This document shows positions 1 through 44,043 of a stretch of DNA of 44,043 bases, in pieces. The stretch's first letter is position 1, and every line of letters starts with the position of its first letter. Origin of the DNA: a virus. Location: positions 1-44,043 of IMG/VR virus record IMGVR_UViG_3300012929_000010; one strand, given 5' to 3'. The position numbers and the translations under genes are program-made. Under the pieces are notes generated by a model that was not told where the DNA came from, made no database searches, and saw nothing but the letters and a program-made list of their open reading frames with translations.

Positions 1-123
1 CGCGATCCTGGACCACATGGGGCCCGATAAGAAAAAGGTCATCATCGACCTGGAAGACGTGCTGAAGAAACTACCCCCCGACGTGCAGGCACTCGGCAAA
101 GAGGTGCTGGACGGGTCCATTTC
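1..123. repeat. Terminal direct repeat (circularisation overlap), left copy
   Basis: Bases 1-123 are identical to bases 43921-44043. A reading frame (the tape measure gene) runs through the repeat in phase, so the two ends are the same locus and the contig is a circle, or a circularly permuted genome, of 43,920 unique bases. The exact length suggests an assembler overlap rather than a biological terminal repeat, but the sequence alone cannot tell these apart. Confidence 0.95.
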
Positions 124-2395
124 TATGGGGGCTTTCTCGAAAGCTACCAAGGGGTTGACGGTCGAACAGGCCGGGCTTGCGGGCAGTTTCTCGACACTGG
201 TGAAAACCACGCACGGTTTGGGTAAAGAGCAGGAAGACGGCGCGAAGGTCTGGCAAACCTACTCGGAAGCGATGAAAGGCGCGATGGGTGACCAGACCGG
301 CATGAACGTCGCCCTGATGATCGGCAACGAGAACATGGGGTACACGAAAAACGCGTTGGACCAGATCAACGCGGCGATGCCGGACGCCGAAGGTCACGTG
401 AAAGGGTTCGCCGAAGTCCAGGAAACGTTCAATCAGAAAATGGCGCAGGCTAAAGACGGTATCGGCGCGATGGCTATCAAGATCGGCACCTACCTGCTGC
501 CGGCGTTCACCGTTATCGGTGGGGTCGTCGCGGACGTTACGGGCTATCTGTCGCACAACGAGGCCGCGGCGAAAGCGCTCGCGATCGCTATCGGCGTGAT
601 CCTGACCGGGGCACTCGTCGCGGGTGGTGTGGCGCTCGTCGGCTGGTTGCGGAACCTGACACCGATGGCGTCCGCGATCATGGGGACCACAACGAAACTC
701 GGTTTGCTGGGTGCGGGTCTCGTCATCGGCCTCAACAACATGGACACCTTCGCCGGTAAGGCCACGCTGGTGGTGACCGCGCTGACGGCGATCAGCACGG
801 TCGGGCCGATGGTCGTCAGCGGGATCGGGAAAGTCAAAGACGGGGTCGGGAACGCGAAAGGCGCGCTGTCGAACTTCGGGAAAGACGTTTCCGGGGCGGA
901 GAGCGCGGTCGGGAAATTCGGGAAGATAGCGGGTGGTGTCGGCGGGTTCCTCACCGGGCCGTGGGGGATCGCGATCGGGCTCGCGGTCGGCGCGCTGGCC
1001 TTGTTCGCCGGCGGGTCCGACGACGCGCACGGCGCCGTCGACGACCTGACCAAAGCGATCTCCGATGACAGCAACGAGCTCGGCGACAACGCGCGCGCCT
1101 GGACGGTCCACAAACTGGAGACGGATGGGGCGCTGGCGAACGCCAAAGACCTGGGGGTCGCCGAGCAGGACCTCACGAACTCTTTGATGGTGCAAGGCCC
1201 TGCGCTGGATGCGATCAAGAAAAAGCTTGAGGACATGGTCAAAGCCGGGGCCGACGCCGGCGCGGTGGGCGACCAGGTCACCGGCGCGATCGACCCTACG
1301 TCGAATATGGCTGCGGCACAGAAGCTTCTGGACGAGATCAACAACGTGACGGGGTCGTTGAACGCGTCGAAAGAAGCGGCCGAGCGGCAGTCGAACGCGT
1401 TGCACAAGTCGGCGGGTGAGCTGGACACCAACGCACACTCGGCGATCGGCACCGCCAACACCAACGGGGACCTCGCGACCGCTACGCAGAAAGTCACCGA
1501 CGCGATGGACGCCGAAAAGAACGAGGCGAAGCTTCTCACTGATCGGCTCGATTTCCTGAACGGCGGGAACATTGACGCAGCTCGGGGAGCGTTGCGGTTC
1601 AAGGATTCCGTAGACACGATCACCAAGGGCCTAAAGGACAACGGGACCGCGGTCGATCTGAACTCCGAAGCGGGCCGCAAAAACTTGGGCCTGATTTTGG
1701 ATGGGGCGGAGGCAGCGAAGACGCACGCGTCCGCTGTCGCTACCCAAACCCACTCGGTCGAGGAAGGTAACAAGGCGTTCCAGGGTGACGTGGCCGCGTT
1801 GCAGGATGTGATGCGAAACGCGGGTCTGACCGCTGACCAGATCAAGTGGTTGACGGACAAGTACTTGCAGGTCCCGCATGACCTCGACACCAAGATGACC
1901 CTGGATGTGTCCAGTGCGCTGGCTGCGCTGAGTTCGGTGAAAAAGGCGATGTCGACGGTGGCGTCCTGGATCCCGGGCATGGGGCACGCCACCGGTGGCC
2001 TGATCGAACACCACGCCACCGGTGGGCTGGCCGGGTTCCCGGGCGGTGGTCCCGTGTCCGGGAGCGGGTCCGAGTCGTCAGACGGGAATTTGGCCTTGTT
2101 GTCGATCAACGAGTACGTGCAGCAGGCGTCGGCCGTGAAGCTCGCCGGTGTGCCGGTGATGGACGCGTTGAACAGCGGGAACCTGCGAGCAGCGCATGCG
2201 CTGCTCGGGGAGCGGATCGGGGTGACGGGGATGCCCCGCGCTGCTGGCGCTGCGGGTGGCACACAAGTGAATGTGGTGTTGAACGTCGCGGGAAGTGTGT
2301 TGGCGGAACGGGATTTGAAGAAACGTGTGCAAGAAATGTTCCTGCGCAACGATCTCCGTAACGTCACCAACGGCTTGACTGTGGCGGTGAAATAG
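2..2395 (+). CDS. Tail tape measure protein, C-terminal part (gene split by contig ends)
   Basis: This is the continuation of the gene that starts at 42794; joined across the ends it encodes 1173 aa. Tape measure proteins line the tail tube and set tail length. Visible here are hydrophobic helices at about residues 534-556, 568-592 and 689-713 of the joined protein, typical of the segments that interact with the host membrane on DNA entry. An Ala/Asp-rich helical stretch follows, then a Gly-rich segment near residue 1037 with repeated HATGGL. The stop is followed after one base by the tail-tip gene, as usual in siphoviruses. By the common rule of about 0.15 nm per residue the tail would be about 175 nm (inference). 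Confidence 0.93.
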   Translation, partial: AILDHMGPDKKKVIIDLEDVLKKLPPDVQALGKEVLDGSISMGAFSKATKGLTVEQAGLAGSFSTLVKTTHGLGKEQEDGAKVWQTYSEAMKGAMGDQTGMNVALMIGNENMGYTKNALDQINAAMPDAEGHVKGFAEVQETFNQKMAQAKDGIGAMAIKIGTYLLPAFTVIGGVVADVTGYLSHNEAAAKALAIAIGVILTGALVAGGVALVGWLRNLTPMASAIMGTTTKLGLLGAGLVIGLNNMDTFAGKATLVVTALTAISTVGPMVVSGIGKVKDGVGNAKGALSNFGKDVSGAESAVGKFGKIAGGVGGFLTGPWGIAIGLAVGALALFAGGSDDAHGAVDDLTKAISDDSNELGDNARAWTVHKLETDGALANAKDLGVAEQDLTNSLMVQGPALDAIKKKLEDMVKAGADAGAVGDQVTGAIDPTSNMAAAQKLLDEINNVTGSLNASKEAAERQSNALHKSAGELDTNAHSAIGTANTNGDLATATQKVTDAMDAEKNEAKLLTDRLDFLNGGNIDAARGALRFKDSVDTITKGLKDNGTAVDLNSEAGRKNLGLILDGAEAAKTHASAVATQTHSVEEGNKAFQGDVAALQDVMRNAGLTADQIKWLTDKYLQVPHDLDTKMTLDVSSALAALSSVKKAMSTVASWIPGMGHATGGLIEHHATGGLAGFPGGGPVSGSGSESSDGNLALLSINEYVQQASAVKLAGVPVMDALNSGNLRAAHALLGERIGVTGMPRAAGAAGGTQVNVVLNVAGSVLAERDLKKRVQEMFLRNDLRNVTNGLTVAVK

Positions 2396-2396
2396 C

Positions 2397-5234
2397 GTGG
2401 GCGCGGGTCGGGTGTGGCCGCTGGTCGATGTGGTCGCCGACTTCACCGCCGGGCCACCGAACACGCCCGGCGCGGGGTCGGTGTCGCTGTCCTCAGCCGG
2501 GTCCGTGGTGCGGGAGTGGAGCAACAAACGGGGCCGCCAGTACGAGATGGGGGTCGCGGAAGCCGGCGAGCTGGATCTACCCAACCTGCATGACCCGGTG
2601 GAGAACCTGAACCCGCTCAACGTGTCCTCGCCGTGGAACACGGGCGGGAACCTGCTGCTGCCGTACCGGTGTGTCCGGGTCCACGCGTGGTGGAACGCGG
2701 CCACCGGCGACGCGTCTGGGAACCTGCTCGCCAACAACAACCCCATTCCTGGGCAGCCGGCGTTGGCGAACAACTACGGCTATGACCCGGCGTTCGAGTC
2801 GTGGTGGGTGGTGCAAAACCCCACCAGCGGCACGACGATCGCGGTGTCGACCACGCACCCCAACGGGTCGTTCACGACGTGGCGGATCATCGTGGCCACA
2901 GCGGGGGACAACTTCTCCTGGCTGCCGCGGTTCGTCCCGGGCCTCACCTACACGGTCACCGTCGACCTGTGGGCCGTGGCGACCGCGGTCGAGTTCGGGT
3001 ATCAGCCGGGTGGCGGGGTGGCGGCCACAACCGCGACCACGACCACCACCGGGGCGTGGCAAAACCGGTCGATCACGTTCACGGCGACGGTGGTCGGGAA
3101 CCTCTACATGCGGCAAACCGCCGGCGCGTTTCCGGCGACGTTCTACTACTCGAACCTGCGCACCACCGGGCTCGTGCCCGGCTGGTCGGTCACCGGCGGC
3201 ACCACCATGGGCTACACCACCGCCCAAGCCCACGCAGGTGACTACGCCCTGACGGCGGTGACCACGAACGGCACCGACACGGCGAGCGTGCCGTTGTGGA
3301 CGACCCCGGGCCGCACCTACACGTTCTCGGCGTGGATGCGGTCGACGACAGCGGCGACGACCACCACGCTGACGGTGGCCGGGCAGACGGTCACCCAAAC
3401 GACCCTGAACACGTGGGAACGGAAAACGATCACGTTTGTCGCGGCCGGCGCGACCGTCACCGCGTCGTGGAAAACGAGTGCCGCGGCAACCATCTGGGTC
3501 GACGACATTCAACTCGAGCTCGGCGCCGCGGCGTCCACGTTCTCGACCGTGGGCCCGATCTACTACGCCCGCTATACCGGCTATATCGAGCGGTACCCGC
3601 AAACGTGGGTCGACGCCGGGTTCCGCGGCGTGAAGCCACTGGTCGCGGTCGACGCGTTGAGTGTGCTCGCGCGGACCACCATCACCCAGTCTTATAAGGC
3701 GACGGTCCTCGCGGACAATCCCGCGATCTATGTCCCGTACAACGACGCCGCCGCCCCACAGGCGGTGAACCGGGTGTCCGGGGGACAGCCGATGATCGGC
3801 TACACCCAGCTGGGCAGCAACTCGGGGGCGGTGAACTTCGCCGGCGACACGACCTTGGACGGGTTGCCGGCGGTGACGATCGTGCAGCAGCAAACCCAGC
3901 CCGCGACCCTGTTCGACAACACCCAAACCACCTGGTTGGGGACCCGGCAGGGCGCGTTGTCGATCAACCCGCAGACGTTCACCCTCGAACTGTGGCTCAA
4001 GGCCACGGCGGGCATGCTGTACCTGGGGATGGCCGCGATGCAGGCCGGCGAGTCCACGGTCGGATTGCCGTACGGGACGGCGAAGTTCGTGGGCTGGTCC
4101 ACGAACGTGACCGGCCGGGTGGGGATGTACTTTTCGGACCCCAACGGGTTGACGAGCGGGCCGTGGCCGCCGCCGTCGCTGGGGCTCACGAACTGGAACG
4201 GCTACCCGGATGGTGTGTGGCATCAGCTGGTGATCGTGCTCCACCCCACCAGCGGGTTCCGGATCTATGTCGACGGGCAGCCGTCCGGGGATTTCCTGCT
4301 CGGCGGGACCCCGTCCGCGTCGATCGCGTTGGACAACGTGTTCGCGGAGTCCTCCACCTACTGGGGGCCGCCGCTGAGTTCCATGTCGCTGGCGAACCTG
4401 GCCGCCTACCGGGCTGAGCTGACAGCGGTCACGATCCTGGCGCACTACCAGCGCGGCATCGGCTACCTGGGGGAGAAGTCCGGGGTTCGGGTGGCGCGGC
4501 TACTCGCGGCGTATTGGGGTGCGGCGTACAGCGCACCCGCGGGGTATGTGTCCCTCGCCCCGGACTTCACCTACGACGGGCGCCCGGTCCTGGACTGTAT
4601 CCAGGAAATCGCGGCCACCGAGTTCGGTTTCATTTACGCGAACGGCGCGGGCCTGGTGCAGTTCGAGGACCGCTCGTCGCGGGAGGCGCAGCAGACGTCG
4701 ATCGCGACGCTCGGCGAGGGCGCCGGGGAGATCCACTACAACGACGTGGAGTTCGACTACGACCCCACCTATGTGTACTCCCAAACGTCGCTGTCGAGGC
4801 CCGGGAACACGACCCCGGTGGTGCAAACCAACGCGACCGCGACGGCCCGCTACGGGCAGCGTGTCCTGTCGGGAACGTTGCAGGTGAACACCGACTGGGA
4901 ACTACAGGAAATGGGGACGATCCTGCTGAACCGGTACGCGACGCCGAAAGTGCGGGTGAAGAAGCTGACGTTGTCGTCGCCGTTCACCGCGGATGAGTGG
5001 TCGTTCATTCTGCGCCTTGAGCTGGGGTTGCGGGTGACGGTGAAACGCCGCACGTCACAGGGCACGGTCATGTCCGCGGACTATTTCGTGGAGAACATCG
5101 CCGAGCATGTGGCGACCGATCCGGGTTCGTGGTCGGTCGAGCTGCAGTTGTCCCCGATTTTCAGTCCGACCACGTGGACTCTGGGTGACCCGGTGTACGG
5201 GATTCTGGGCTCTACGACCATTCCCGGAATGTAG
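2397..5234 (+). CDS. Minor tail protein / tail tip protein with carbohydrate-binding and LamG-like domains
   Basis: The 945-aa product is encoded one base after the tape measure stop, the usual site of distal tail/hub proteins. The N-terminal ~100 residues (with WPLVDVVADF) resemble the start of actinophage minor tail proteins. Residues about 130-250 and 260-372 look like two CBM4_9-type beta-sandwiches; the second ends in WVDDIQLELG, a hallmark of that fold. Residues about 520-670 look like a concanavalin/LamG module (FTLELWLKA, WHQLVIVL, FRIYVDGQPSG). The C-terminal ~250 residues (CIQEIAATEFGFIYANG) resemble tail hub sequences. The sugar-binding modules suggest contact with cell-surface glycans. 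The GTG start at 2397 fixes tight coupling to the gene before. Confidence 0.85.
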   Translation: MGAGRVWPLVDVVADFTAGPPNTPGAGSVSLSSAGSVVREWSNKRGRQYEMGVAEAGELDLPNLHDPVENLNPLNVSSPWNTGGNLLLPYRCVRVHAWWNAATGDASGNLLANNNPIPGQPALANNYGYDPAFESWWVVQNPTSGTTIAVSTTHPNGSFTTWRIIVATAGDNFSWLPRFVPGLTYTVTVDLWAVATAVEFGYQPGGGVAATTATTTTTGAWQNRSITFTATVVGNLYMRQTAGAFPATFYYSNLRTTGLVPGWSVTGGTTMGYTTAQAHAGDYALTAVTTNGTDTASVPLWTTPGRTYTFSAWMRSTTAATTTTLTVAGQTVTQTTLNTWERKTITFVAAGATVTASWKTSAAATIWVDDIQLELGAAASTFSTVGPIYYARYTGYIERYPQTWVDAGFRGVKPLVAVDALSVLARTTITQSYKATVLADNPAIYVPYNDAAAPQAVNRVSGGQPMIGYTQLGSNSGAVNFAGDTTLDGLPAVTIVQQQTQPATLFDNTQTTWLGTRQGALSINPQTFTLELWLKATAGMLYLGMAAMQAGESTVGLPYGTAKFVGWSTNVTGRVGMYFSDPNGLTSGPWPPPSLGLTNWNGYPDGVWHQLVIVLHPTSGFRIYVDGQPSGDFLLGGTPSASIALDNVFAESSTYWGPPLSSMSLANLAAYRAELTAVTILAHYQRGIGYLGEKSGVRVARLLAAYWGAAYSAPAGYVSLAPDFTYDGRPVLDCIQEIAATEFGFIYANGAGLVQFEDRSSREAQQTSIATLGEGAGEIHYNDVEFDYDPTYVYSQTSLSRPGNTTPVVQTNATATARYGQRVLSGTLQVNTDWELQEMGTILLNRYATPKVRVKKLTLSSPFTADEWSFILRLELGLRVTVKRRTSQGTVMSADYFVENIAEHVATDPGSWSVELQLSPIFSPTTWTLGDPVYGILGSTTIPGM

Positions 5235-5250
5235 AAAGGGGCGGACGGCG

Positions 5251-5829
5251 ATGGTTGTCCCCACACCAGCACTACCCACCTTCACCGAAGGGACCGCGGT
5301 CCATCAGGCTGATCTGGACGCGTTGAAGTCGAACCTGACGAACTTGTACAACTACGGTCAGGCCAGTTTCAGCAGCCAGAAGCCGTGTGCGATCGTGCAG
5401 CAAACCAGCGGTCAGTCTGTGCCGAACACGACGGACACGTTGGTGAACTTCCAAACCGCGCTGGTCAACACAGACAATATGTGGACTGTGGTGTCCCCGA
5501 ATGTGATCACTATCCAGCATGCCGGGATTTACTGGGTGTTCGGGCAAGCCCGGTGGGGTGCGTTCGCGGGTGCGACGTTGACGACTGTGGGTTCTCCGAC
5601 GATTCTGGTGAATGGTACGAACCCTGCGGTGAATGGTGTGGCGCAGAATGTGTTGCCGTTCGTGATCGGTGGTGCGGGCGCGACGTCACAGGCGGGGTGT
5701 TTGGTGAACCTCGCGGTGGGTGCGACCGTGTATTTCAATGTGTGGCAAAACATTGGTGGTACGGCAACCTTGCAAACGAACTATGGCAACACGTTCTTGG
5801 GCGCCATCTATCAGACGGCATCTACATGA
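5251..5829 (+). CDS. Tail protein with C1q/TNF-like jelly-roll, probable receptor-binding
   Basis: The product has 192 aa. ATG 5251 is chosen because GAAAGGGG lies about 10 bases upstream and because longer in-frame starts run into the preceding gene. Residues about 70-190 carry the pattern of phage C1q-like heads: an aromatic-rich strand GIYWVFGQARWG, an ILVNG turn, a VNLAVGATVYFNVWQ strand and a closing FLGAIYQ. Such domains usually sit as trimers at the tail tip or fibre end and touch the receptor. Position between the tail-tip gene and the lysis genes agrees. The receptor is unknown. Confidence 0.75.
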   Translation: MVVPTPALPTFTEGTAVHQADLDALKSNLTNLYNYGQASFSSQKPCAIVQQTSGQSVPNTTDTLVNFQTALVNTDNMWTVVSPNVITIQHAGIYWVFGQARWGAFAGATLTTVGSPTILVNGTNPAVNGVAQNVLPFVIGGAGATSQAGCLVNLAVGATVYFNVWQNIGGTATLQTNYGNTFLGAIYQTAST

Positions 5830-5853
5830 CCTCGACCCTTTTCGGTGGTAGTG

Positions 5854-6258
5854 ATGAATGATCGCGAGCGGGACCCGTATAAGTTTGTGGTGTTGGCTGG
5901 GATCGGGTTGACGTGTCTGGTGACACTGATCAGGTTTGATCATGCGGCGTCGGGGATTTTGTTGGCGTTTCCGCGTCCCTGGGGGCATGTGTTGTTGGCG
6001 GGTATTGTCGTCAACACCGCTGTGTCACTTTACGGGATCATTATGCAACACACGGTGCGTGGCGTGTTGTGGGAACGGGTCGGGCAGCTGGGGTTAACCG
6101 GCCACTTCCTGATCTACGGCGTCTGGGGGTTCAGCCTATTTAGTGAAAAGGCAACAGGGTTCGCGGGGTTGCTCGTCACATTGGCTTTAGCGGCTATTCT
6201 GCGGGTGGTGCAGATCGAACGCAGGCGGCGGAAGGCGGCAAAACGTGGCTCTCCCTGA
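5854..6258 (+). CDS. Small membrane protein with four predicted transmembrane segments
   Basis: The product has 134 aa from ATG 5854, with GGTGG just upstream; an in-frame GTG at 5845 would add three residues. Hydrophobic segments are seen at FVVLAGIGLTCLVTLI, VLLAGIVVNTAVSLYGII, FLIYGVWGFSLF and LLVTLALAAILRVV, followed by a strongly basic tail (ERRRRKAAKR) that should lie in the cytoplasm. It precedes the lysin and holin genes and overlaps the next gene by 14 bases, so a holin-like or lysis-accessory role is possible but not shown. Confidence 0.75.
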   Translation: MNDRERDPYKFVVLAGIGLTCLVTLIRFDHAASGILLAFPRPWGHVLLAGIVVNTAVSLYGIIMQHTVRGVLWERVGQLGLTGHFLIYGVWGFSLFSEKATGFAGLLVTLALAAILRVVQIERRRRKAAKRGSP

Positions 6259-6598
6259 CTGGGTCCTCATCAGCGGCATCGTCGGGACCGCCATCGCGTC
6301 CGCCATCGGCGCGCTCCGGGTCCGGCCCGAAGCCCGGAAATTCCGGGACGACGGCGCCGCTGGGTTGACCACCAGCGCGGGCGCGATCGTCGCCGCGGTC
6401 GAGCACGAGATGGCCGCCCTACGCGGCGAACTGACAGAGATGCGCACCTGGCGCGGGGGGCTGGAACGGCGGCTACGTCACCACGCCCGGTGGGACGACC
6501 TCATGGTCACCCGCGCGCGGGCCGCGGGCATCGACGTGCCGCACCCACCCAAGCTGTATGACGATGAGGAGGACGCCACGCATGGCTCAATGCCTTGA
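6245..6598 (+). CDS. Membrane-anchored coiled-coil protein, possibly lysis accessory
   Basis: The product has 117 aa from GTG 6245. One hydrophobic helix near residues 6-23 is followed by a charged, probably helical region (residues about 45-80, EHEMAALRGELTEMR) and an acidic end. The layout, an N-terminal anchor plus coiled coil within a lysis cassette and overlapping the endolysin gene, recalls antiholin or spanin-like helpers, but no family was recognised. The genes on both sides overlap it, indicating translational coupling. Confidence 0.7.
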   Translation: MALPDWVLISGIVGTAIASAIGALRVRPEARKFRDDGAAGLTTSAGAIVAAVEHEMAALRGELTEMRTWRGGLERRLRHHARWDDLMVTRARAAGIDVPHPPKLYDDEEDATHGSMP

Positions 6599-7526
6599 CT
6601 ATTCGGCCGGGTTCCCGGGTGCGGTCGCGATCGCGGGTGTCCGCGACAAGCAGGGCAACCAGGTGTATGCGGGCGCGGTCCGCTACATCGGGTTCCCGGG
6701 GCGACGCAAGTGCACCACCTTCGCCGAACTCGCCGACTTCAACGCCCACGGTCTGGGTATGGCGTTGGTGTTCGAGGACACCGCGGGTGACTGGCGCGGG
6801 GGGCATGACGCCGGTGTGCGCGCGGGGCAGCTGGCGCGTGCGCACGCGACCGGGATCGGGTTCCCGAAGGGCCGGCCGATCTATCTCGCGATCGATCAGG
6901 ACGTGGTCACCGCGGGCGAGTTCGCGACGGTGATCGAGTATCTGCGGGGCGCCAACGGCCCGCTCGGCGGGCCCGGTGTGACGGGGGTGTACGGCGAAAC
7001 GGACGTGATCAACACGGCTCGTGTGGCGGGTGTCGCGACCTGGTATTGGGACACGACCGCCTGGTCGCATGGCATCGCCGCGTCCGGGATCCACTTGTTT
7101 CAGCGGGTGGGCACCGTCAAGGTCGGCGGCGTCGACTGTGACGTGAACGATATTCATCTCCCCGACTGGGGGCAGCACAACGCGAAGGTGACCGACATGG
7201 AACTCACAGACCTGATTGACAACCCGCGCTGGCAGGCGGACGGCAAAGGCAGCGGGGAACCGAAGTACTCCGTGGCCGATTACCTGCGCTACACCAACGT
7301 CAAGGTGGATGACGTGCTCACCGCGGTCGCCGACTTCCGGAAAGCCACGGAAGACCGGTTGGCTGCGTTGGAGGCCCGGTCGACCGCGGACGTCGACGAG
7401 CACGCGCTCGCACAGGAGCTGGTGGCCGCCGGCCTGACCGGGGGCGCCACACCAGCGGAAGTAGCTCAAGTCATCCGGCAGTTCTTCACTGGACTGGCCG
7501 GGGGCGCAACGGAAGGAACCCCATGA
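6582..7526 (+). CDS. Endolysin with Rv2525c-like glycoside hydrolase domain (DUF1906)
   Basis: The 314-aa product is read from ATG 6582; AGGAGGA lies 9 bases upstream, and this decides against the ATG at 6558. Residues about 1-200 match the DUF1906/Rv2525c-like glycoside hydrolase fold, a TIM barrel related to GH25: DYSAGFPG at the N-terminus, YIGFPGRRKC, FEDTAGDW, and YLAIDQDV near residue 101, whose acidic residues are the likely active site. The remaining ~110 residues hold a DNPRWQAD segment and a helical region, perhaps wall binding or oligomerising. The enzyme should cut peptidoglycan at the end of infection, released by the holin encoded with a 4-bp overlap downstream. Confidence 0.88.
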   Translation: MAQCLDYSAGFPGAVAIAGVRDKQGNQVYAGAVRYIGFPGRRKCTTFAELADFNAHGLGMALVFEDTAGDWRGGHDAGVRAGQLARAHATGIGFPKGRPIYLAIDQDVVTAGEFATVIEYLRGANGPLGGPGVTGVYGETDVINTARVAGVATWYWDTTAWSHGIAASGIHLFQRVGTVKVGGVDCDVNDIHLPDWGQHNAKVTDMELTDLIDNPRWQADGKGSGEPKYSVADYLRYTNVKVDDVLTAVADFRKATEDRLAALEARSTADVDEHALAQELVAAGLTGGATPAEVAQVIRQFFTGLAGGATEGTP

Positions 7527-7891
7527 GGCTTACTCGTGACCCTGTTGTGTTGGTGCAGGGCCTGATCATCCCCATCCTGATGACCATCGTCCTGGTGCTC
7601 AAACTCAGTACGGACACCACCGGCCTGGTCGATGCGTTGCTGCTCGCGATCGGTGGCGCGATCGCGGCGTTGGGTGTGTCGGTGGACGCGTTACTGCCGC
7701 TGCTCGGCGGCCTGGCGAAGGCCTCGCTCGCGGTGCTGCTCGCGTTCGGTGTCCATCTGGGTGTCGAGTGGCAGACCATGATCTTGTCCATCCTGGCGAT
7801 CGTGGTCGCGTTCCTGACACGCCCGCAGGTCACGTCGCGGGTTCCCGCGTCCCCACCGGTGATCATGCCGGTAGCGCCGCCCGTCCCGTAA
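7523..7891 (+). CDS. Holin
   Basis: The product has 122 aa. ATG 7523 overlaps the lysin stop (ATGA). Four hydrophobic segments are visible: about residues 8-27 (VVLVQGLIIPILMTIVLVL), 36-54, 62-81 and 83-99, followed by a Pro/Val-rich hydrophilic tail. Size, membrane topology and position directly after the endolysin fit a phage holin that opens the membrane at lysis. No soluble domain is seen. Confidence 0.82.
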   Translation: MRLTRDPVVLVQGLIIPILMTIVLVLKLSTDTTGLVDALLLAIGGAIAALGVSVDALLPLLGGLAKASLAVLLAFGVHLGVEWQTMILSILAIVVAFLTRPQVTSRVPASPPVIMPVAPPVP

Positions 7892-7901
7892 GGAGCACGT
7901 C

Positions 7902-9488
7902 ATGCCGCTGTCCACGGTCACCGTCACCGGCAGCTGGAAGACCCCCGCGCCGGGGATCACCGCCACTGGGCTCGTCACCGTCCAGCCGGTCACGGAAGCC
8001 GTAGGCGGCGGCTACATCCTCGCGGGGGTCCCGGTCAGGGTCCGGCTCACAGCGGGCGCGATCAACGAAGTACTCGTCAGTAACGCTGAGGTGACCACGC
8101 TGCAATACCTGGTCACCGAACGCATCGACGGCGCGCCGGTCGTGCAGTACGTGATCACCCCGACCGGGTCGACCCTGGACCTGTCGACCGCGCCACGCGG
8201 AACCGGGCCGGTGATCCCCCTCTACCTGCTCGCGTCCGCACGCGGCGCCGCGAACGGGGTCGCGCCGCTGGACAGTGGCAGTCACATCCCGTCGCAGTAC
8301 CTGCCGTCCGGGTCCGGGGTCCTATCGGTGACCGCCGGGGACGCCACCATCACCATCGGCGGGACGGGCACAGACCCCACCGTCGCCGTCGCCGCTGTCC
8401 CCGCCGGGCAGGTCACCGGCCTGGCCGCGTCGCTCGCCGCGAAAGCGGACCTGGTCGCGGGGAAAGTCCCCCAAGCGCAGATACCGGCCATCGCGCTCAC
8501 CGACTTCCTCGGCGCGGTCGCTTCCCAAGCCGCGATGCTCGCCCTGACCGGGCAGCGCGGCGACTGGGCCACCCGCACCGACCGCGGCACCGATTGGCAA
8601 CTGATCGCGGACGACCCCACCCAGTTGGGGTCGTGGCGGGAGATGACGTACCCGGCGTCGCCGGTGTCATCGGTCGCCGGCCGGACCGGGGCGGTGACGC
8701 TGTCCAAAACCGATGTGGGTTTGGGGAACGTCGACAACACCAGTGACCTGGCCAAGCCGGTGTCCACGGCGGCACAGACCGCGCTGGACGGCAAAGAGGT
8801 AGCGGGTGCGTCGGCCGCGTCGATGGCGGCGCACCTGGCCGCGTCGGACCCACACCCGCAGTACCTCACGCCCGCCGAGGGGGACGCGGCCTACGCGTCC
8901 CTGGCCGCCCTGGCCGGGAAGGAGAACACCGGGGTAGCGGCGTCCCTGCTCGCGGCGCACGTCGCCGCGGCCGATCCGCATCCGCAGTATCTGACCCAAA
9001 CCGAAGGTGACGCCCTGTACGCGACCGCCGCGGCGGTCGCGGCGAAAGCAGCGAAACCGGTCAAACACCGCGCCTACATCACCACGGGTGACACGACCCT
9101 GCCGAACACCGGCGGACTGTGGGCCCCCGTGCCCGGGTTCGAGATCACCATCGCCGCGGTGGCCGGCGATGACGTAGAGATCACGTTCAACGGGATGCGG
9201 AGCACCGACGTCAACGCGAACCTGGACATCGCGGTGATCGTCGGGACGAGCCTGGTGCGGTTCATGGCGTCCGGGACCGCGACACCCGGGTTCGAGGGGA
9301 ACCCGGCGTGGTATCCGCAGAACGCGTTTATCGGGCATGCGGCACCGCAGGGGTTTGTGGTCACTGGCGGTGATCTGGATGGGGGTGTGGTGCGGTTCGT
9401 GTTGGCGGCGAAAGCGATCGGGACGGGCACCGTGTACAGCTCGGCGAATTACCCGTTCTATTGGCGGGTGGAGAACACGGGGCAGTAA
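7902..9488 (+). CDS. Tail fibre protein with tandem repeats
   Basis: The product has 528 aa. The N-terminal ~130 residues probably attach to the tail. A VTAGDATITIGGTGTDPTV stretch and the common fibre motif VAGRTGAVTLSKTDVGLGNV (near residue 257) are seen. Two copies of a ~43-residue repeat follow, near residues 309 and 352, each with AAxxAAxDPHPQYLTxxEGD, typical of trimeric fibre shafts. The last ~140 residues form a distinct beta-rich head that is probably the receptor-binding tip. It is the last gene before the convergent terminator, downstream of lysis, a common place for fibre genes in actinophages. Confidence 0.82.
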   Translation: MPLSTVTVTGSWKTPAPGITATGLVTVQPVTEAVGGGYILAGVPVRVRLTAGAINEVLVSNAEVTTLQYLVTERIDGAPVVQYVITPTGSTLDLSTAPRGTGPVIPLYLLASARGAANGVAPLDSGSHIPSQYLPSGSGVLSVTAGDATITIGGTGTDPTVAVAAVPAGQVTGLAASLAAKADLVAGKVPQAQIPAIALTDFLGAVASQAAMLALTGQRGDWATRTDRGTDWQLIADDPTQLGSWREMTYPASPVSSVAGRTGAVTLSKTDVGLGNVDNTSDLAKPVSTAAQTALDGKEVAGASAASMAAHLAASDPHPQYLTPAEGDAAYASLAALAGKENTGVAASLLAAHVAAADPHPQYLTQTEGDALYATAAAVAAKAAKPVKHRAYITTGDTTLPNTGGLWAPVPGFEITIAAVAGDDVEITFNGMRSTDVNANLDIAVIVGTSLVRFMASGTATPGFEGNPAWYPQNAFIGHAAPQGFVVTGGDLDGGVVRFVLAAKAIGTGTVYSSANYPFYWRVENTGQ

Positions 9489-9526
9489 AGTCGCTGTTCG
9501 CGGGCCCAACAGGCTTGTGGTCGGGT

Positions 9527-9565
9527 GCGGGGTCCCTCCCAACGACCGATTGGGAGGGACTCCGC
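9527..9565. terminator. Strong hairpin between convergent units
   Basis: A 16-bp stem pairs 9527-9542 with 9550-9565 (one G-U pair) around a 7-base loop; the inner 11 bp (GTCCCTCCCAA / TTGGGAGGGAC) are perfect. It lies between the end of the rightward tail/lysis unit (9488) and the end of the leftward unit (9575). No clear U-tract follows on either strand, as is common in actinobacteria, and it could act in both directions. Confidence 0.85.
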
Positions 9566-9574
9566 TTGTGCTGT

Positions 9575-9694
9575 CTACCGGATGGCTCTGCCGATCGCGA
9601 CCAGGATCGGCGCGAACGCGATGACGAACGCGAACAGGGCGAGGATGCCGACGAACAGGATTCTCACCCACAGCATGATCCGTGACCGGGTCAC
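9575..9694 (-). CDS. Tiny membrane protein (39 aa)
   Basis: This is the last gene of the leftward unit. GTG 9694 overlaps the previous stop (GTGA) and has GGAG eight bases upstream; an internal ATG at 9676 would give 33 aa. Almost the whole product is one hydrophobic helix (LWVRILFVGILALFAFVIAF) flanked by Arg residues. Function unknown; small membrane proteins of this type are common in phage accessory operons. Confidence 0.65.
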   Translation of the reverse strand: MTRSRIMLWVRILFVGILALFAFVIAFAPILVAIGRAIR

Positions 9695-10353
9695 TCGTCC
9701 TGCTCCCGTGCCCGCTCTGCTGCTTGGCGCCGTTCCTCGGCGGCTCGCCGGTCGCGGCTTGCCTGGTTGATCCGCTCGGCGCGTTCGTGCAGGGCGTCGA
9801 GGTCGGTGCCGTCGAACGCGTCCCCGTCTTGTTGCATGCTGTCCATCCGTTTCGCGTATTTGGCGACGAACTCTTTGGGATCTTTGAGGTACTCGCCCGG
9901 GTCCGGGCCGACCGGGCTGCCCTGGTTGATCCTGTACCCCAGGTCTTTCGGGATGTGATCCCCGATCCACCCGCCGGGTGAGAGCGTGACGGCCGGGGGC
10001 GGCCCGGTGTGGTACCTGCACAGGGTGGTACCTGTGCGCGCTGGCCGGGGGCATCGCTCGCACACCGTGGTCCGGGCCGTGATCCGGGCTTGCACCCGGT
10101 CGGCGAACTCCTCGAACATGTCCGCTTTCACCCTGGCCATGCGCGCCTTGTGACGCCACCAGTTGTAGGCAAACATGGTCAGCGGCAGCACGCTGAACGT
10201 GAACCACACGGACCCGTTGGCGAGTCCGAACGCGACGATCCAGGCTTGCGTGGCGACACCAGCAAGCCAGCCGACACGTAAGCCGCGCCCGTTCAGCCAG
10301 ATCACGCCGGTGACGAGCAGCGCGTTGACCAGCCCCCAATACCAAGCGATCAT
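9691..10353 (-). CDS. Membrane protein with cytoplasmic zinc-binding motif
   Basis: The product has 220 aa from ATG 10353, which overlaps the previous stop by 4 bp. About three hydrophobic helices lie in residues 1-65 (WGLVNALLVTGVIWL, AGVATQAWIVAFGLA, WFTFSVLPLTMFAY). A soluble part follows with CERC and, after 10 residues, CRYH, a probable zinc knuckle near residues 98-115. The C-terminus is a highly charged helix (ERRQAAERAREQDE). No family recognised. The layout suggests a membrane-tethered protein with a zinc module on the cytoplasmic side. Confidence 0.75.
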   Translation of the reverse strand: MIAWYWGLVNALLVTGVIWLNGRGLRVGWLAGVATQAWIVAFGLANGSVWFTFSVLPLTMFAYNWWRHKARMARVKADMFEEFADRVQARITARTTVCERCPRPARTGTTLCRYHTGPPPAVTLSPGGWIGDHIPKDLGYRINQGSPVGPDPGEYLKDPKEFVAKYAKRMDSMQQDGDAFDGTDLDALHERAERINQASRDRRAAEERRQAAERAREQDE

Positions 10354-11036
10354 GCCGGTTTCCGTTCTGGTGCTTGTTCGTTGTGGAGCGAATCGCGATT
10401 CGTGGGTCCGGCGGGCAGCAGCCGCAACGCCACAGCGACCTGCCGGTTCAACTCGTTCACAGCGTGCGGCCCCTGCTTTTCGGCCACGTCCCGCAACGCC
10501 GGCATGCCAGCGTTGATCGAAGCGTGGATCTCCTCGACCGTCGCCTGCCTGCCGTGCGTGAACCACAGGACTTCGGTCGGGTCCCCGACATCGAACAGGA
10601 CCCCGGACCCGTCACCAGCCCGGAACGGCTTCCACCCACCGGCGGACGCCCACACCACCGCGACACCAGGGTTGCGGAGCAGCATCACCCCCGGTGGATC
10701 CACATGGTCCGGTAGGCCACGCTCGCGGCGGACCATGGTCGGGGTCGACAGGAACGGGCACGCCACAGCGGAGTAGATCGCGCACTCGCGGTGTGACGGC
10801 GGTTCGGCGGTCACCCGGTTGACCGCGCACATCGGGCCGATCACGAATGCGGTGTGCCGGCCGAGTGGCTGCCCGCAGGTCCAGCACCACCGGAACCGCC
10901 ACGCATCGTGGATACCGTGGGCACGGATGACCCGGAAGTCGGGTGTGCCGTGCTCGTCGATGAGGACGAACCAGGGCACAGGTCGGCCGTGTTTGTCGCG
11001 GGGTAGCGCGGCCATGCGCGCGGGAATGGCGGTCAT
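10350..11036 (-). CDS. Conserved hypothetical phage protein with CWTCG/GPMC zinc motif
   Basis: The product has 228 aa. ATG 11036 overlaps the previous stop by one base (TGATG). The N-terminal half has the paired cysteines FRWCWTCGQPLG and GPMCAVNR, followed by SHRECAIYSAVACPFL, a pattern I associate with small actinophage and streptomycete proteins of unknown role. The middle is hydrophobic and aromatic (VAVVWASAGGWKPF, EVLWFTHGR), and the C-terminus is helical. The motif suggests metal binding. No enzymatic signature is visible. Confidence 0.78.
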   Translation of the reverse strand: MTAIPARMAALPRDKHGRPVPWFVLIDEHGTPDFRVIRAHGIHDAWRFRWCWTCGQPLGRHTAFVIGPMCAVNRVTAEPPSHRECAIYSAVACPFLSTPTMVRRERGLPDHVDPPGVMLLRNPGVAVVWASAGGWKPFRAGDGSGVLFDVGDPTEVLWFTHGRQATVEEIHASINAGMPALRDVAEKQGPHAVNELNRQVAVALRLLPAGPTNRDSLHNEQAPERKPA

Positions 11037-11470
11037 CAGGTGGCCCATTTCGTTTGATAGTCGGGGTGTGCGGCGAACGGGGCGGCGAGCAGGTACAGGC
11101 CTGTCAGGTTGTAGTCGTAGTCGTCGGAACACTCGCCGGTTCTGATCTCTTCGGCGGTGTGGGAGCAGCTCCATTCACCGTCGATTTTGGACGTGTATTC
11201 GAATAGGAGGTCGATCAGTTTCCGCTTGGCCTCGACATCGGCCAGGACGGTTTCCGGACTGTGGCGGGCAATGTGGGCCGCTTGGAACCTGTCGTGGCCA
11301 CCTTCGTCGTAGATCAGGATGTCGCGGCCCTCGACCACCATGCAGTCGCAGGGCCGTCCGGAGAGGGTGTGTTCGTGACGGACGTGCCACAAGGAGCCCC
11401 CCGCGTCGCGCGCGGCTTTCTCCTGCTCGTCCAGTCGGGCGTTGAGGAACGCGAGCACGTCAACCACCAT
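11036..11470 (-). CDS. DUF6221 family protein
   Basis: The product has 144 aa from ATG 11470. It matches the pattern of the DUF6221 family found in streptomycetes and their phages: an N-terminal LAFLNARLDEQEKAARDA helix, HIARHSPETVLADVEAKRK in the centre and a C-terminal FAAHPDYQTKW. The family has no known function. The gene overlaps the next upstream gene by 11 bp and the next downstream gene by one base. Confidence 0.85.
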   Translation of the reverse strand: MVVDVLAFLNARLDEQEKAARDAGGSLWHVRHEHTLSGRPCDCMVVEGRDILIYDEGGHDRFQAAHIARHSPETVLADVEAKRKLIDLLFEYTSKIDGEWSCSHTAEEIRTGECSDDYDYNLTGLYLLAAPFAAHPDYQTKWAT

Positions 11471-11669
11471 CAGGAACCTCCCGGACTTTGATGCTCATCA
11501 CGTACTCGACTTCCACCGGTTCGGCCGGTGACCGGAGAAAGGCCGTGTGGACCGCAACCCTGTGATAGTCGACGGTGTAGGCCTCACCTCGTTCGACGAG
11601 ATCCGCCATCTTCCGCAGGAACTCGGCCGCGGCTTGGTTGGCTGCCTTGTTGAACGGAATGTGTGGCAT
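11460..11669 (-). CDS. Hypothetical protein (69 aa)
   Basis: ATG 11669 is preceded by GAGAGG at good spacing and overlaps the previous stop by one base; a longer in-frame start at 11708 would lie inside the neighbour. The product has an Ala-rich helix (KAANQAAAEFLRKMADLVERG) followed by beta-like segments (YTVDYHRVAVHT, VEVEYVMSIKV). No family recognised. Confidence 0.75.
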   Translation of the reverse strand: MPHIPFNKAANQAAAEFLRKMADLVERGEAYTVDYHRVAVHTAFLRSPAEPVEVEYVMSIKVREVPDGG

Positions 11670-11875
11670 CAGGTTGCCTCTCGGGGTGGTTTGCCGACGC
11701 CCGCGCATTCACTACCGGAACGGTAGTTCCGGATGACGCGGGAATGCGCGCCGATCGTGCCGTCCGCGCGGAGGGCCCGGTCGGCGCCGCACGCCGAGCA
11801 GGTCCCGCGTGGTCGTTTCCCGGCCCGGTGGTCGTGCTCGGAGGGTGGCCCGGGATCGGCGAGAGTGCCGCTCAT
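11669..11875 (-). CDS. Small putative zinc-finger protein (68 aa)
   Basis: ATG 11875 overlaps the stop of the tiny gene upstream (ATGA). The centre reads TCSACGADRALRADGTIGAH and a later SGSECAGVGKPP, a short Cys-based motif common in small actinophage proteins. It is likely to bind a metal; function unknown. Confidence 0.75.
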   Translation of the reverse strand: MSGTLADPGPPSEHDHRAGKRPRGTCSACGADRALRADGTIGAHSRVIRNYRSGSECAGVGKPPREAT

Positions 11876-11964
11876 GGCTGCCTGCTCATGAGTCGGCCGA
11901 CGCAGATCGCAAGGATGATGATGGTGAGGCTGTTCAGGATTGTGCCCGCGTCGCCATAGTTCAC
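11872..11964 (-). CDS. Tiny membrane protein (30 aa)
   Basis: This short frame overlaps both neighbours by 4 bp: GTG 11964 overlaps the upstream stop (GTGA) and its own stop overlaps the downstream ATG (ATGA). The product is a single hydrophobic helix (AGTILNSLTIIILAICVG) with a basic end (RLMSRQP). The perfect coupling at both ends and third positions matching its neighbours support it as a real gene. Function unknown. Confidence 0.65.
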   Translation of the reverse strand: MNYGDAGTILNSLTIIILAICVGRLMSRQP

Positions 11965-12278
11965 GTGGGGTCACCGACCTTTCCAGCCGGGAACGTCTGA
12001 ACGGCGGGGTGGTCCTGCTCGCCGCGGGCGACCGCCGAGAGGACTGCCGCGGCGAGCAGGCGCGCGCGGTCGAACGTGAGCCACCCGTATCCGGCGATGT
12101 GGATGCGGTTGGCCGGGTCGTGGTGTTGGCCGGGTTCGATCGGTGGGGAGAGCCGGACGTATGCGGCCGGCCAGAGCAGGTCACCGGTCGACATCCGGCG
12201 GTCGGGGTCGAGGTCGGGGACGGCGTTCAGGCGCGTGCCATCGGGCAGCGTGATCCCCATCGATTCGACGGTCGTCAT
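11961..12278 (-). CDS. Hypothetical protein (105 aa)
   Basis: ATG 12278 overlaps the preceding stop by 4 bp. The protein starts with a short strand-rich segment (ITLPDGTRLNAVPDLDPD), then WPAAYVRLSPPIEPGQH, and ends with a helix (RARLLAAAVLSAVARG). The GYGWLTFDRARLLAAAVL region looks like a small conserved domain, but no family was recognised. Confidence 0.72.
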   Translation of the reverse strand: MTTVESMGITLPDGTRLNAVPDLDPDRRMSTGDLLWPAAYVRLSPPIEPGQHHDPANRIHIAGYGWLTFDRARLLAAAVLSAVARGEQDHPAVQTFPAGKVGDPT

Positions 12279-12739
12279 TTGACGACCGTCCACTTGCAAC
12301 TGCCGGAGATCTCGAAAAACTCGCCGGCCTTGACCGTGGTCGAGCCGGGGCCGGTGAGGTTGTTGTTGGCGATGATCGCCGAGAAGTCGCCGCTGTCGTT
12401 TTTCAGGCGGGCGTAGTAGCAGCTGGACGCGCCTTCGGTTTTGTAGCGGCCGGCGGGGATGGCGTCGCCGACTTTGTAGATGCCTTCGCCGATGCTGGCG
12501 GCGGCTGGCGGTGCGGGTGGTGCGACGGTGACGGTTGCGGTGATGGTGACGGGTGGCAGGGCGGGCATGGTGACGGTTTCGCGGGGGCCGCCGGTGGTGA
12601 TGGTGGCCGGGCTGGTGACGGCCGCCGTGCTGCTGGTGGCGTGTTGCCGGGCGGTGACGGCGTTGACGATGCCGAAGGTGAGTACGGCGGCGATGACCGC
12701 GATCGCGCCGATGGTCAAGATTTTTTTGCGGGTGGACAT
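12275..12739 (-). CDS. Secreted or membrane-anchored protein with actinobacterial C-terminal domain
   Basis: The product has 154 aa from ATG 12739. A basic start (MSTRKK) and hydrophobic helix at residues 7-27 form an uncleaved anchor or signal peptide without a lipobox Cys. A Thr/Ala/Pro-rich linker reaches residue ~85. The C-terminal ~65 residues (GIYKVGDAIPAGRYKTEG, then SSCYYARLKN, and a final CKW) resemble the small beta domain found at the end of many secreted actinobacterial proteins; its two Cys could form a disulfide outside the cell. In a phage this may alter the host surface, for example superinfection exclusion (inference). Confidence 0.78.
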   Translation of the reverse strand: MSTRKKILTIGAIAVIAAVLTFGIVNAVTARQHATSSTAAVTSPATITTGGPRETVTMPALPPVTITATVTVAPPAPPAAASIGEGIYKVGDAIPAGRYKTEGASSCYYARLKNDSGDFSAIIANNNLTGPGSTTVKAGEFFEISGSCKWTVVK

Positions 12740-12837
12740 GGCGGGTTTGCTCCGTGTGGTGGAAGGAAGTTGAGCCGGGTGGGTGGGTCTGTTCGACGGT
12801 CAGGCCCGTCGATCTGGTCAGGTGCCTGTCCGGATGG

Positions 12838-12930
12838 TTACCGGTTGGGGCAGTCTTGGGGTTTCTGCTCGCACCCGCACGAGCACTTCTTAGGTGGTGG
12901 TGCGGTGGCGGGGGTGATCTGGCCGGACAT
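12838..12930 (-). CDS. Tiny Cys-containing protein (30 aa)
   Basis: ATG 12930 has AAGG five bases upstream. The product is Thr/Pro/Ala-rich at first, then carries KCSCGCEQ and DCPNR at the C-terminus, four Cys in 13 residues. It follows directly after the Cys-rich frame ending at 12942, so the two may be related metal-binding products. About 98 bases without a visible gene separate it from the gene downstream at 12739. Confidence 0.6.
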   Translation of the reverse strand: MSGQITPATAPPPKKCSCGCEQKPQDCPNR

Positions 12931-12941
12931 GGGGGCCTTTC

Positions 12942-13079
12942 TTAGCTGGCGCCGCAGCAGCGGCATTTACTGTTGACGGTGGAGCAGGTGCAGCCGCAGC
13001 AGATGCCGCCGCCTTCGTGGAAGCAGCCGCAGGTGGGGCAGCGTTGGTCGTGTCTCTGCTTTTGGGGCTCACGGCTTAT
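12942..13079 (-). CDS. Cys-rich coding extension without its own start codon (probable -1 frameshift product)
   Basis: This frame encodes 45 residues with 10 Cys in clusters (CPTCGC, CCGCTC, CRCC). Nearly every codon ends in C or G, whereas the overlapping Ala-rich frame (12890-13072) has many A/T third bases, so this is the real coding frame. It has no ATG, GTG or TTG. It lies in the -1 frame of the gene ending at 13076, whose last codons are GAC AAA AAA TAA; a -1 slip on the six A's would fuse them into a 95-residue protein. A missing A in the assembly or natural length variation of the run is the alternative. Confidence 0.6.
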   Translation of the reverse strand: MSREPQKQRHDQRCPTCGCFHEGGGICCGCTCSTVNSKCRCCGAS

Positions 13080-13228
13080 TTTTTGTCGCCGGTCCGCTGG
13101 TCGTGGTCGAGGGCTTCGAGACCTGCGGCGCCGCGTGGGGTGCGGACGGTGGGTGTGTTGTCGTCGTCGTCGGGGTCGATCTGGCCGACGTTGTGGCCTT
13201 TGGTCGGGTCGCGGTCTTTCTTGTTCAT
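13076..13228 (-). CDS. Small acidic protein (50 aa), possible N-terminal half of a frameshifted Cys-rich protein
   Basis: ATG 13228 overlaps the HTH gene stop (ATGA). The product is hydrophilic with a DPDDDDN acidic run and ends RTGDKK at a TAA that immediately follows six A's. Reading on in the -1 frame enters the Cys-rich segment at 12942-13079. It may therefore be made both as a 50-aa protein and as a longer fusion. No family recognised. Confidence 0.65.
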   Translation of the reverse strand: MNKKDRDPTKGHNVGQIDPDDDDNTPTVRTPRGAAGLEALDHDQRTGDKK

Positions 13229-13449
13229 GTGGTGGTGTCTTCTTCGGTGATGGCGCCGGGCATTGCTGCTCTGATGATCGAGTCGACGGTGGGTGCTTGG
13301 ACTCCGAGGGTGGCGGCGATGCGGTATTTGGACCATCCGGCGCCGCGTGCGCGCATGACGACTTCTTGGCGCTTGAGGCGTGCTTCGCGGGCGGCGGCCA
13401 CGTCCGCTTGGGCGGCGATGAGGTCGTGCTCGATGGCTGTGTCGTTCAC
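13225..13449 (-). CDS. Small helix-turn-helix DNA-binding protein
   Basis: The product has 74 aa from GTG 13449. A charged helix (DVAAAREARLKRQEVVMRARG) is followed by a clear HTH: WSKYRIAATLGVQAPTVDSII, residues about 38-60, of the resolvase/Hin or sigma-region-4 type. It is the first gene of its leftward unit and adjoins the palindromic promoter region 13450-13522, so autoregulation there is likely (inference). A candidate -10 (TACTGT) ends seven bases before the start, implying a leaderless message. Confidence 0.8.
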   Translation of the reverse strand: MNDTAIEHDLIAAQADVAAAREARLKRQEVVMRARGAGWSKYRIAATLGVQAPTVDSIIRAAMPGAITEEDTTT

Positions 13450-13522
13450 TCCCCGAACAGTACACCACGGGGTGTGCGCACACCACTTGCATTAGACACA
13501 CTGGTGTGTGTATGGTTTGTGC
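13450..13522. promoter_or_regulatory. Divergent promoter region with two GTGTG palindromes
   Basis: Rightward: TTGCAT (13487-13492), an 18-bp spacer and TATGGT (13511-13516), six bases before ATG 13523. Leftward: TACTGT read on the minus strand (13462-13457), seven bases before GTG 13449. Both messages would be leaderless. A perfect 14-bp palindrome GGTGTGCGCACACC (13471-13484) lies in the leftward promoter, and ACACAC-TG-GTGTGT (13496-13509) lies in the rightward spacer, suggesting operators for one repressor that controls both genes. Confidence 0.65.
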
Positions 13523-13696
13523 ATGGCCACCAAAATCACCACCACCGCCGACAACGCCACCCGCATCACCGTCACCGGAACCACCGGCGACAGCATGTCC
13601 GCCAAGCTCACCGAGACCCAGACTCTCGCCCTCATCTGGGATCTCGCCCGCACGCTGCCCATCGACCACATCGCCCGCACGTCGCTCGGACTCTGA
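13523..13696 (+). CDS. Hypothetical protein (57 aa)
   Basis: ATG 13523 is chosen over the in-frame ATG at 13508 because the candidate -10 at 13511-13516 would place transcription start at or near it. The product has a Thr-rich beta-like N-terminus (ATKITTTADNATRITVTG) and a helical C-terminus (TQTLALIWDLARTLP). It is the first gene of the short rightward unit and is followed by a hairpin at 13703-13724. No family recognised. Confidence 0.68.
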   Translation: MATKITTTADNATRITVTGTTGDSMSAKLTETQTLALIWDLARTLPIDHIARTSLGL

Positions 13697-13702
13697 CCAG
13701 CC

Positions 13703-13724
13703 GGCCCCCGGGAAACCGGGGGCC
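13703..13724 (+). terminator. GAAA-loop hairpin after the 13523 gene
   Basis: A perfect 9-bp GC stem (GGCCCCCGG / CCGGGGGCC) with a GAAA tetraloop follows the stop by six bases. No U-tract is present. It may terminate or attenuate transcription before the 13804 gene; 107 bases separate the two genes. Confidence 0.65.
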
Positions 13725-13803
13725 TCCCCCAGCGGCCCACAACCGTTGCGGACCCTAACTAAACATCCCCCGCGTCAGGCACCGCACCCGAACGGAGCAT
13801 CCC

Positions 13804-14727
13804 ATGACCATCAACGCCCGCTACACCGTCGTGCCCTTCGAAGCCGAGGTCACCGAAGGCGGCGGCACGAAGTACATGGTCATCGACACCACCCGCACGG
13901 CCAGGCAGGGAAGAGTGGTCTACAACGAGGCGAGCGGCGGCCACCTGTTCACCCGCGACAAGGCCACGGCCGCCGGCTGGGCCGAGACCCTCAACCAGGC
14001 TGACCGGCTGGGCACCGCCGACTACCAGATTGCGATGGACCAGCTGCACGACATCGACCCGGTCCTGATCGCCAGCATCGCCCAGAAGCCCATCGAGGAG
14101 TTGAACACGATGATGTTCGGCGCGTGGGCCGACGAGGTGAAAACGGCCGTCCTCGAAGAGTTGCACGCCATCGCGTTGTACGCGTGGCCCAGCCACGTCT
14201 TCTATGTCCACTCCGCCGACGTCTACGACAACGATGAACTCGGCGAGTTCATCGTGAAAATCAGCAAGGCCATCGCCGAACGTCGCCCGGTCGCGAACGA
14301 CCCGATGCGCAACGACCGCTGGTACGCGGCTCGTGAACGCCAGGTCCAGGTTTACCGCGATGAGCTGCACGCCCGTGCGTTGGAGATGCCGTGTGACTGC
14401 CACGTGTGTGTGCAGCGCCGGTTGTCCGGCACGCTGGACGCCACGTCCGCGGGCTGCTCGTGCGGCTACGTGTGGTCGGGTGACCTGTGCCGCTGGATCG
14501 CGCCGGCCGAGCTGGCCATGACGGCAGTGCACGAGGAGGCGTTGCAGGTCGACGCGCTGATCACACTGGCCATGGCGTCCGCCGTGGACAACACCGACCC
14601 GGAGATCGGCAGCGTCCGGGACGTGATCATGGACGCGATCGAACGCTACGAGTACCAGACCGGCAACGCCCTGACGGGCGACGTGATCACGGCCGCCACG
14701 GCCGAAGTCACCGCACGCCTGGCCTGA
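13804..14727 (+). CDS. Hypothetical protein with paired Cys motifs (307 aa)
   Basis: ATG 13804 follows CGGAGCATCCC. The N-terminal ~50 residues look like a small beta domain (RYTVVPFEAEVTEGG, KYMVIDTTRTARQG, HLFTRDKATAAGW). A long helical middle follows. Residues about 199-220 hold CDCHVC and CSCGY, a probable zinc site, before a helical C-terminus. No family was recognised and no catalytic motif is visible. It is isolated between two hairpins, so its level may be set separately from its neighbours. Confidence 0.75.
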   Translation: MTINARYTVVPFEAEVTEGGGTKYMVIDTTRTARQGRVVYNEASGGHLFTRDKATAAGWAETLNQADRLGTADYQIAMDQLHDIDPVLIASIAQKPIEELNTMMFGAWADEVKTAVLEELHAIALYAWPSHVFYVHSADVYDNDELGEFIVKISKAIAERRPVANDPMRNDRWYAARERQVQVYRDELHARALEMPCDCHVCVQRRLSGTLDATSAGCSCGYVWSGDLCRWIAPAELAMTAVHEEALQVDALITLAMASAVDNTDPEIGSVRDVIMDAIERYEYQTGNALTGDVITAATAEVTARLA

Positions 14728-14749
14728 CCAAACCCACCCCCGCCCCTGC

Positions 14750-14793
14750 GGTGTGGCTGCGACCGGGTCCCGAATCCGGGTCGCAGCCACACC
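14750..14793 (+). terminator. 15-bp perfect hairpin after the 13804 gene
   Basis: GGTGTGGCTGCGACC (14750-14764) pairs perfectly with GGTCGCAGCCACACC (14779-14793) around a 14-base loop, 23 bases after the stop at 14727. It is likely to be an intrinsic terminator or mRNA-stabilising stem. The next gene starts at 14826. Confidence 0.75.
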
Positions 14794-14825
14794 AAGGGGG
14801 TCGCACCGAAAGTTGAGGGCTACCG

Positions 14826-15080
14826 ATGCGAGACCAGACCCTACCGGCCACGGCTGGTACCAAGTTGCTGGACATGACCGTGGTCGTCGACGCGGTCCGC
14901 CGGGACGATCTCGGCCGCCGTGAGCTGCTCGACATCGCCGAGAGCGTGGACGCGGGGGAACGCGAGTTCGTGGGCCCGGGGGACCGGGACGCCTGGTACA
15001 TCGTCGCGATGATGGCGACCGCGCTGGGCTCCTCGGCACAGTTCGTCGCGGACGAGACGATCCACGCACTCGGCTGGTAG
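14826..15080 (+). CDS. Hypothetical protein (84 aa)
   Basis: ATG 14826 has GAGGG at suitable spacing. The product is mostly helical (LLDMTVVVDAVRRDDLGRR, RDAWYIVAMMATALG) and acidic. It is the last convincing gene of the rightward unit before the long stretch without a gene. No family recognised. Confidence 0.72.
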   Translation: MRDQTLPATAGTKLLDMTVVVDAVRRDDLGRRELLDIAESVDAGEREFVGPGDRDAWYIVAMMATALGSSAQFVADETIHALGW

Positions 15081-15806
15081 CCACTCGCGGGTCTAGGCTG
15101 GGCGCCCCTGGTCCCCTCTCCTCCCGGTATTCTGCGTGGAACCGGTGGGGACCGGGGAGTGCCGCCCTTCTCGCCATCGCATCGGGAAGGGCGGCTGCAT
15201 GCTGTCGGTGCCGCCCGGTAGGGTCGAGGGTGTGGGAAAGCCGATCCCACTGCTGTGGAGCCGAGTACTGCAGGACACGTTGAAAGCCACCCAGTTGGGC
15301 CGTGATCCGGCCTGGTGGGTGGCTTTCAGCATGTGTGCGTGGGTGCCGGGGTCCCGTGGCCACGGGGTCTACAGCTGGGGGGTGGTCACGGGATCCCGGC
15401 GTGTGGGGTCTACGCCGTCACGGAAGGCCCCACCAAGAGCCTAGGCGGCGGGCCCGCACCTGGTCCACGGTAGCGGGTCTGTGCCGGTTTGTCTGACCCT
15501 GCCAGTGGCTCAGCAGCGAAGGAGGAGTCCCCCTCTCACCGCGCCACAGCGCGCGAAAAGCGCGGATCGTGGTTTGGTGAAGAGGAGGGTTCTGCCGTTA
15601 GGACGTTGCTTCGGCGTCACCCCCGCCGTAGTCATTGGCTACTGGCCGGGCCTGAGGGTCACTCGTCGTCTACGAGTGAGGACCGATCGGGCAACCAGGA
15701 AGTGAGGAGCGGGGAACCGACTTGAGCACCTCGCCGAGCGGGCATCCGTGTCCGACGCCCTCTGACGGCCGGTTGGCGTCGGCTGTGAACCGGAACGCTT
15801 CCATCG
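15081..15806 (+). other. Long structured stretch without a convincing gene
   Basis: No frame here has the third-position GC bias of the neighbours. Inverted repeats are dense: GCCGCCCTTC/GAAGGGCGGC (15161-15170 with 15186-15195); TGAAAGCCACCCA/TGGGTGGCTTTCA (15281-15293 with 15316-15328) enclosing GGCCG/CGGCC; CCCGTGGCCACGGG near 15352; a long imperfect stem between about 15529 and 15589 with a CGCGC-GAAAA-GCGCG tip; and CACTCGT/ACGAGTG (15660-15678). No tRNA was recognised. It may be a structured RNA, a packaging or replication site, or gene remnants. It lies between convergent units. Confidence 0.55.
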
Positions 15807-15850
15807 ACCAGGCTTTGCACCATTTGCTACACTGAAGCCTGGTTTTTCTT
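15807..15850 (+). terminator. Intrinsic terminator of the rightward unit
   Basis: ACCAGGCTT (15807-15815) pairs with AAGCCTGGT (15835-15843), followed by TTTTCTTCTT. The 19-base loop is large, but the U-rich tail is the clearest on this strand. It would stop rightward transcription coming through the structured region. Confidence 0.65.
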
Positions 15851-15869
15851 CTTGGTCGAAATAAAACCT

Positions 15870-15911
15870 AACCTGCCCCCGCGTGCAAGATCACGCGGGG
15901 GCAGGTTTTTT
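15870..15911. terminator. Perfect 16-bp bidirectional terminator
   Basis: AACCTGCCCCCGCGTG (15870-15885) pairs perfectly with CACGCGGGGGCAGGTT (15892-15907) around a 6-base loop. Six T's follow on the plus strand (15906-15911), and on the minus strand the stem is followed by a U-rich TTTTAT. It should end both the rightward read-through and the leftward early unit, whose last stop codon starts at 15911. Confidence 0.93.
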
Positions 15912-16123
15912 CATGAAACCTGGTCGTCGCTCATCCTCAACACCACCGGCTGATGCCGGACACATGGGCCACGCCCACCAGTCGGGATGATGCACCGCTG
16001 CCCGTTGTCTTTCCGGACACCGCACTGCAAGGCCGGGTCGTGCACGTGACACAACCCGGACGGCCCGGCGTCGATGGTGCAACAGCGGCCCTGTTGTGTG
16101 ACTGCGCGGCATGATTTCGTCAC
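15911..16123 (-). CDS. Small protein with two C-x9-C-x9-C-x2-H zinc modules
   Basis: The product has 70 aa from GTG 16123, four bases after the upstream stop; a longer in-frame GTG at 16174 lies inside the neighbour. It carries two tandem copies of a Cys3-His module: one ending GLCHVH and one ending GPCVRH. The same spacing occurs at the start of the terminase small subunit (29463) and in the 26560 gene. It probably binds zinc and perhaps DNA. It is the last gene of the early unit, ending at the terminator. Confidence 0.72.
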   Translation of the reverse strand: MTKSCRAVTQQGRCCTIDAGPSGLCHVHDPALQCGVRKDNGQRCIIPTGGRGPCVRHQPVVLRMSDDQVS

Positions 16124-16127
16124 CGGT

Positions 16128-16298
16128 TCACCAGTCTGGCGACACGTCGCCGGCTTCCCGCTCGCACTGTGCACGCCACGCCTTACGGTCCAGGCGGTGC
16201 CGGCCGCGTGCTTCCCGGGGCCGCCGCTTCACCAGCTGCCGGACCAGATAGCGGGCGTTGCGGGCACCGCGGCGCCGGAACGGATTCCACTTAGCCAT
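16128..16298 (-). CDS. Small very basic protein (56 aa)
   Basis: ATG 16298 overlaps the upstream stop by 8 bp. The product is dominated by Arg/Lys (PFRRRGARNARYLVRQLVKR, RHRLDRKAWRAQCEREAG) and should bind nucleic acid. No family recognised. Its basic nature could also come from GC-rich sequence, but the coupling at the start supports translation. Confidence 0.6.
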   Translation of the reverse strand: MAKWNPFRRRGARNARYLVRQLVKRRPREARGRHRLDRKAWRAQCEREAGDVSPDW

Positions 16299-16512
16299 CG
16301 CTGGCTAACCATTCGAGGATGAGCAGTAGCGTGGTGGTGTTGACGCCACGCTGCCGGGTGCGGAACCCGGTGAGGTTGCTGGCTGAGATACCGATTTGGG
16401 CGGCGGCGGCCCGGTTGGACAGCGCGCGTCGTGTGCGCACGTGTTCGATCAGGGCGGGGAGTTCGTTGACGGTCGCGATGGCCGACCGTGCTCGGCGTTG
16501 CACGCGGGTCAC
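16291..16512 (-). CDS. Small XRE-like helix-turn-helix protein
   Basis: The product has 73 aa from GTG 16512, which overlaps the previous stop (GTGA). A helical N-terminus is followed by an HTH: SNRAAAAQIGISASNLTGF, residues about 32-50, then LLLILEWL. Similar small regulators are common in phage early regions. Its target is unknown. Confidence 0.7.
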   Translation of the reverse strand: MTRVQRRARSAIATVNELPALIEHVRTRRALSNRAAAAQIGISASNLTGFRTRQRGVNTTTLLLILEWLASDG

Positions 16513-16868
16513 GGCTGCTCGCCTCCTAGGCGCTCGATCTCGGCGGCGCAGGGCGCCGGGTCATCGGTCCCACAGTGGCCTGCCCCCAGGCACCAGTGAA
16601 GGCCGGCGAAGGTGACTCCGCCCGGCTCGTAAGCGGCTGCAGCGAGACCGCGAGAGAGAGCATTGAACGCGAGTCGGGAGTGTTTGCCGCCGAACAGGAG
16701 CGCGTCGCCGTGGCTGCCGACGTTGACAGCGTCTTCCCGAGCCAGGCCGCGGCGTGTCCTGGCGTCGTACCGCTGTAGGTCCCGGATCTGGAGAGGGACT
16801 ACGAACCGGAGTGTCTCGGTCAGGCTGATGTCATCGGCCAGCCTGTCGGTGCTGCGATGGCGGCTCAT
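16509..16868 (-). CDS. Hypothetical protein (119 aa)
   Basis: ATG 16868 overlaps the previous stop by 4 bp. The middle reads ALLFGGKHSRLAFNALSRGL and the end holds three Cys (HWCLGAGHCGTDDPAPC), a possible small metal site or disulfide group. No family recognised. Confidence 0.72.
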   Translation of the reverse strand: MSRHRSTDRLADDISLTETLRFVVPLQIRDLQRYDARTRRGLAREDAVNVGSHGDALLFGGKHSRLAFNALSRGLAAAAYEPGGVTFAGLHWCLGAGHCGTDDPAPCAAEIERLGGEQP

Positions 16869-17755
16869 GCTTCACCGCCGGGTGCCTTGTCCCCAACCAC
16901 CTCGGTCAGAGTTGGACCGTCCAGTTGCAGCCACAGAGCGGACCAAGCCCACTCGCCACGTGGCTCCACTTTGGTGCCCTCAATGCAGATCCAGGCCCAA
17001 CGGTCGTCTCGCGTTTTCCGGGCGACAGAACCGCGCTCGTCCTTGGCTTGCGTGCCGATCTCGGCCGTGTCCGGGTCGCCCTCTCGCCACACGCGCGGCT
17101 CGGTCGGCGTGGCCAGGGCGGCCATCGGCGGGCATCCGTCGCGGTGGCCCATCATGCTGGTGCGCTGCCCGCATCGGTGGCAGTGGTAGTGAGTCTCGCC
17201 GGAGACGTCGCACTTGCAGCGTTCGCACCAGCCGAACACCTCTATTTCGGATGGTCCCTCGTCGTCGCGCGTGAGGTCGAGCACGGGCGCCGTGTCCGGT
17301 TCATCCTGCTTCGGTTCGGGTGCGGCGGGCATGAACAGTCGGGTGAAGTCGACCGGCTGTGCGAGGATCTCGCGCCGAACCTGCTGCACGCGGGGATGCT
17401 CCGGCCCGTACGTGGCGGCCCATGTCGCGGCACACTTCTCGGGGCTGCTGTGTGCGGCCAACTGAGCGCGCACAGCCACCAGGTCGGCCATGCGCTCACG
17501 CAGCCACGCGATCATCAACCCACCCGTGTTCGGGGCACCCAGCTCGACAAGCGTGTCCTCGACCCGCCGCAATCGGGCCACTTCCCCATGCGACGCACAC
17601 GAAGCGCGGTGGGTCCGCAGATCCTGTTTCAGGTACGCGATCTCGTAGTGGAGATCATGGTTCGAGCAACCCGGTTCGGCGATGGCCAACGATTGCAGGC
17701 AGTCCGGGCACGCCAGAACCGGCTGTTCAGGGCCGCCCGTACGGAAATTAGGCAT
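16865..17755 (-). CDS. Hypothetical protein with two zinc-ribbon motifs (296 aa)
   Basis: ATG 17755 overlaps the previous stop by 8 bp. The N-terminus carries CPDC (residues 16-19) and a later C-x-x-H-type pair (CSNHDLH). A helical region with AYLKQDLRTHRASC follows. Near residue 175 there is a second ribbon, CERCKC then CHRCG. The C-terminal 80 residues are rich in Trp and acidic residues (RDDRWAWICIEGTKVEP). It appears modular, perhaps scaffolding nucleic-acid contacts; no enzyme motif is visible. Confidence 0.72.
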   Translation of the reverse strand: MPNFRTGGPEQPVLACPDCLQSLAIAEPGCSNHDLHYEIAYLKQDLRTHRASCASHGEVARLRRVEDTLVELGAPNTGGLMIAWLRERMADLVAVRAQLAAHSSPEKCAATWAATYGPEHPRVQQVRREILAQPVDFTRLFMPAAPEPKQDEPDTAPVLDLTRDDEGPSEIEVFGWCERCKCDVSGETHYHCHRCGQRTSMMGHRDGCPPMAALATPTEPRVWREGDPDTAEIGTQAKDERGSVARKTRDDRWAWICIEGTKVEPRGEWAWSALWLQLDGPTLTEVVGDKAPGGEA

Positions 17756-18821
17756 CGGCTGGCTCCTCTTCTTCCTCGGCGAGCGCCCCGTCCACGACCC
17801 CCGTAACCAGATCGGTGACCAGGTTGGTGACCAGCGGCCGCGGATCGGTCACCGCGGCCTTCTTCCGGATCTTGAGCAGCACCCCGCCGAGCTCGTCCGG
17901 GCGCACGAGCACAGTCCGCGATTTGGTGCCGTCCGCCGGCCCGACCACGCCGAGCAGTTCCAGCTCATCCAGCAGCGTGGCCGCGCGGGCGAACCCGACG
18001 CGTAGTTTCCGCTGCAACTGTGACGGTGACCCGAACCCCGCGATCACCACCAGGTCAGCGGCCTGCTCGATCAGGCTGCTCGGGTCGACCGTGGGGCGCT
18101 CCTCCTCCGGCGGCAACTCAGCCTCATACACGTCACCGCCGGGCGAGCGGCCGGCTTGCGGGGTTTTCTCATCCGGCCACGACGCGGGGGTGAGCGCACC
18201 GCGGTAGCGGTCCCCGATCTGCACCAGGATCGCGCGACGCTGGTGGAACCGGTAGGTCTCGATGACCCCGCCGTGCGCTTTGGCGACGGTGGCAAAAGCG
18301 GCCACAGCGGGGCCTGGGAGGTCCGTACGCGGCATCGGTGCCGCTTTCAGGTAACCATCAGGCTCCCAGGCCCGGTCGTCGCGGAGAACGGCCCACAGGC
18401 CGCGCGGGAACTTGCTGAGGTCCCCGCCGGTGAACTCGATTTTGTCGCCTTCACCGAACAGGTCGGGGTCTTCCTCGACCTGCACGATGTGGCCGTCGTA
18501 CCGGATGTGCAACTGGTGGTCTTTGTTGTCCTTGGTGGCGGCCCGGAACGTGTTGCACACGTTCACCGCTTTCGCCAGCGGCCATAACATCGGCTGGGTC
18601 ATCTGCCCGTAGCACTCGACATACGTGTGCCCGACCGCGAGCCGGTTGGTGGAGGTGCCGGCGAGGATGTCTGTCTGCCCGGGGTCGCCGGGGAAGCCGT
18701 AGCCGCGTGCGGTGTGCAGCAGGATTCCGTTGGTGGCACCGCCTTCCAGGTCGGGGTGGGTGGTGGGTTTCAGGTCGCTGATCAACTCGATCAGTTTCAC
18801 GGTGGCGATACGGATGGTCAC
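17748..18821 (-). CDS. Protein with clamp-like N-terminal region and C-terminal FtsK-gamma winged helix
   Basis: The product has 357 aa from GTG 18821, overlapping the previous stop (GTGA). Residues about 245-310 match the FtsK gamma domain, the winged helix that reads orienting sequences on DNA: SPSQLQRKLRVGFARAATLL, then LELLGVVGPADGTKSRTVLV. No FtsK motor domain is present. Residues 30-215 have features like DNA sliding clamps: DILAGTSTNRLAVGHT, a PLAKAV segment, and AILVQIGDRYRGALTP, similar to the closing strand of a clamp. The clamp reading is mine and unproven. The tail is very acidic (EEEEEPADA). A role in loading host factors on phage DNA is possible. Confidence 0.7.
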   Translation of the reverse strand: MTIRIATVKLIELISDLKPTTHPDLEGGATNGILLHTARGYGFPGDPGQTDILAGTSTNRLAVGHTYVECYGQMTQPMLWPLAKAVNVCNTFRAATKDNKDHQLHIRYDGHIVQVEEDPDLFGEGDKIEFTGGDLSKFPRGLWAVLRDDRAWEPDGYLKAAPMPRTDLPGPAVAAFATVAKAHGGVIETYRFHQRRAILVQIGDRYRGALTPASWPDEKTPQAGRSPGGDVYEAELPPEEERPTVDPSSLIEQAADLVVIAGFGSPSQLQRKLRVGFARAATLLDELELLGVVGPADGTKSRTVLVRPDELGGVLLKIRKKAAVTDPRPLVTNLVTDLVTGVVDGALAEEEEEPADA

Positions 18822-19126
18822 GCGCGTACTCCGATGGTGTAGGCGCGGCAGCGCTCGTATTTCTGTTCGGTGTCGTGTCCGTCGAACGCGACCGGATGCG
18901 TGGGCATGTGCCAAGACACCTGGCCGGTGGGCAGCTCGATGTAGGCGACCGGCCACTCGGGTTCGGTCGGGTCGATCCGGATTCCGGCCGGGTACCCGCA
19001 CCGCAGCGCGACCGACAAGGCGTGGAACACCAACGGGTACCGGTCGTCGTACCGGGTGTCGCAGCGTTCGACGTCTTCCAAGAGGTCCGCGAGATCGATC
19101 GCGTCGTGCGCCAAAGGGATGTTCAT
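18818..19126 (-). CDS. Conserved hypothetical phage protein (102 aa)
   Basis: ATG 19126 overlaps the RusA stop (ATGA). The sequence includes YPLVFHALSVALRCGYPAG, a VAYIELPTGQVSWHMP segment and FDGHDTEQKYERCRAY; the last two form a pattern familiar from many phage proteins of unknown role. Its place next to the resolvase hints at DNA metabolism, nothing more. Confidence 0.75.
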   Translation of the reverse strand: MNIPLAHDAIDLADLLEDVERCDTRYDDRYPLVFHALSVALRCGYPAGIRIDPTEPEWPVAYIELPTGQVSWHMPTHPVAFDGHDTEQKYERCRAYTIGVRA

Positions 19127-19605
19127 AGGTATTCCTCGGGGTAGGTGCCGGTGAAGTGCCACACGTCGATGTGTGCGCCGCACCGTTCACCGGGCGCGGC
19201 ATACCGTTTGCGGGATTCGTGTTCGACGATTTGCGCGTCATCGTGAAGGACTTTCGCGTTCTTTAACGCGTCGCACACCGCGCGGAGCAGCTTGTCCCCG
19301 TCCGGCACGCTCGTGTGGGGTGGTGTCGGCCCGGTCTTGCGTAGCCGGGTCGGGCGGGGCATCACGAACACGCACACCACCCGGACCGGCACACCCTTCT
19401 CGAACCGGGCCCGCGGCTCGTTACGGCCGTTCAAGCACGCTTCCACGATCTTCCCCCGCCACGCCGGCAACGCTTTCGCGGACTCGACCAGGTTCACTCG
19501 CCCGGTGAACCTGCGGTTCGGGCCGCGGCCGGCGGTCAACGGGATCGCGTCTTTGCTGCCCTGCGACACGGGGATGCCGGGCACGAACACCCGCAGGACG
19601 TTCAC
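19123..19605 (-). CDS. rusA: RusA-family Holliday junction resolvase
   Basis: The product has 160 aa from GTG 19605 (GTGA overlap). The N-terminal VFVPGIPVSQGSK and the core PDGDKLLRAVCDALKNAKVL-HDD match RusA: D102 and D104, D112 and D122/D123 are the expected metal-binding acidic residues. RusA enzymes are homodimers that cut four-way DNA junctions, which arise during phage recombination and replication; the unit also encodes a RecE-like nuclease and an annealing-protein candidate. Length is slightly above the usual 120-140 aa. Confidence 0.9.
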   Translation of the reverse strand: MNVLRVFVPGIPVSQGSKDAIPLTAGRGPNRRFTGRVNLVESAKALPAWRGKIVEACLNGRNEPRARFEKGVPVRVVCVFVMPRPTRLRKTGPTPPHTSVPDGDKLLRAVCDALKNAKVLHDDAQIVEHESRKRYAAPGERCGAHIDVWHFTGTYPEEYL

Positions 19606-19859
19606 GACGGCACGGACAGCAGCTCGGTGACCTTGACGCCCAACGTGTGCGCGATCAACACCAGATCGGCCACGGGCAGCTGGGACTGTGCGAGTTCCCA
19701 CCGGTTCATGCGGCTGGTGGTGATCCCGGTTTTCTCGGCCAGTACCTTGCAGGACCAGCCGCGCCGGTTGCGGTGGTAGGCGATGTTGTGGCCGACGAGT
19801 ACGGCGATGCGGTGCCGGGCCGTGCTGCGGTGCTCGACATCCGTTTTCCAGCCGCTCAT
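19602..19859 (-). CDS. XRE-family helix-turn-helix regulator
   Basis: The product has 85 aa from ATG 19859 (ATGA overlap). Residues about 22-80 form a typical five-helix HTH_3 domain: VGHNIAYHRNRRGWSCKVLA, EKTGITTSRMNRWELAQSQL and LVLIAHTLGVKVTELL. It is likely to be a transcription regulator of phage genes; no extra domain is present. Confidence 0.85.
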   Translation of the reverse strand: MSGWKTDVEHRSTARHRIAVLVGHNIAYHRNRRGWSCKVLAEKTGITTSRMNRWELAQSQLPVADLVLIAHTLGVKVTELLSVPS

Positions 19860-20806
19860 GGTTGCGTGTCCCCCGCGTCGGGGTCGATGTTCTCGATGAC
19901 ACCACCGTCGACGGCGACCAGCATCTCGTCCCAGGACATGACGGACCGATTGGCGGGGTCGTCAACGTCGGTCCATGTCCACTGGTTATCGCCTGTGCGG
20001 GTCCACAGGCACAGGTCAGGGTCGACGTCGGGATCGGCTTCCCGCACGATCATGAGGTCGTTGGGGCACGCGTCGCCGGGGTGGAACCGGCGCGCCGGGC
20101 TGGTGATGGTGCCTCCCATCGCCTCGAACACGCTCGACCCGTCCCCGATAGCGGGCATGGTTTCGGTCACCGACGCGTCGGTGAAGTGCCCGATGACCCG
20201 GTTGCGTGAGTAGCCCTCTTGCAGCTTCACCTCCTCCCCGACCTGGGGGCCGGCCGTGTCCGCGGGCTGCCGGAGGATCTCGGTGACGACGGCTTCCCAC
20301 CAGCCCGCCCACTGGTTGTACGGCTGGTGCTCGGCGTACCGGGTGAGCTGGGCTACGAACGCGCCGTCCGGGTCGTCGCCAGCGTCGTTGTCGCAGTGCT
20401 CGACCAGGTTCCCGACCTCCCAGGCCCGCACGGGCTTGTCGATCTCGAACACCGCGTGCACCTTCACCGGCTCCGCTTGTGTGGTGAGTTCCCGGGTGAT
20501 GTAGTCGATGATCTGGTCATCGGTCAGGCCGTCACCGTCGACGAGCAGCGCTATCTCGACCCGGGCCCGGAACGCGTCACCGTCCAGCACCTGGGTTTTC
20601 ACCGTGGCGACCAGTTCGGCGTCCGTCATGCCGAACTCTCCGACGTGCCCGATCAGGTCAAGCAGCGCGTTCCGCAATGCGAGGTGCTGCCCGGTGACCT
20701 TGGTGTGTTCGTCGGCCCATTCCTGGTCGGCCGCGATCGCGAGCGCACGCTCATGCAACAGGGTGTGCAACGCGTCAACGTCGATCGGGACAAGAAAACT
20801 GTTCAT
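19856..20806 (-). CDS. Hypothetical acidic protein (316 aa)
   Basis: ATG 20806 has GAAAGG eight bases upstream and overlaps the LuxR-type gene stop by 4 bp. The N-terminal half is helical (VDALHTLLHERALAIAAD, MTDAELVATVKTQVLDG); the centre has WEVGNLVEHCDND and YNQWAGWWEAVVTEIL; the C-terminus is beta-like and Trp-rich (LCLWTRTGDNQWTWTDVDD). Strongly acidic overall. No family recognised. Confidence 0.75.
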   Translation of the reverse strand: MNSFLVPIDVDALHTLLHERALAIAADQEWADEHTKVTGQHLALRNALLDLIGHVGEFGMTDAELVATVKTQVLDGDAFRARVEIALLVDGDGLTDDQIIDYITRELTTQAEPVKVHAVFEIDKPVRAWEVGNLVEHCDNDAGDDPDGAFVAQLTRYAEHQPYNQWAGWWEAVVTEILRQPADTAGPQVGEEVKLQEGYSRNRVIGHFTDASVTETMPAIGDGSSVFEAMGGTITSPARRFHPGDACPNDLMIVREADPDVDPDLCLWTRTGDNQWTWTDVDDPANRSVMSWDEMLVAVDGGVIENIDPDAGDTQP

Positions 20807-21069
20807 ATCGAAAACCTTTCTTCCATATCTTCCGCTGGCAGGATTCCCATCCTGAAAGCGATGGCCACAGCGTGCGCACGGTCATGAGCGCCGAGCTTCG
20901 AATACATATCCCGACAGTGTGATTGGACCGTGCTTTCGCTGATGTAGAGACGTTGAGCGATTGCTTTTCGGGCGTTCCCGTTCGAGATGAGGTAGAGAAT
21001 CTCCCGTTCCCGGGGTGTGAGTCGTGCTGGTACCAGCGGGATGACGCGCCGGGTGGCAGCCCGGTTCAC
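20803..21069 (-). CDS. LuxR-type (GerE) helix-turn-helix regulator
   Basis: The product has 88 aa from GTG 21069 (GTGA overlap). Nearly the whole protein is a GerE domain: LTPREREILYLISNGNARKA, IAQRLYISESTVQSHCRDMY and SKLGAHDRAHAVAIAFRMG. There is no receiver or ligand-binding domain, so it acts as a free DNA-binding module, either on phage or host promoters. Confidence 0.9.
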   Translation of the reverse strand: MNRAATRRVIPLVPARLTPREREILYLISNGNARKAIAQRLYISESTVQSHCRDMYSKLGAHDRAHAVAIAFRMGILPAEDMEERFSI

Positions 21070-22226
21070 TGGTCCTGGCCGTCGCGGAGGTGCGCGAGTA
21101 CCGCGTCCAGGGCGTGACCGGGATGGCTGTCGGTAAGGATCTCCTCCAACCGGAGGATCAATGCTGTCGCCTCACCGGGGGTGAGGGAGTCGAGGCCGGT
21201 AATGTCGTTGCGGCCCACCAGAGTCCTGATGTCGTCCAGCTCGGCGCCATCCAGGTCTGTGTTGTATTCCAAAGTAGACAGAAGTGTCTTCAGGGTGTCA
21301 CGCTGGACATGTGTCGCGCCGAGACCCATGGTTTCGTTGAGAGCGGCCACATTCCGCTCAACGTCGGCCATGGACACCGCACTGTCTTTGATCTTCTGCA
21401 ACAGATCCTTGTCCGGGGCAGTGGCCAGGTCGGCGGCTTCCACCCGTACCGGCGGGAACTCGTCATCACGGGCGGTGTCGCCGTTCTGGATCGACTTCCC
21501 GATCACGAACAGGGCGGCCACATCGTCAGCTGTCCACTTGGCTTCCGGCATGCCGATCTTGGCTTCCAACTGGGACACGGTCACGTGCAGTCCGGCGAAG
21601 TTCTTGATCAGCGTCTGGATGTGGTACGCCAACGGTTTCGAGTCGGCCCTGCCGTCCTTACCATCCAGCTTCTCGACCAGCGTCTTTTTGCACAGGTCCA
21701 GCGCGGCCACCCGGAACCAGCGCGGGATCACCCCGAAAATAGCTTCCCTCAACCGGCGCGCGGCAGCATTCGCGTTGTTCAAGTAAATATCGTTCATGCT
21801 GACCAACTTGCGGGTACCGCTACCCACATCCATCTTGTGTTCGACAATGAACGTGTTCCCGGAACGCACGTTTGTCTGCAAGTCCCACGCGTACGCGAAC
21901 ATTTCCGACTGTCCCAGCTGGTCATTCCGGGACATTTCTTTAATGTCGAATGTGATGTTTCCCCAGCACACCGCGAGTTCGCGCGCCAGGTGGATGCTCG
22001 GCCCGGTGATCTGGCTGCCGCCCCGGGGCATCCGGAACGTGGCCACTTCGGCGAGTTCGTACTGTTTGCAGGCGTCTTCCATCCGGGCGCGGGACACGTT
22101 GATGGAGCGCGGGAACTCTTGCGCCATCAGCATCATCGCCCGGACTTCGGCGACCGCGCGCGCGGACTCGACCATGGTGGCCTGCCCCGCGCGGGTCCCG
22201 GATGGGGTGACCAGTTCGCTACTCAT
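21066..22226 (-). CDS. Probable single-strand annealing / recombination protein
   Basis: The product has 386 aa. ATG 22226 overlaps the previous stop by one base; a longer start at 22256 would lie inside the neighbour. Residues about 15-250 resemble a phage family found next to RecE/RecB-type nucleases: SARAVAEVRAMMLMAQEFPR, GGSQITGPSIHLARELA (69-85), FAYAWDLQTNVRSGNTF and NNANAAARRLREAIFGVIPR. Their position suggests pairing of complementary single strands made by the exonuclease at 22611. The C-terminal ~120 residues are helical and acidic. Assignment as an annealing protein rests on context and remembered family likeness. Confidence 0.65.
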   Translation of the reverse strand: MSSELVTPSGTRAGQATMVESARAVAEVRAMMLMAQEFPRSINVSRARMEDACKQYELAEVATFRMPRGGSQITGPSIHLARELAVCWGNITFDIKEMSRNDQLGQSEMFAYAWDLQTNVRSGNTFIVEHKMDVGSGTRKLVSMNDIYLNNANAAARRLREAIFGVIPRWFRVAALDLCKKTLVEKLDGKDGRADSKPLAYHIQTLIKNFAGLHVTVSQLEAKIGMPEAKWTADDVAALFVIGKSIQNGDTARDDEFPPVRVEAADLATAPDKDLLQKIKDSAVSMADVERNVAALNETMGLGATHVQRDTLKTLLSTLEYNTDLDGAELDDIRTLVGRNDITGLDSLTPGEATALILRLEEILTDSHPGHALDAVLAHLRDGQDQ

Positions 22227-22417
22227 CAGTGGTCGCCGTCCGTGTCTTGGTGGCATTCCGGACAGAACGGGTCACCAGTGCAGCCCTCGCAGTTGCAGCT
22301 GCAATGACATTCGCCGGGTGCGCATCCGCAGTTCCCGGGGGCGTTTTCGCCGTTGCAGTCCCAGTTGGTGTCACTGCCGTGGCAGCCCTCACAGACGGGG
22401 ATCATGTTGGGGATCAC
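22226..22417 (-). CDS. Very Cys-rich small protein, metallothionein-like (12 Cys in 63 aa)
   Basis: GTG 22417 overlaps the previous stop (GTGA), and its own stop overlaps the annealing-protein start by one base. The Cys form pairs and runs: CEGC, CGC, CHCSCNCEGC and CPEC, with several Asp/Glu/Asn. This density suggests binding of several metal ions. No family recognised. Being embedded between recombination genes, it may supply or bind metal for them, but this is speculation. Confidence 0.72.
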   Translation of the reverse strand: MIPNMIPVCEGCHGSDTNWDCNGENAPGNCGCAPGECHCSCNCEGCTGDPFCPECHQDTDGDH

Positions 22418-22611
22418 TTGCCCGGCCCGTCGACGTCGCCGAAGTCGTTCAGGACGTCGGCGAGCACCTGGGGGGCGACCTTGCCCAGCTCGTGGGCGAC
22501 GAACTCCGGGTTGTCGGGGAAGTGGGCTTGGATCTCGCGCGAGTGCTTCTCGACCGGGTGTCCGGGCCCCGGACTGGTGACGGTGATCGTCACGGCAATG
22601 ATGGCGTCCAT
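22414..22611 (-). CDS. Hypothetical protein (65 aa)
   Basis: ATG 22611 overlaps the exonuclease stop by one base. A beta-like start (MDAIIAVTITVTSPGPGH) leads to a helical part (REIQAHFPDNPEFVAHELGK, then QVLADVLNDFGD). No family recognised. Coupling to both neighbours implies expression with the recombination genes. Confidence 0.72.
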   Translation of the reverse strand: MDAIIAVTITVTSPGPGHPVEKHSREIQAHFPDNPEFVAHELGKVAPQVLADVLNDFGDVDGPGK

Positions 22612-23657
22612 CAGCTGGTGGTCTCCTCCGCTAGCCGCTCTGCCCAGCCGGGCAGGCGTCCGTTGGCCACCGGGATCTCGAACCCGGTAGGGGTTTCTTT
22701 GTGGACGTACCCGGGCCACTGGTTGGTGGTGGTGCAGTGGCGGTACAGGTCCAAAGCCTTGTCGTTCAGCAACCGGCCCCACATGAGCGCGAGGCTGTCT
22801 AATTCTAGTACGGTCACGATGTAGGGCGCTACTTTTTCTTGCGCCACAAAGGCAAACACGATCTCCGTGGGGTCATCGGCCAGGCCGCACCCCACCGCCC
22901 GGTCGATATACCACGGTGCCTGCTGGTGATAGCCGTGCTCCACCGCGCTTTTCATGAACGATGTCGGTTCGGCCGAGCGGGCCGTCTTGTAGTCCACCAG
23001 AATCAGCCGGCCGTGCCGGTCACGGCGCCCGGTCAGGTAGTCCAGGCGGGCACGGCACATCACCTTCGTACGCGGGTCCTCACTGATCAACGTGACTTCG
23101 GCGTGGCCGCCACGGAAGAGGGGACCGGCGATGGGGTGGTCGTACACCGCCAACGCCATTTCCTGGGCCCGGTCGAGCTGGTGGGGCAGGACCGGGGTCT
23201 TGTGCTCGGCGTGCGCGGCTTTCTTGGCCTGCTGGGCGGCTTTGGTTTTGTAGTCGCCAGCGTCGATCTCGACCAGTTCGGCGCCGGCGCCGAGCACCAG
23301 GCGATGCACGGTGTGGCCTAGGTCGAACTCGTCTTTCGGTTCCTGTTCGTCGGGGTGGTCCTGCTGCCACCGGAACTTGGCCGGGCAGCCCTTGGGTGGC
23401 AGCAACAGCCGCGCGCCGGAGGAGGACAGCGACCCGCCGAGCACGGGATCGGCGTGGTAGTCCTCAACGGCCAGATCGAGATACAGCCCGGGGCCGGGGA
23501 CGAGCATTTTCGGCCGAGCGGCTTTCGCGGCGAGTTCCGCCAGCCGCTCGGCCAACACGGCTTTCTCGGCGGGAGACAAGGTTTCCACGTCGTCCGCAGC
23601 CCGCTCCGGAGCGGGTCCTACGTCGGCCGGGTCGACGAAAAACTCGCCATCGGTCAC
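22611..23657 (-). CDS. RecE-like exonuclease (PD-(D/E)XK fold)
   Basis: The product has 348 aa from GTG 23657 (GTGA overlap). After a variable ~50-residue start comes the RecE/DUF3799 pattern: GLYLDLAVEDYHADP, SLSSSGARLLL, FDLGHTVHRLVLG (H115), and the active site CRARLDYL (D206) with ILVDYKTA (D222, K224). C-terminal YHQQAPWYIDRAV is also typical. RecE-type nucleases degrade one strand from DNA ends to give 3' tails for an annealing protein, here probably the 21066 product. Confidence 0.88.
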   Translation of the reverse strand: MTDGEFFVDPADVGPAPERAADDVETLSPAEKAVLAERLAELAAKAARPKMLVPGPGLYLDLAVEDYHADPVLGGSLSSSGARLLLPPKGCPAKFRWQQDHPDEQEPKDEFDLGHTVHRLVLGAGAELVEIDAGDYKTKAAQQAKKAAHAEHKTPVLPHQLDRAQEMALAVYDHPIAGPLFRGGHAEVTLISEDPRTKVMCRARLDYLTGRRDRHGRLILVDYKTARSAEPTSFMKSAVEHGYHQQAPWYIDRAVGCGLADDPTEIVFAFVAQEKVAPYIVTVLELDSLALMWGRLLNDKALDLYRHCTTTNQWPGYVHKETPTGFEIPVANGRLPGWAERLAEETTS

Positions 23658-24100
23658 GTGAGTTCCTGCAGCGTCTTGACCTGCCCGGCCAGGAAATCAC
23701 GCTCGAACATGCCACCCGGCGACTGCGGAAGCTTGAACTCCCGCAAGAACTCCACCGCGTCCGACCCCACCCGCACCAGCTGATACAGCTGGGGTGCCCA
23801 TTCGACGTCCGGCGCGCCGGGCCCGACCTCGACCGCGACCGTGCCGAACGCGCTGCGCAACACCCGCGGCCGGAACCGCCGGACCTGAATGTCAGCCAGG
23901 GGCGGCAGTGTGGCTTCCACGACGAGATCCGCGATCCAGGACACGCGGCGCCCGCCCGGGGTGTCGATGGTGACGGTCGGCCGGTCGGTGAACGCGATCA
24001 CGGTGCCGCGTGCGTGGAACACGTTCGCGGGTTGCGGGCAGGAGTAGCGCGCTTCCACGAACTGCTGGTCGCGTACCCACCGCACGTATTTCTCATCCAC
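23654..24100 (-). CDS. Hypothetical protein (148 aa)
   Basis: GTG 24100 overlaps the previous stop by 8 bp. The product starts WVRDQQFVEARYSCPQPANV and continues with strand-like segments (GTVIAFTDRPTVTIDTPGGR, VSWIADLVVEATLP), ending in a helix (VEFLREFKLP). It looks like one compact mixed fold. No family recognised; it directly precedes the exonuclease and may work with it. Confidence 0.72.
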   Translation of the reverse strand: MDEKYVRWVRDQQFVEARYSCPQPANVFHARGTVIAFTDRPTVTIDTPGGRRVSWIADLVVEATLPPLADIQVRRFRPRVLRSAFGTVAVEVGPGAPDVEWAPQLYQLVRVGSDAVEFLREFKLPQSPGGMFERDFLAGQVKTLQELT

Positions 24101-24230
24101 CCTGGTTGTCCTGTTCGTCTAGTTCGGCGATGCGCTTGGTGAGGGCGTCGATGTCGTCTTGGGTGTCCTGGAACGGCGACGTCGGCGGGTCCGGGTCTTG
24201 CGGGTTCTTCGCCGGCTTGTCGCGCGTCAT
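24093..24230 (-). CDS. Tiny hydrophilic protein (45 aa)
   Basis: ATG 24230 overlaps the previous stop (ATGA). The first half is Pro/Asp/Lys-rich (DKPAKNPQDPDPPTSPF) and the second is a short amphipathic helix (DIDALTKRIAELDEQD). No family recognised. Coupling at both ends supports translation. Confidence 0.62.
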   Translation of the reverse strand: MTRDKPAKNPQDPDPPTSPFQDTQDDIDALTKRIAELDEQDNQGG

Positions 24231-24367
24231 CGCCGGCCGCGCCGGAGCAGCGCCACCAGCGTGCCCACGAGCACCCCACCGGCGAGCAGCGTGGTGAAGC
24301 AGTCGGAGAACCAGCCCTTCTTGCGGCCCTTGCGGTACTGCTCCGCGCCGAAATCGCCGTCCGTCAC
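24227..24367 (-). CDS. Tiny membrane protein (46 aa)
   Basis: GTG 24367 overlaps the previous stop (GTGA) and the gene's own stop overlaps the next ATG (ATGA). A basic N-terminal part (YRKGRKKGW) is followed by one hydrophobic helix (FTTLLAGGVLVGTLVALL) and an Arg-rich end. Function unknown. Confidence 0.65.
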   Translation of the reverse strand: MTDGDFGAEQYRKGRKKGWFSDCFTTLLAGGVLVGTLVALLRRGRR

Positions 24368-24558
24368 TGGTTCTCCCCGTTCTCGTTGTAGGCCGCCTCA
24401 ACCCAGTAGGCGCCGTTGATCCATTCCAGCGCGCGCCGACGCCCGGCCGGGTCGAGCGAGTCCAGCTGTCGCGCGCACGTGCGGATCGCGGACAACTCCC
24501 GCAGGGGCCCTTTCTCGTCCGTGGCCGGGGCCGGCTTGTCGGTGGTGGGGTCGTTCAC
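24364..24558 (-). CDS. Hypothetical protein (64 aa)
   Basis: GTG 24558 overlaps the previous stop (GTGA). A polar start is followed by a helical region (LRELSAIRTCARQLDSLDPA) and GRRRALEWINGAYWVEAAYN, with several aromatics. No family recognised. Confidence 0.68.
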   Translation of the reverse strand: MNDPTTDKPAPATDEKGPLRELSAIRTCARQLDSLDPAGRRRALEWINGAYWVEAAYNENGENQ

Positions 24559-24875
24559 GTCGCATGTCCTCTTCGTAGGTTTTGTCTCATTAGGTACAGC
24601 CGCGCGCGGCACGCAGCCGCGGCGTGCCGGTCACACCCGCGGCGGACACCCAGCCCGGGGACCTGGTAGCCCCACCGGCCGGGCTGCTCGCACACCCAGG
24701 CCGTGAGTACCGCCCCGGACTCACGGATCTCGTGCTGCCCACACGGTGGGTGCGGGGCGGGCAGCAGCGCGGTGCGGTGATCCACCTGGCACAGGTCCGC
24801 ATCCGGCAGGTTGATCAAGTTCGTGAGGCGCTGAACAGCGATCTGCTCCTCAGTGCGCTTGTCCGCGCGTCTCAC
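24555..24875 (-). CDS. Hypothetical protein with several Cys (106 aa)
   Basis: GTG 24875 overlaps the previous stop (GTGA); the longer frame to 25019 shadows the neighbours. The product holds six Cys, including PPCGQH, WVCEQPGRWG, GCDRH and ACRARLYL, so metal binding is possible. No family recognised. Confidence 0.66.
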   Translation of the reverse strand: MRRADKRTEEQIAVQRLTNLINLPDADLCQVDHRTALLPAPHPPCGQHEIRESGAVLTAWVCEQPGRWGYQVPGLGVRRGCDRHAAAACRARLYLMRQNLRRGHAT

Positions 24876-25012
24876 TCGCCGGGCCCGTGGTGCTCGCGGA
24901 GGAACTCCTCCGCTTCCTCCCCGACCGCGCCAGCCGCGTCCAAGTCCAGCCACAGCCGGACCCAGGTCACCACCCGCCGCCACCAGCGCCACACCGCGCT
25001 CACCGCGCTCAC
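24872..25012 (-). CDS. Tiny Trp-rich amphipathic protein (46 aa)
   Basis: GTG 25012 overlaps the previous stop (GTGA). The N-terminal half (AVWRWWRRVVTWVRLWLDL) is a Trp/Arg amphipathic helix likely to lie on membrane; the second half is acidic and helical (GEEAEEFLREHH). Function unknown. Confidence 0.6.
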   Translation of the reverse strand: MSAVSAVWRWWRRVVTWVRLWLDLDAAGAVGEEAEEFLREHHGPGE

Positions 25013-25266
25013 CGCGCACGCTTCGCGTGCTTCGGCCGGCCCGGCAGCCGGCTGTAATGCCACGCCAACCAGCCCACGATCCCCAGGATCGGCACCGCGA
25101 CCGTCACCAACGCCCCGAACAGGCGGTGCTCCTCGACCAGCTTCACGACCAGCAGCAGATCGTCCAGGCACGCGGCGACCACGAACAGAATCCACGACAT
25201 GGTCCGCGGTTTGCGGGTCACCGGCGTCCGACCCCAGGGCTTGAACCGCTGGATCCGGATGGCCAT
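25009..25266 (-). CDS. Small membrane protein (85 aa)
   Basis: ATG 25266 overlaps the previous stop by one base. A basic N-terminus (RFKPWGRTPVTRKPR) leads to two hydrophobic helices (WILFVVAACLDDLLLVVKL and GALVTVAVPILGIVGWLAW) and a basic tail (PGRPKHAKRAR). Both ends should be cytoplasmic. Function unknown; it is made early because it is second in the unit. Confidence 0.72.
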   Translation of the reverse strand: MAIRIQRFKPWGRTPVTRKPRTMSWILFVVAACLDDLLLVVKLVEEHRLFGALVTVAVPILGIVGWLAWHYSRLPGRPKHAKRAR

Positions 25267-25487
25267 CAGACGCCGGCCGTTTCGCGCCGGTACAGCTCGG
25301 CGGTCACGGTGGCCAGGATCGCGCGGAGCGTCACGGGGGTGACGTGCCAGCACGGATCCGGGTTGTCAAGCTGGTCCTGGGTGGCTTGGGCGAGCGCGGC
25401 GAGGGTGCTGGTCGAGTATTGAGACACGGCGTTGGCGGTGTCGGGGGACAGGGGAGCGGGGTATTCGCCGCCATCGGCGCTGGTCAT
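25266..25487 (-). CDS. First gene of the leftward early unit, hypothetical (73 aa)
   Basis: ATG 25487 has a strong GGAAGGG six bases upstream, which decides against the ATG at 25523. The product has a polar start, a helical middle (LAALAQATQDQLDN), DPCWHVTPVTLRAILATVTA and a helical end. No family recognised. It lies directly behind the leftward promoter at 25529-25557 and so should be among the first proteins made. Confidence 0.72.
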   Translation of the reverse strand: MTSADGGEYPAPLSPDTANAVSQYSTSTLAALAQATQDQLDNPDPCWHVTPVTLRAILATVTAELYRRETAGV

Positions 25488-25599
25488 GGGTACCCTTCCG
25501 GTGAACTGTAAAGAACCTTTCACCGAGAACGCTAGCCGCTCACCGACCGTGATGCAAGGGTCCTTGTGATCCAGTTCGGTGAAAAGTACTGTTCACGCC
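25488..25599. promoter_or_regulatory. Divergent early promoter/operator region
   Basis: Rightward promoter: TTGTGA (25564-25569), 17-bp spacer, TACTGT (25587-25592), seven bases before ATG 25600, so the message would be leaderless. Leftward promoter on the minus strand: TTGCAT (25557-25552), 17-bp spacer, TAGCGT (25534-25529). An 18-bp near-perfect palindrome with GTGAA/TTCAC arms and AGTACT centre (25579-25596) covers the rightward -10. A second GTGAA/TTCAC pair (25501-25523) lies just downstream of the leftward start. This fits a repressor switch, probably served by the adjacent XRE protein. Confidence 0.72.
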
Positions 25600-25851
25600 A
25601 TGACCCGTTTCGACCCTGCCGGACTGGCGGCCAGACGCGACAGCGCCGGGCTCACCCGGCTGCAACTCGCGGAGAAGATCGGCGCGACCACTCAGGCCAT
25701 CGGGTACTGGGAACGCGGGGAATTCACGCCCAGCGCAAGCTGGATACCGCTGCTCGCGGCCGCACTCGGATGCGGCCTGGACGAGCTGTACACCAACACC
25801 TCAGAGGAGGCAGCCGACACGGCCCAGCCGGCCCCACGCGGTGCCGCGTGA
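25600..25851 (+). CDS. XRE-family regulator, probable switch protein
   Basis: The product has 83 aa. ATG 25600 is chosen over the GTG at 25579 because the -10 element lies at 25587-25592, which would remove the GTG from the message. Residues about 6-65 form an HTH_3 domain: LAARRDSAGLTRLQLAEKIG, ATTQAIGYWERGEFTPS and IPLLAAALGCGLDELY. A polar tail follows. Position beside two GTGAA/TTCAC operators suggests Cro- or repressor-like control of both early units; autoregulation is expected. Confidence 0.85.
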   Translation: MTRFDPAGLAARRDSAGLTRLQLAEKIGATTQAIGYWERGEFTPSASWIPLLAAALGCGLDELYTNTSEEAADTAQPAPRGAA

Positions 25852-26396
25852 CGTCACTTCCCCATGGCAACGTTCCGCTGTTCGCGCTGGACGGCCACGG
25901 GGATGACGACATCGGCGCCAAAGCCGGCCACTGGACCGAACTCATCCGCCGCGCCCGCCTCGGCCGAGAGTTCAAAGCGGCCGCTTTCGTGTTCGCGTCC
26001 TACGCCAACGCGGACGGAACCGGCATCTACTGCGGGGTAGCGCGCTTCGCCGTCGACTGTGAATGCAGCTACCGCACCGCGCAACGCCACCTGGACAAAC
26101 TACGCAAAACCGGGCTGGTCGAGCTGGTCAAACGGGGCAACAGCCGTCGCGGACTGTCCGACCAGTACCGCCTCACGTTCGGCCCAGACGTCCTCGACCA
26201 CATCACCGTTCTGACGCCAACCGACTACGACCAGCAGATCGACCACATACGCCACGCGAACAAAGCCAAAGCCGAACGCAACTACCACCGGCACACCGCC
26301 AAGCCTGTGGACAACCCCGGTTCTGACGCCACCCTAGATGGCGTCAGAACCGACACAGAACCCCACAGTTCTGACGCCATCATGAGTGGCGTCTGA
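25848..26396 (+). CDS. Winged-helix protein, candidate replication initiator
   Basis: The product has 182 aa from GTG 25848 (GTGA overlap). Residues about 25-110 match the HTH_36 type of winged helix common in phage replication and plasmid Rep proteins: REFKAAAFVFASYANADG, then FAVDCECSYRTAQRHLDKLR, GLVELVKRGNSRRGLSDQYR. The C-terminal third is charged and polar. Four perfect TTCTGACGCCA copies, one single-mismatch copy at the stop codon and a DnaA-box match lie within the 3' part of its own gene, as seen for initiators that bind an origin inside or next to their gene. A regulator function is the alternative. Confidence 0.72.
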   Translation: MTSLPHGNVPLFALDGHGDDDIGAKAGHWTELIRRARLGREFKAAAFVFASYANADGTGIYCGVARFAVDCECSYRTAQRHLDKLRKTGLVELVKRGNSRRGLSDQYRLTFGPDVLDHITVLTPTDYDQQIDHIRHANKAKAERNYHRHTAKPVDNPGSDATLDGVRTDTEPHSSDAIMSGV

Positions 26397-26883
26397 AACA
26401 TGTTTCTGACGCCAAATCCGACACTTTCTGACGCCACCCATGAGTGGCGTCCCACCTTCCATAGATCACCTACCCAAAACAGAGACCTCCCATCAATCAC
26501 TTCCAGCCCAACCACCGACCGCGAGGCAAGACGCCAACACCTCACAGAAAGCCATCTCTATGAGTGACCCACTCGTCGCTGCCGGTTACGTCCACTGCCC
26601 CCAGTGTTCTGACGCCAACTACCCCACCGAAGCAACCTGGATCACTCCCACCCACATCCTCGCCACCTACCCCAACCAATGCGGCCACATCACCCCCTGC
26701 GCCTGGATCATCGACACCACCCGATGCACCTACCAAGCCCGATGCACCGCCACCACCCGCGCCGGACGCCAATGCCGCGCCAAACCCAAACCCAACACCG
26801 ACCTCTGCGGCACCCACACCAACAAGTCACGCCGCCAAACCACGTGACATCTGACGCCAAACCATCCACGGCTGGCGTCAGAA
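26209..26883. repeat. Iteron-like array, candidate replication origin
   Basis: The 11-mer TTCTGACGCCA occurs perfectly on the plus strand at 26209, 26321, 26369, 26404, 26426 and 26607, and inverted at 26339-26349 and 26873-26883. One-mismatch copies lie at 26387-26397 (inverted) and 26849-26859. Several are arranged as dyads with 7-13 base centres; 26319-26331 with 26339-26351 is a perfect 13-bp pair. TGTGGACAA (26306-26314) is the complement of the DnaA box TTGTCCACA. The gap at 26397-26559 is poorer in GC than its surroundings. Together this looks like an iteron origin. Confidence 0.75.
26560..26847 (+). CDS. Small zinc-finger protein beside the iterons
   Basis: The product has 95 aa. ATG 26560 is chosen because the longer frame from 26440 would encode iteron repeats with poor codon bias. 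Motifs: VHCPQCSDA, NQCGH and a C-terminal Cys3-His module (ARCTATTRAGRQC then DLCGTH) of the same C-x9-C-x10-C-x2-H type as the terminase small subunit and the 15911 gene. It probably binds zinc and may bind DNA. Iteron copies lie within and just after it. Confidence 0.7.
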   Translation: MSDPLVAAGYVHCPQCSDANYPTEATWITPTHILATYPNQCGHITPCAWIIDTTRCTYQARCTATTRAGRQCRAKPKPNTDLCGTHTNKSRRQTT

Positions 26884-26982
26884 CCCTCCAGACCCACCCG
26901 ACTAGTCAACCGCTACACAAACCGCTACACCAAGTGGAACCATCCATCCACTTACCCCATCCAAACCGGCAAAAAGGACACA

Positions 26983-27162
26983 ATGCTCACCCTCCAAAAC
27001 CCCACCACCAGCACAAACACCCCCAACACAGATCTACTCCCGGCAGCCGGCGAACAGCTCGTTACCTGCGACTGGTGCAAGGGGGAAGGCACCGTGACCA
27101 ACGAGGACGGCACCTTCACGTGCATCAAATGCGGCGGCGACAAGGTGGTGCCCAAGAAATGA
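26983..27162 (+). CDS. Small zinc-ribbon protein (59 aa)
   Basis: ATG 26983 has AAAAAGGA five bases upstream, the best ribosome site in this area. The N-terminal half is Thr/Asn-rich and probably flexible; the C-terminal half has CDWCKGEG and CIKCGGDK, a zinc ribbon like those of the DnaJ central domain. The stop overlaps the next ATG. The stretch 26884-26982 before it holds only a short direct repeat (CCGCTACAC at 26910 and 26922). Confidence 0.75.
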   Translation: MLTLQNPTTSTNTPNTDLLPAAGEQLVTCDWCKGEGTVTNEDGTFTCIKCGGDKVVPKK

Positions 27163-27503
27163 TCACCCCCAAGAATCCGGTCGGTCATGTGGCCACGCTG
27201 CCTGACGCCACCCGCGAGTACGTCCGTACCGGTGTGTGGCCGGTCGTCTCAGAGGCTCTCCAGTCGATCCCGAACGCCACCTGGACCCGATCCCTCGCCA
27301 ACCCTCGTCTGTGGCTCTGGCAGGCAACTGGGGGCGCGGCGGACGTGCTGTGGACGTTCGAGGGCATGACGTTCGAGGCTGGGCCGGAGTGGCACTTTCA
27401 CCGCGGGGGTGTGTCACCGGTCGGCTACCCGACGTCGCCGGGGTTCGCGGACCCCGGCGAGCCGGGCCCGTTCCAGCTACCGCTGTCAACGTGGCAGTCA
27501 TGA
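27159..27503 (+). CDS. Hypothetical protein (114 aa)
   Basis: ATG 27159 overlaps the previous stop (ATGA). The sequence has WPVVSEALQSIPNATWTRS, then WLWQATGGAADVLWTFEGM, and a Pro/Gly-rich end. Many Trp residues suggest a compact beta fold. No family recognised. Confidence 0.72.
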   Translation: MITPKNPVGHVATLPDATREYVRTGVWPVVSEALQSIPNATWTRSLANPRLWLWQATGGAADVLWTFEGMTFEAGPEWHFHRGGVSPVGYPTSPGFADPGEPGPFQLPLSTWQS

Positions 27504-27856
27504 CGCAACTGCGGTTTTGGCGCCTGTTCGCCCTGATCTTCTGGGTGCTGTTCTACGCGAGTGACGTGGTGCCCTGGTGCTTTGACCACCTGGGCCCGAC
27601 CTGGGGTGTTGTCGGCGCCGCGGCGTATGCCCTGATCGGCGTGGCCATGCTCGGCGTGGCCATGGCGTCGAACAAGCGGAAAGACCAGGCCAGAGCCGGG
27701 GAGCGGGTCGACGTGCTACGCGACCTGGCGATAGAGACACAGCGGCAGCTGGGCGACCGGTACAACGTGACAGTGATCAACGATCGGATAGTTGCCGAGC
27801 GGAAACCGGCCGGTGACCAGCAACAACACGCAACGACTACCGATGACTACCGATGA
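27500..27856 (+). CDS. Small membrane protein with cytoplasmic helix (118 aa)
   Basis: ATG 27500 overlaps the previous stop (ATGA). Two hydrophobic segments (FWRLFALIFWVLFYASDVV and WGVVGAAAYALIGVAMLGVAM) are followed by a charged helical tail (SNKRKDQARAGERVDVLRDL). Function unknown. Membrane proteins of this form are common in phage accessory blocks. Confidence 0.74.
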   Translation: MTQLRFWRLFALIFWVLFYASDVVPWCFDHLGPTWGVVGAAAYALIGVAMLGVAMASNKRKDQARAGERVDVLRDLAIETQRQLGDRYNVTVINDRIVAERKPAGDQQQHATTTDDYR

Positions 27857-28233
27857 CCAGGGGCCACACGGTGACCACTCGCGAACCCACCGAAAAGGAC
27901 ACGACCACACCGACGCAACTGCTCGACGACTACGCGGCCACCTCCGACCGGTATGACGAGATCGCCCCGAAGGCGTTCGCCGCTATCCGGGCTGTCATCG
28001 CCCTGCACCGACAAGCGGAACGGAACGCACGCGCCGATCTACCGGGCGGCCAATGTCCCTTTTGCTACATGGGTGAACCCACCCGCGTCATGCACTCCTT
28101 CGTCGTGGACGGCGAGACCCATCAGGTTCACACCCATACGACCCGCGCGAAGCGGTGCCAAAACTGCCTTCAGCCCTGGCCGTGCGCCACCTTGCAGGCC
28201 ATCAGTGACGCCCTGCAAGGCGTGGCAGACTGA
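27853..28233 (+). CDS. Hypothetical zinc-binding protein (126 aa)
   Basis: ATG 27853 overlaps the previous stop (ATGA). After a polar start and a helix (APKAFAAIRAVIALHRQAER) come QCPFCYMG and KRCQNCLQPWPCATL with HQVHTHTTRAKR between, a likely zinc-ribbon. The C-terminal WPCATLQAISDALQGV pattern recurs in small actinophage proteins. Function unknown. Confidence 0.74.
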   Translation: MTRGHTVTTREPTEKDTTTPTQLLDDYAATSDRYDEIAPKAFAAIRAVIALHRQAERNARADLPGGQCPFCYMGEPTRVMHSFVVDGETHQVHTHTTRAKRCQNCLQPWPCATLQAISDALQGVAD

Positions 28234-28238
28234 CGGGC

Positions 28239-28289
28239 GGTAGCCGGTCAACCAGAGCCTGGTGTGCGCCTCAACCGCAACCGGCTACC
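28239..28289 (+). other. Inverted repeat in a short intergenic gap
   Basis: GGTAGCCGGT (28239-28248) pairs with ACCGGCTACC (28280-28289) over a 31-base loop in the 91-base gap between genes. There is no U-tract. It may be a weak terminator, an attenuator or a protein-binding site. Confidence 0.35.
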
Positions 28290-28324
28290 ACCCCTGTTAC
28301 CACCAGACAGGAGACACTCCCAGC

Positions 28325-28750
28325 ATGTGGACGAACACCGGTAGTCCCGGTAAATGGACATTCGACACCAGCGGCCCTGACATCCCGGGCGGCCCCATCC
28401 CCGGCACCCCCGAACCGGAACGACAGTTCCTGCTCTACGACAACGGCGTGTACATCGAATACAAACGCGACACGATCCACATGTACACCAGCGACATCAC
28501 CCCCGACGAGAACGCCGACTACGACCAGGCCACCAGCCCCCTGCACGAAGCGACCTGGGTGAAAACCGCCGTCAACCCCGCATTCACCGACCTGGACGAC
28601 GACGCGGTGTGGCTGCTCATGGCCGAAATGGCCGACCCGAACAGCCCCGGCTGGGACCGGCCGACCCCCCAAAACGCCGACGAAATGGCCGCGACGTGGA
28701 CCGGTGTCCCCATCCCGGCCCCCCCGGTCAAGACAGGTGGCGACCAGTGA
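28325..28750 (+). CDS. Hypothetical acidic protein (141 aa)
   Basis: ATG 28325 has AGGAGA upstream; a start at 28262 would run through the inverted repeat. The product has FLLYDNGVYIEYKRDTIHMY and DDDAVWLLMAEMADPNSPGW and is strongly acidic. It directly precedes the DUF2829 gene with a GTGA overlap, so a joint anti-defence role can be asked, but no family was recognised. Confidence 0.72.
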   Translation: MWTNTGSPGKWTFDTSGPDIPGGPIPGTPEPERQFLLYDNGVYIEYKRDTIHMYTSDITPDENADYDQATSPLHEATWVKTAVNPAFTDLDDDAVWLLMAEMADPNSPGWDRPTPQNADEMAATWTGVPIPAPPVKTGGDQ

Positions 28751-29154
28751 ACCTCGGCGACCAGGCGGCGAAACTCCGCGACATGGAACGCGACATGGAC
28801 CGGCAGAAAGCCGCGGCCGGTGGCCGCACCGACGTCACGCGCGGCGATTTCGGGTTCGCTCTCGGCGTACTCCACGCCGGAGGCAGAGTCACCCGCGAAA
28901 GCTGGAACACACACATCCGCAACACCAGATGGCTCGTACTCGTGCCCGGGTCCACGTTCACCGTCACCGAAGGCCGCCCCGTCGCATTGGCCTGCCCGGC
29001 CCTGGTCGGCCGCGAGGTCGGCTACGAACCGCACATCGACCTGTACCAGTCAGGGACGCTGTCACCATGGACACCATCCACAGTGGACTTGTTGGCCACT
29101 GACTGGTGGATCATCCCCCCGACGCCCCCCGGCAGTGAGGCTGGTGCCCTGTGA
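28747..29154 (+). CDS. tad2: DUF2829 / Tad2-like anti-Thoeris protein
   Basis: The product has 135 aa from GTG 28747 (GTGA overlap). Residues about 35-123 match DUF2829: FGFALGVLHAGGRVTRESWN, TRWLVLVPGSTFTVTEGRP, GYEPHIDLYQSG and SPWTPSTVDLLATDWWII. DUF2829 proteins were described as Tad2, sponges that capture the signal molecule of the Thoeris bacterial defence (1''-3' glycocyclic ADPR). The N-terminal ~30 residues are a charged extension not typical of the shortest members. Binding ability is inferred from the family; residues of the pocket were not checked. Confidence 0.82.
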   Translation: MNLGDQAAKLRDMERDMDRQKAAAGGRTDVTRGDFGFALGVLHAGGRVTRESWNTHIRNTRWLVLVPGSTFTVTEGRPVALACPALVGREVGYEPHIDLYQSGTLSPWTPSTVDLLATDWWIIPPTPPGSEAGAL

Positions 29155-29459
29155 GCCGCCCCGACTCGACCCCGCCGCCCGTGACCGCGCCCGTCGACGA
29201 GACACCGGCGTGGAAGCGGCAACTACCGTCCCTTGGCCGGATCGTGATCGTCCCGATGGACCCGGCCAAGAACAACGGCGCCAACACGGCGCCCGCGATC
29301 ATCACCCGCGTCTGGAACGACACCATGGTCAACGTCCGGGTACAGCCGGACACCGCGTCCACGTTCATGCGGACCAGTGTCGAACTCGCCGACACGGTAC
29401 CGACCGTCGACGATGGCGGCCTGGTGCCGCACGTGTGGTCCTGGCCGGCGAGGACATAA
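29151..29459 (+). CDS. Conserved hypothetical phage protein (102 aa)
   Basis: GTG 29151 overlaps the Tad2-like stop (GTGA). After a Pro-rich start the sequence reads LGRIVIVPMDPAKNNGANTA, then APAIITRVWNDTMVNVRV and MRTSVELADTV, a small beta-rich pattern found in many phages, often close to DUF2829 or terminase genes. Function unknown. Confidence 0.74.
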   Translation: MSRPDSTPPPVTAPVDETPAWKRQLPSLGRIVIVPMDPAKNNGANTAPAIITRVWNDTMVNVRVQPDTASTFMRTSVELADTVPTVDDGGLVPHVWSWPART

Positions 29460-29462
29460 GCC

Positions 29463-30152
29463 GTGGCCAGATGCGTGGGGAAAAGCCGCCGGCTGGGCGG
29501 GCAGCAGTGCAAGAACCCCGCGATCCGCGGCGGGACAGTGTGCCGCATGCACGGCGGGTCAAGCCCGAAGACCAGGGCGAAAGCCGCGATCCGCGCGGAA
29601 GTCTTGGACTGGGGTCTCGGTGACTCCGGTATCGACCCCTCGGAGATCCTGCTTCGGCTCGTGTCGCAGTCCGCGGCGCGAGCCCAGTTTTACGCCCGCT
29701 TGTTGCAGCAGGCGTATGACGCGGCCGAAGCGGCCCGGGCGGCTGGTGTGGACGTCGGGGACATCACCCCGCCGGACGTCGACACCATGGACAAGCGTGC
29801 ACGCCGGCAGCTGGCGACGATCGCGCTCGACCAGATCTCCACGGTCGGCGGCATCACGGCGTTGATCGGGCACACCTACGGCGACACGAAGACCGGCGAG
29901 ATCTATGCGACCGGTGAAGCCGTGCGTGGCTTGGCGTTGCTGGAAGCGCAGGAACGCGACCGGTGTGCCGGGTTCGCCGAGAAGGCGATCAAGGCCGGGT
30001 TGGCTGAGCGGCAGGTCAAGTTGGCTGAGCAGCAAGGCGAGATGATCGTCGCGGTGTTGCGTGCAGTGTTCGACGAGCTCGGCTTGTCGGACGAGCAGCG
30101 GGAGCGGGTGCCTGGTGTCGTCCGCCGTCACCTCACCGCCATCGCCGGGTGA
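29463..30152 (+). CDS. Terminase small subunit with N-terminal zinc module
   Basis: The product has 229 aa from GTG 29463. Residues 4-30 form a zinc module (RCVGKSRRLGGQQC and TVCRMHGG), the HGG motif typical of a group of phage DNA-packaging proteins. The remainder is helical (EILLRLVSQSAARAQFYARL, RARRQLATIALDQ, VKLAEQQGEMIVAVLRAVFD). It lies immediately before, and overlaps, the large terminase gene. Small subunits recognise the packaging site and regulate the motor. Confidence 0.8.
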   Translation: MARCVGKSRRLGGQQCKNPAIRGGTVCRMHGGSSPKTRAKAAIRAEVLDWGLGDSGIDPSEILLRLVSQSAARAQFYARLLQQAYDAAEAARAAGVDVGDITPPDVDTMDKRARRQLATIALDQISTVGGITALIGHTYGDTKTGEIYATGEAVRGLALLEAQERDRCAGFAEKAIKAGLAERQVKLAEQQGEMIVAVLRAVFDELGLSDEQRERVPGVVRRHLTAIAG

Positions 30153-31617
30153 CCCGTGGGAGCACGCTCTCACGCTGTTGGAGGCTGACAACACGGCGCG
30201 CCGTCACGTAAGGGACGGCGCGCTGTGGGTGACGGATCGTTTGGGTGAGCATCTGTGGTCGATGCAGGTTCAGGCGATGGAGTCGGTGCGGGATCACCGG
30301 TTTACGGCGATCAAGGCGTGCCACGGGCCGGGCAAGAGCAGGTTGGCGAGCCGGGTCGCGGCGTGGTGGATGGAGACCCACCCGGCCGGTAGCGCCCGCG
30401 TGGTGACCACCGCCCCGACCGGGGACCAGGTCCGGGCCATCCTCTGGGCGGAGATCAACAACGCGGCGAACACCGCCGTCGCCCGCGGGCAGGCGTTCCG
30501 GGGGCGCATGAACGAAACCGAGTGGAAGGTCAACAACCAGCTGGTGGCGTTCGGCCGGAAACCCTCGGACTACAACCCGCACGCGTTCCAAGGCATCCAC
30601 GCCCGCTACGTCCTGGTCATTCTCGATGAGGCGTGCGGGATTATCCCGCACTTTTGGACCGCGGCGCGCGCGTTGACCACGGGGGAGGACTGCCGGATTT
30701 TGGCGATCGGCAACCCGGACGACCCGGACAGCGAGTTCGCGAAAGTGTGCGCGTCGGACAAGTGGAACGTGATCACGATCAGTGCGTTCGACACCCCGAA
30801 CTTCACCGGCGAACCCGTCCCCCCCGAACTGGCCGCGGTCCTGGTCGGCCCCACCTACGTGGAGGACATGCGCACCGAGTACGGCGTCGATTCCCCGATC
30901 TACGCGGCGAAAGTGTTGGGTGAGTTCCCGCTCGATTCCGATGACGGCGTGGTCGCCTACTCGAAACTGAAACGCTGCTCCGCGCCGGAACCGATCCCCC
31001 GCACCGCGGAGGAACAAGTCCCGGTCGAGCTCGGCGTGGACCTGGGGGCCGGCGGCGACGAAACGGTGATCCAGGAACGCCGCGGCATGGTCGTCGGCCG
31101 CCGGTGGACGACACGCACACGGGACGCGATGGCCGCAACGGGCCTGATTGTGCAGGCCATCAGGGACACTGACGCCACCAGCGTCAAGGTCGATGTGATC
31201 GGGATCGGTTGGGGGGTGGTGGGCCGGTTGAACGAGCTGGTGGCGGAGGGGAAGATCACGTGCGTGATCATCGGGGTGAACGTCGCGGAGTCGTCGGCGC
31301 AGCCGGAGAAGTACGCGCGCCTGCGGTCACAGATCTGGTGGGAGGTCGGCCGGCGCCTGGTCGAAGATCGGGGGATCGACTTTTCGCACCTGCCCGGGGA
31401 GTATCGGGACAAACTGTTCGCTCAACTGTCCGCCCCGAAATACACCCACGATTCGTCCGGTCGGATCGTGGTCGAACCGAAAGACGAAACGAAGAAACGC
31501 CTGGGCCGGTCACCCGATAACGCTGATGCGTTGTTGTTGTCGTTCTACGTCCCGGCCGGTGACGGTGGGGACGCGCTCGCTTACCTGCGGGCGTTGAAAC
31601 AAGCTGGGAGGGGGTGA
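30115..31617 (+). CDS. terL: Terminase large subunit
   Basis: The product has 500 aa from GTG 30115, which has GGAG ten bases upstream and lies inside the small-subunit end; the frame could start earlier but would overlap more. ATPase motifs: CHGPGKSR (residues 68-75, Walker A variant) and LVILDEAC (166-173, Walker B). Nuclease acidic residues: GVDLGAGGDE (near 307), KVDVIGIGWG (near 359) and SPDNADALLL (near 466), as in RNase H-like terminase nucleases. The enzyme cuts and pumps phage DNA into the prohead through the portal encoded next. Confidence 0.93.
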   Translation: MSSAVTSPPSPGDPWEHALTLLEADNTARRHVRDGALWVTDRLGEHLWSMQVQAMESVRDHRFTAIKACHGPGKSRLASRVAAWWMETHPAGSARVVTTAPTGDQVRAILWAEINNAANTAVARGQAFRGRMNETEWKVNNQLVAFGRKPSDYNPHAFQGIHARYVLVILDEACGIIPHFWTAARALTTGEDCRILAIGNPDDPDSEFAKVCASDKWNVITISAFDTPNFTGEPVPPELAAVLVGPTYVEDMRTEYGVDSPIYAAKVLGEFPLDSDDGVVAYSKLKRCSAPEPIPRTAEEQVPVELGVDLGAGGDETVIQERRGMVVGRRWTTRTRDAMAATGLIVQAIRDTDATSVKVDVIGIGWGVVGRLNELVAEGKITCVIIGVNVAESSAQPEKYARLRSQIWWEVGRRLVEDRGIDFSHLPGEYRDKLFAQLSAPKYTHDSSGRIVVEPKDETKKRLGRSPDNADALLLSFYVPAGDGGDALAYLRALKQAGRG

Positions 31618-34307
31618 CCGTGGTAGCTCGTAGGCCGAACCGGCTCACACCGCGCACGGTGACCCGCCGGATCGCGTCCGGGCCCCCAGCGATCGAGAAA
31701 GCCCTCCCCGCTGGGCTGCTCGGCCCTGGGGTGAACGGCCGGGTCACCGATGTGGCGTCGCTGGTGCAGGCCGCCCAACAGCCACAGTCCGGGCTTGCGG
31801 TGCCGATGCCCCGCGACACGTACCCGTACGCGTTCGGGCCCGGCATGCCGTTGCAGCCCGCGCCGCTCGACCCGGTCCGGCGGGACACCGGCCGCGCGGA
31901 GCCGCGGCAGTGGGAATACCCGGTGTCCTGGAATATTCAGGTCCCGGGGGTCACAGGCCGGCTGGTGCCGTGGCAGTTGTTGCGGGACGCGGCGGACCGT
32001 ATCGCGGTGATCCGGGACTGTATCCGTATCCGCAAAAACGAAGTGATTGGCCTCGACTGGGATATCGTGATTTCCCAACGGGCGGTGGAGACGGCGCAGC
32101 GGGAAAAACCTGACGCGAAACGTGTCGATCTGGAACGCGATATCCGGAAGGAACTCGGGCCGCACATCGACCGTTGCGCCGAGTTTTGGCAGCAACCCGA
32201 CCCGCGTAACGGGCATGATTTCCCGACGTGGATCTCGAAGGCGCTTGAGGAACACCTCGTGCTGGACGCCATGTCGATTTATCCGCGGGCGACGCTCGGC
32301 GGTGACCTGTACGGCCTGGAAATCTTGGACGGTACGACGATCAAACCGCTGCTGGATCACACCGGCGGCCGGCCGTTGCCGCCGTTCCCGGCGTATCAGC
32401 AGGTGCTACAAGGCTTCCCGCGCGGCGAGTATGTGGCTGATATGGACGGTGGGGATGGGTACACGAGCGACGCGTTGATCTATCGGGTGAAGGAGGCGCG
32501 GACGTTCACGCCGTACGGGTTTTCCGCGGTCGAACAGTCCCTTGAGGACGCCGACTTGTGGATAAAACGTATGGGCTGGATGAAAGCTGAGTACACGGAC
32601 GGGACGATGCCGTCTGGGTGGATCAAGAACATGGGGACCGCGGCGTGGACGCCTGGCCAGGTGTTGGAGTACGAGACTGAGCTGAACGACTGGTATTCGG
32701 GGCAAACCAAGCAGCGGCACCGGTATCGGGTGCTGCCGCCGGGGTTCGAACCGGTCGACTCGAGGCAAACCGATGAGCGCTACAAACCGGACTACGACCT
32801 GCACCTGTTGAAGCTGGTCACGGCCCACTTTGACATGACCATCGCGGAACTCGGGTTCACTGAGGCGAAAGGTCTCGGGAGCAGCGGGTATCACGAGGGT
32901 CAAGAGAACGTCCAGGACCGCAAAGCGACCCGGCCGACACTCAAGTGGCTCGCCGGGGTGCTCACCGACATCTCCCGCAAGTTCCTGCGCATGCCCGCCC
33001 AGCTCGAATTCCGGTTCCTCGGCCTGGACGACGAGGATCAGGCCGAAGCGGACAAGGTCAACCAGACCCGGTTCGCGAACGGCGGGATCACCTTGAACGA
33101 GTGGCGTGATGAGCGCGGGCAGCCGCGGTATGCGATGCCGGAAGCGGACATGCCGATGATCGTCACCAGCCGCGGTGTGGTGTTTTTGGAAGGCGCGTCG
33201 GAGTTGCTGCCGCCGGGTGAGCTGGTCGAGCCGCGGGAAGCGGACCCCAACGTCGACCCCGCCACCGGCGACCCGGTCGACGACACAGACCCTGGCGCGC
33301 CAGCCAGCCCCCCGGCGGGCGCGCCAGGCACAAAACCCGCCCCACCCGCCAGCAAGCCCGATAAGCCGGCGTCCGACGCGGATGTGAAGAAAGCTGAGCT
33401 GCTCGCCTACCGCCGGTGGGCCCGCAAAGGCGCCAACACGCGGGCGTTCCGGTTCGAGCACATCACCGCCGATGACCCCGCGCTCGCCGACATAGACCCG
33501 GCGACTGTCGTGTTCAAAGCCGGTGATGCCGGCCCAAAAGTGGAAGGCCGGACGTGGCCGGCATGGGAGATCGACCAGCAGACAGCCCAGTATTGGGCGG
33601 GCGAGTTGTCCCGGGTTTTGAGTGGGGTGCCCGTGACCCGGCTGGCTGAACGGTGGACCGAATCCCGCAAGAGCGCGGATTCCGACAGCTGGCTGTCGCA
33701 GCAGTCCGGGAACGCTGTCGGGAACGCGTTGCAGCAGGTCATCACCGGGATCTACGGCGACGGGTACGTCATCGGCCTGCACTCCGCCGCCTACGCCATC
33801 GCGCACGCCCGCGACAACACTGTGACCTGGACGTCGCAGTGGGGTGACTGGGCCCCCGGCAACCGGGTAGCCGCTCGCCTGGTCGGCGGCCAAGCCCTCG
33901 ACCAGTTCTTGCAACAGGCGCAGGTGACGATCCGGTCGATCGCGGCGAACCGGATGCACCTGCTGGGGGACGCGTTGGCTGATGGCCTGGACGACGGGGA
34001 CGGGCCGGAAGCGATCGCCCGCACGCTCCGCGGTGTCCTTGACGATCCGAAGTGGGCGTACACGGTCGCGATCACCGAAACGAACCGGGCTGTCACCGCC
34101 GCGTCGCAGTACTCGTACCGCCGCAACGGGGTCGACGCGTCGGAGTGGATAGCCGGCCCGGGGGCGTGCCCGATCTGCCAGCGCAACGCCGACGCCGGCG
34201 CGGTGCGTCTCGGCCAGGTGTTCCCGTCCGGGTCGACCGGGCCACCCGGGCACCCGCAATGCCGGTGTGCGACCGCCCCGGTGGTATCGAGCATGGGAGA
34301 GACCTGA
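31614..34307 (+). CDS. Portal protein fused to a MuF-like domain
   Basis: The product has 897 aa; GTG 31614 overlaps the terminase stop (GTGA). Residues about 100-520 form the portal: VIRDCIRIRKNEVIGLDWDI, FTPYGFSAVEQSLEDADLW, LGSSGYHEGQENVQDRKATR, the pattern of phage portals that form the dodecameric DNA gate. A Pro/Ala-rich linker lies at about 545-590. Residues about 740-897 match the MuF domain: AITETNRAVTAASQYSYRRN, CPICQRNADAG, and GHPQCRCATAP near the end. MuF is usually a separate gene; a fusion of this kind ties an internal head protein to the portal. Confidence 0.9.
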   Translation: MTVVARRPNRLTPRTVTRRIASGPPAIEKALPAGLLGPGVNGRVTDVASLVQAAQQPQSGLAVPMPRDTYPYAFGPGMPLQPAPLDPVRRDTGRAEPRQWEYPVSWNIQVPGVTGRLVPWQLLRDAADRIAVIRDCIRIRKNEVIGLDWDIVISQRAVETAQREKPDAKRVDLERDIRKELGPHIDRCAEFWQQPDPRNGHDFPTWISKALEEHLVLDAMSIYPRATLGGDLYGLEILDGTTIKPLLDHTGGRPLPPFPAYQQVLQGFPRGEYVADMDGGDGYTSDALIYRVKEARTFTPYGFSAVEQSLEDADLWIKRMGWMKAEYTDGTMPSGWIKNMGTAAWTPGQVLEYETELNDWYSGQTKQRHRYRVLPPGFEPVDSRQTDERYKPDYDLHLLKLVTAHFDMTIAELGFTEAKGLGSSGYHEGQENVQDRKATRPTLKWLAGVLTDISRKFLRMPAQLEFRFLGLDDEDQAEADKVNQTRFANGGITLNEWRDERGQPRYAMPEADMPMIVTSRGVVFLEGASELLPPGELVEPREADPNVDPATGDPVDDTDPGAPASPPAGAPGTKPAPPASKPDKPASDADVKKAELLAYRRWARKGANTRAFRFEHITADDPALADIDPATVVFKAGDAGPKVEGRTWPAWEIDQQTAQYWAGELSRVLSGVPVTRLAERWTESRKSADSDSWLSQQSGNAVGNALQQVITGIYGDGYVIGLHSAAYAIAHARDNTVTWTSQWGDWAPGNRVAARLVGGQALDQFLQQAQVTIRSIAANRMHLLGDALADGLDDGDGPEAIARTLRGVLDDPKWAYTVAITETNRAVTAASQYSYRRNGVDASEWIAGPGACPICQRNADAGAVRLGQVFPSGSTGPPGHPQCRCATAPVVSSMGET

Positions 34308-35668
34308 TGGACCTGACGACCGTGTACGCGGGGATCACCAAGCACTATCGGGACGGCAACGGGGACCTGGTGGTCGAGGGGAAGGCGACCGGGCCTGAGC
34401 TGGATCTCGACCAGCAGGTGTGTGACCCGGTGTGGTTGAAGACCGCGATGCCGGACTGGTTCAACGTCGGGAACATCCGCGAACAACACTCCGCGATCGC
34501 GGCCGGGGTCGCGACCGACCTTGAGCAGGTCGGGGATTCGTGGTCGGTCAAGAGCCTGATCGTCGACACAAACTCGGCGAAAAAGGTCGAGGCCGGTGTG
34601 CTCAAGGGCTATTCGATCGGGATCAAACAGCCCCGGATCGTGAAGGACATCGCGGCCCCGAACGGCCGGATCATCGGCGGCCAGATCGTGGAAGTGTCGC
34701 TTGTGGACCGGCCGTGTAACCCGACGTGCACGTTGACGTTGACGAAAGCGGCGAAACCGGGTGTGTCGAAAGCGGCCACTGTGGATGCCGATCGGATGTT
34801 GGTGAAGGTCGAGGAGTTGCACGAGGAGCAGCCCGCTGAGGTCGAGAAGCGGGATGTGCCGCAAGCGGAGCGGGACAAGCTTGCCGACGACGATAAGGCC
34901 CTGCCGGGTGGCGGGTTCCCGATCAAAAACGCGGCGGATTTGCGGAACGCGATCCGTGCGGTCGGCCGCGCGAAGGATCCGGCGGCGGCGAAAGCGTTGA
35001 TCAAACGCCGTGCGAAGGCACTGGGGAAAGAGGACCTGGTGCCCGCGGCGTGGAAGGGCATCGACGCGGATATCACCAAAGACGACGGCGACACCACGCA
35101 CGACGCGGCGGCGGTCGCCGCTGTCCGCGCTGGCCTGGTCGGCCTGATCAAAGCCGAGCTGGACGAGTTGGAAGCCGGCGAAGACGAACTGTGCGACGTG
35201 TCTGAGCTGTTGTGTGCGTTGAAGATGTTCATGTGCTGGTGGTCGGGTGAAGCCGCGGCCGGTGAAGTCGACGCCCCGTACACCGACACCGAGGGTGTGA
35301 CCACGCACGTGATGCTCGATGCGTCCCCGGACGCCACCAAGACCCTCACCGGCGACAAGCCGCCGGTGACTGATGATGCACGACTCACCGAGCTGGTGAA
35401 GACAGCCGTGGCGGAGGCCAACAAGAGCCATGAGGCGACGCTCACAGCGTTGCGGGCCGAGTTGGTAAAGGTCCAGGCCCTTCCCGCACCAGGTGGACCC
35501 GTTCTCACTCGCACGAGTGTGGACACCGCCAAAGCAGTGGAGAAAGACGCGCTGCTGGTCAAAGCCGCTAGTTACCGTAGGCAGGCCTACGAGATCACCG
35601 ACATGACGACACGTCAGGGGTATCTCGAATTGGCTGCGCAAGCGGAACGAGCGGCAGGAAAGGACTGA
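34307..35668 (+). CDS. Prohead protease with scaffold-like C-terminal region
   Basis: The product has 453 aa. ATG 34307 overlaps the portal stop by one base and has GGGAGAG upstream. Residues 1-150 match an HK97-type capsid maturation protease: GKATGPELDLDQQ, NIREQHSAI (His near residue 61), KGYSIGI (Ser near 102) and EVSLVDRPCNP (near 128). The rest, with PIKNAADLRNAIRAVGRAKD and ALIKRRAKALGKEDLVPAAW, then a long helical acidic part, is likely to act as scaffold that is removed on maturation. It directly precedes the capsid gene. Confidence 0.88.
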   Translation: MDLTTVYAGITKHYRDGNGDLVVEGKATGPELDLDQQVCDPVWLKTAMPDWFNVGNIREQHSAIAAGVATDLEQVGDSWSVKSLIVDTNSAKKVEAGVLKGYSIGIKQPRIVKDIAAPNGRIIGGQIVEVSLVDRPCNPTCTLTLTKAAKPGVSKAATVDADRMLVKVEELHEEQPAEVEKRDVPQAERDKLADDDKALPGGGFPIKNAADLRNAIRAVGRAKDPAAAKALIKRRAKALGKEDLVPAAWKGIDADITKDDGDTTHDAAAVAAVRAGLVGLIKAELDELEAGEDELCDVSELLCALKMFMCWWSGEAAAGEVDAPYTDTEGVTTHVMLDASPDATKTLTGDKPPVTDDARLTELVKTAVAEANKSHEATLTALRAELVKVQALPAPGGPVLTRTSVDTAKAVEKDALLVKAASYRRQAYEITDMTTRQGYLELAAQAERAAGKD

Positions 35669-35672
35669 ACCC

Positions 35673-37355
35673 ATGTATGCAGCCCCGAAACCATCGGAAA
35701 TGTTCTCTGACGTGACCTCTTCGGTCGCGCTCGCGGAGCGGTTCGAGATGTACAAATCGACTCTGGCTGACTGTAACCAGCGGTCGGGAAGCGGCGATTA
35801 CCGGTATGTCCCGGAGCAGGGGATCGTGAAGGTCGGGCAGGCTGATTCGCTCGCCGACCGGTTGGAGACGATCACCAAGGGTTTGTCGGCGGACACCCTG
35901 TCGTCGATCCAGGCTGAGCTGGACGGCATGAAATCGACCCTGGCCGATATGGGTAAGGACTGGTCGCTGACCTTCCCCAACAGCGCTGGTTTGGTGCCGT
36001 ATGACCTGGAAGCGCCGGCGAAGATGCTGGTGCCGCGTCAGACCCCGGTCCGTAACAGCCTGCCGCGTACGAAGGGTGTGGGTACGGCCCGGCAGTTCAA
36101 GCGGATCACCGGGTGGTCGAACTCGCACACCGGTGGCGTCGCGGACACGATGGCGTTCTTTGACTCGCAGACCACGACGAACACGTTCGGTGGCGTGACG
36201 GGTTTGAGGCGCCCGAACAAGATCACGTACGCGTCGGATTCGAAGTCCGTGACCTACGTCGAACAGGGCCTCTCGGACTCGGTGACGTGGAAGGCGCAGT
36301 TCGCCGGCCAGGGCTACCAGGACATCCGCACCCTGTCGCAGACGGCGCTGTTGTGGGCGACGTTCGGCGCGGAGGAACGCGGCCTACTGTTCGGGCGTGG
36401 CGCGTCGGGCAACGGCTACGCGGGCGCGGTGTCCGCGCCGGTCATCTCCATTGCGTCCTCGGCGTCCGGCGGTGCGGTCGCGGCCGGCACCTATTACGTG
36501 AAGGTGACCGCCCTGGCCGGCGGCGGCGAGTCGGTGGTGTCGAACGAGGTCAACACCGGTGCGTTGACCGGGGCGACGAACCAGTTCACGGTCACCGTCG
36601 CGACCGAACCGACCGGCGCGCTGGGCTACAACCTGTATGTCGGGACCAGCACGGGCACCGAGACGTATGTGACGACGTTCATCGGGAACACGTCGGTGCA
36701 GCTGGTGACTCCGGCGACGGGTGGCGCGGCGATGCCGGTCGCGGACTCGACCGCGAACGCCCAGGGCTACGACGGGTTCCTCACCGTGCAGGCGGACCCG
36801 GCCCAAAGCGGGTATGTGAAGCGCGTCAACGGCAAGATCTACGACAGTGTTACTCCCGCGAACTCGCTGGGGGACACCCCGTTTCAGGACTCGTTCGAGT
36901 CGCTGTATGGCGCGAACGCGACCGCGTCGCAGGACAAGCGGCTCGCGGACCCGGACGAGATCCTGCTGGACGCGCACGTGCGTCGTTCGCTGGGTGACTG
37001 GGTGCAGTCCACCGCCGGTGGCGCGTCCGGCTACCGCATCGCCCTGACCGAAGGCGAGACGGGTGGTGTGAAGGTCGGCGCGGTGGTGACCGGAATCCAA
37101 AACAAGGTCACCGGCAGCATGGTGCCGTTGGAGGTGCACCCGTACATCTATCAGGGCACCGCGTTGATCAGGTCGAAGACGTTGCCGGTCCCGGATTCGG
37201 AGATCGCGAACACCGCTGAGGTGGTCAACGTGCAGGACTACATGTCGGTGGAGTGGCCGGTCATGCAAATGACCTACGACCAGTCGACGTACATGTTCGG
37301 GACGCTGGTGCATTACGCGCCGGGCTGGTCCGGCCTGTTGATCGGCCTGAAGTAG
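35673..37355 (+). CDS. Major capsid protein with inserted Ig-like domain
   Basis: The product has 560 aa; ATG 35673 has AGGAAAGGA upstream. Residues ~1-110 form a helical delta-like region that may be cleaved. The HK97-like core begins near LVPRQTPVRNSLPR and includes FKRITGWSNSHTGGVADTM and TWKAQFAGQGYQDI. Residues about 251-354 are an extra beta domain (YYVKVTALAGGGESVVSNEV, LGYNLYVGTSTGTETYVTTF), an Ig/FN3-type insert common on phage capsid surfaces. The C-terminal core (YMSVEWPVMQMTYDQSTYMF) closes the fold. Confidence 0.9.
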   Translation: MYAAPKPSEMFSDVTSSVALAERFEMYKSTLADCNQRSGSGDYRYVPEQGIVKVGQADSLADRLETITKGLSADTLSSIQAELDGMKSTLADMGKDWSLTFPNSAGLVPYDLEAPAKMLVPRQTPVRNSLPRTKGVGTARQFKRITGWSNSHTGGVADTMAFFDSQTTTNTFGGVTGLRRPNKITYASDSKSVTYVEQGLSDSVTWKAQFAGQGYQDIRTLSQTALLWATFGAEERGLLFGRGASGNGYAGAVSAPVISIASSASGGAVAAGTYYVKVTALAGGGESVVSNEVNTGALTGATNQFTVTVATEPTGALGYNLYVGTSTGTETYVTTFIGNTSVQLVTPATGGAAMPVADSTANAQGYDGFLTVQADPAQSGYVKRVNGKIYDSVTPANSLGDTPFQDSFESLYGANATASQDKRLADPDEILLDAHVRRSLGDWVQSTAGGASGYRIALTEGETGGVKVGAVVTGIQNKVTGSMVPLEVHPYIYQGTALIRSKTLPVPDSEIANTAEVVNVQDYMSVEWPVMQMTYDQSTYMFGTLVHYAPGWSGLLIGLK

Positions 37356-37367
37356 CTGTCTGGTCTT

Positions 37368-37411
37368 CCCGCGCTGGTCGCGTGGCCGTGACACGACGCG
37401 GCCGGCGCGGG
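37368..37411 (+). terminator. Weak hairpin after the capsid gene
   Basis: CCCGCGC (37368-37374) can pair with GCGCGGG (37405-37411), with GGCC/GGCC inside (37384 and 37400). It lies in the 99-base gap after the capsid stop. It may be a partial terminator that raises capsid over downstream transcript levels, a known arrangement, but has no U-tract. Confidence 0.35.
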
Positions 37412-37454
37412 GAGCTTGTCCCGGATGCCCGGTACTGGTTGGAGGCGAAACCTG

Positions 37455-37727
37455 GTGAGAGTTGTTGCACCTACACAGGGGTGTGTCGAGGTCGATGGCG
37501 TCACCGGGCGCCGGTATCGGGCCCGGGGCGGGTTTTACGACATGTCCCCGGCTGACGGGCGCGCTCTGGTGGCGTATGGCGGGTTCGAGCCGTCGCTCGC
37601 GGGCACGACCGGTAGCCGGGTCGGCTACCGGTGTGCTGGTTGCGGGTTCGGGTCCTATTTCCGTACCTGCTCGCGGTGCGGCGGTGTGTGTGTGAAGGAA
37701 TCCACAGACGACGATGGGAGTAGCTGA
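37455..37727 (+). CDS. Small zinc-ribbon protein after the capsid gene (90 aa)
   Basis: GTG 37455 has GGAGG nine bases upstream; the in-frame ATG at 37416 has none. The N-terminal part (APTQGCVEVDGVTGRRYRAR, FYDMSPADGRALVAYGGFEP) is small and beta-like, and the end has YRCAGCGFG and TCSRCGGVC, a four-Cys ribbon. Similar short proteins follow the capsid gene in other actinophages, but the function is unknown. Confidence 0.72.
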   Translation: MRVVAPTQGCVEVDGVTGRRYRARGGFYDMSPADGRALVAYGGFEPSLAGTTGSRVGYRCAGCGFGSYFRTCSRCGGVCVKESTDDDGSS

Positions 37728-37728
37728 T

Positions 37729-38019
37729 ATGGCGGACATCGACCGGCCGGGCCCGAACGCGACGAAACCGGAGGTGCAGGCCTACGCCGAAGCGCGCGGC
37801 CTGGATTCCTCGGGGACGGTCGCGGAGATCACGGCCAGGATCGCGGAAGCCGACGAGCAGGCCGCAATTGCGGCCGAGCAGGAACCGGCCGACGACCCGG
37901 AAGCCGGGCAGGACGGCGAGATCTGCCCGCTGTGCTTCCCGGACGGCTGGGCCATCCCCGAGCAGGCCGGCGGGCTGCATGACACGGCGACCTGCACGCA
38001 CGGCCAGTGGACGCGATGA
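37729..38019 (+). CDS. Small head-region protein with SAP/HeH-like motif (96 aa)
   Basis: ATG 37729 has GGGAG nine bases upstream and lies just after the previous stop; an ATG at 37714 lacks a good site. Residues about 12-42 (NATKPEVQAYAEARGLDSSG, TVAEITARIAEAD) look like the SAP/HeH helix-extension-helix motif often found in capsid-region proteins. An acidic linker and CPLCFPDG...CTH form a possible zinc site at the end. Role unknown. Confidence 0.72.
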   Translation: MADIDRPGPNATKPEVQAYAEARGLDSSGTVAEITARIAEADEQAAIAAEQEPADDPEAGQDGEICPLCFPDGWAIPEQAGGLHDTATCTHGQWTR

Positions 38020-38192
38020 CCACTGTCACCGTCCACTCCTACGACGGTGGCCAGGACACGTACCCGGAAGCCCGGTTCGCGTTGTCGGATGACGGCGACG
38101 GGCACCTGTTCGTCCTGGACGGCAAGTCGGACGCCGAGCTGACCGTGTACGCGGCTGGTGGCTGGTGGAAGGCCAGTAATGCCCCGGCGTAG
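38016..38192 (+). CDS. Hypothetical small protein (58 aa)
   Basis: ATG 38016 overlaps the previous stop (ATGA). The sequence is beta-like (TVTVHSYDGGQDTYPEARFA, HLFVLDGKSDAELTVYAAGG). No family recognised. It could be a small head decoration or connector accessory, judged only by place. Confidence 0.68.
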   Translation: MTTVTVHSYDGGQDTYPEARFALSDDGDGHLFVLDGKSDAELTVYAAGGWWKASNAPA

Positions 38193-38625
38193 CGGCTTGC
38201 GTCGGGTGACGCGGCTTGCGCGTTCGGGGCGTGGCGTGGCCGGGAACACGACGTGGATCACGCCCAGGACACGCGCGGCCAAGACCGGAACCCCGAAACC
38301 GGTCAAGGCCGCGCACGCGGCGCATCCGAAACCGTCCGGAACCCCGAAGTCCAGGGTGGGTGTGCCGCACCCACACAAGGGCAGCCACGCGCCACGCAAG
38401 CACCACCCGCAATCCGCCGCCGCACGCGCCCGGCGGGTGGGGAAGAAGCATCCACACAAGGGTTTCCATGGGCACCGCAAGCCGCACCACATTTCCGCCG
38501 CCGCGCGTGCCCGCATGGTGGGCCGGAAACATCCACATCGTGGGCACGCCGTGAGCTCGGCGACCCGTAAGAAGATCTCGACTGCTCTGCGTGGCCGCCA
38601 CCGGGCAACGAAACGCAGGAGATGA
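38179..38625 (+). CDS. Very basic protein with NUMOD3-like repeats
   Basis: The product has 148 aa. ATG 38179 has GGAAGG upstream and overlaps the previous gene by 14 bp. Lys, Arg and His dominate. Three related units are seen: SAAARARRVGKKHPHKG, SAAARARMVGRKHPHRG and SSATRKKISTALRGRHR. The last is very close to the NUMOD3 DNA-binding motif of homing endonucleases, but no nuclease domain is attached. In the head operon it may bind DNA or be a head protein; remnant of a homing enzyme is the alternative. Confidence 0.7.
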   Translation: MPRRSGLRRVTRLARSGRGVAGNTTWITPRTRAAKTGTPKPVKAAHAAHPKPSGTPKSRVGVPHPHKGSHAPRKHHPQSAAARARRVGKKHPHKGFHGHRKPHHISAAARARMVGRKHPHRGHAVSSATRKKISTALRGRHRATKRRR

Positions 38626-38629
38626 CCCC

Positions 38630-39514
38630 ATGCTGACCGTCCCGTACCTGACACCGGCGGCGTTCCGGGCGCACCCGACCTACCTCGACACCATGTCCCT
38701 GCGCCCCGGGGATTCGGACATCGCCGATCAGGACGCGGCATTGAACAACATCCTGCTGATGGCATCAGCGGACGCGGACAACTACGTGGAGATGTCCGCC
38801 GATGGGACCGGATCGCTGTCGGCGCATGTGCGGGTGGAGAACACGCGGATACGGGTGTCGCCAGACGGGTCGTTGAAGTACAAACCGGATCACACGCCGG
38901 TCACCCAGCTCCTCGGCTTGTCGACCGGGTCGACCCCGGGCGCGCTGGTCGCGACCGACCTGGCCACGGCGCAGTGGTGGATCGAGAAGACGAACACGAT
39001 CGTCGCGTTCCTGGCGTTGGCCGGCCCGGCGATGTCCGCGTTCCAGTTCGGTGGCGCGGCACCGACCGCCCAGCTGTTCACGAAGTGGATGTATGTGGCG
39101 GGGTTCGCGAACACGCGGGTCGCGGCCACAGCGTCGGCGGGAGCCAGCAGTCTGCTGGTGACCGACACGACCGGGATCACAGCGGGCACCACGCTGCGAC
39201 TGTGGGACCCGGGGGTGGAGGAGGCGGTCACGGTCGCAGCCGGCTACGTGCTCGGCAACACGACACTGCCGTTGACGACACCGTTGCAGCACGCGCACGA
39301 GCCGGGCGCGGGGGCGTTCGCCGGTGGCGCGGACATTATCGAAGCGGTCGTGAACTTCGCGTGCGTAAAGCTGATTCGCCCGGACTCGGGGGAAGAGGAC
39401 ACCTACCCGGGCACCAAAACCCAGCCGACTACCCGCAACGGCGGCGCGCACGACGGATCGTCGTTGATGGACACGGCCGCGGCGTTGCTGGAACCGTATC
39501 GGCGGGTCCGGTGA
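38630..39514 (+). CDS. Head-tail connector (adaptor) with inserted beta-domain
   Basis: The product has 294 aa; ATG 38630 has AGGAG at good spacing. The start (PYLTPAAFRAHPTYLDTMSL) and helical part (DAALNNILLMASADADNYVE) and the C-terminal ANFACVKLIRPDSGEED-like region fit phage head-completion adaptors that sit under the portal. Residues about 164-229 are an extra beta-domain (SLLVTDTTGITAGTTLRLWD) similar to one in the major tail protein. Function assigned from position and fold-level likeness. Confidence 0.68.
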   Translation: MLTVPYLTPAAFRAHPTYLDTMSLRPGDSDIADQDAALNNILLMASADADNYVEMSADGTGSLSAHVRVENTRIRVSPDGSLKYKPDHTPVTQLLGLSTGSTPGALVATDLATAQWWIEKTNTIVAFLALAGPAMSAFQFGGAAPTAQLFTKWMYVAGFANTRVAATASAGASSLLVTDTTGITAGTTLRLWDPGVEEAVTVAAGYVLGNTTLPLTTPLQHAHEPGAGAFAGGADIIEAVVNFACVKLIRPDSGEEDTYPGTKTQPTTRNGGAHDGSSLMDTAAALLEPYRRVR

Positions 39515-40071
39515 GCGCGCGGACGGTCGCGGACGGGCTGTGCACCTACTTCGGTGGCGTGTACGACACGGTGACTCACACCTACCGCACCCCACAAATC
39601 ACGATCCCGGGCATGGGGGGCCCGATTTTTCGGCGTGCGGCGCCGAAACGCGACGACCACGCCACCGACTACAGCCTCGGTGACCCGGGCCTGCCGGTCG
39701 GGTGTCTGGTGCTCGTGCTGCTGGAGCAGGGCGAGGAGCAGCGGGTTGCGGTCGCCGGGGCGACCTCAGGTGTGAAGCATGTGCGCTGGCAGGTCCGGAT
39801 GCACTGCTTTCTGCGGGCCGCGGTCGACTACGCCGAAGACACCCAGGACGCCGCGTATGACCTGCTCGAAGCGATCCGCACGAAACTCCACGCGGATCGG
39901 ACGTGTGGGACGGGCGGGTTCGAGGCCGGCTATGGGCTGGGGTTCCAGGTCGGGGAGGGCGGCGAGCCGTGGATCAAGTGGCGGCTGTCGCCGGTGGTGA
40001 CGAACGCGAAAGAGCTGTCCAAACAGTATGTGGTGGTCGAGTTCGACGCGGACGAGTACGTGCAGGCCTAG
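39511..40071 (+). CDS. Head-tail connector or tail completion protein
   Basis: The product has 186 aa; GTG 39511 overlaps the previous stop (GTGA). Segments such as MSARTVADGLCTYFGG, CLVLVLLEQGEEQRVAVAG, VRWQVRMHCFLRAAVDYAED and WRLSPVVTNAKELSKQYVVV fit the compact alpha/beta proteins that join head and tail. Position between the adaptor and the major tail protein supports this. The exact subclass (stopper or tail terminator) was not resolved. Confidence 0.68.
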   Translation: MSARTVADGLCTYFGGVYDTVTHTYRTPQITIPGMGGPIFRRAAPKRDDHATDYSLGDPGLPVGCLVLVLLEQGEEQRVAVAGATSGVKHVRWQVRMHCFLRAAVDYAEDTQDAAYDLLEAIRTKLHADRTCGTGGFEAGYGLGFQVGEGGEPWIKWRLSPVVTNAKELSKQYVVVEFDADEYVQA

Positions 40072-40087
40072 GAAGGCGGGGATTTCA

Positions 40088-40411
40088 GTGAAGTTCAGGT
40101 ATGTCGACCATCAGCAGCGGCTGTATCTCGACCATGGGGTGACCGCGGCGTTGGGGGATGAGCGGGAGTGGCCGGATGGTCCGCCGGATGAGCGGTGGGT
40201 GCCGGCGGACGGCGACGCCGAGAAATGGGCCACAGACCAGACCGCAAAGCAAGAACCGGTCGACCCGGACCCGGACACCGCGGCGGACACCGGCACGGAC
40301 GAAAAACCCGGCGACAGCGCGTCCACGCAGGTAGCAGCCCCGGTCATCGAGGAGACTACGACCGTCGAGCAGGACACCACGACGGCCCGCACCACACCGA
40401 AGAGGAAGTGA
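40088..40411 (+). CDS. Hypothetical protein before the major tail protein (107 aa)
   Basis: GTG 40088 has GGGGA upstream. The N-terminal ~45 residues (KFRYVDHQQRLYLDHGVTAA, LGDEREWPDGPPDERWVPAD) form a short folded part; the rest is acidic, Asp/Thr/Pro-rich and probably disordered. Similar short proteins precede the major tail gene in other actinophages. Function unknown. Confidence 0.7.
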   Translation: MKFRYVDHQQRLYLDHGVTAALGDEREWPDGPPDERWVPADGDAEKWATDQTAKQEPVDPDPDTAADTGTDEKPGDSASTQVAAPVIEETTTVEQDTTTARTTPKRK

Positions 40412-40415
40412 CCGG

Positions 40416-41660
40416 ATGCCCACACCAGGCACATTCGCCTCCGCGAAACAGTTCGTCGGGGTCGCCAAAGAGCCGATTACGGCGCAGGGGACCGCGGTCG
40501 CCCCCACCTACACCATGCCCATGGAAAGCTTCAAACCCTCCGACAAGCCGGTGTGGTTGGACGACAAGGCGTGGCGCGGGTCGATGGGTGACGACTACGG
40601 CCGGCAGCAGGGCGTCATCAAAACCGACTGGTCCGCGTCCGGCGCGTGCTTCGGCGACACGCTGGGGTTCTTTTTGGCGAACATCCTGGGCGATGACGCC
40701 TACTCCGGCGGGACCCCGTCCGGGTCACCCACCACCACCACCGGCGCGCTCACCGCCGGGTCGTCCACGGTGGTGCCGGTGACCTCCGCGACCGGCATCA
40801 CGCCCGGTGTGGTGCTGCAGCTGGACACCGCCGGCCTGTTGGAGAACGTCACCGTCCTGTCGGTCGCGTCCCTGAACGTGACCCTGACGGCGCCGGTCGC
40901 CAAGTCTCACCTGACCGCGGCGTCGGTGCAGGTGGTGACCGCGCCGTTCACCTCGGCGTTCTCGCTGTACAACGCCGGCCAAGGCCAGTCACCGACGCAC
41001 ACATTCACCCACTTCCAGGGCCCCGCGGCGTCCACCGGGACCCGCCAATACCCCGGGTCGTGCCTGTCGGATTTGACCTTGAAATGGGACGCCGAGTCGC
41101 AGCTGTTCACCTACGACGCGAAGGCCTTGTCCTGGCCTTCGGTGATCGCCGGGGCGACCCCGACCAGCGCGCCGACGACGGTCGCGCCGGTCGCGTCGTG
41201 GCGCGGGATCCTCGGTATCGCCGGCCCGGCGTCCGGGGGGACGCTGGTCAAGAACGTGACCGGCGGTGAGATCACCATCAAGCGTGAGCTGGAAGCGATT
41301 TTCACGAGTCAAAACGCGCAAACCCCGTACATCATTCAGCGGGGGAAGCTGTCGGTGTCGGGGAAGCTGAACTTTATCGCGGTCGACGAGGCCCCCTACC
41401 TCGCGATGATCAACAACACGCAGCCGCAACTACAGCTCATCCTCGACAACGGCGCGGCCGGCGCGCTGCAAAACCGGTTCACCGTCGACTCACAGCAATC
41501 CGCCTACCGGGTCGCGGACTACAACGCCGGCAAAGCCGCGGTCGAGTACGCGGTCGAGTTCGACTCTATTTTCAACACCACCAACGTGGGCGACTCCGGC
41601 GGCATGTCACCGTGCAAGGTGTCGCTCGTGAACGCGGTCGCCCCCTCGACCTACCAGTAA
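40416..41660 (+). CDS. Major tail (tube) protein with inserted Ig-like/beta domain
   Basis: The product has 414 aa; ATG 40416 has AGAGGA upstream. The order (connectors before, frameshifted chaperones and tape measure after) and the sequence (ASAKQFVGVAKEPITAQGTA, LTLKWDAESQLFTYDAKALS, GGEITIKRELEAIFTSQNAQ, AAVEYAVEFDSIFNTTNVGD) fit a siphovirus tube protein. Residues about 102-178 are an insert (GALTAGSSTVVPVTSATGIT) related to the insert of the 38630 adaptor. The tube forms around the tape measure protein. Confidence 0.85.
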   Translation: MPTPGTFASAKQFVGVAKEPITAQGTAVAPTYTMPMESFKPSDKPVWLDDKAWRGSMGDDYGRQQGVIKTDWSASGACFGDTLGFFLANILGDDAYSGGTPSGSPTTTTGALTAGSSTVVPVTSATGITPGVVLQLDTAGLLENVTVLSVASLNVTLTAPVAKSHLTAASVQVVTAPFTSAFSLYNAGQGQSPTHTFTHFQGPAASTGTRQYPGSCLSDLTLKWDAESQLFTYDAKALSWPSVIAGATPTSAPTTVAPVASWRGILGIAGPASGGTLVKNVTGGEITIKRELEAIFTSQNAQTPYIIQRGKLSVSGKLNFIAVDEAPYLAMINNTQPQLQLILDNGAAGALQNRFTVDSQQSAYRVADYNAGKAAVEYAVEFDSIFNTTNVGDSGGMSPCKVSLVNAVAPSTYQ

Positions 41661-41677
41661 GCGAAGGACGTCCCGAG

Positions 41678-42124
41678 ATGACCGAACCCGAGCACACCCC
41701 ACCACCGCCGGCCAGTCTGATCGTGCGGCACACCGAGCGGCATCCGTTGCCGTCCGGTGGATGGCTGGATCTGACCGACCTGAACCGGATGCGCGCCAAG
41801 GATTTGCGGCGGATCACCCGGGGCGCGAACGTCGGCGCCGGAGACTCGAACATGGAAGTCATGTTCCGGGTCAACGACCACCTGGCCGCCACCTTGATCA
41901 CGGACTGGAAACTGCCGTACGCGCCGTCCGACACCGACGACGGGCAGCCCCGTGACTGGGTGCTGCCCCGCGTCGACCTGACCATGATCGAGGAGCTCGA
42001 ACCCGCCGACTACAACAAGGTCCGCAAGCTGCTCGAACCGGCCGTGAAACTGTTGTTCCCCGGGGAACCGGACCCCTCGGACTATGAGGATGAGTCGTCC
42101 CCTACCGGGCCCGCGAGCGCATAA
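41678..42124 (+). CDS. Tail assembly chaperone, short (G-like) product
   Basis: The product has 148 aa from ATG 41678. It begins after the major tail gene and is followed in the -1 frame by a second frame without a start codon (to 42336), the classic layout of G and G-T tail chaperones that hold the tape measure protein during tail assembly. Sequence features: WLDLTDLNRMRAKDLRRITR, WVLPRVDLTMIEELEPADYN and VRKLLEPAVKLLFPGEPDPS with an acidic end. Confidence 0.82.
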   Translation: MTEPEHTPPPPASLIVRHTERHPLPSGGWLDLTDLNRMRAKDLRRITRGANVGAGDSNMEVMFRVNDHLAATLITDWKLPYAPSDTDDGQPRDWVLPRVDLTMIEELEPADYNKVRKLLEPAVKLLFPGEPDPSDYEDESSPTGPASA

Positions 42125-42336
42125 GAGCGCGGCTCGCGGGCCGCACCCCGGCGACCCCGACCCTGCCGGGGGAACCGACGCTGTGGGAGGAGGCGTATGC
42201 GGCGTTCTGGTGGCTGGAACGGTGGGGTTTGCGTCCGTGGGAGGTGGAACGGCTGGGCGTCCACATCTACACGCGGCTACCGCAGATAGCGGCCATGAAC
42301 GACGAGATGATCATCGAAGCGCGGAAGAGGGGGTGA
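42094..42336 (+). CDS. Tail assembly chaperone -1 frameshift extension (T-like)
   Basis: This frame opens after a TGA at 42091 and ends at 42336. It has strong third-position GC bias and reads LWEEAYAAFWWLERWGLRPW then HIYTRLPQIAAMNDEMIIEA, but lacks ATG/GTG until near its end, so it should be made by a -1 shift from the 41678 gene within 42094-42121. No canonical slippery heptamer in the zero frame is visible in that window (codons TCC CCT ACC GGG CCC). The fused product would be about 220 aa. Confidence 0.75.
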   Translation, partial: VVPYRARERIRARLAGRTPATPTLPGEPTLWEEAYAAFWWLERWGLRPWEVERLGVHIYTRLPQIAAMNDEMIIEARKRG

Positions 42337-42343
42337 ACCGGGG

Positions 42344-42790
42344 GTGGAACTGATCGCGGAAATGTCGTCCTGGACCGAAGCGGTCGCCCTGCTCACCGCG
42401 AAAACGGTCGCGTTGGACCATGCCACCCGCGAGGGTGTGCTGTTGATGGCGCACCGCACCGAAGCGGCCACCAAACGCACCCTGGCCACCAGCAGCCACG
42501 GCCGCCGCACCCCTACCCCCTCCAATCCGGGGGAACCACCGTCGATGATCTCCGGGAACCTCATGCGCAGCATCGCCGTACAAGGCCCTGTTGGGCTCGC
42601 TGGCGCCTGGGAAGCATCCGTGGGGCCCACCGCCGTCTATGGGCGGATACAGGAGCTGGGCGGCCGGACCGGGCGCGGGCATCGCACCACCCTGCCGCCA
42701 CGGCCCTACCTCGAACCGTCGTGGGAGTCCGTCCGGGTCGAACTGGTCGCGATCATGGCCGGCGTGTGGCGCCGCGCATTGGAGGTGTGA
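42344..42790 (+). CDS. HK97 gp10-like tail completion protein
   Basis: The product has 148 aa from GTG 42344. SGNLMRSIAVQGPVG, ASVGPTAVYGRIQELGG and LPPRPYLEPSWESVRVEL are the pattern of the HK97 gp10 family, which forms part of the head-tail joint or tail terminator. In most genomes this gene lies before the major tail protein; here it lies between the chaperones and the tape measure gene. The protein starts with helices (SWTEAVALLTAKTVALDHAT). Confidence 0.8.
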   Translation: MELIAEMSSWTEAVALLTAKTVALDHATREGVLLMAHRTEAATKRTLATSSHGRRTPTPSNPGEPPSMISGNLMRSIAVQGPVGLAGAWEASVGPTAVYGRIQELGGRTGRGHRTTLPPRPYLEPSWESVRVELVAIMAGVWRRALEV

Positions 42791-42793
42791 CCC

Positions 42794-44043
42794 GTGGATG
42801 TCGTGCCCCCCATGGTGGTCCGGTTTGTGGCGACCACCACCGAAGCGGTCGTCGAGATCAAAGCGCTGACCGCGTCGTTCGAGCAGGCCGGGGCCGCGGT
42901 GAAGGCCTCGACCACCGAAATGTCGGCGGCGGTCGCGAAGGCCGGCGAGTCGGTCACCGCGGAGACCCGCGCGGTGCAGGCCGAGAACGACAAGATCATG
43001 CGCTCGTTCCAGGCCACCGCGGCGTCCGCGACCCGGGCGAACGAAGAGATCTACCTGTCGATGCAGGCCATGCGCTCCAAGTCCGTGTCCGAGCTGTCGG
43101 CGCTGGAAGCCCAGGAAGCCAAAGCGGCCGCGGCCACGGAGGCGTTCGGGGCGTCGATGGTCGCGGGGGAGACGACCGCGGCGGAAGCGGCAGCGGTGCA
43201 GGCCGGGGCGTGGAAGAAAGTCGCGCTCGGTGTGGGGTTGGCCGCTGGTGTGATCGCGGGCGAGTCGCTGCATATGGCCGCGGACTTCCAAACCAGTACG
43301 ACCAGGTTGCAGACCTCCGCGGGGGAGTCCGCCGAAGGCCTCGCTGTGGTCCGCAAGGGCATCTTGAACATGGCCGGCGAAGTGGGTGTGAGCGCCGACG
43401 AGATGTCCAAGGCCATGTACATGATCGAGTCCGCGTCGTATCACGGCGAAGCCGGGCTTGGTGTGCTGAAAGCCGCGATGGAAGGCTCGAAAGCGGAAGG
43501 CGCGGACGCCGCGAAGGTCGCCAACGCGTTGACCTCGGCGCTGCGGGACTACTACCCGCACGCCGAGAAAGCCGGGGAAGTCACCAACGCCGCGGCGTTG
43601 GTGATGTCCAAGTTCGTTGGGGCGACCAGCGCGGGCAAGATGACGTTCGACGACCTGGCCGGCAGCCTGCACACCCTGTTGCCGGCGGCGATGGCCGCCG
43701 GTGTGGGGATGGATGACGCGCTCGCCGCCCTGGCCAGCATGACCGTGCACGGCGTGTCCGCCGAGCAGGCCACGCAGAACCTCGCGCACGCGCTCGGCCA
43801 TTTGCAGACCCTGACCGCTCCGCAGGCGAAAGAGTTCGCCATGTTGGGGATCTCGGCCAACGACCTGAAACTGAACTTGGGGCAGCGTGGCCTGACCGGG
43901 ACCGTGGAACTGATCGGCAACGCGATCCTGGACCACATGGGGCCCGATAAGAAAAAGGTCATCATCGACCTGGAAGACGTGCTGAAGAAACTACCCCCCG
44001 ACGTGCAGGCACTCGGCAAAGAGGTGCTGGACGGGTCCATTTC
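42794..44043 (+). CDS. Tail tape measure protein, N-terminal part (continues at base 2)
   Basis: GTG 42794 lies three bases after the previous stop with GGAGG upstream, and the frame is open to the window end and continues in phase into 2-2395. Residues 1-160 are helical (VVEIKALTASFEQAGAAVKA, SALEAQEAKAAAATEAFGAS) and probably coiled coil. From about residue 163 the TP901-type tape measure core is seen: FQTSTTRLQTSAGESAEGLA, VSADEMSKAMYMIESASYHG, YPHAEKAGEVTNAAALVMSK and MTFDDLAGSLHTLLPAAMAA. The joined length is 1173 aa. Confidence 0.93.
   Translation, partial: MDVVPPMVVRFVATTTEAVVEIKALTASFEQAGAAVKASTTEMSAAVAKAGESVTAETRAVQAENDKIMRSFQATAASATRANEEIYLSMQAMRSKSVSELSALEAQEAKAAAATEAFGASMVAGETTAAEAAAVQAGAWKKVALGVGLAAGVIAGESLHMAADFQTSTTRLQTSAGESAEGLAVVRKGILNMAGEVGVSADEMSKAMYMIESASYHGEAGLGVLKAAMEGSKAEGADAAKVANALTSALRDYYPHAEKAGEVTNAAALVMSKFVGATSAGKMTFDDLAGSLHTLLPAAMAAGVGMDDALAALASMTVHGVSAEQATQNLAHALGHLQTLTAPQAKEFAMLGISANDLKLNLGQRGLTGTVELIGNAILDHMGPDKKKVIIDLEDVLKKLPPDVQALGKEVLDGSI
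43921..44043. repeat. Terminal direct repeat, right copy
   Basis: Identical to bases 1-123; see the left copy. The tape measure frame passes through it without a break, which fixes the circular join at 43920/1. Confidence 0.95.

Follow-up and report, generated by a model that had tools for sequence, protein, structure and literature searches.

The winged-helix gene and the repeats behind it

The locus consists of a winged-helix gene that is preceded by an XRE/Cro-type gene and followed by an array of short repeats, a GC-poor segment and a Cys-rich gene. It lies in the IMG/VR record IMGVR_UViG_3300012929_000010, positions 1-44,043; this whole stretch of 44,043 nucleotides is referred to as the window. 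The features are listed below, with the strand in brackets.

25600..25851 (+): XRE/Cro-type HTH gene (Pfam HTH_3, 1e-10), directly upstream of the winged-helix gene and overlapping its start
25848..26396 (+): winged-helix gene, proposed replication initiator, 182 aa (PHROG, Pfam, AF2)
26209, 26321, 26369, 26404, 26426, 26607 (+): exact direct copies of TTCTGACGCCA
26339, 26873 (-): exact inverted copies of TTCTGACGCCA
26387 (-), 26849 (+): one-mismatch copies of TTCTGACGCCA, inverted and direct, respectively
26209..26219 (+): outlying iteron within the proposed initiator gene, exact, kept in L009
26306..26314 (-): DnaA box TTGTCCACA (complement TGTGGACAA), encoding PVDN of the proposed initiator
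26319..26453 (+): core iteron array, with dyad 1, dyad 2, a single iteron and a terminal dyad with a shortened arm
26319..26351 (unstranded): dyad 1, iterons 26321-26331 (+) and 26339-26349 (-)
26369..26397 (unstranded): dyad 2, a CATGAG dyad, iteron 26369-26379 (+) and one-mismatch iteron 26387-26397 (-)
26404..26414 (+): single iteron 3, exact, without inverted arm
26426..26451 (+): terminal iteron, a CATGAG dyad, 22 bp behind iteron 3, partial inverted arm TGGCGTC at 26445-26451
26454..26530 (+): candidate DNA unwinding element, low GC, A/C-rich top strand, CACC/ACC repeats
26560..26847 (+): Cys-rich (zinc-finger-like) gene, 3' of the array
26607..26617 (+): outlying iteron in the Cys-rich gene, exact, kept in L009
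26849..26883 (unstranded): outer dyad, one-mismatch copy at 26849 (+) and exact copy at 26873 (-), 13-base loop

An identical 123-bp direct repeat was found at the two ends of the window (1-123 and 43921-44043), the tape-measure reading frame runs on across these ends, and their junction is spanned by a related 43,895-bp contig, IMGVR_UViG_3300049794_000015 (L009/G001). Therefore, the window is a complete phage genome of about 43,920 bp, circular in the assembly. The IMG/VR collection gives no completeness for this record, despite the terminal repeat.

The first-pass annotation had reported eight exact and two one-mismatch copies of the 11-mer, and these were all recovered between 26209 and 26883, six of the exact copies being direct and two inverted. 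Their number is far above chance, since only 0.85 copies with up to one mismatch would be expected in the whole window against the 11 observed, a count that was reached in 0 of 100 shuffles. No comparable cluster was detected elsewhere when the 11-mer was counted genome-wide; the single copy outside the array in the 44 kb, at 10148, has one mismatch. The perfect 13-bp dyad (arms 26319-26331 and 26339-26351, 7 bases apart), the two CATGAG dyads and the DnaA-box complement were also present as annotated, and the overlap of the array with the 3' end of the winged-helix gene was correct, the stop codon (26394-26396) sitting inside dyad 2. The direct copies of the core array are spaced 48-35-22 bp. 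Behind them, the arm of the terminal iteron runs into CCCACC (26451-26456), and a CCACC-type junction behind the last iteron recurs in most relatives.

The repeats were conserved in the close relative L009, which is 96% identical: the eight copies from 26209 to 26617 were unchanged at 88 of 88 sites, and 14 of the 374 sites between copies had changed. The outer dyad lost its inverted arm (the 26873 copy) in L009 and is probably accessory. Since L009 keeps the inner copies and half loses the outer dyad, the core of the array was placed at 26319-26453. The origin core would run from 26306 to about 26530, with the outer copies accessory; the origin reading of the first-pass annotation is retained, but not the extent of 26209-26883 that it had proposed.

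The 25848 product matched Pfam HTH_36 and, weakly but consistently, replication-initiation families of PHROG (phrog_1032, 1e-8; phrog_270, 2e-7), as well as, again weakly, the O-like families phrog_678, phrog_391 and phrog_8540 (~5e-5). Its AlphaFold2 (AF2) model contains a confident winged helix at about residues 26-110 and a helix at 124-150, followed by an array-encoded tail (residues 155-182) that is predicted to be disordered. The structural neighbors found by Foldseek in the PDB were general winged-helix regulators, with 4pta and 5kbj, entries for plasmid initiators, ranking lower, and among the structural matches in BFVD were a putative "replicon initiation protein" and, from phage Min27, a lambdoid O. 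A DNA-binding domain of the winged-helix type was obtained by AF2, Foldseek, HTH_36 and PHROG alike.

No family match above the cut-off was found for the Cys-rich gene, and its length is not conserved in L009. In that contig (5715-6060) the gene is frame-shifted and enters the reading frame of the next gene, the homologue of 27159-27503, which reflects an error in the assembly or else a gene that changes fast.

Relatives and their own iterons

When the window sequence was searched against the phage collection, neither the DNA nor the protein search returned a match at the default cut-off. The relatives were reached via a match to a Micromonospora plasmid, and a class-wide search added three loci only. 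The plasmid-borne homologue (35% identity) carries six copies of GTCTGGGGATCA with dyads, the first of them within the 3' end of the gene, flanked by TTATCCACA boxes. Arrays directly behind a winged helix were found in Nocardia, Rhodococcus, Micromonospora, mycobacterial phages and metagenomes, at the same place and with iterons that differ by lineage (GTCTGGGGATC, TCTGGGGGTCA, ACGACCGGACA, CTGACGGGACA, ATCAGGGGACA, CTGCGCTCACC and others). The iteron of locus L020 is that of the Micromonospora plasmid homologue and that of L021 is TCTGGGGGTCA, while the M. abscessus prophages carry ACGACCGGACA in 33-bp units containing a DnaA box. IdentityCrisis (M. smegmatis) and WillG (M. aichiense, 10.9 kb) are phages with arrays of their own, and the initiator-with-array module of L016 (OR387121.1, 4741-5853) contains eight copies of CTGACGGGACA. 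In the nearest distinct relatives, L030 (ATCAGGGGACA) and L034 (CTGCGCTCACC), the spacing is 49-35-22 bp, compared with 48-35-22 in the window. The arrays of the other lineages consist mostly of direct copies, and the final iterons are spaced 22 bp apart, give or take a base or two, in most lineages.

The PHROG matches of these proteins were also recorded. P0006/P0008 matched phrog_2447, phrog_3171 and phrog_1032, and L016 matched O-like families. The mycobacteriophage relatives belong to phrog_26991, which is labeled as of unknown function, and their C-terminal halves match the replication-initiation families phrog_2447 and phrog_3171.

The occurrence of arrays was quantified in the 600 bp behind each winged helix at 48 loci, an array being an 11-mer with at least five copies at up to one mismatch, and two upstream windows per locus and shuffles were used as controls. 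Arrays were detected at 38 of the 48 loci, which are related by descent so that the counts are not independent: 22 of 24 strong, 11 of 12 intermediate and 5 of 12 weak matches. The set includes the duplicates or near-copies L027/L037, L034/L039, L045/L069 and L011-L013. By contrast, no array appeared in the upstream control windows or in the shuffles. Among the strong and intermediate relatives, no array of five or more copies was found in L044 (4 copies), L048 and L056, nor in 7 of the 12 weak matches; the exact-word finder is conservative, misses the lambda iterons, and loci scored as lacking an array may have one. Iteron similarity grows with protein identity (r = 0.53, 0 of 2000 permutations).

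The segment behind the array was compared in the same way. In the window, the GC content of the first 30 bp behind the array is 0.43, against a genome mean of 0.66. When 32 loci were aligned at the last phased iteron, the mean GC was 0.49 at +30 to +60, down from about 0.66. In this interval ACCA occurs 66 times per kb, whereas its frequency is about 1-5 per kb before the array and does not exceed 12.5 per kb in any bin from +60 on; TGGT is absent from the interval, and A and C make up 0.71 of that strand. By its GC content, the segment beside the array is a candidate for an easily melted region. Two members of one clade with a near-identical iteron, L059 and L061, differ in the repeats behind the array (ATCA in L059, ACCA in L061), which suggests that this second repeat may also change in concert. 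The GC-skew switch expected at the array by the first-pass annotation was absent: the local skew is strong (-0.35), but there is no genome-wide switch, and the A/C-rich strand explains at least part of the local value.

Several observations on individual relatives were made. The 10.9-kb M. aichiense phage records contain few structural genes and a serine integrase, and may be satellites. In L045/L069 (G276), two adjoining winged-helix matches (5237786-5238076 and 5238164-5238484) precede one array; the putative initiator domain may have been duplicated in tandem. The alphaproteobacterial matches L017 and L018 were left out as too weak; they have some repeats, in a different geometry. We do not claim that the winged-helix and Cys-rich genes of the window are split halves of a fused protein such as that of L030 or of the M. 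abscessus phages. The ORF from 26440 begins with MSGVPPS, which recalls the GVPPS of L030 behind its array; against the idea, a 2-base shift is present in L009 in the 26440-26560 interval, as well as the frame change in the Cys-rich gene.

The locus as a putative replication origin

Observed in these genomes are an array that is conserved, that has a family-wide position and geometry and that diverges along with the protein, as well as a GC dip and a clustering of DnaA boxes. On the strength of this sequence evidence, the segment from 26306 to about 26530 is very probably the replication origin of this actinobacterial phage, and the 25848 product its initiator. The iteron-origin reading of the first-pass annotation also gains support from the distant relatives, in which other iterons occupy the same position with the same spacing beside a GC dip and DnaA boxes. 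The same layout of predicted initiator and array, with sites of differing sequence, is found in dozens of related phages and prophages. Since the iterons lie in or just behind the gene of their putative initiator, initiator and sites would therefore travel and diverge together.

The binding, unwinding and helicase-loading steps, together with the part played by DnaA, we infer from lambda and the iteron plasmids (PMC5043065, PMC7466680, PMC4980987). Dimers of the winged-helix protein would bind the two dyads, and further copies would occupy the two 22-bp-phased iterons beside the GC-poor, A/C-rich segment. Binding would open this segment, and the one strand with ACC repeats would be kept open. 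Host DnaA at the 26306 box may help to recruit the host DnaB helicase and replisome, a host route that is proposed because no phage-encoded helicase or replisome was recognized.

Other functions of a DNA-binding protein with clustered sites were considered. If the protein were a transcription regulator, the repeats would be operators that control the rightward operon or damp its own transcription, and the winged-helix regulators (e.g., MarR/ArsR) among its best PDB fold and sequence matches, the dyad symmetry of the repeats and the XRE regulator just upstream would all suit such a role. We regard it as unlikely, because the repeats lie behind the gene and not in front of it, and in many relatives they lie inside the coding sequence, the ORF extending about 350-930 bp past the winged helix. 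Neither does the region contain a promoter-like sigma-70 match, although this is a weak test for actinobacteria, and the 22-bp phasing, the adjoining GC dip, the ACC repeats and the DnaA boxes would not be expected of operators.

It is very improbable that the winged-helix protein binds the array as a site of partition (parS-like) or packaging (pac-like). Such sites could likewise appear as clustered short repeats beside the gene of a DNA-binding protein, and a terminase-like gene is present at 30115, but the array is at least 3 kb from it, no ParA-like protein was found among the proteins scanned, and the homologues fall in replication-initiation families rather than in terminase or partition families. 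Least of all do we expect the dyads to act as RNA hairpins (terminators or attenuators), with the repeat family as a by-product. Terminator-like sites were not found at all, against 2.0 expected, the unpaired direct copies are conserved as well as the dyads, and the arrays of other lineages are largely direct copies, even though the dyads of the window can form stems of 11-13 bp.

The proposed origin was then compared with known ones. As in lambda O/ori-lambda and its lambdoid relatives, e.g., the Stx phages (PMC7466680; review PMC5043065), the predicted initiator has an N-terminal DNA-binding domain, dyad iterons lie in its gene directly behind that domain, and a GC-poor, A/C-rich unwinding segment follows the array; the iteron spacing is 20-24 bp in lambda and 22 bp in the last pair of the window. 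However, no homology with lambda O was detected (hhalign probability 0.1; HMM score below zero), and the ORF of the window ends at 26396 within the array, without the O-type C-terminal half that binds the loader. No gene for a helicase loader of the P/DnaC type was found among the proteins scanned, and the array, unlike that of lambda, has a DnaA box. The arrangement would thus work like lambda O/ori with DnaA boxes of the plasmid type; membership in the O family is not claimed. With the iteron plasmid origins (P1, pSC101, R6K, RK2; PMC5043065, PMC4980987) it shares iterons of about 22 bp, DnaA boxes, an adjoining unwinding element and the predicted use of the host helicase. It differs from them in that the array is behind and inside the initiator gene, with dyads and not direct repeats alone, and in that the winged-helix protein is unrelated by sequence to RepA, RepE, pi and TrfA, whose families gave no match in Pfam, NCBIfam and PDB sequence searches.

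Closer at hand, the mycobacteriophage family phrog_26991 has, behind its winged helix, iterons of its own and DnaA boxes that encode PVDN/PVNN repeats, but here a single ORF runs through the array and ends in a Cys-rich domain, the part that matches phrog_2447/3171. The RepA/RNA origins of extrachromosomal mycobacterial prophages are likewise actinophage origins (PMC7157519). For these, a lambda-like position inside repA is one option that the authors suggested, and they report that repeated sequence motifs were looked for without success at that place (PMC7157519); they belong to a different, ParABS-linked maintenance system (PMC7157519).

No description of the present module in actinophages was found by paper searches of the open-access literature. 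The initiation of replication in temperate actinobacterial phages that lack replication enzymes is largely uncharted, and the module would provide a recognizable origin for phages and prophages of Nocardia, Rhodococcus, Micromonospora and Mycobacterium, as well as for the 10.9-kb M. aichiense records. With it, origin, initiator and binding site can be predicted from sequence for proteins so far named only "helix-turn-helix protein" or "unknown function" (phrog_26991), and the matched pairs of initiator and divergent iteron are material for studying how such pairs change together.

DnaA boxes and the replication gene content

Only two TTRTYCACA boxes occur in the window genome, at 26306-26314 and 32557. 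Across the relatives, 37 DnaA boxes were counted behind the winged helices and none in twice as much upstream DNA; the boxes were found at 20 of the 48 loci. Since many relatives have no box, DnaA boxes are therefore no general requirement. Their presence follows the length of the ORF: a box was found at 14 of 19 loci with a short ORF, ending in or before the array, and at 3 of 20 with a long ORF that runs through it (Fisher p = 0.0003, not corrected for descent). In a tree built from the 39 rows whose array has four or more copies, the ORF-length label and the box label each need about four changes. Within the four-member clade of the window (99/100 support), the short ORF and the box are both present in the window and L009, and neither in L030 and L034. 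It is conceivable, as a tentative idea that rests on few independent events, that this widespread type of actinobacterial phage origin has two interchangeable routes to the host replisome, in which very small initiators whose ORF stops within the array would leave helicase loading to host DnaA and long ORFs would keep a C-terminal domain. A testable split is thus posed between DnaA-assisted and self-contained helicase loading.

The first-pass annotation had recognized no replication enzyme in the genome. A scan of the likely DNA-metabolism region and many, not all, of the small and structural genes agreed in so far as no polymerase, primase, helicase or loader was recognized, but DNA-metabolism functions are present. 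These genes and the terminase-like gene are the following.

17748-18821 (-): FtsK-gamma-domain protein, C-terminal FtsK-gamma winged helix
19123-19605: RusA-like resolvase
22611-23657: exonuclease VIII-like protein
30115-31617: terminase-like gene

The product of 17748-18821 carries at its C-terminus an FtsK-gamma winged helix of the KOPS-reading type, with no FtsK motor recognized; its gene adjoins those of the RusA-like and exonuclease VIII-like proteins, and it also matches phrog_6152/13700. Near the exonuclease VIII-like gene, the product of 21066-22226 (-) belongs to phrog_3657 (E 3e-88, unknown function), and by its position is a candidate single-strand annealing (RecT-like) protein.
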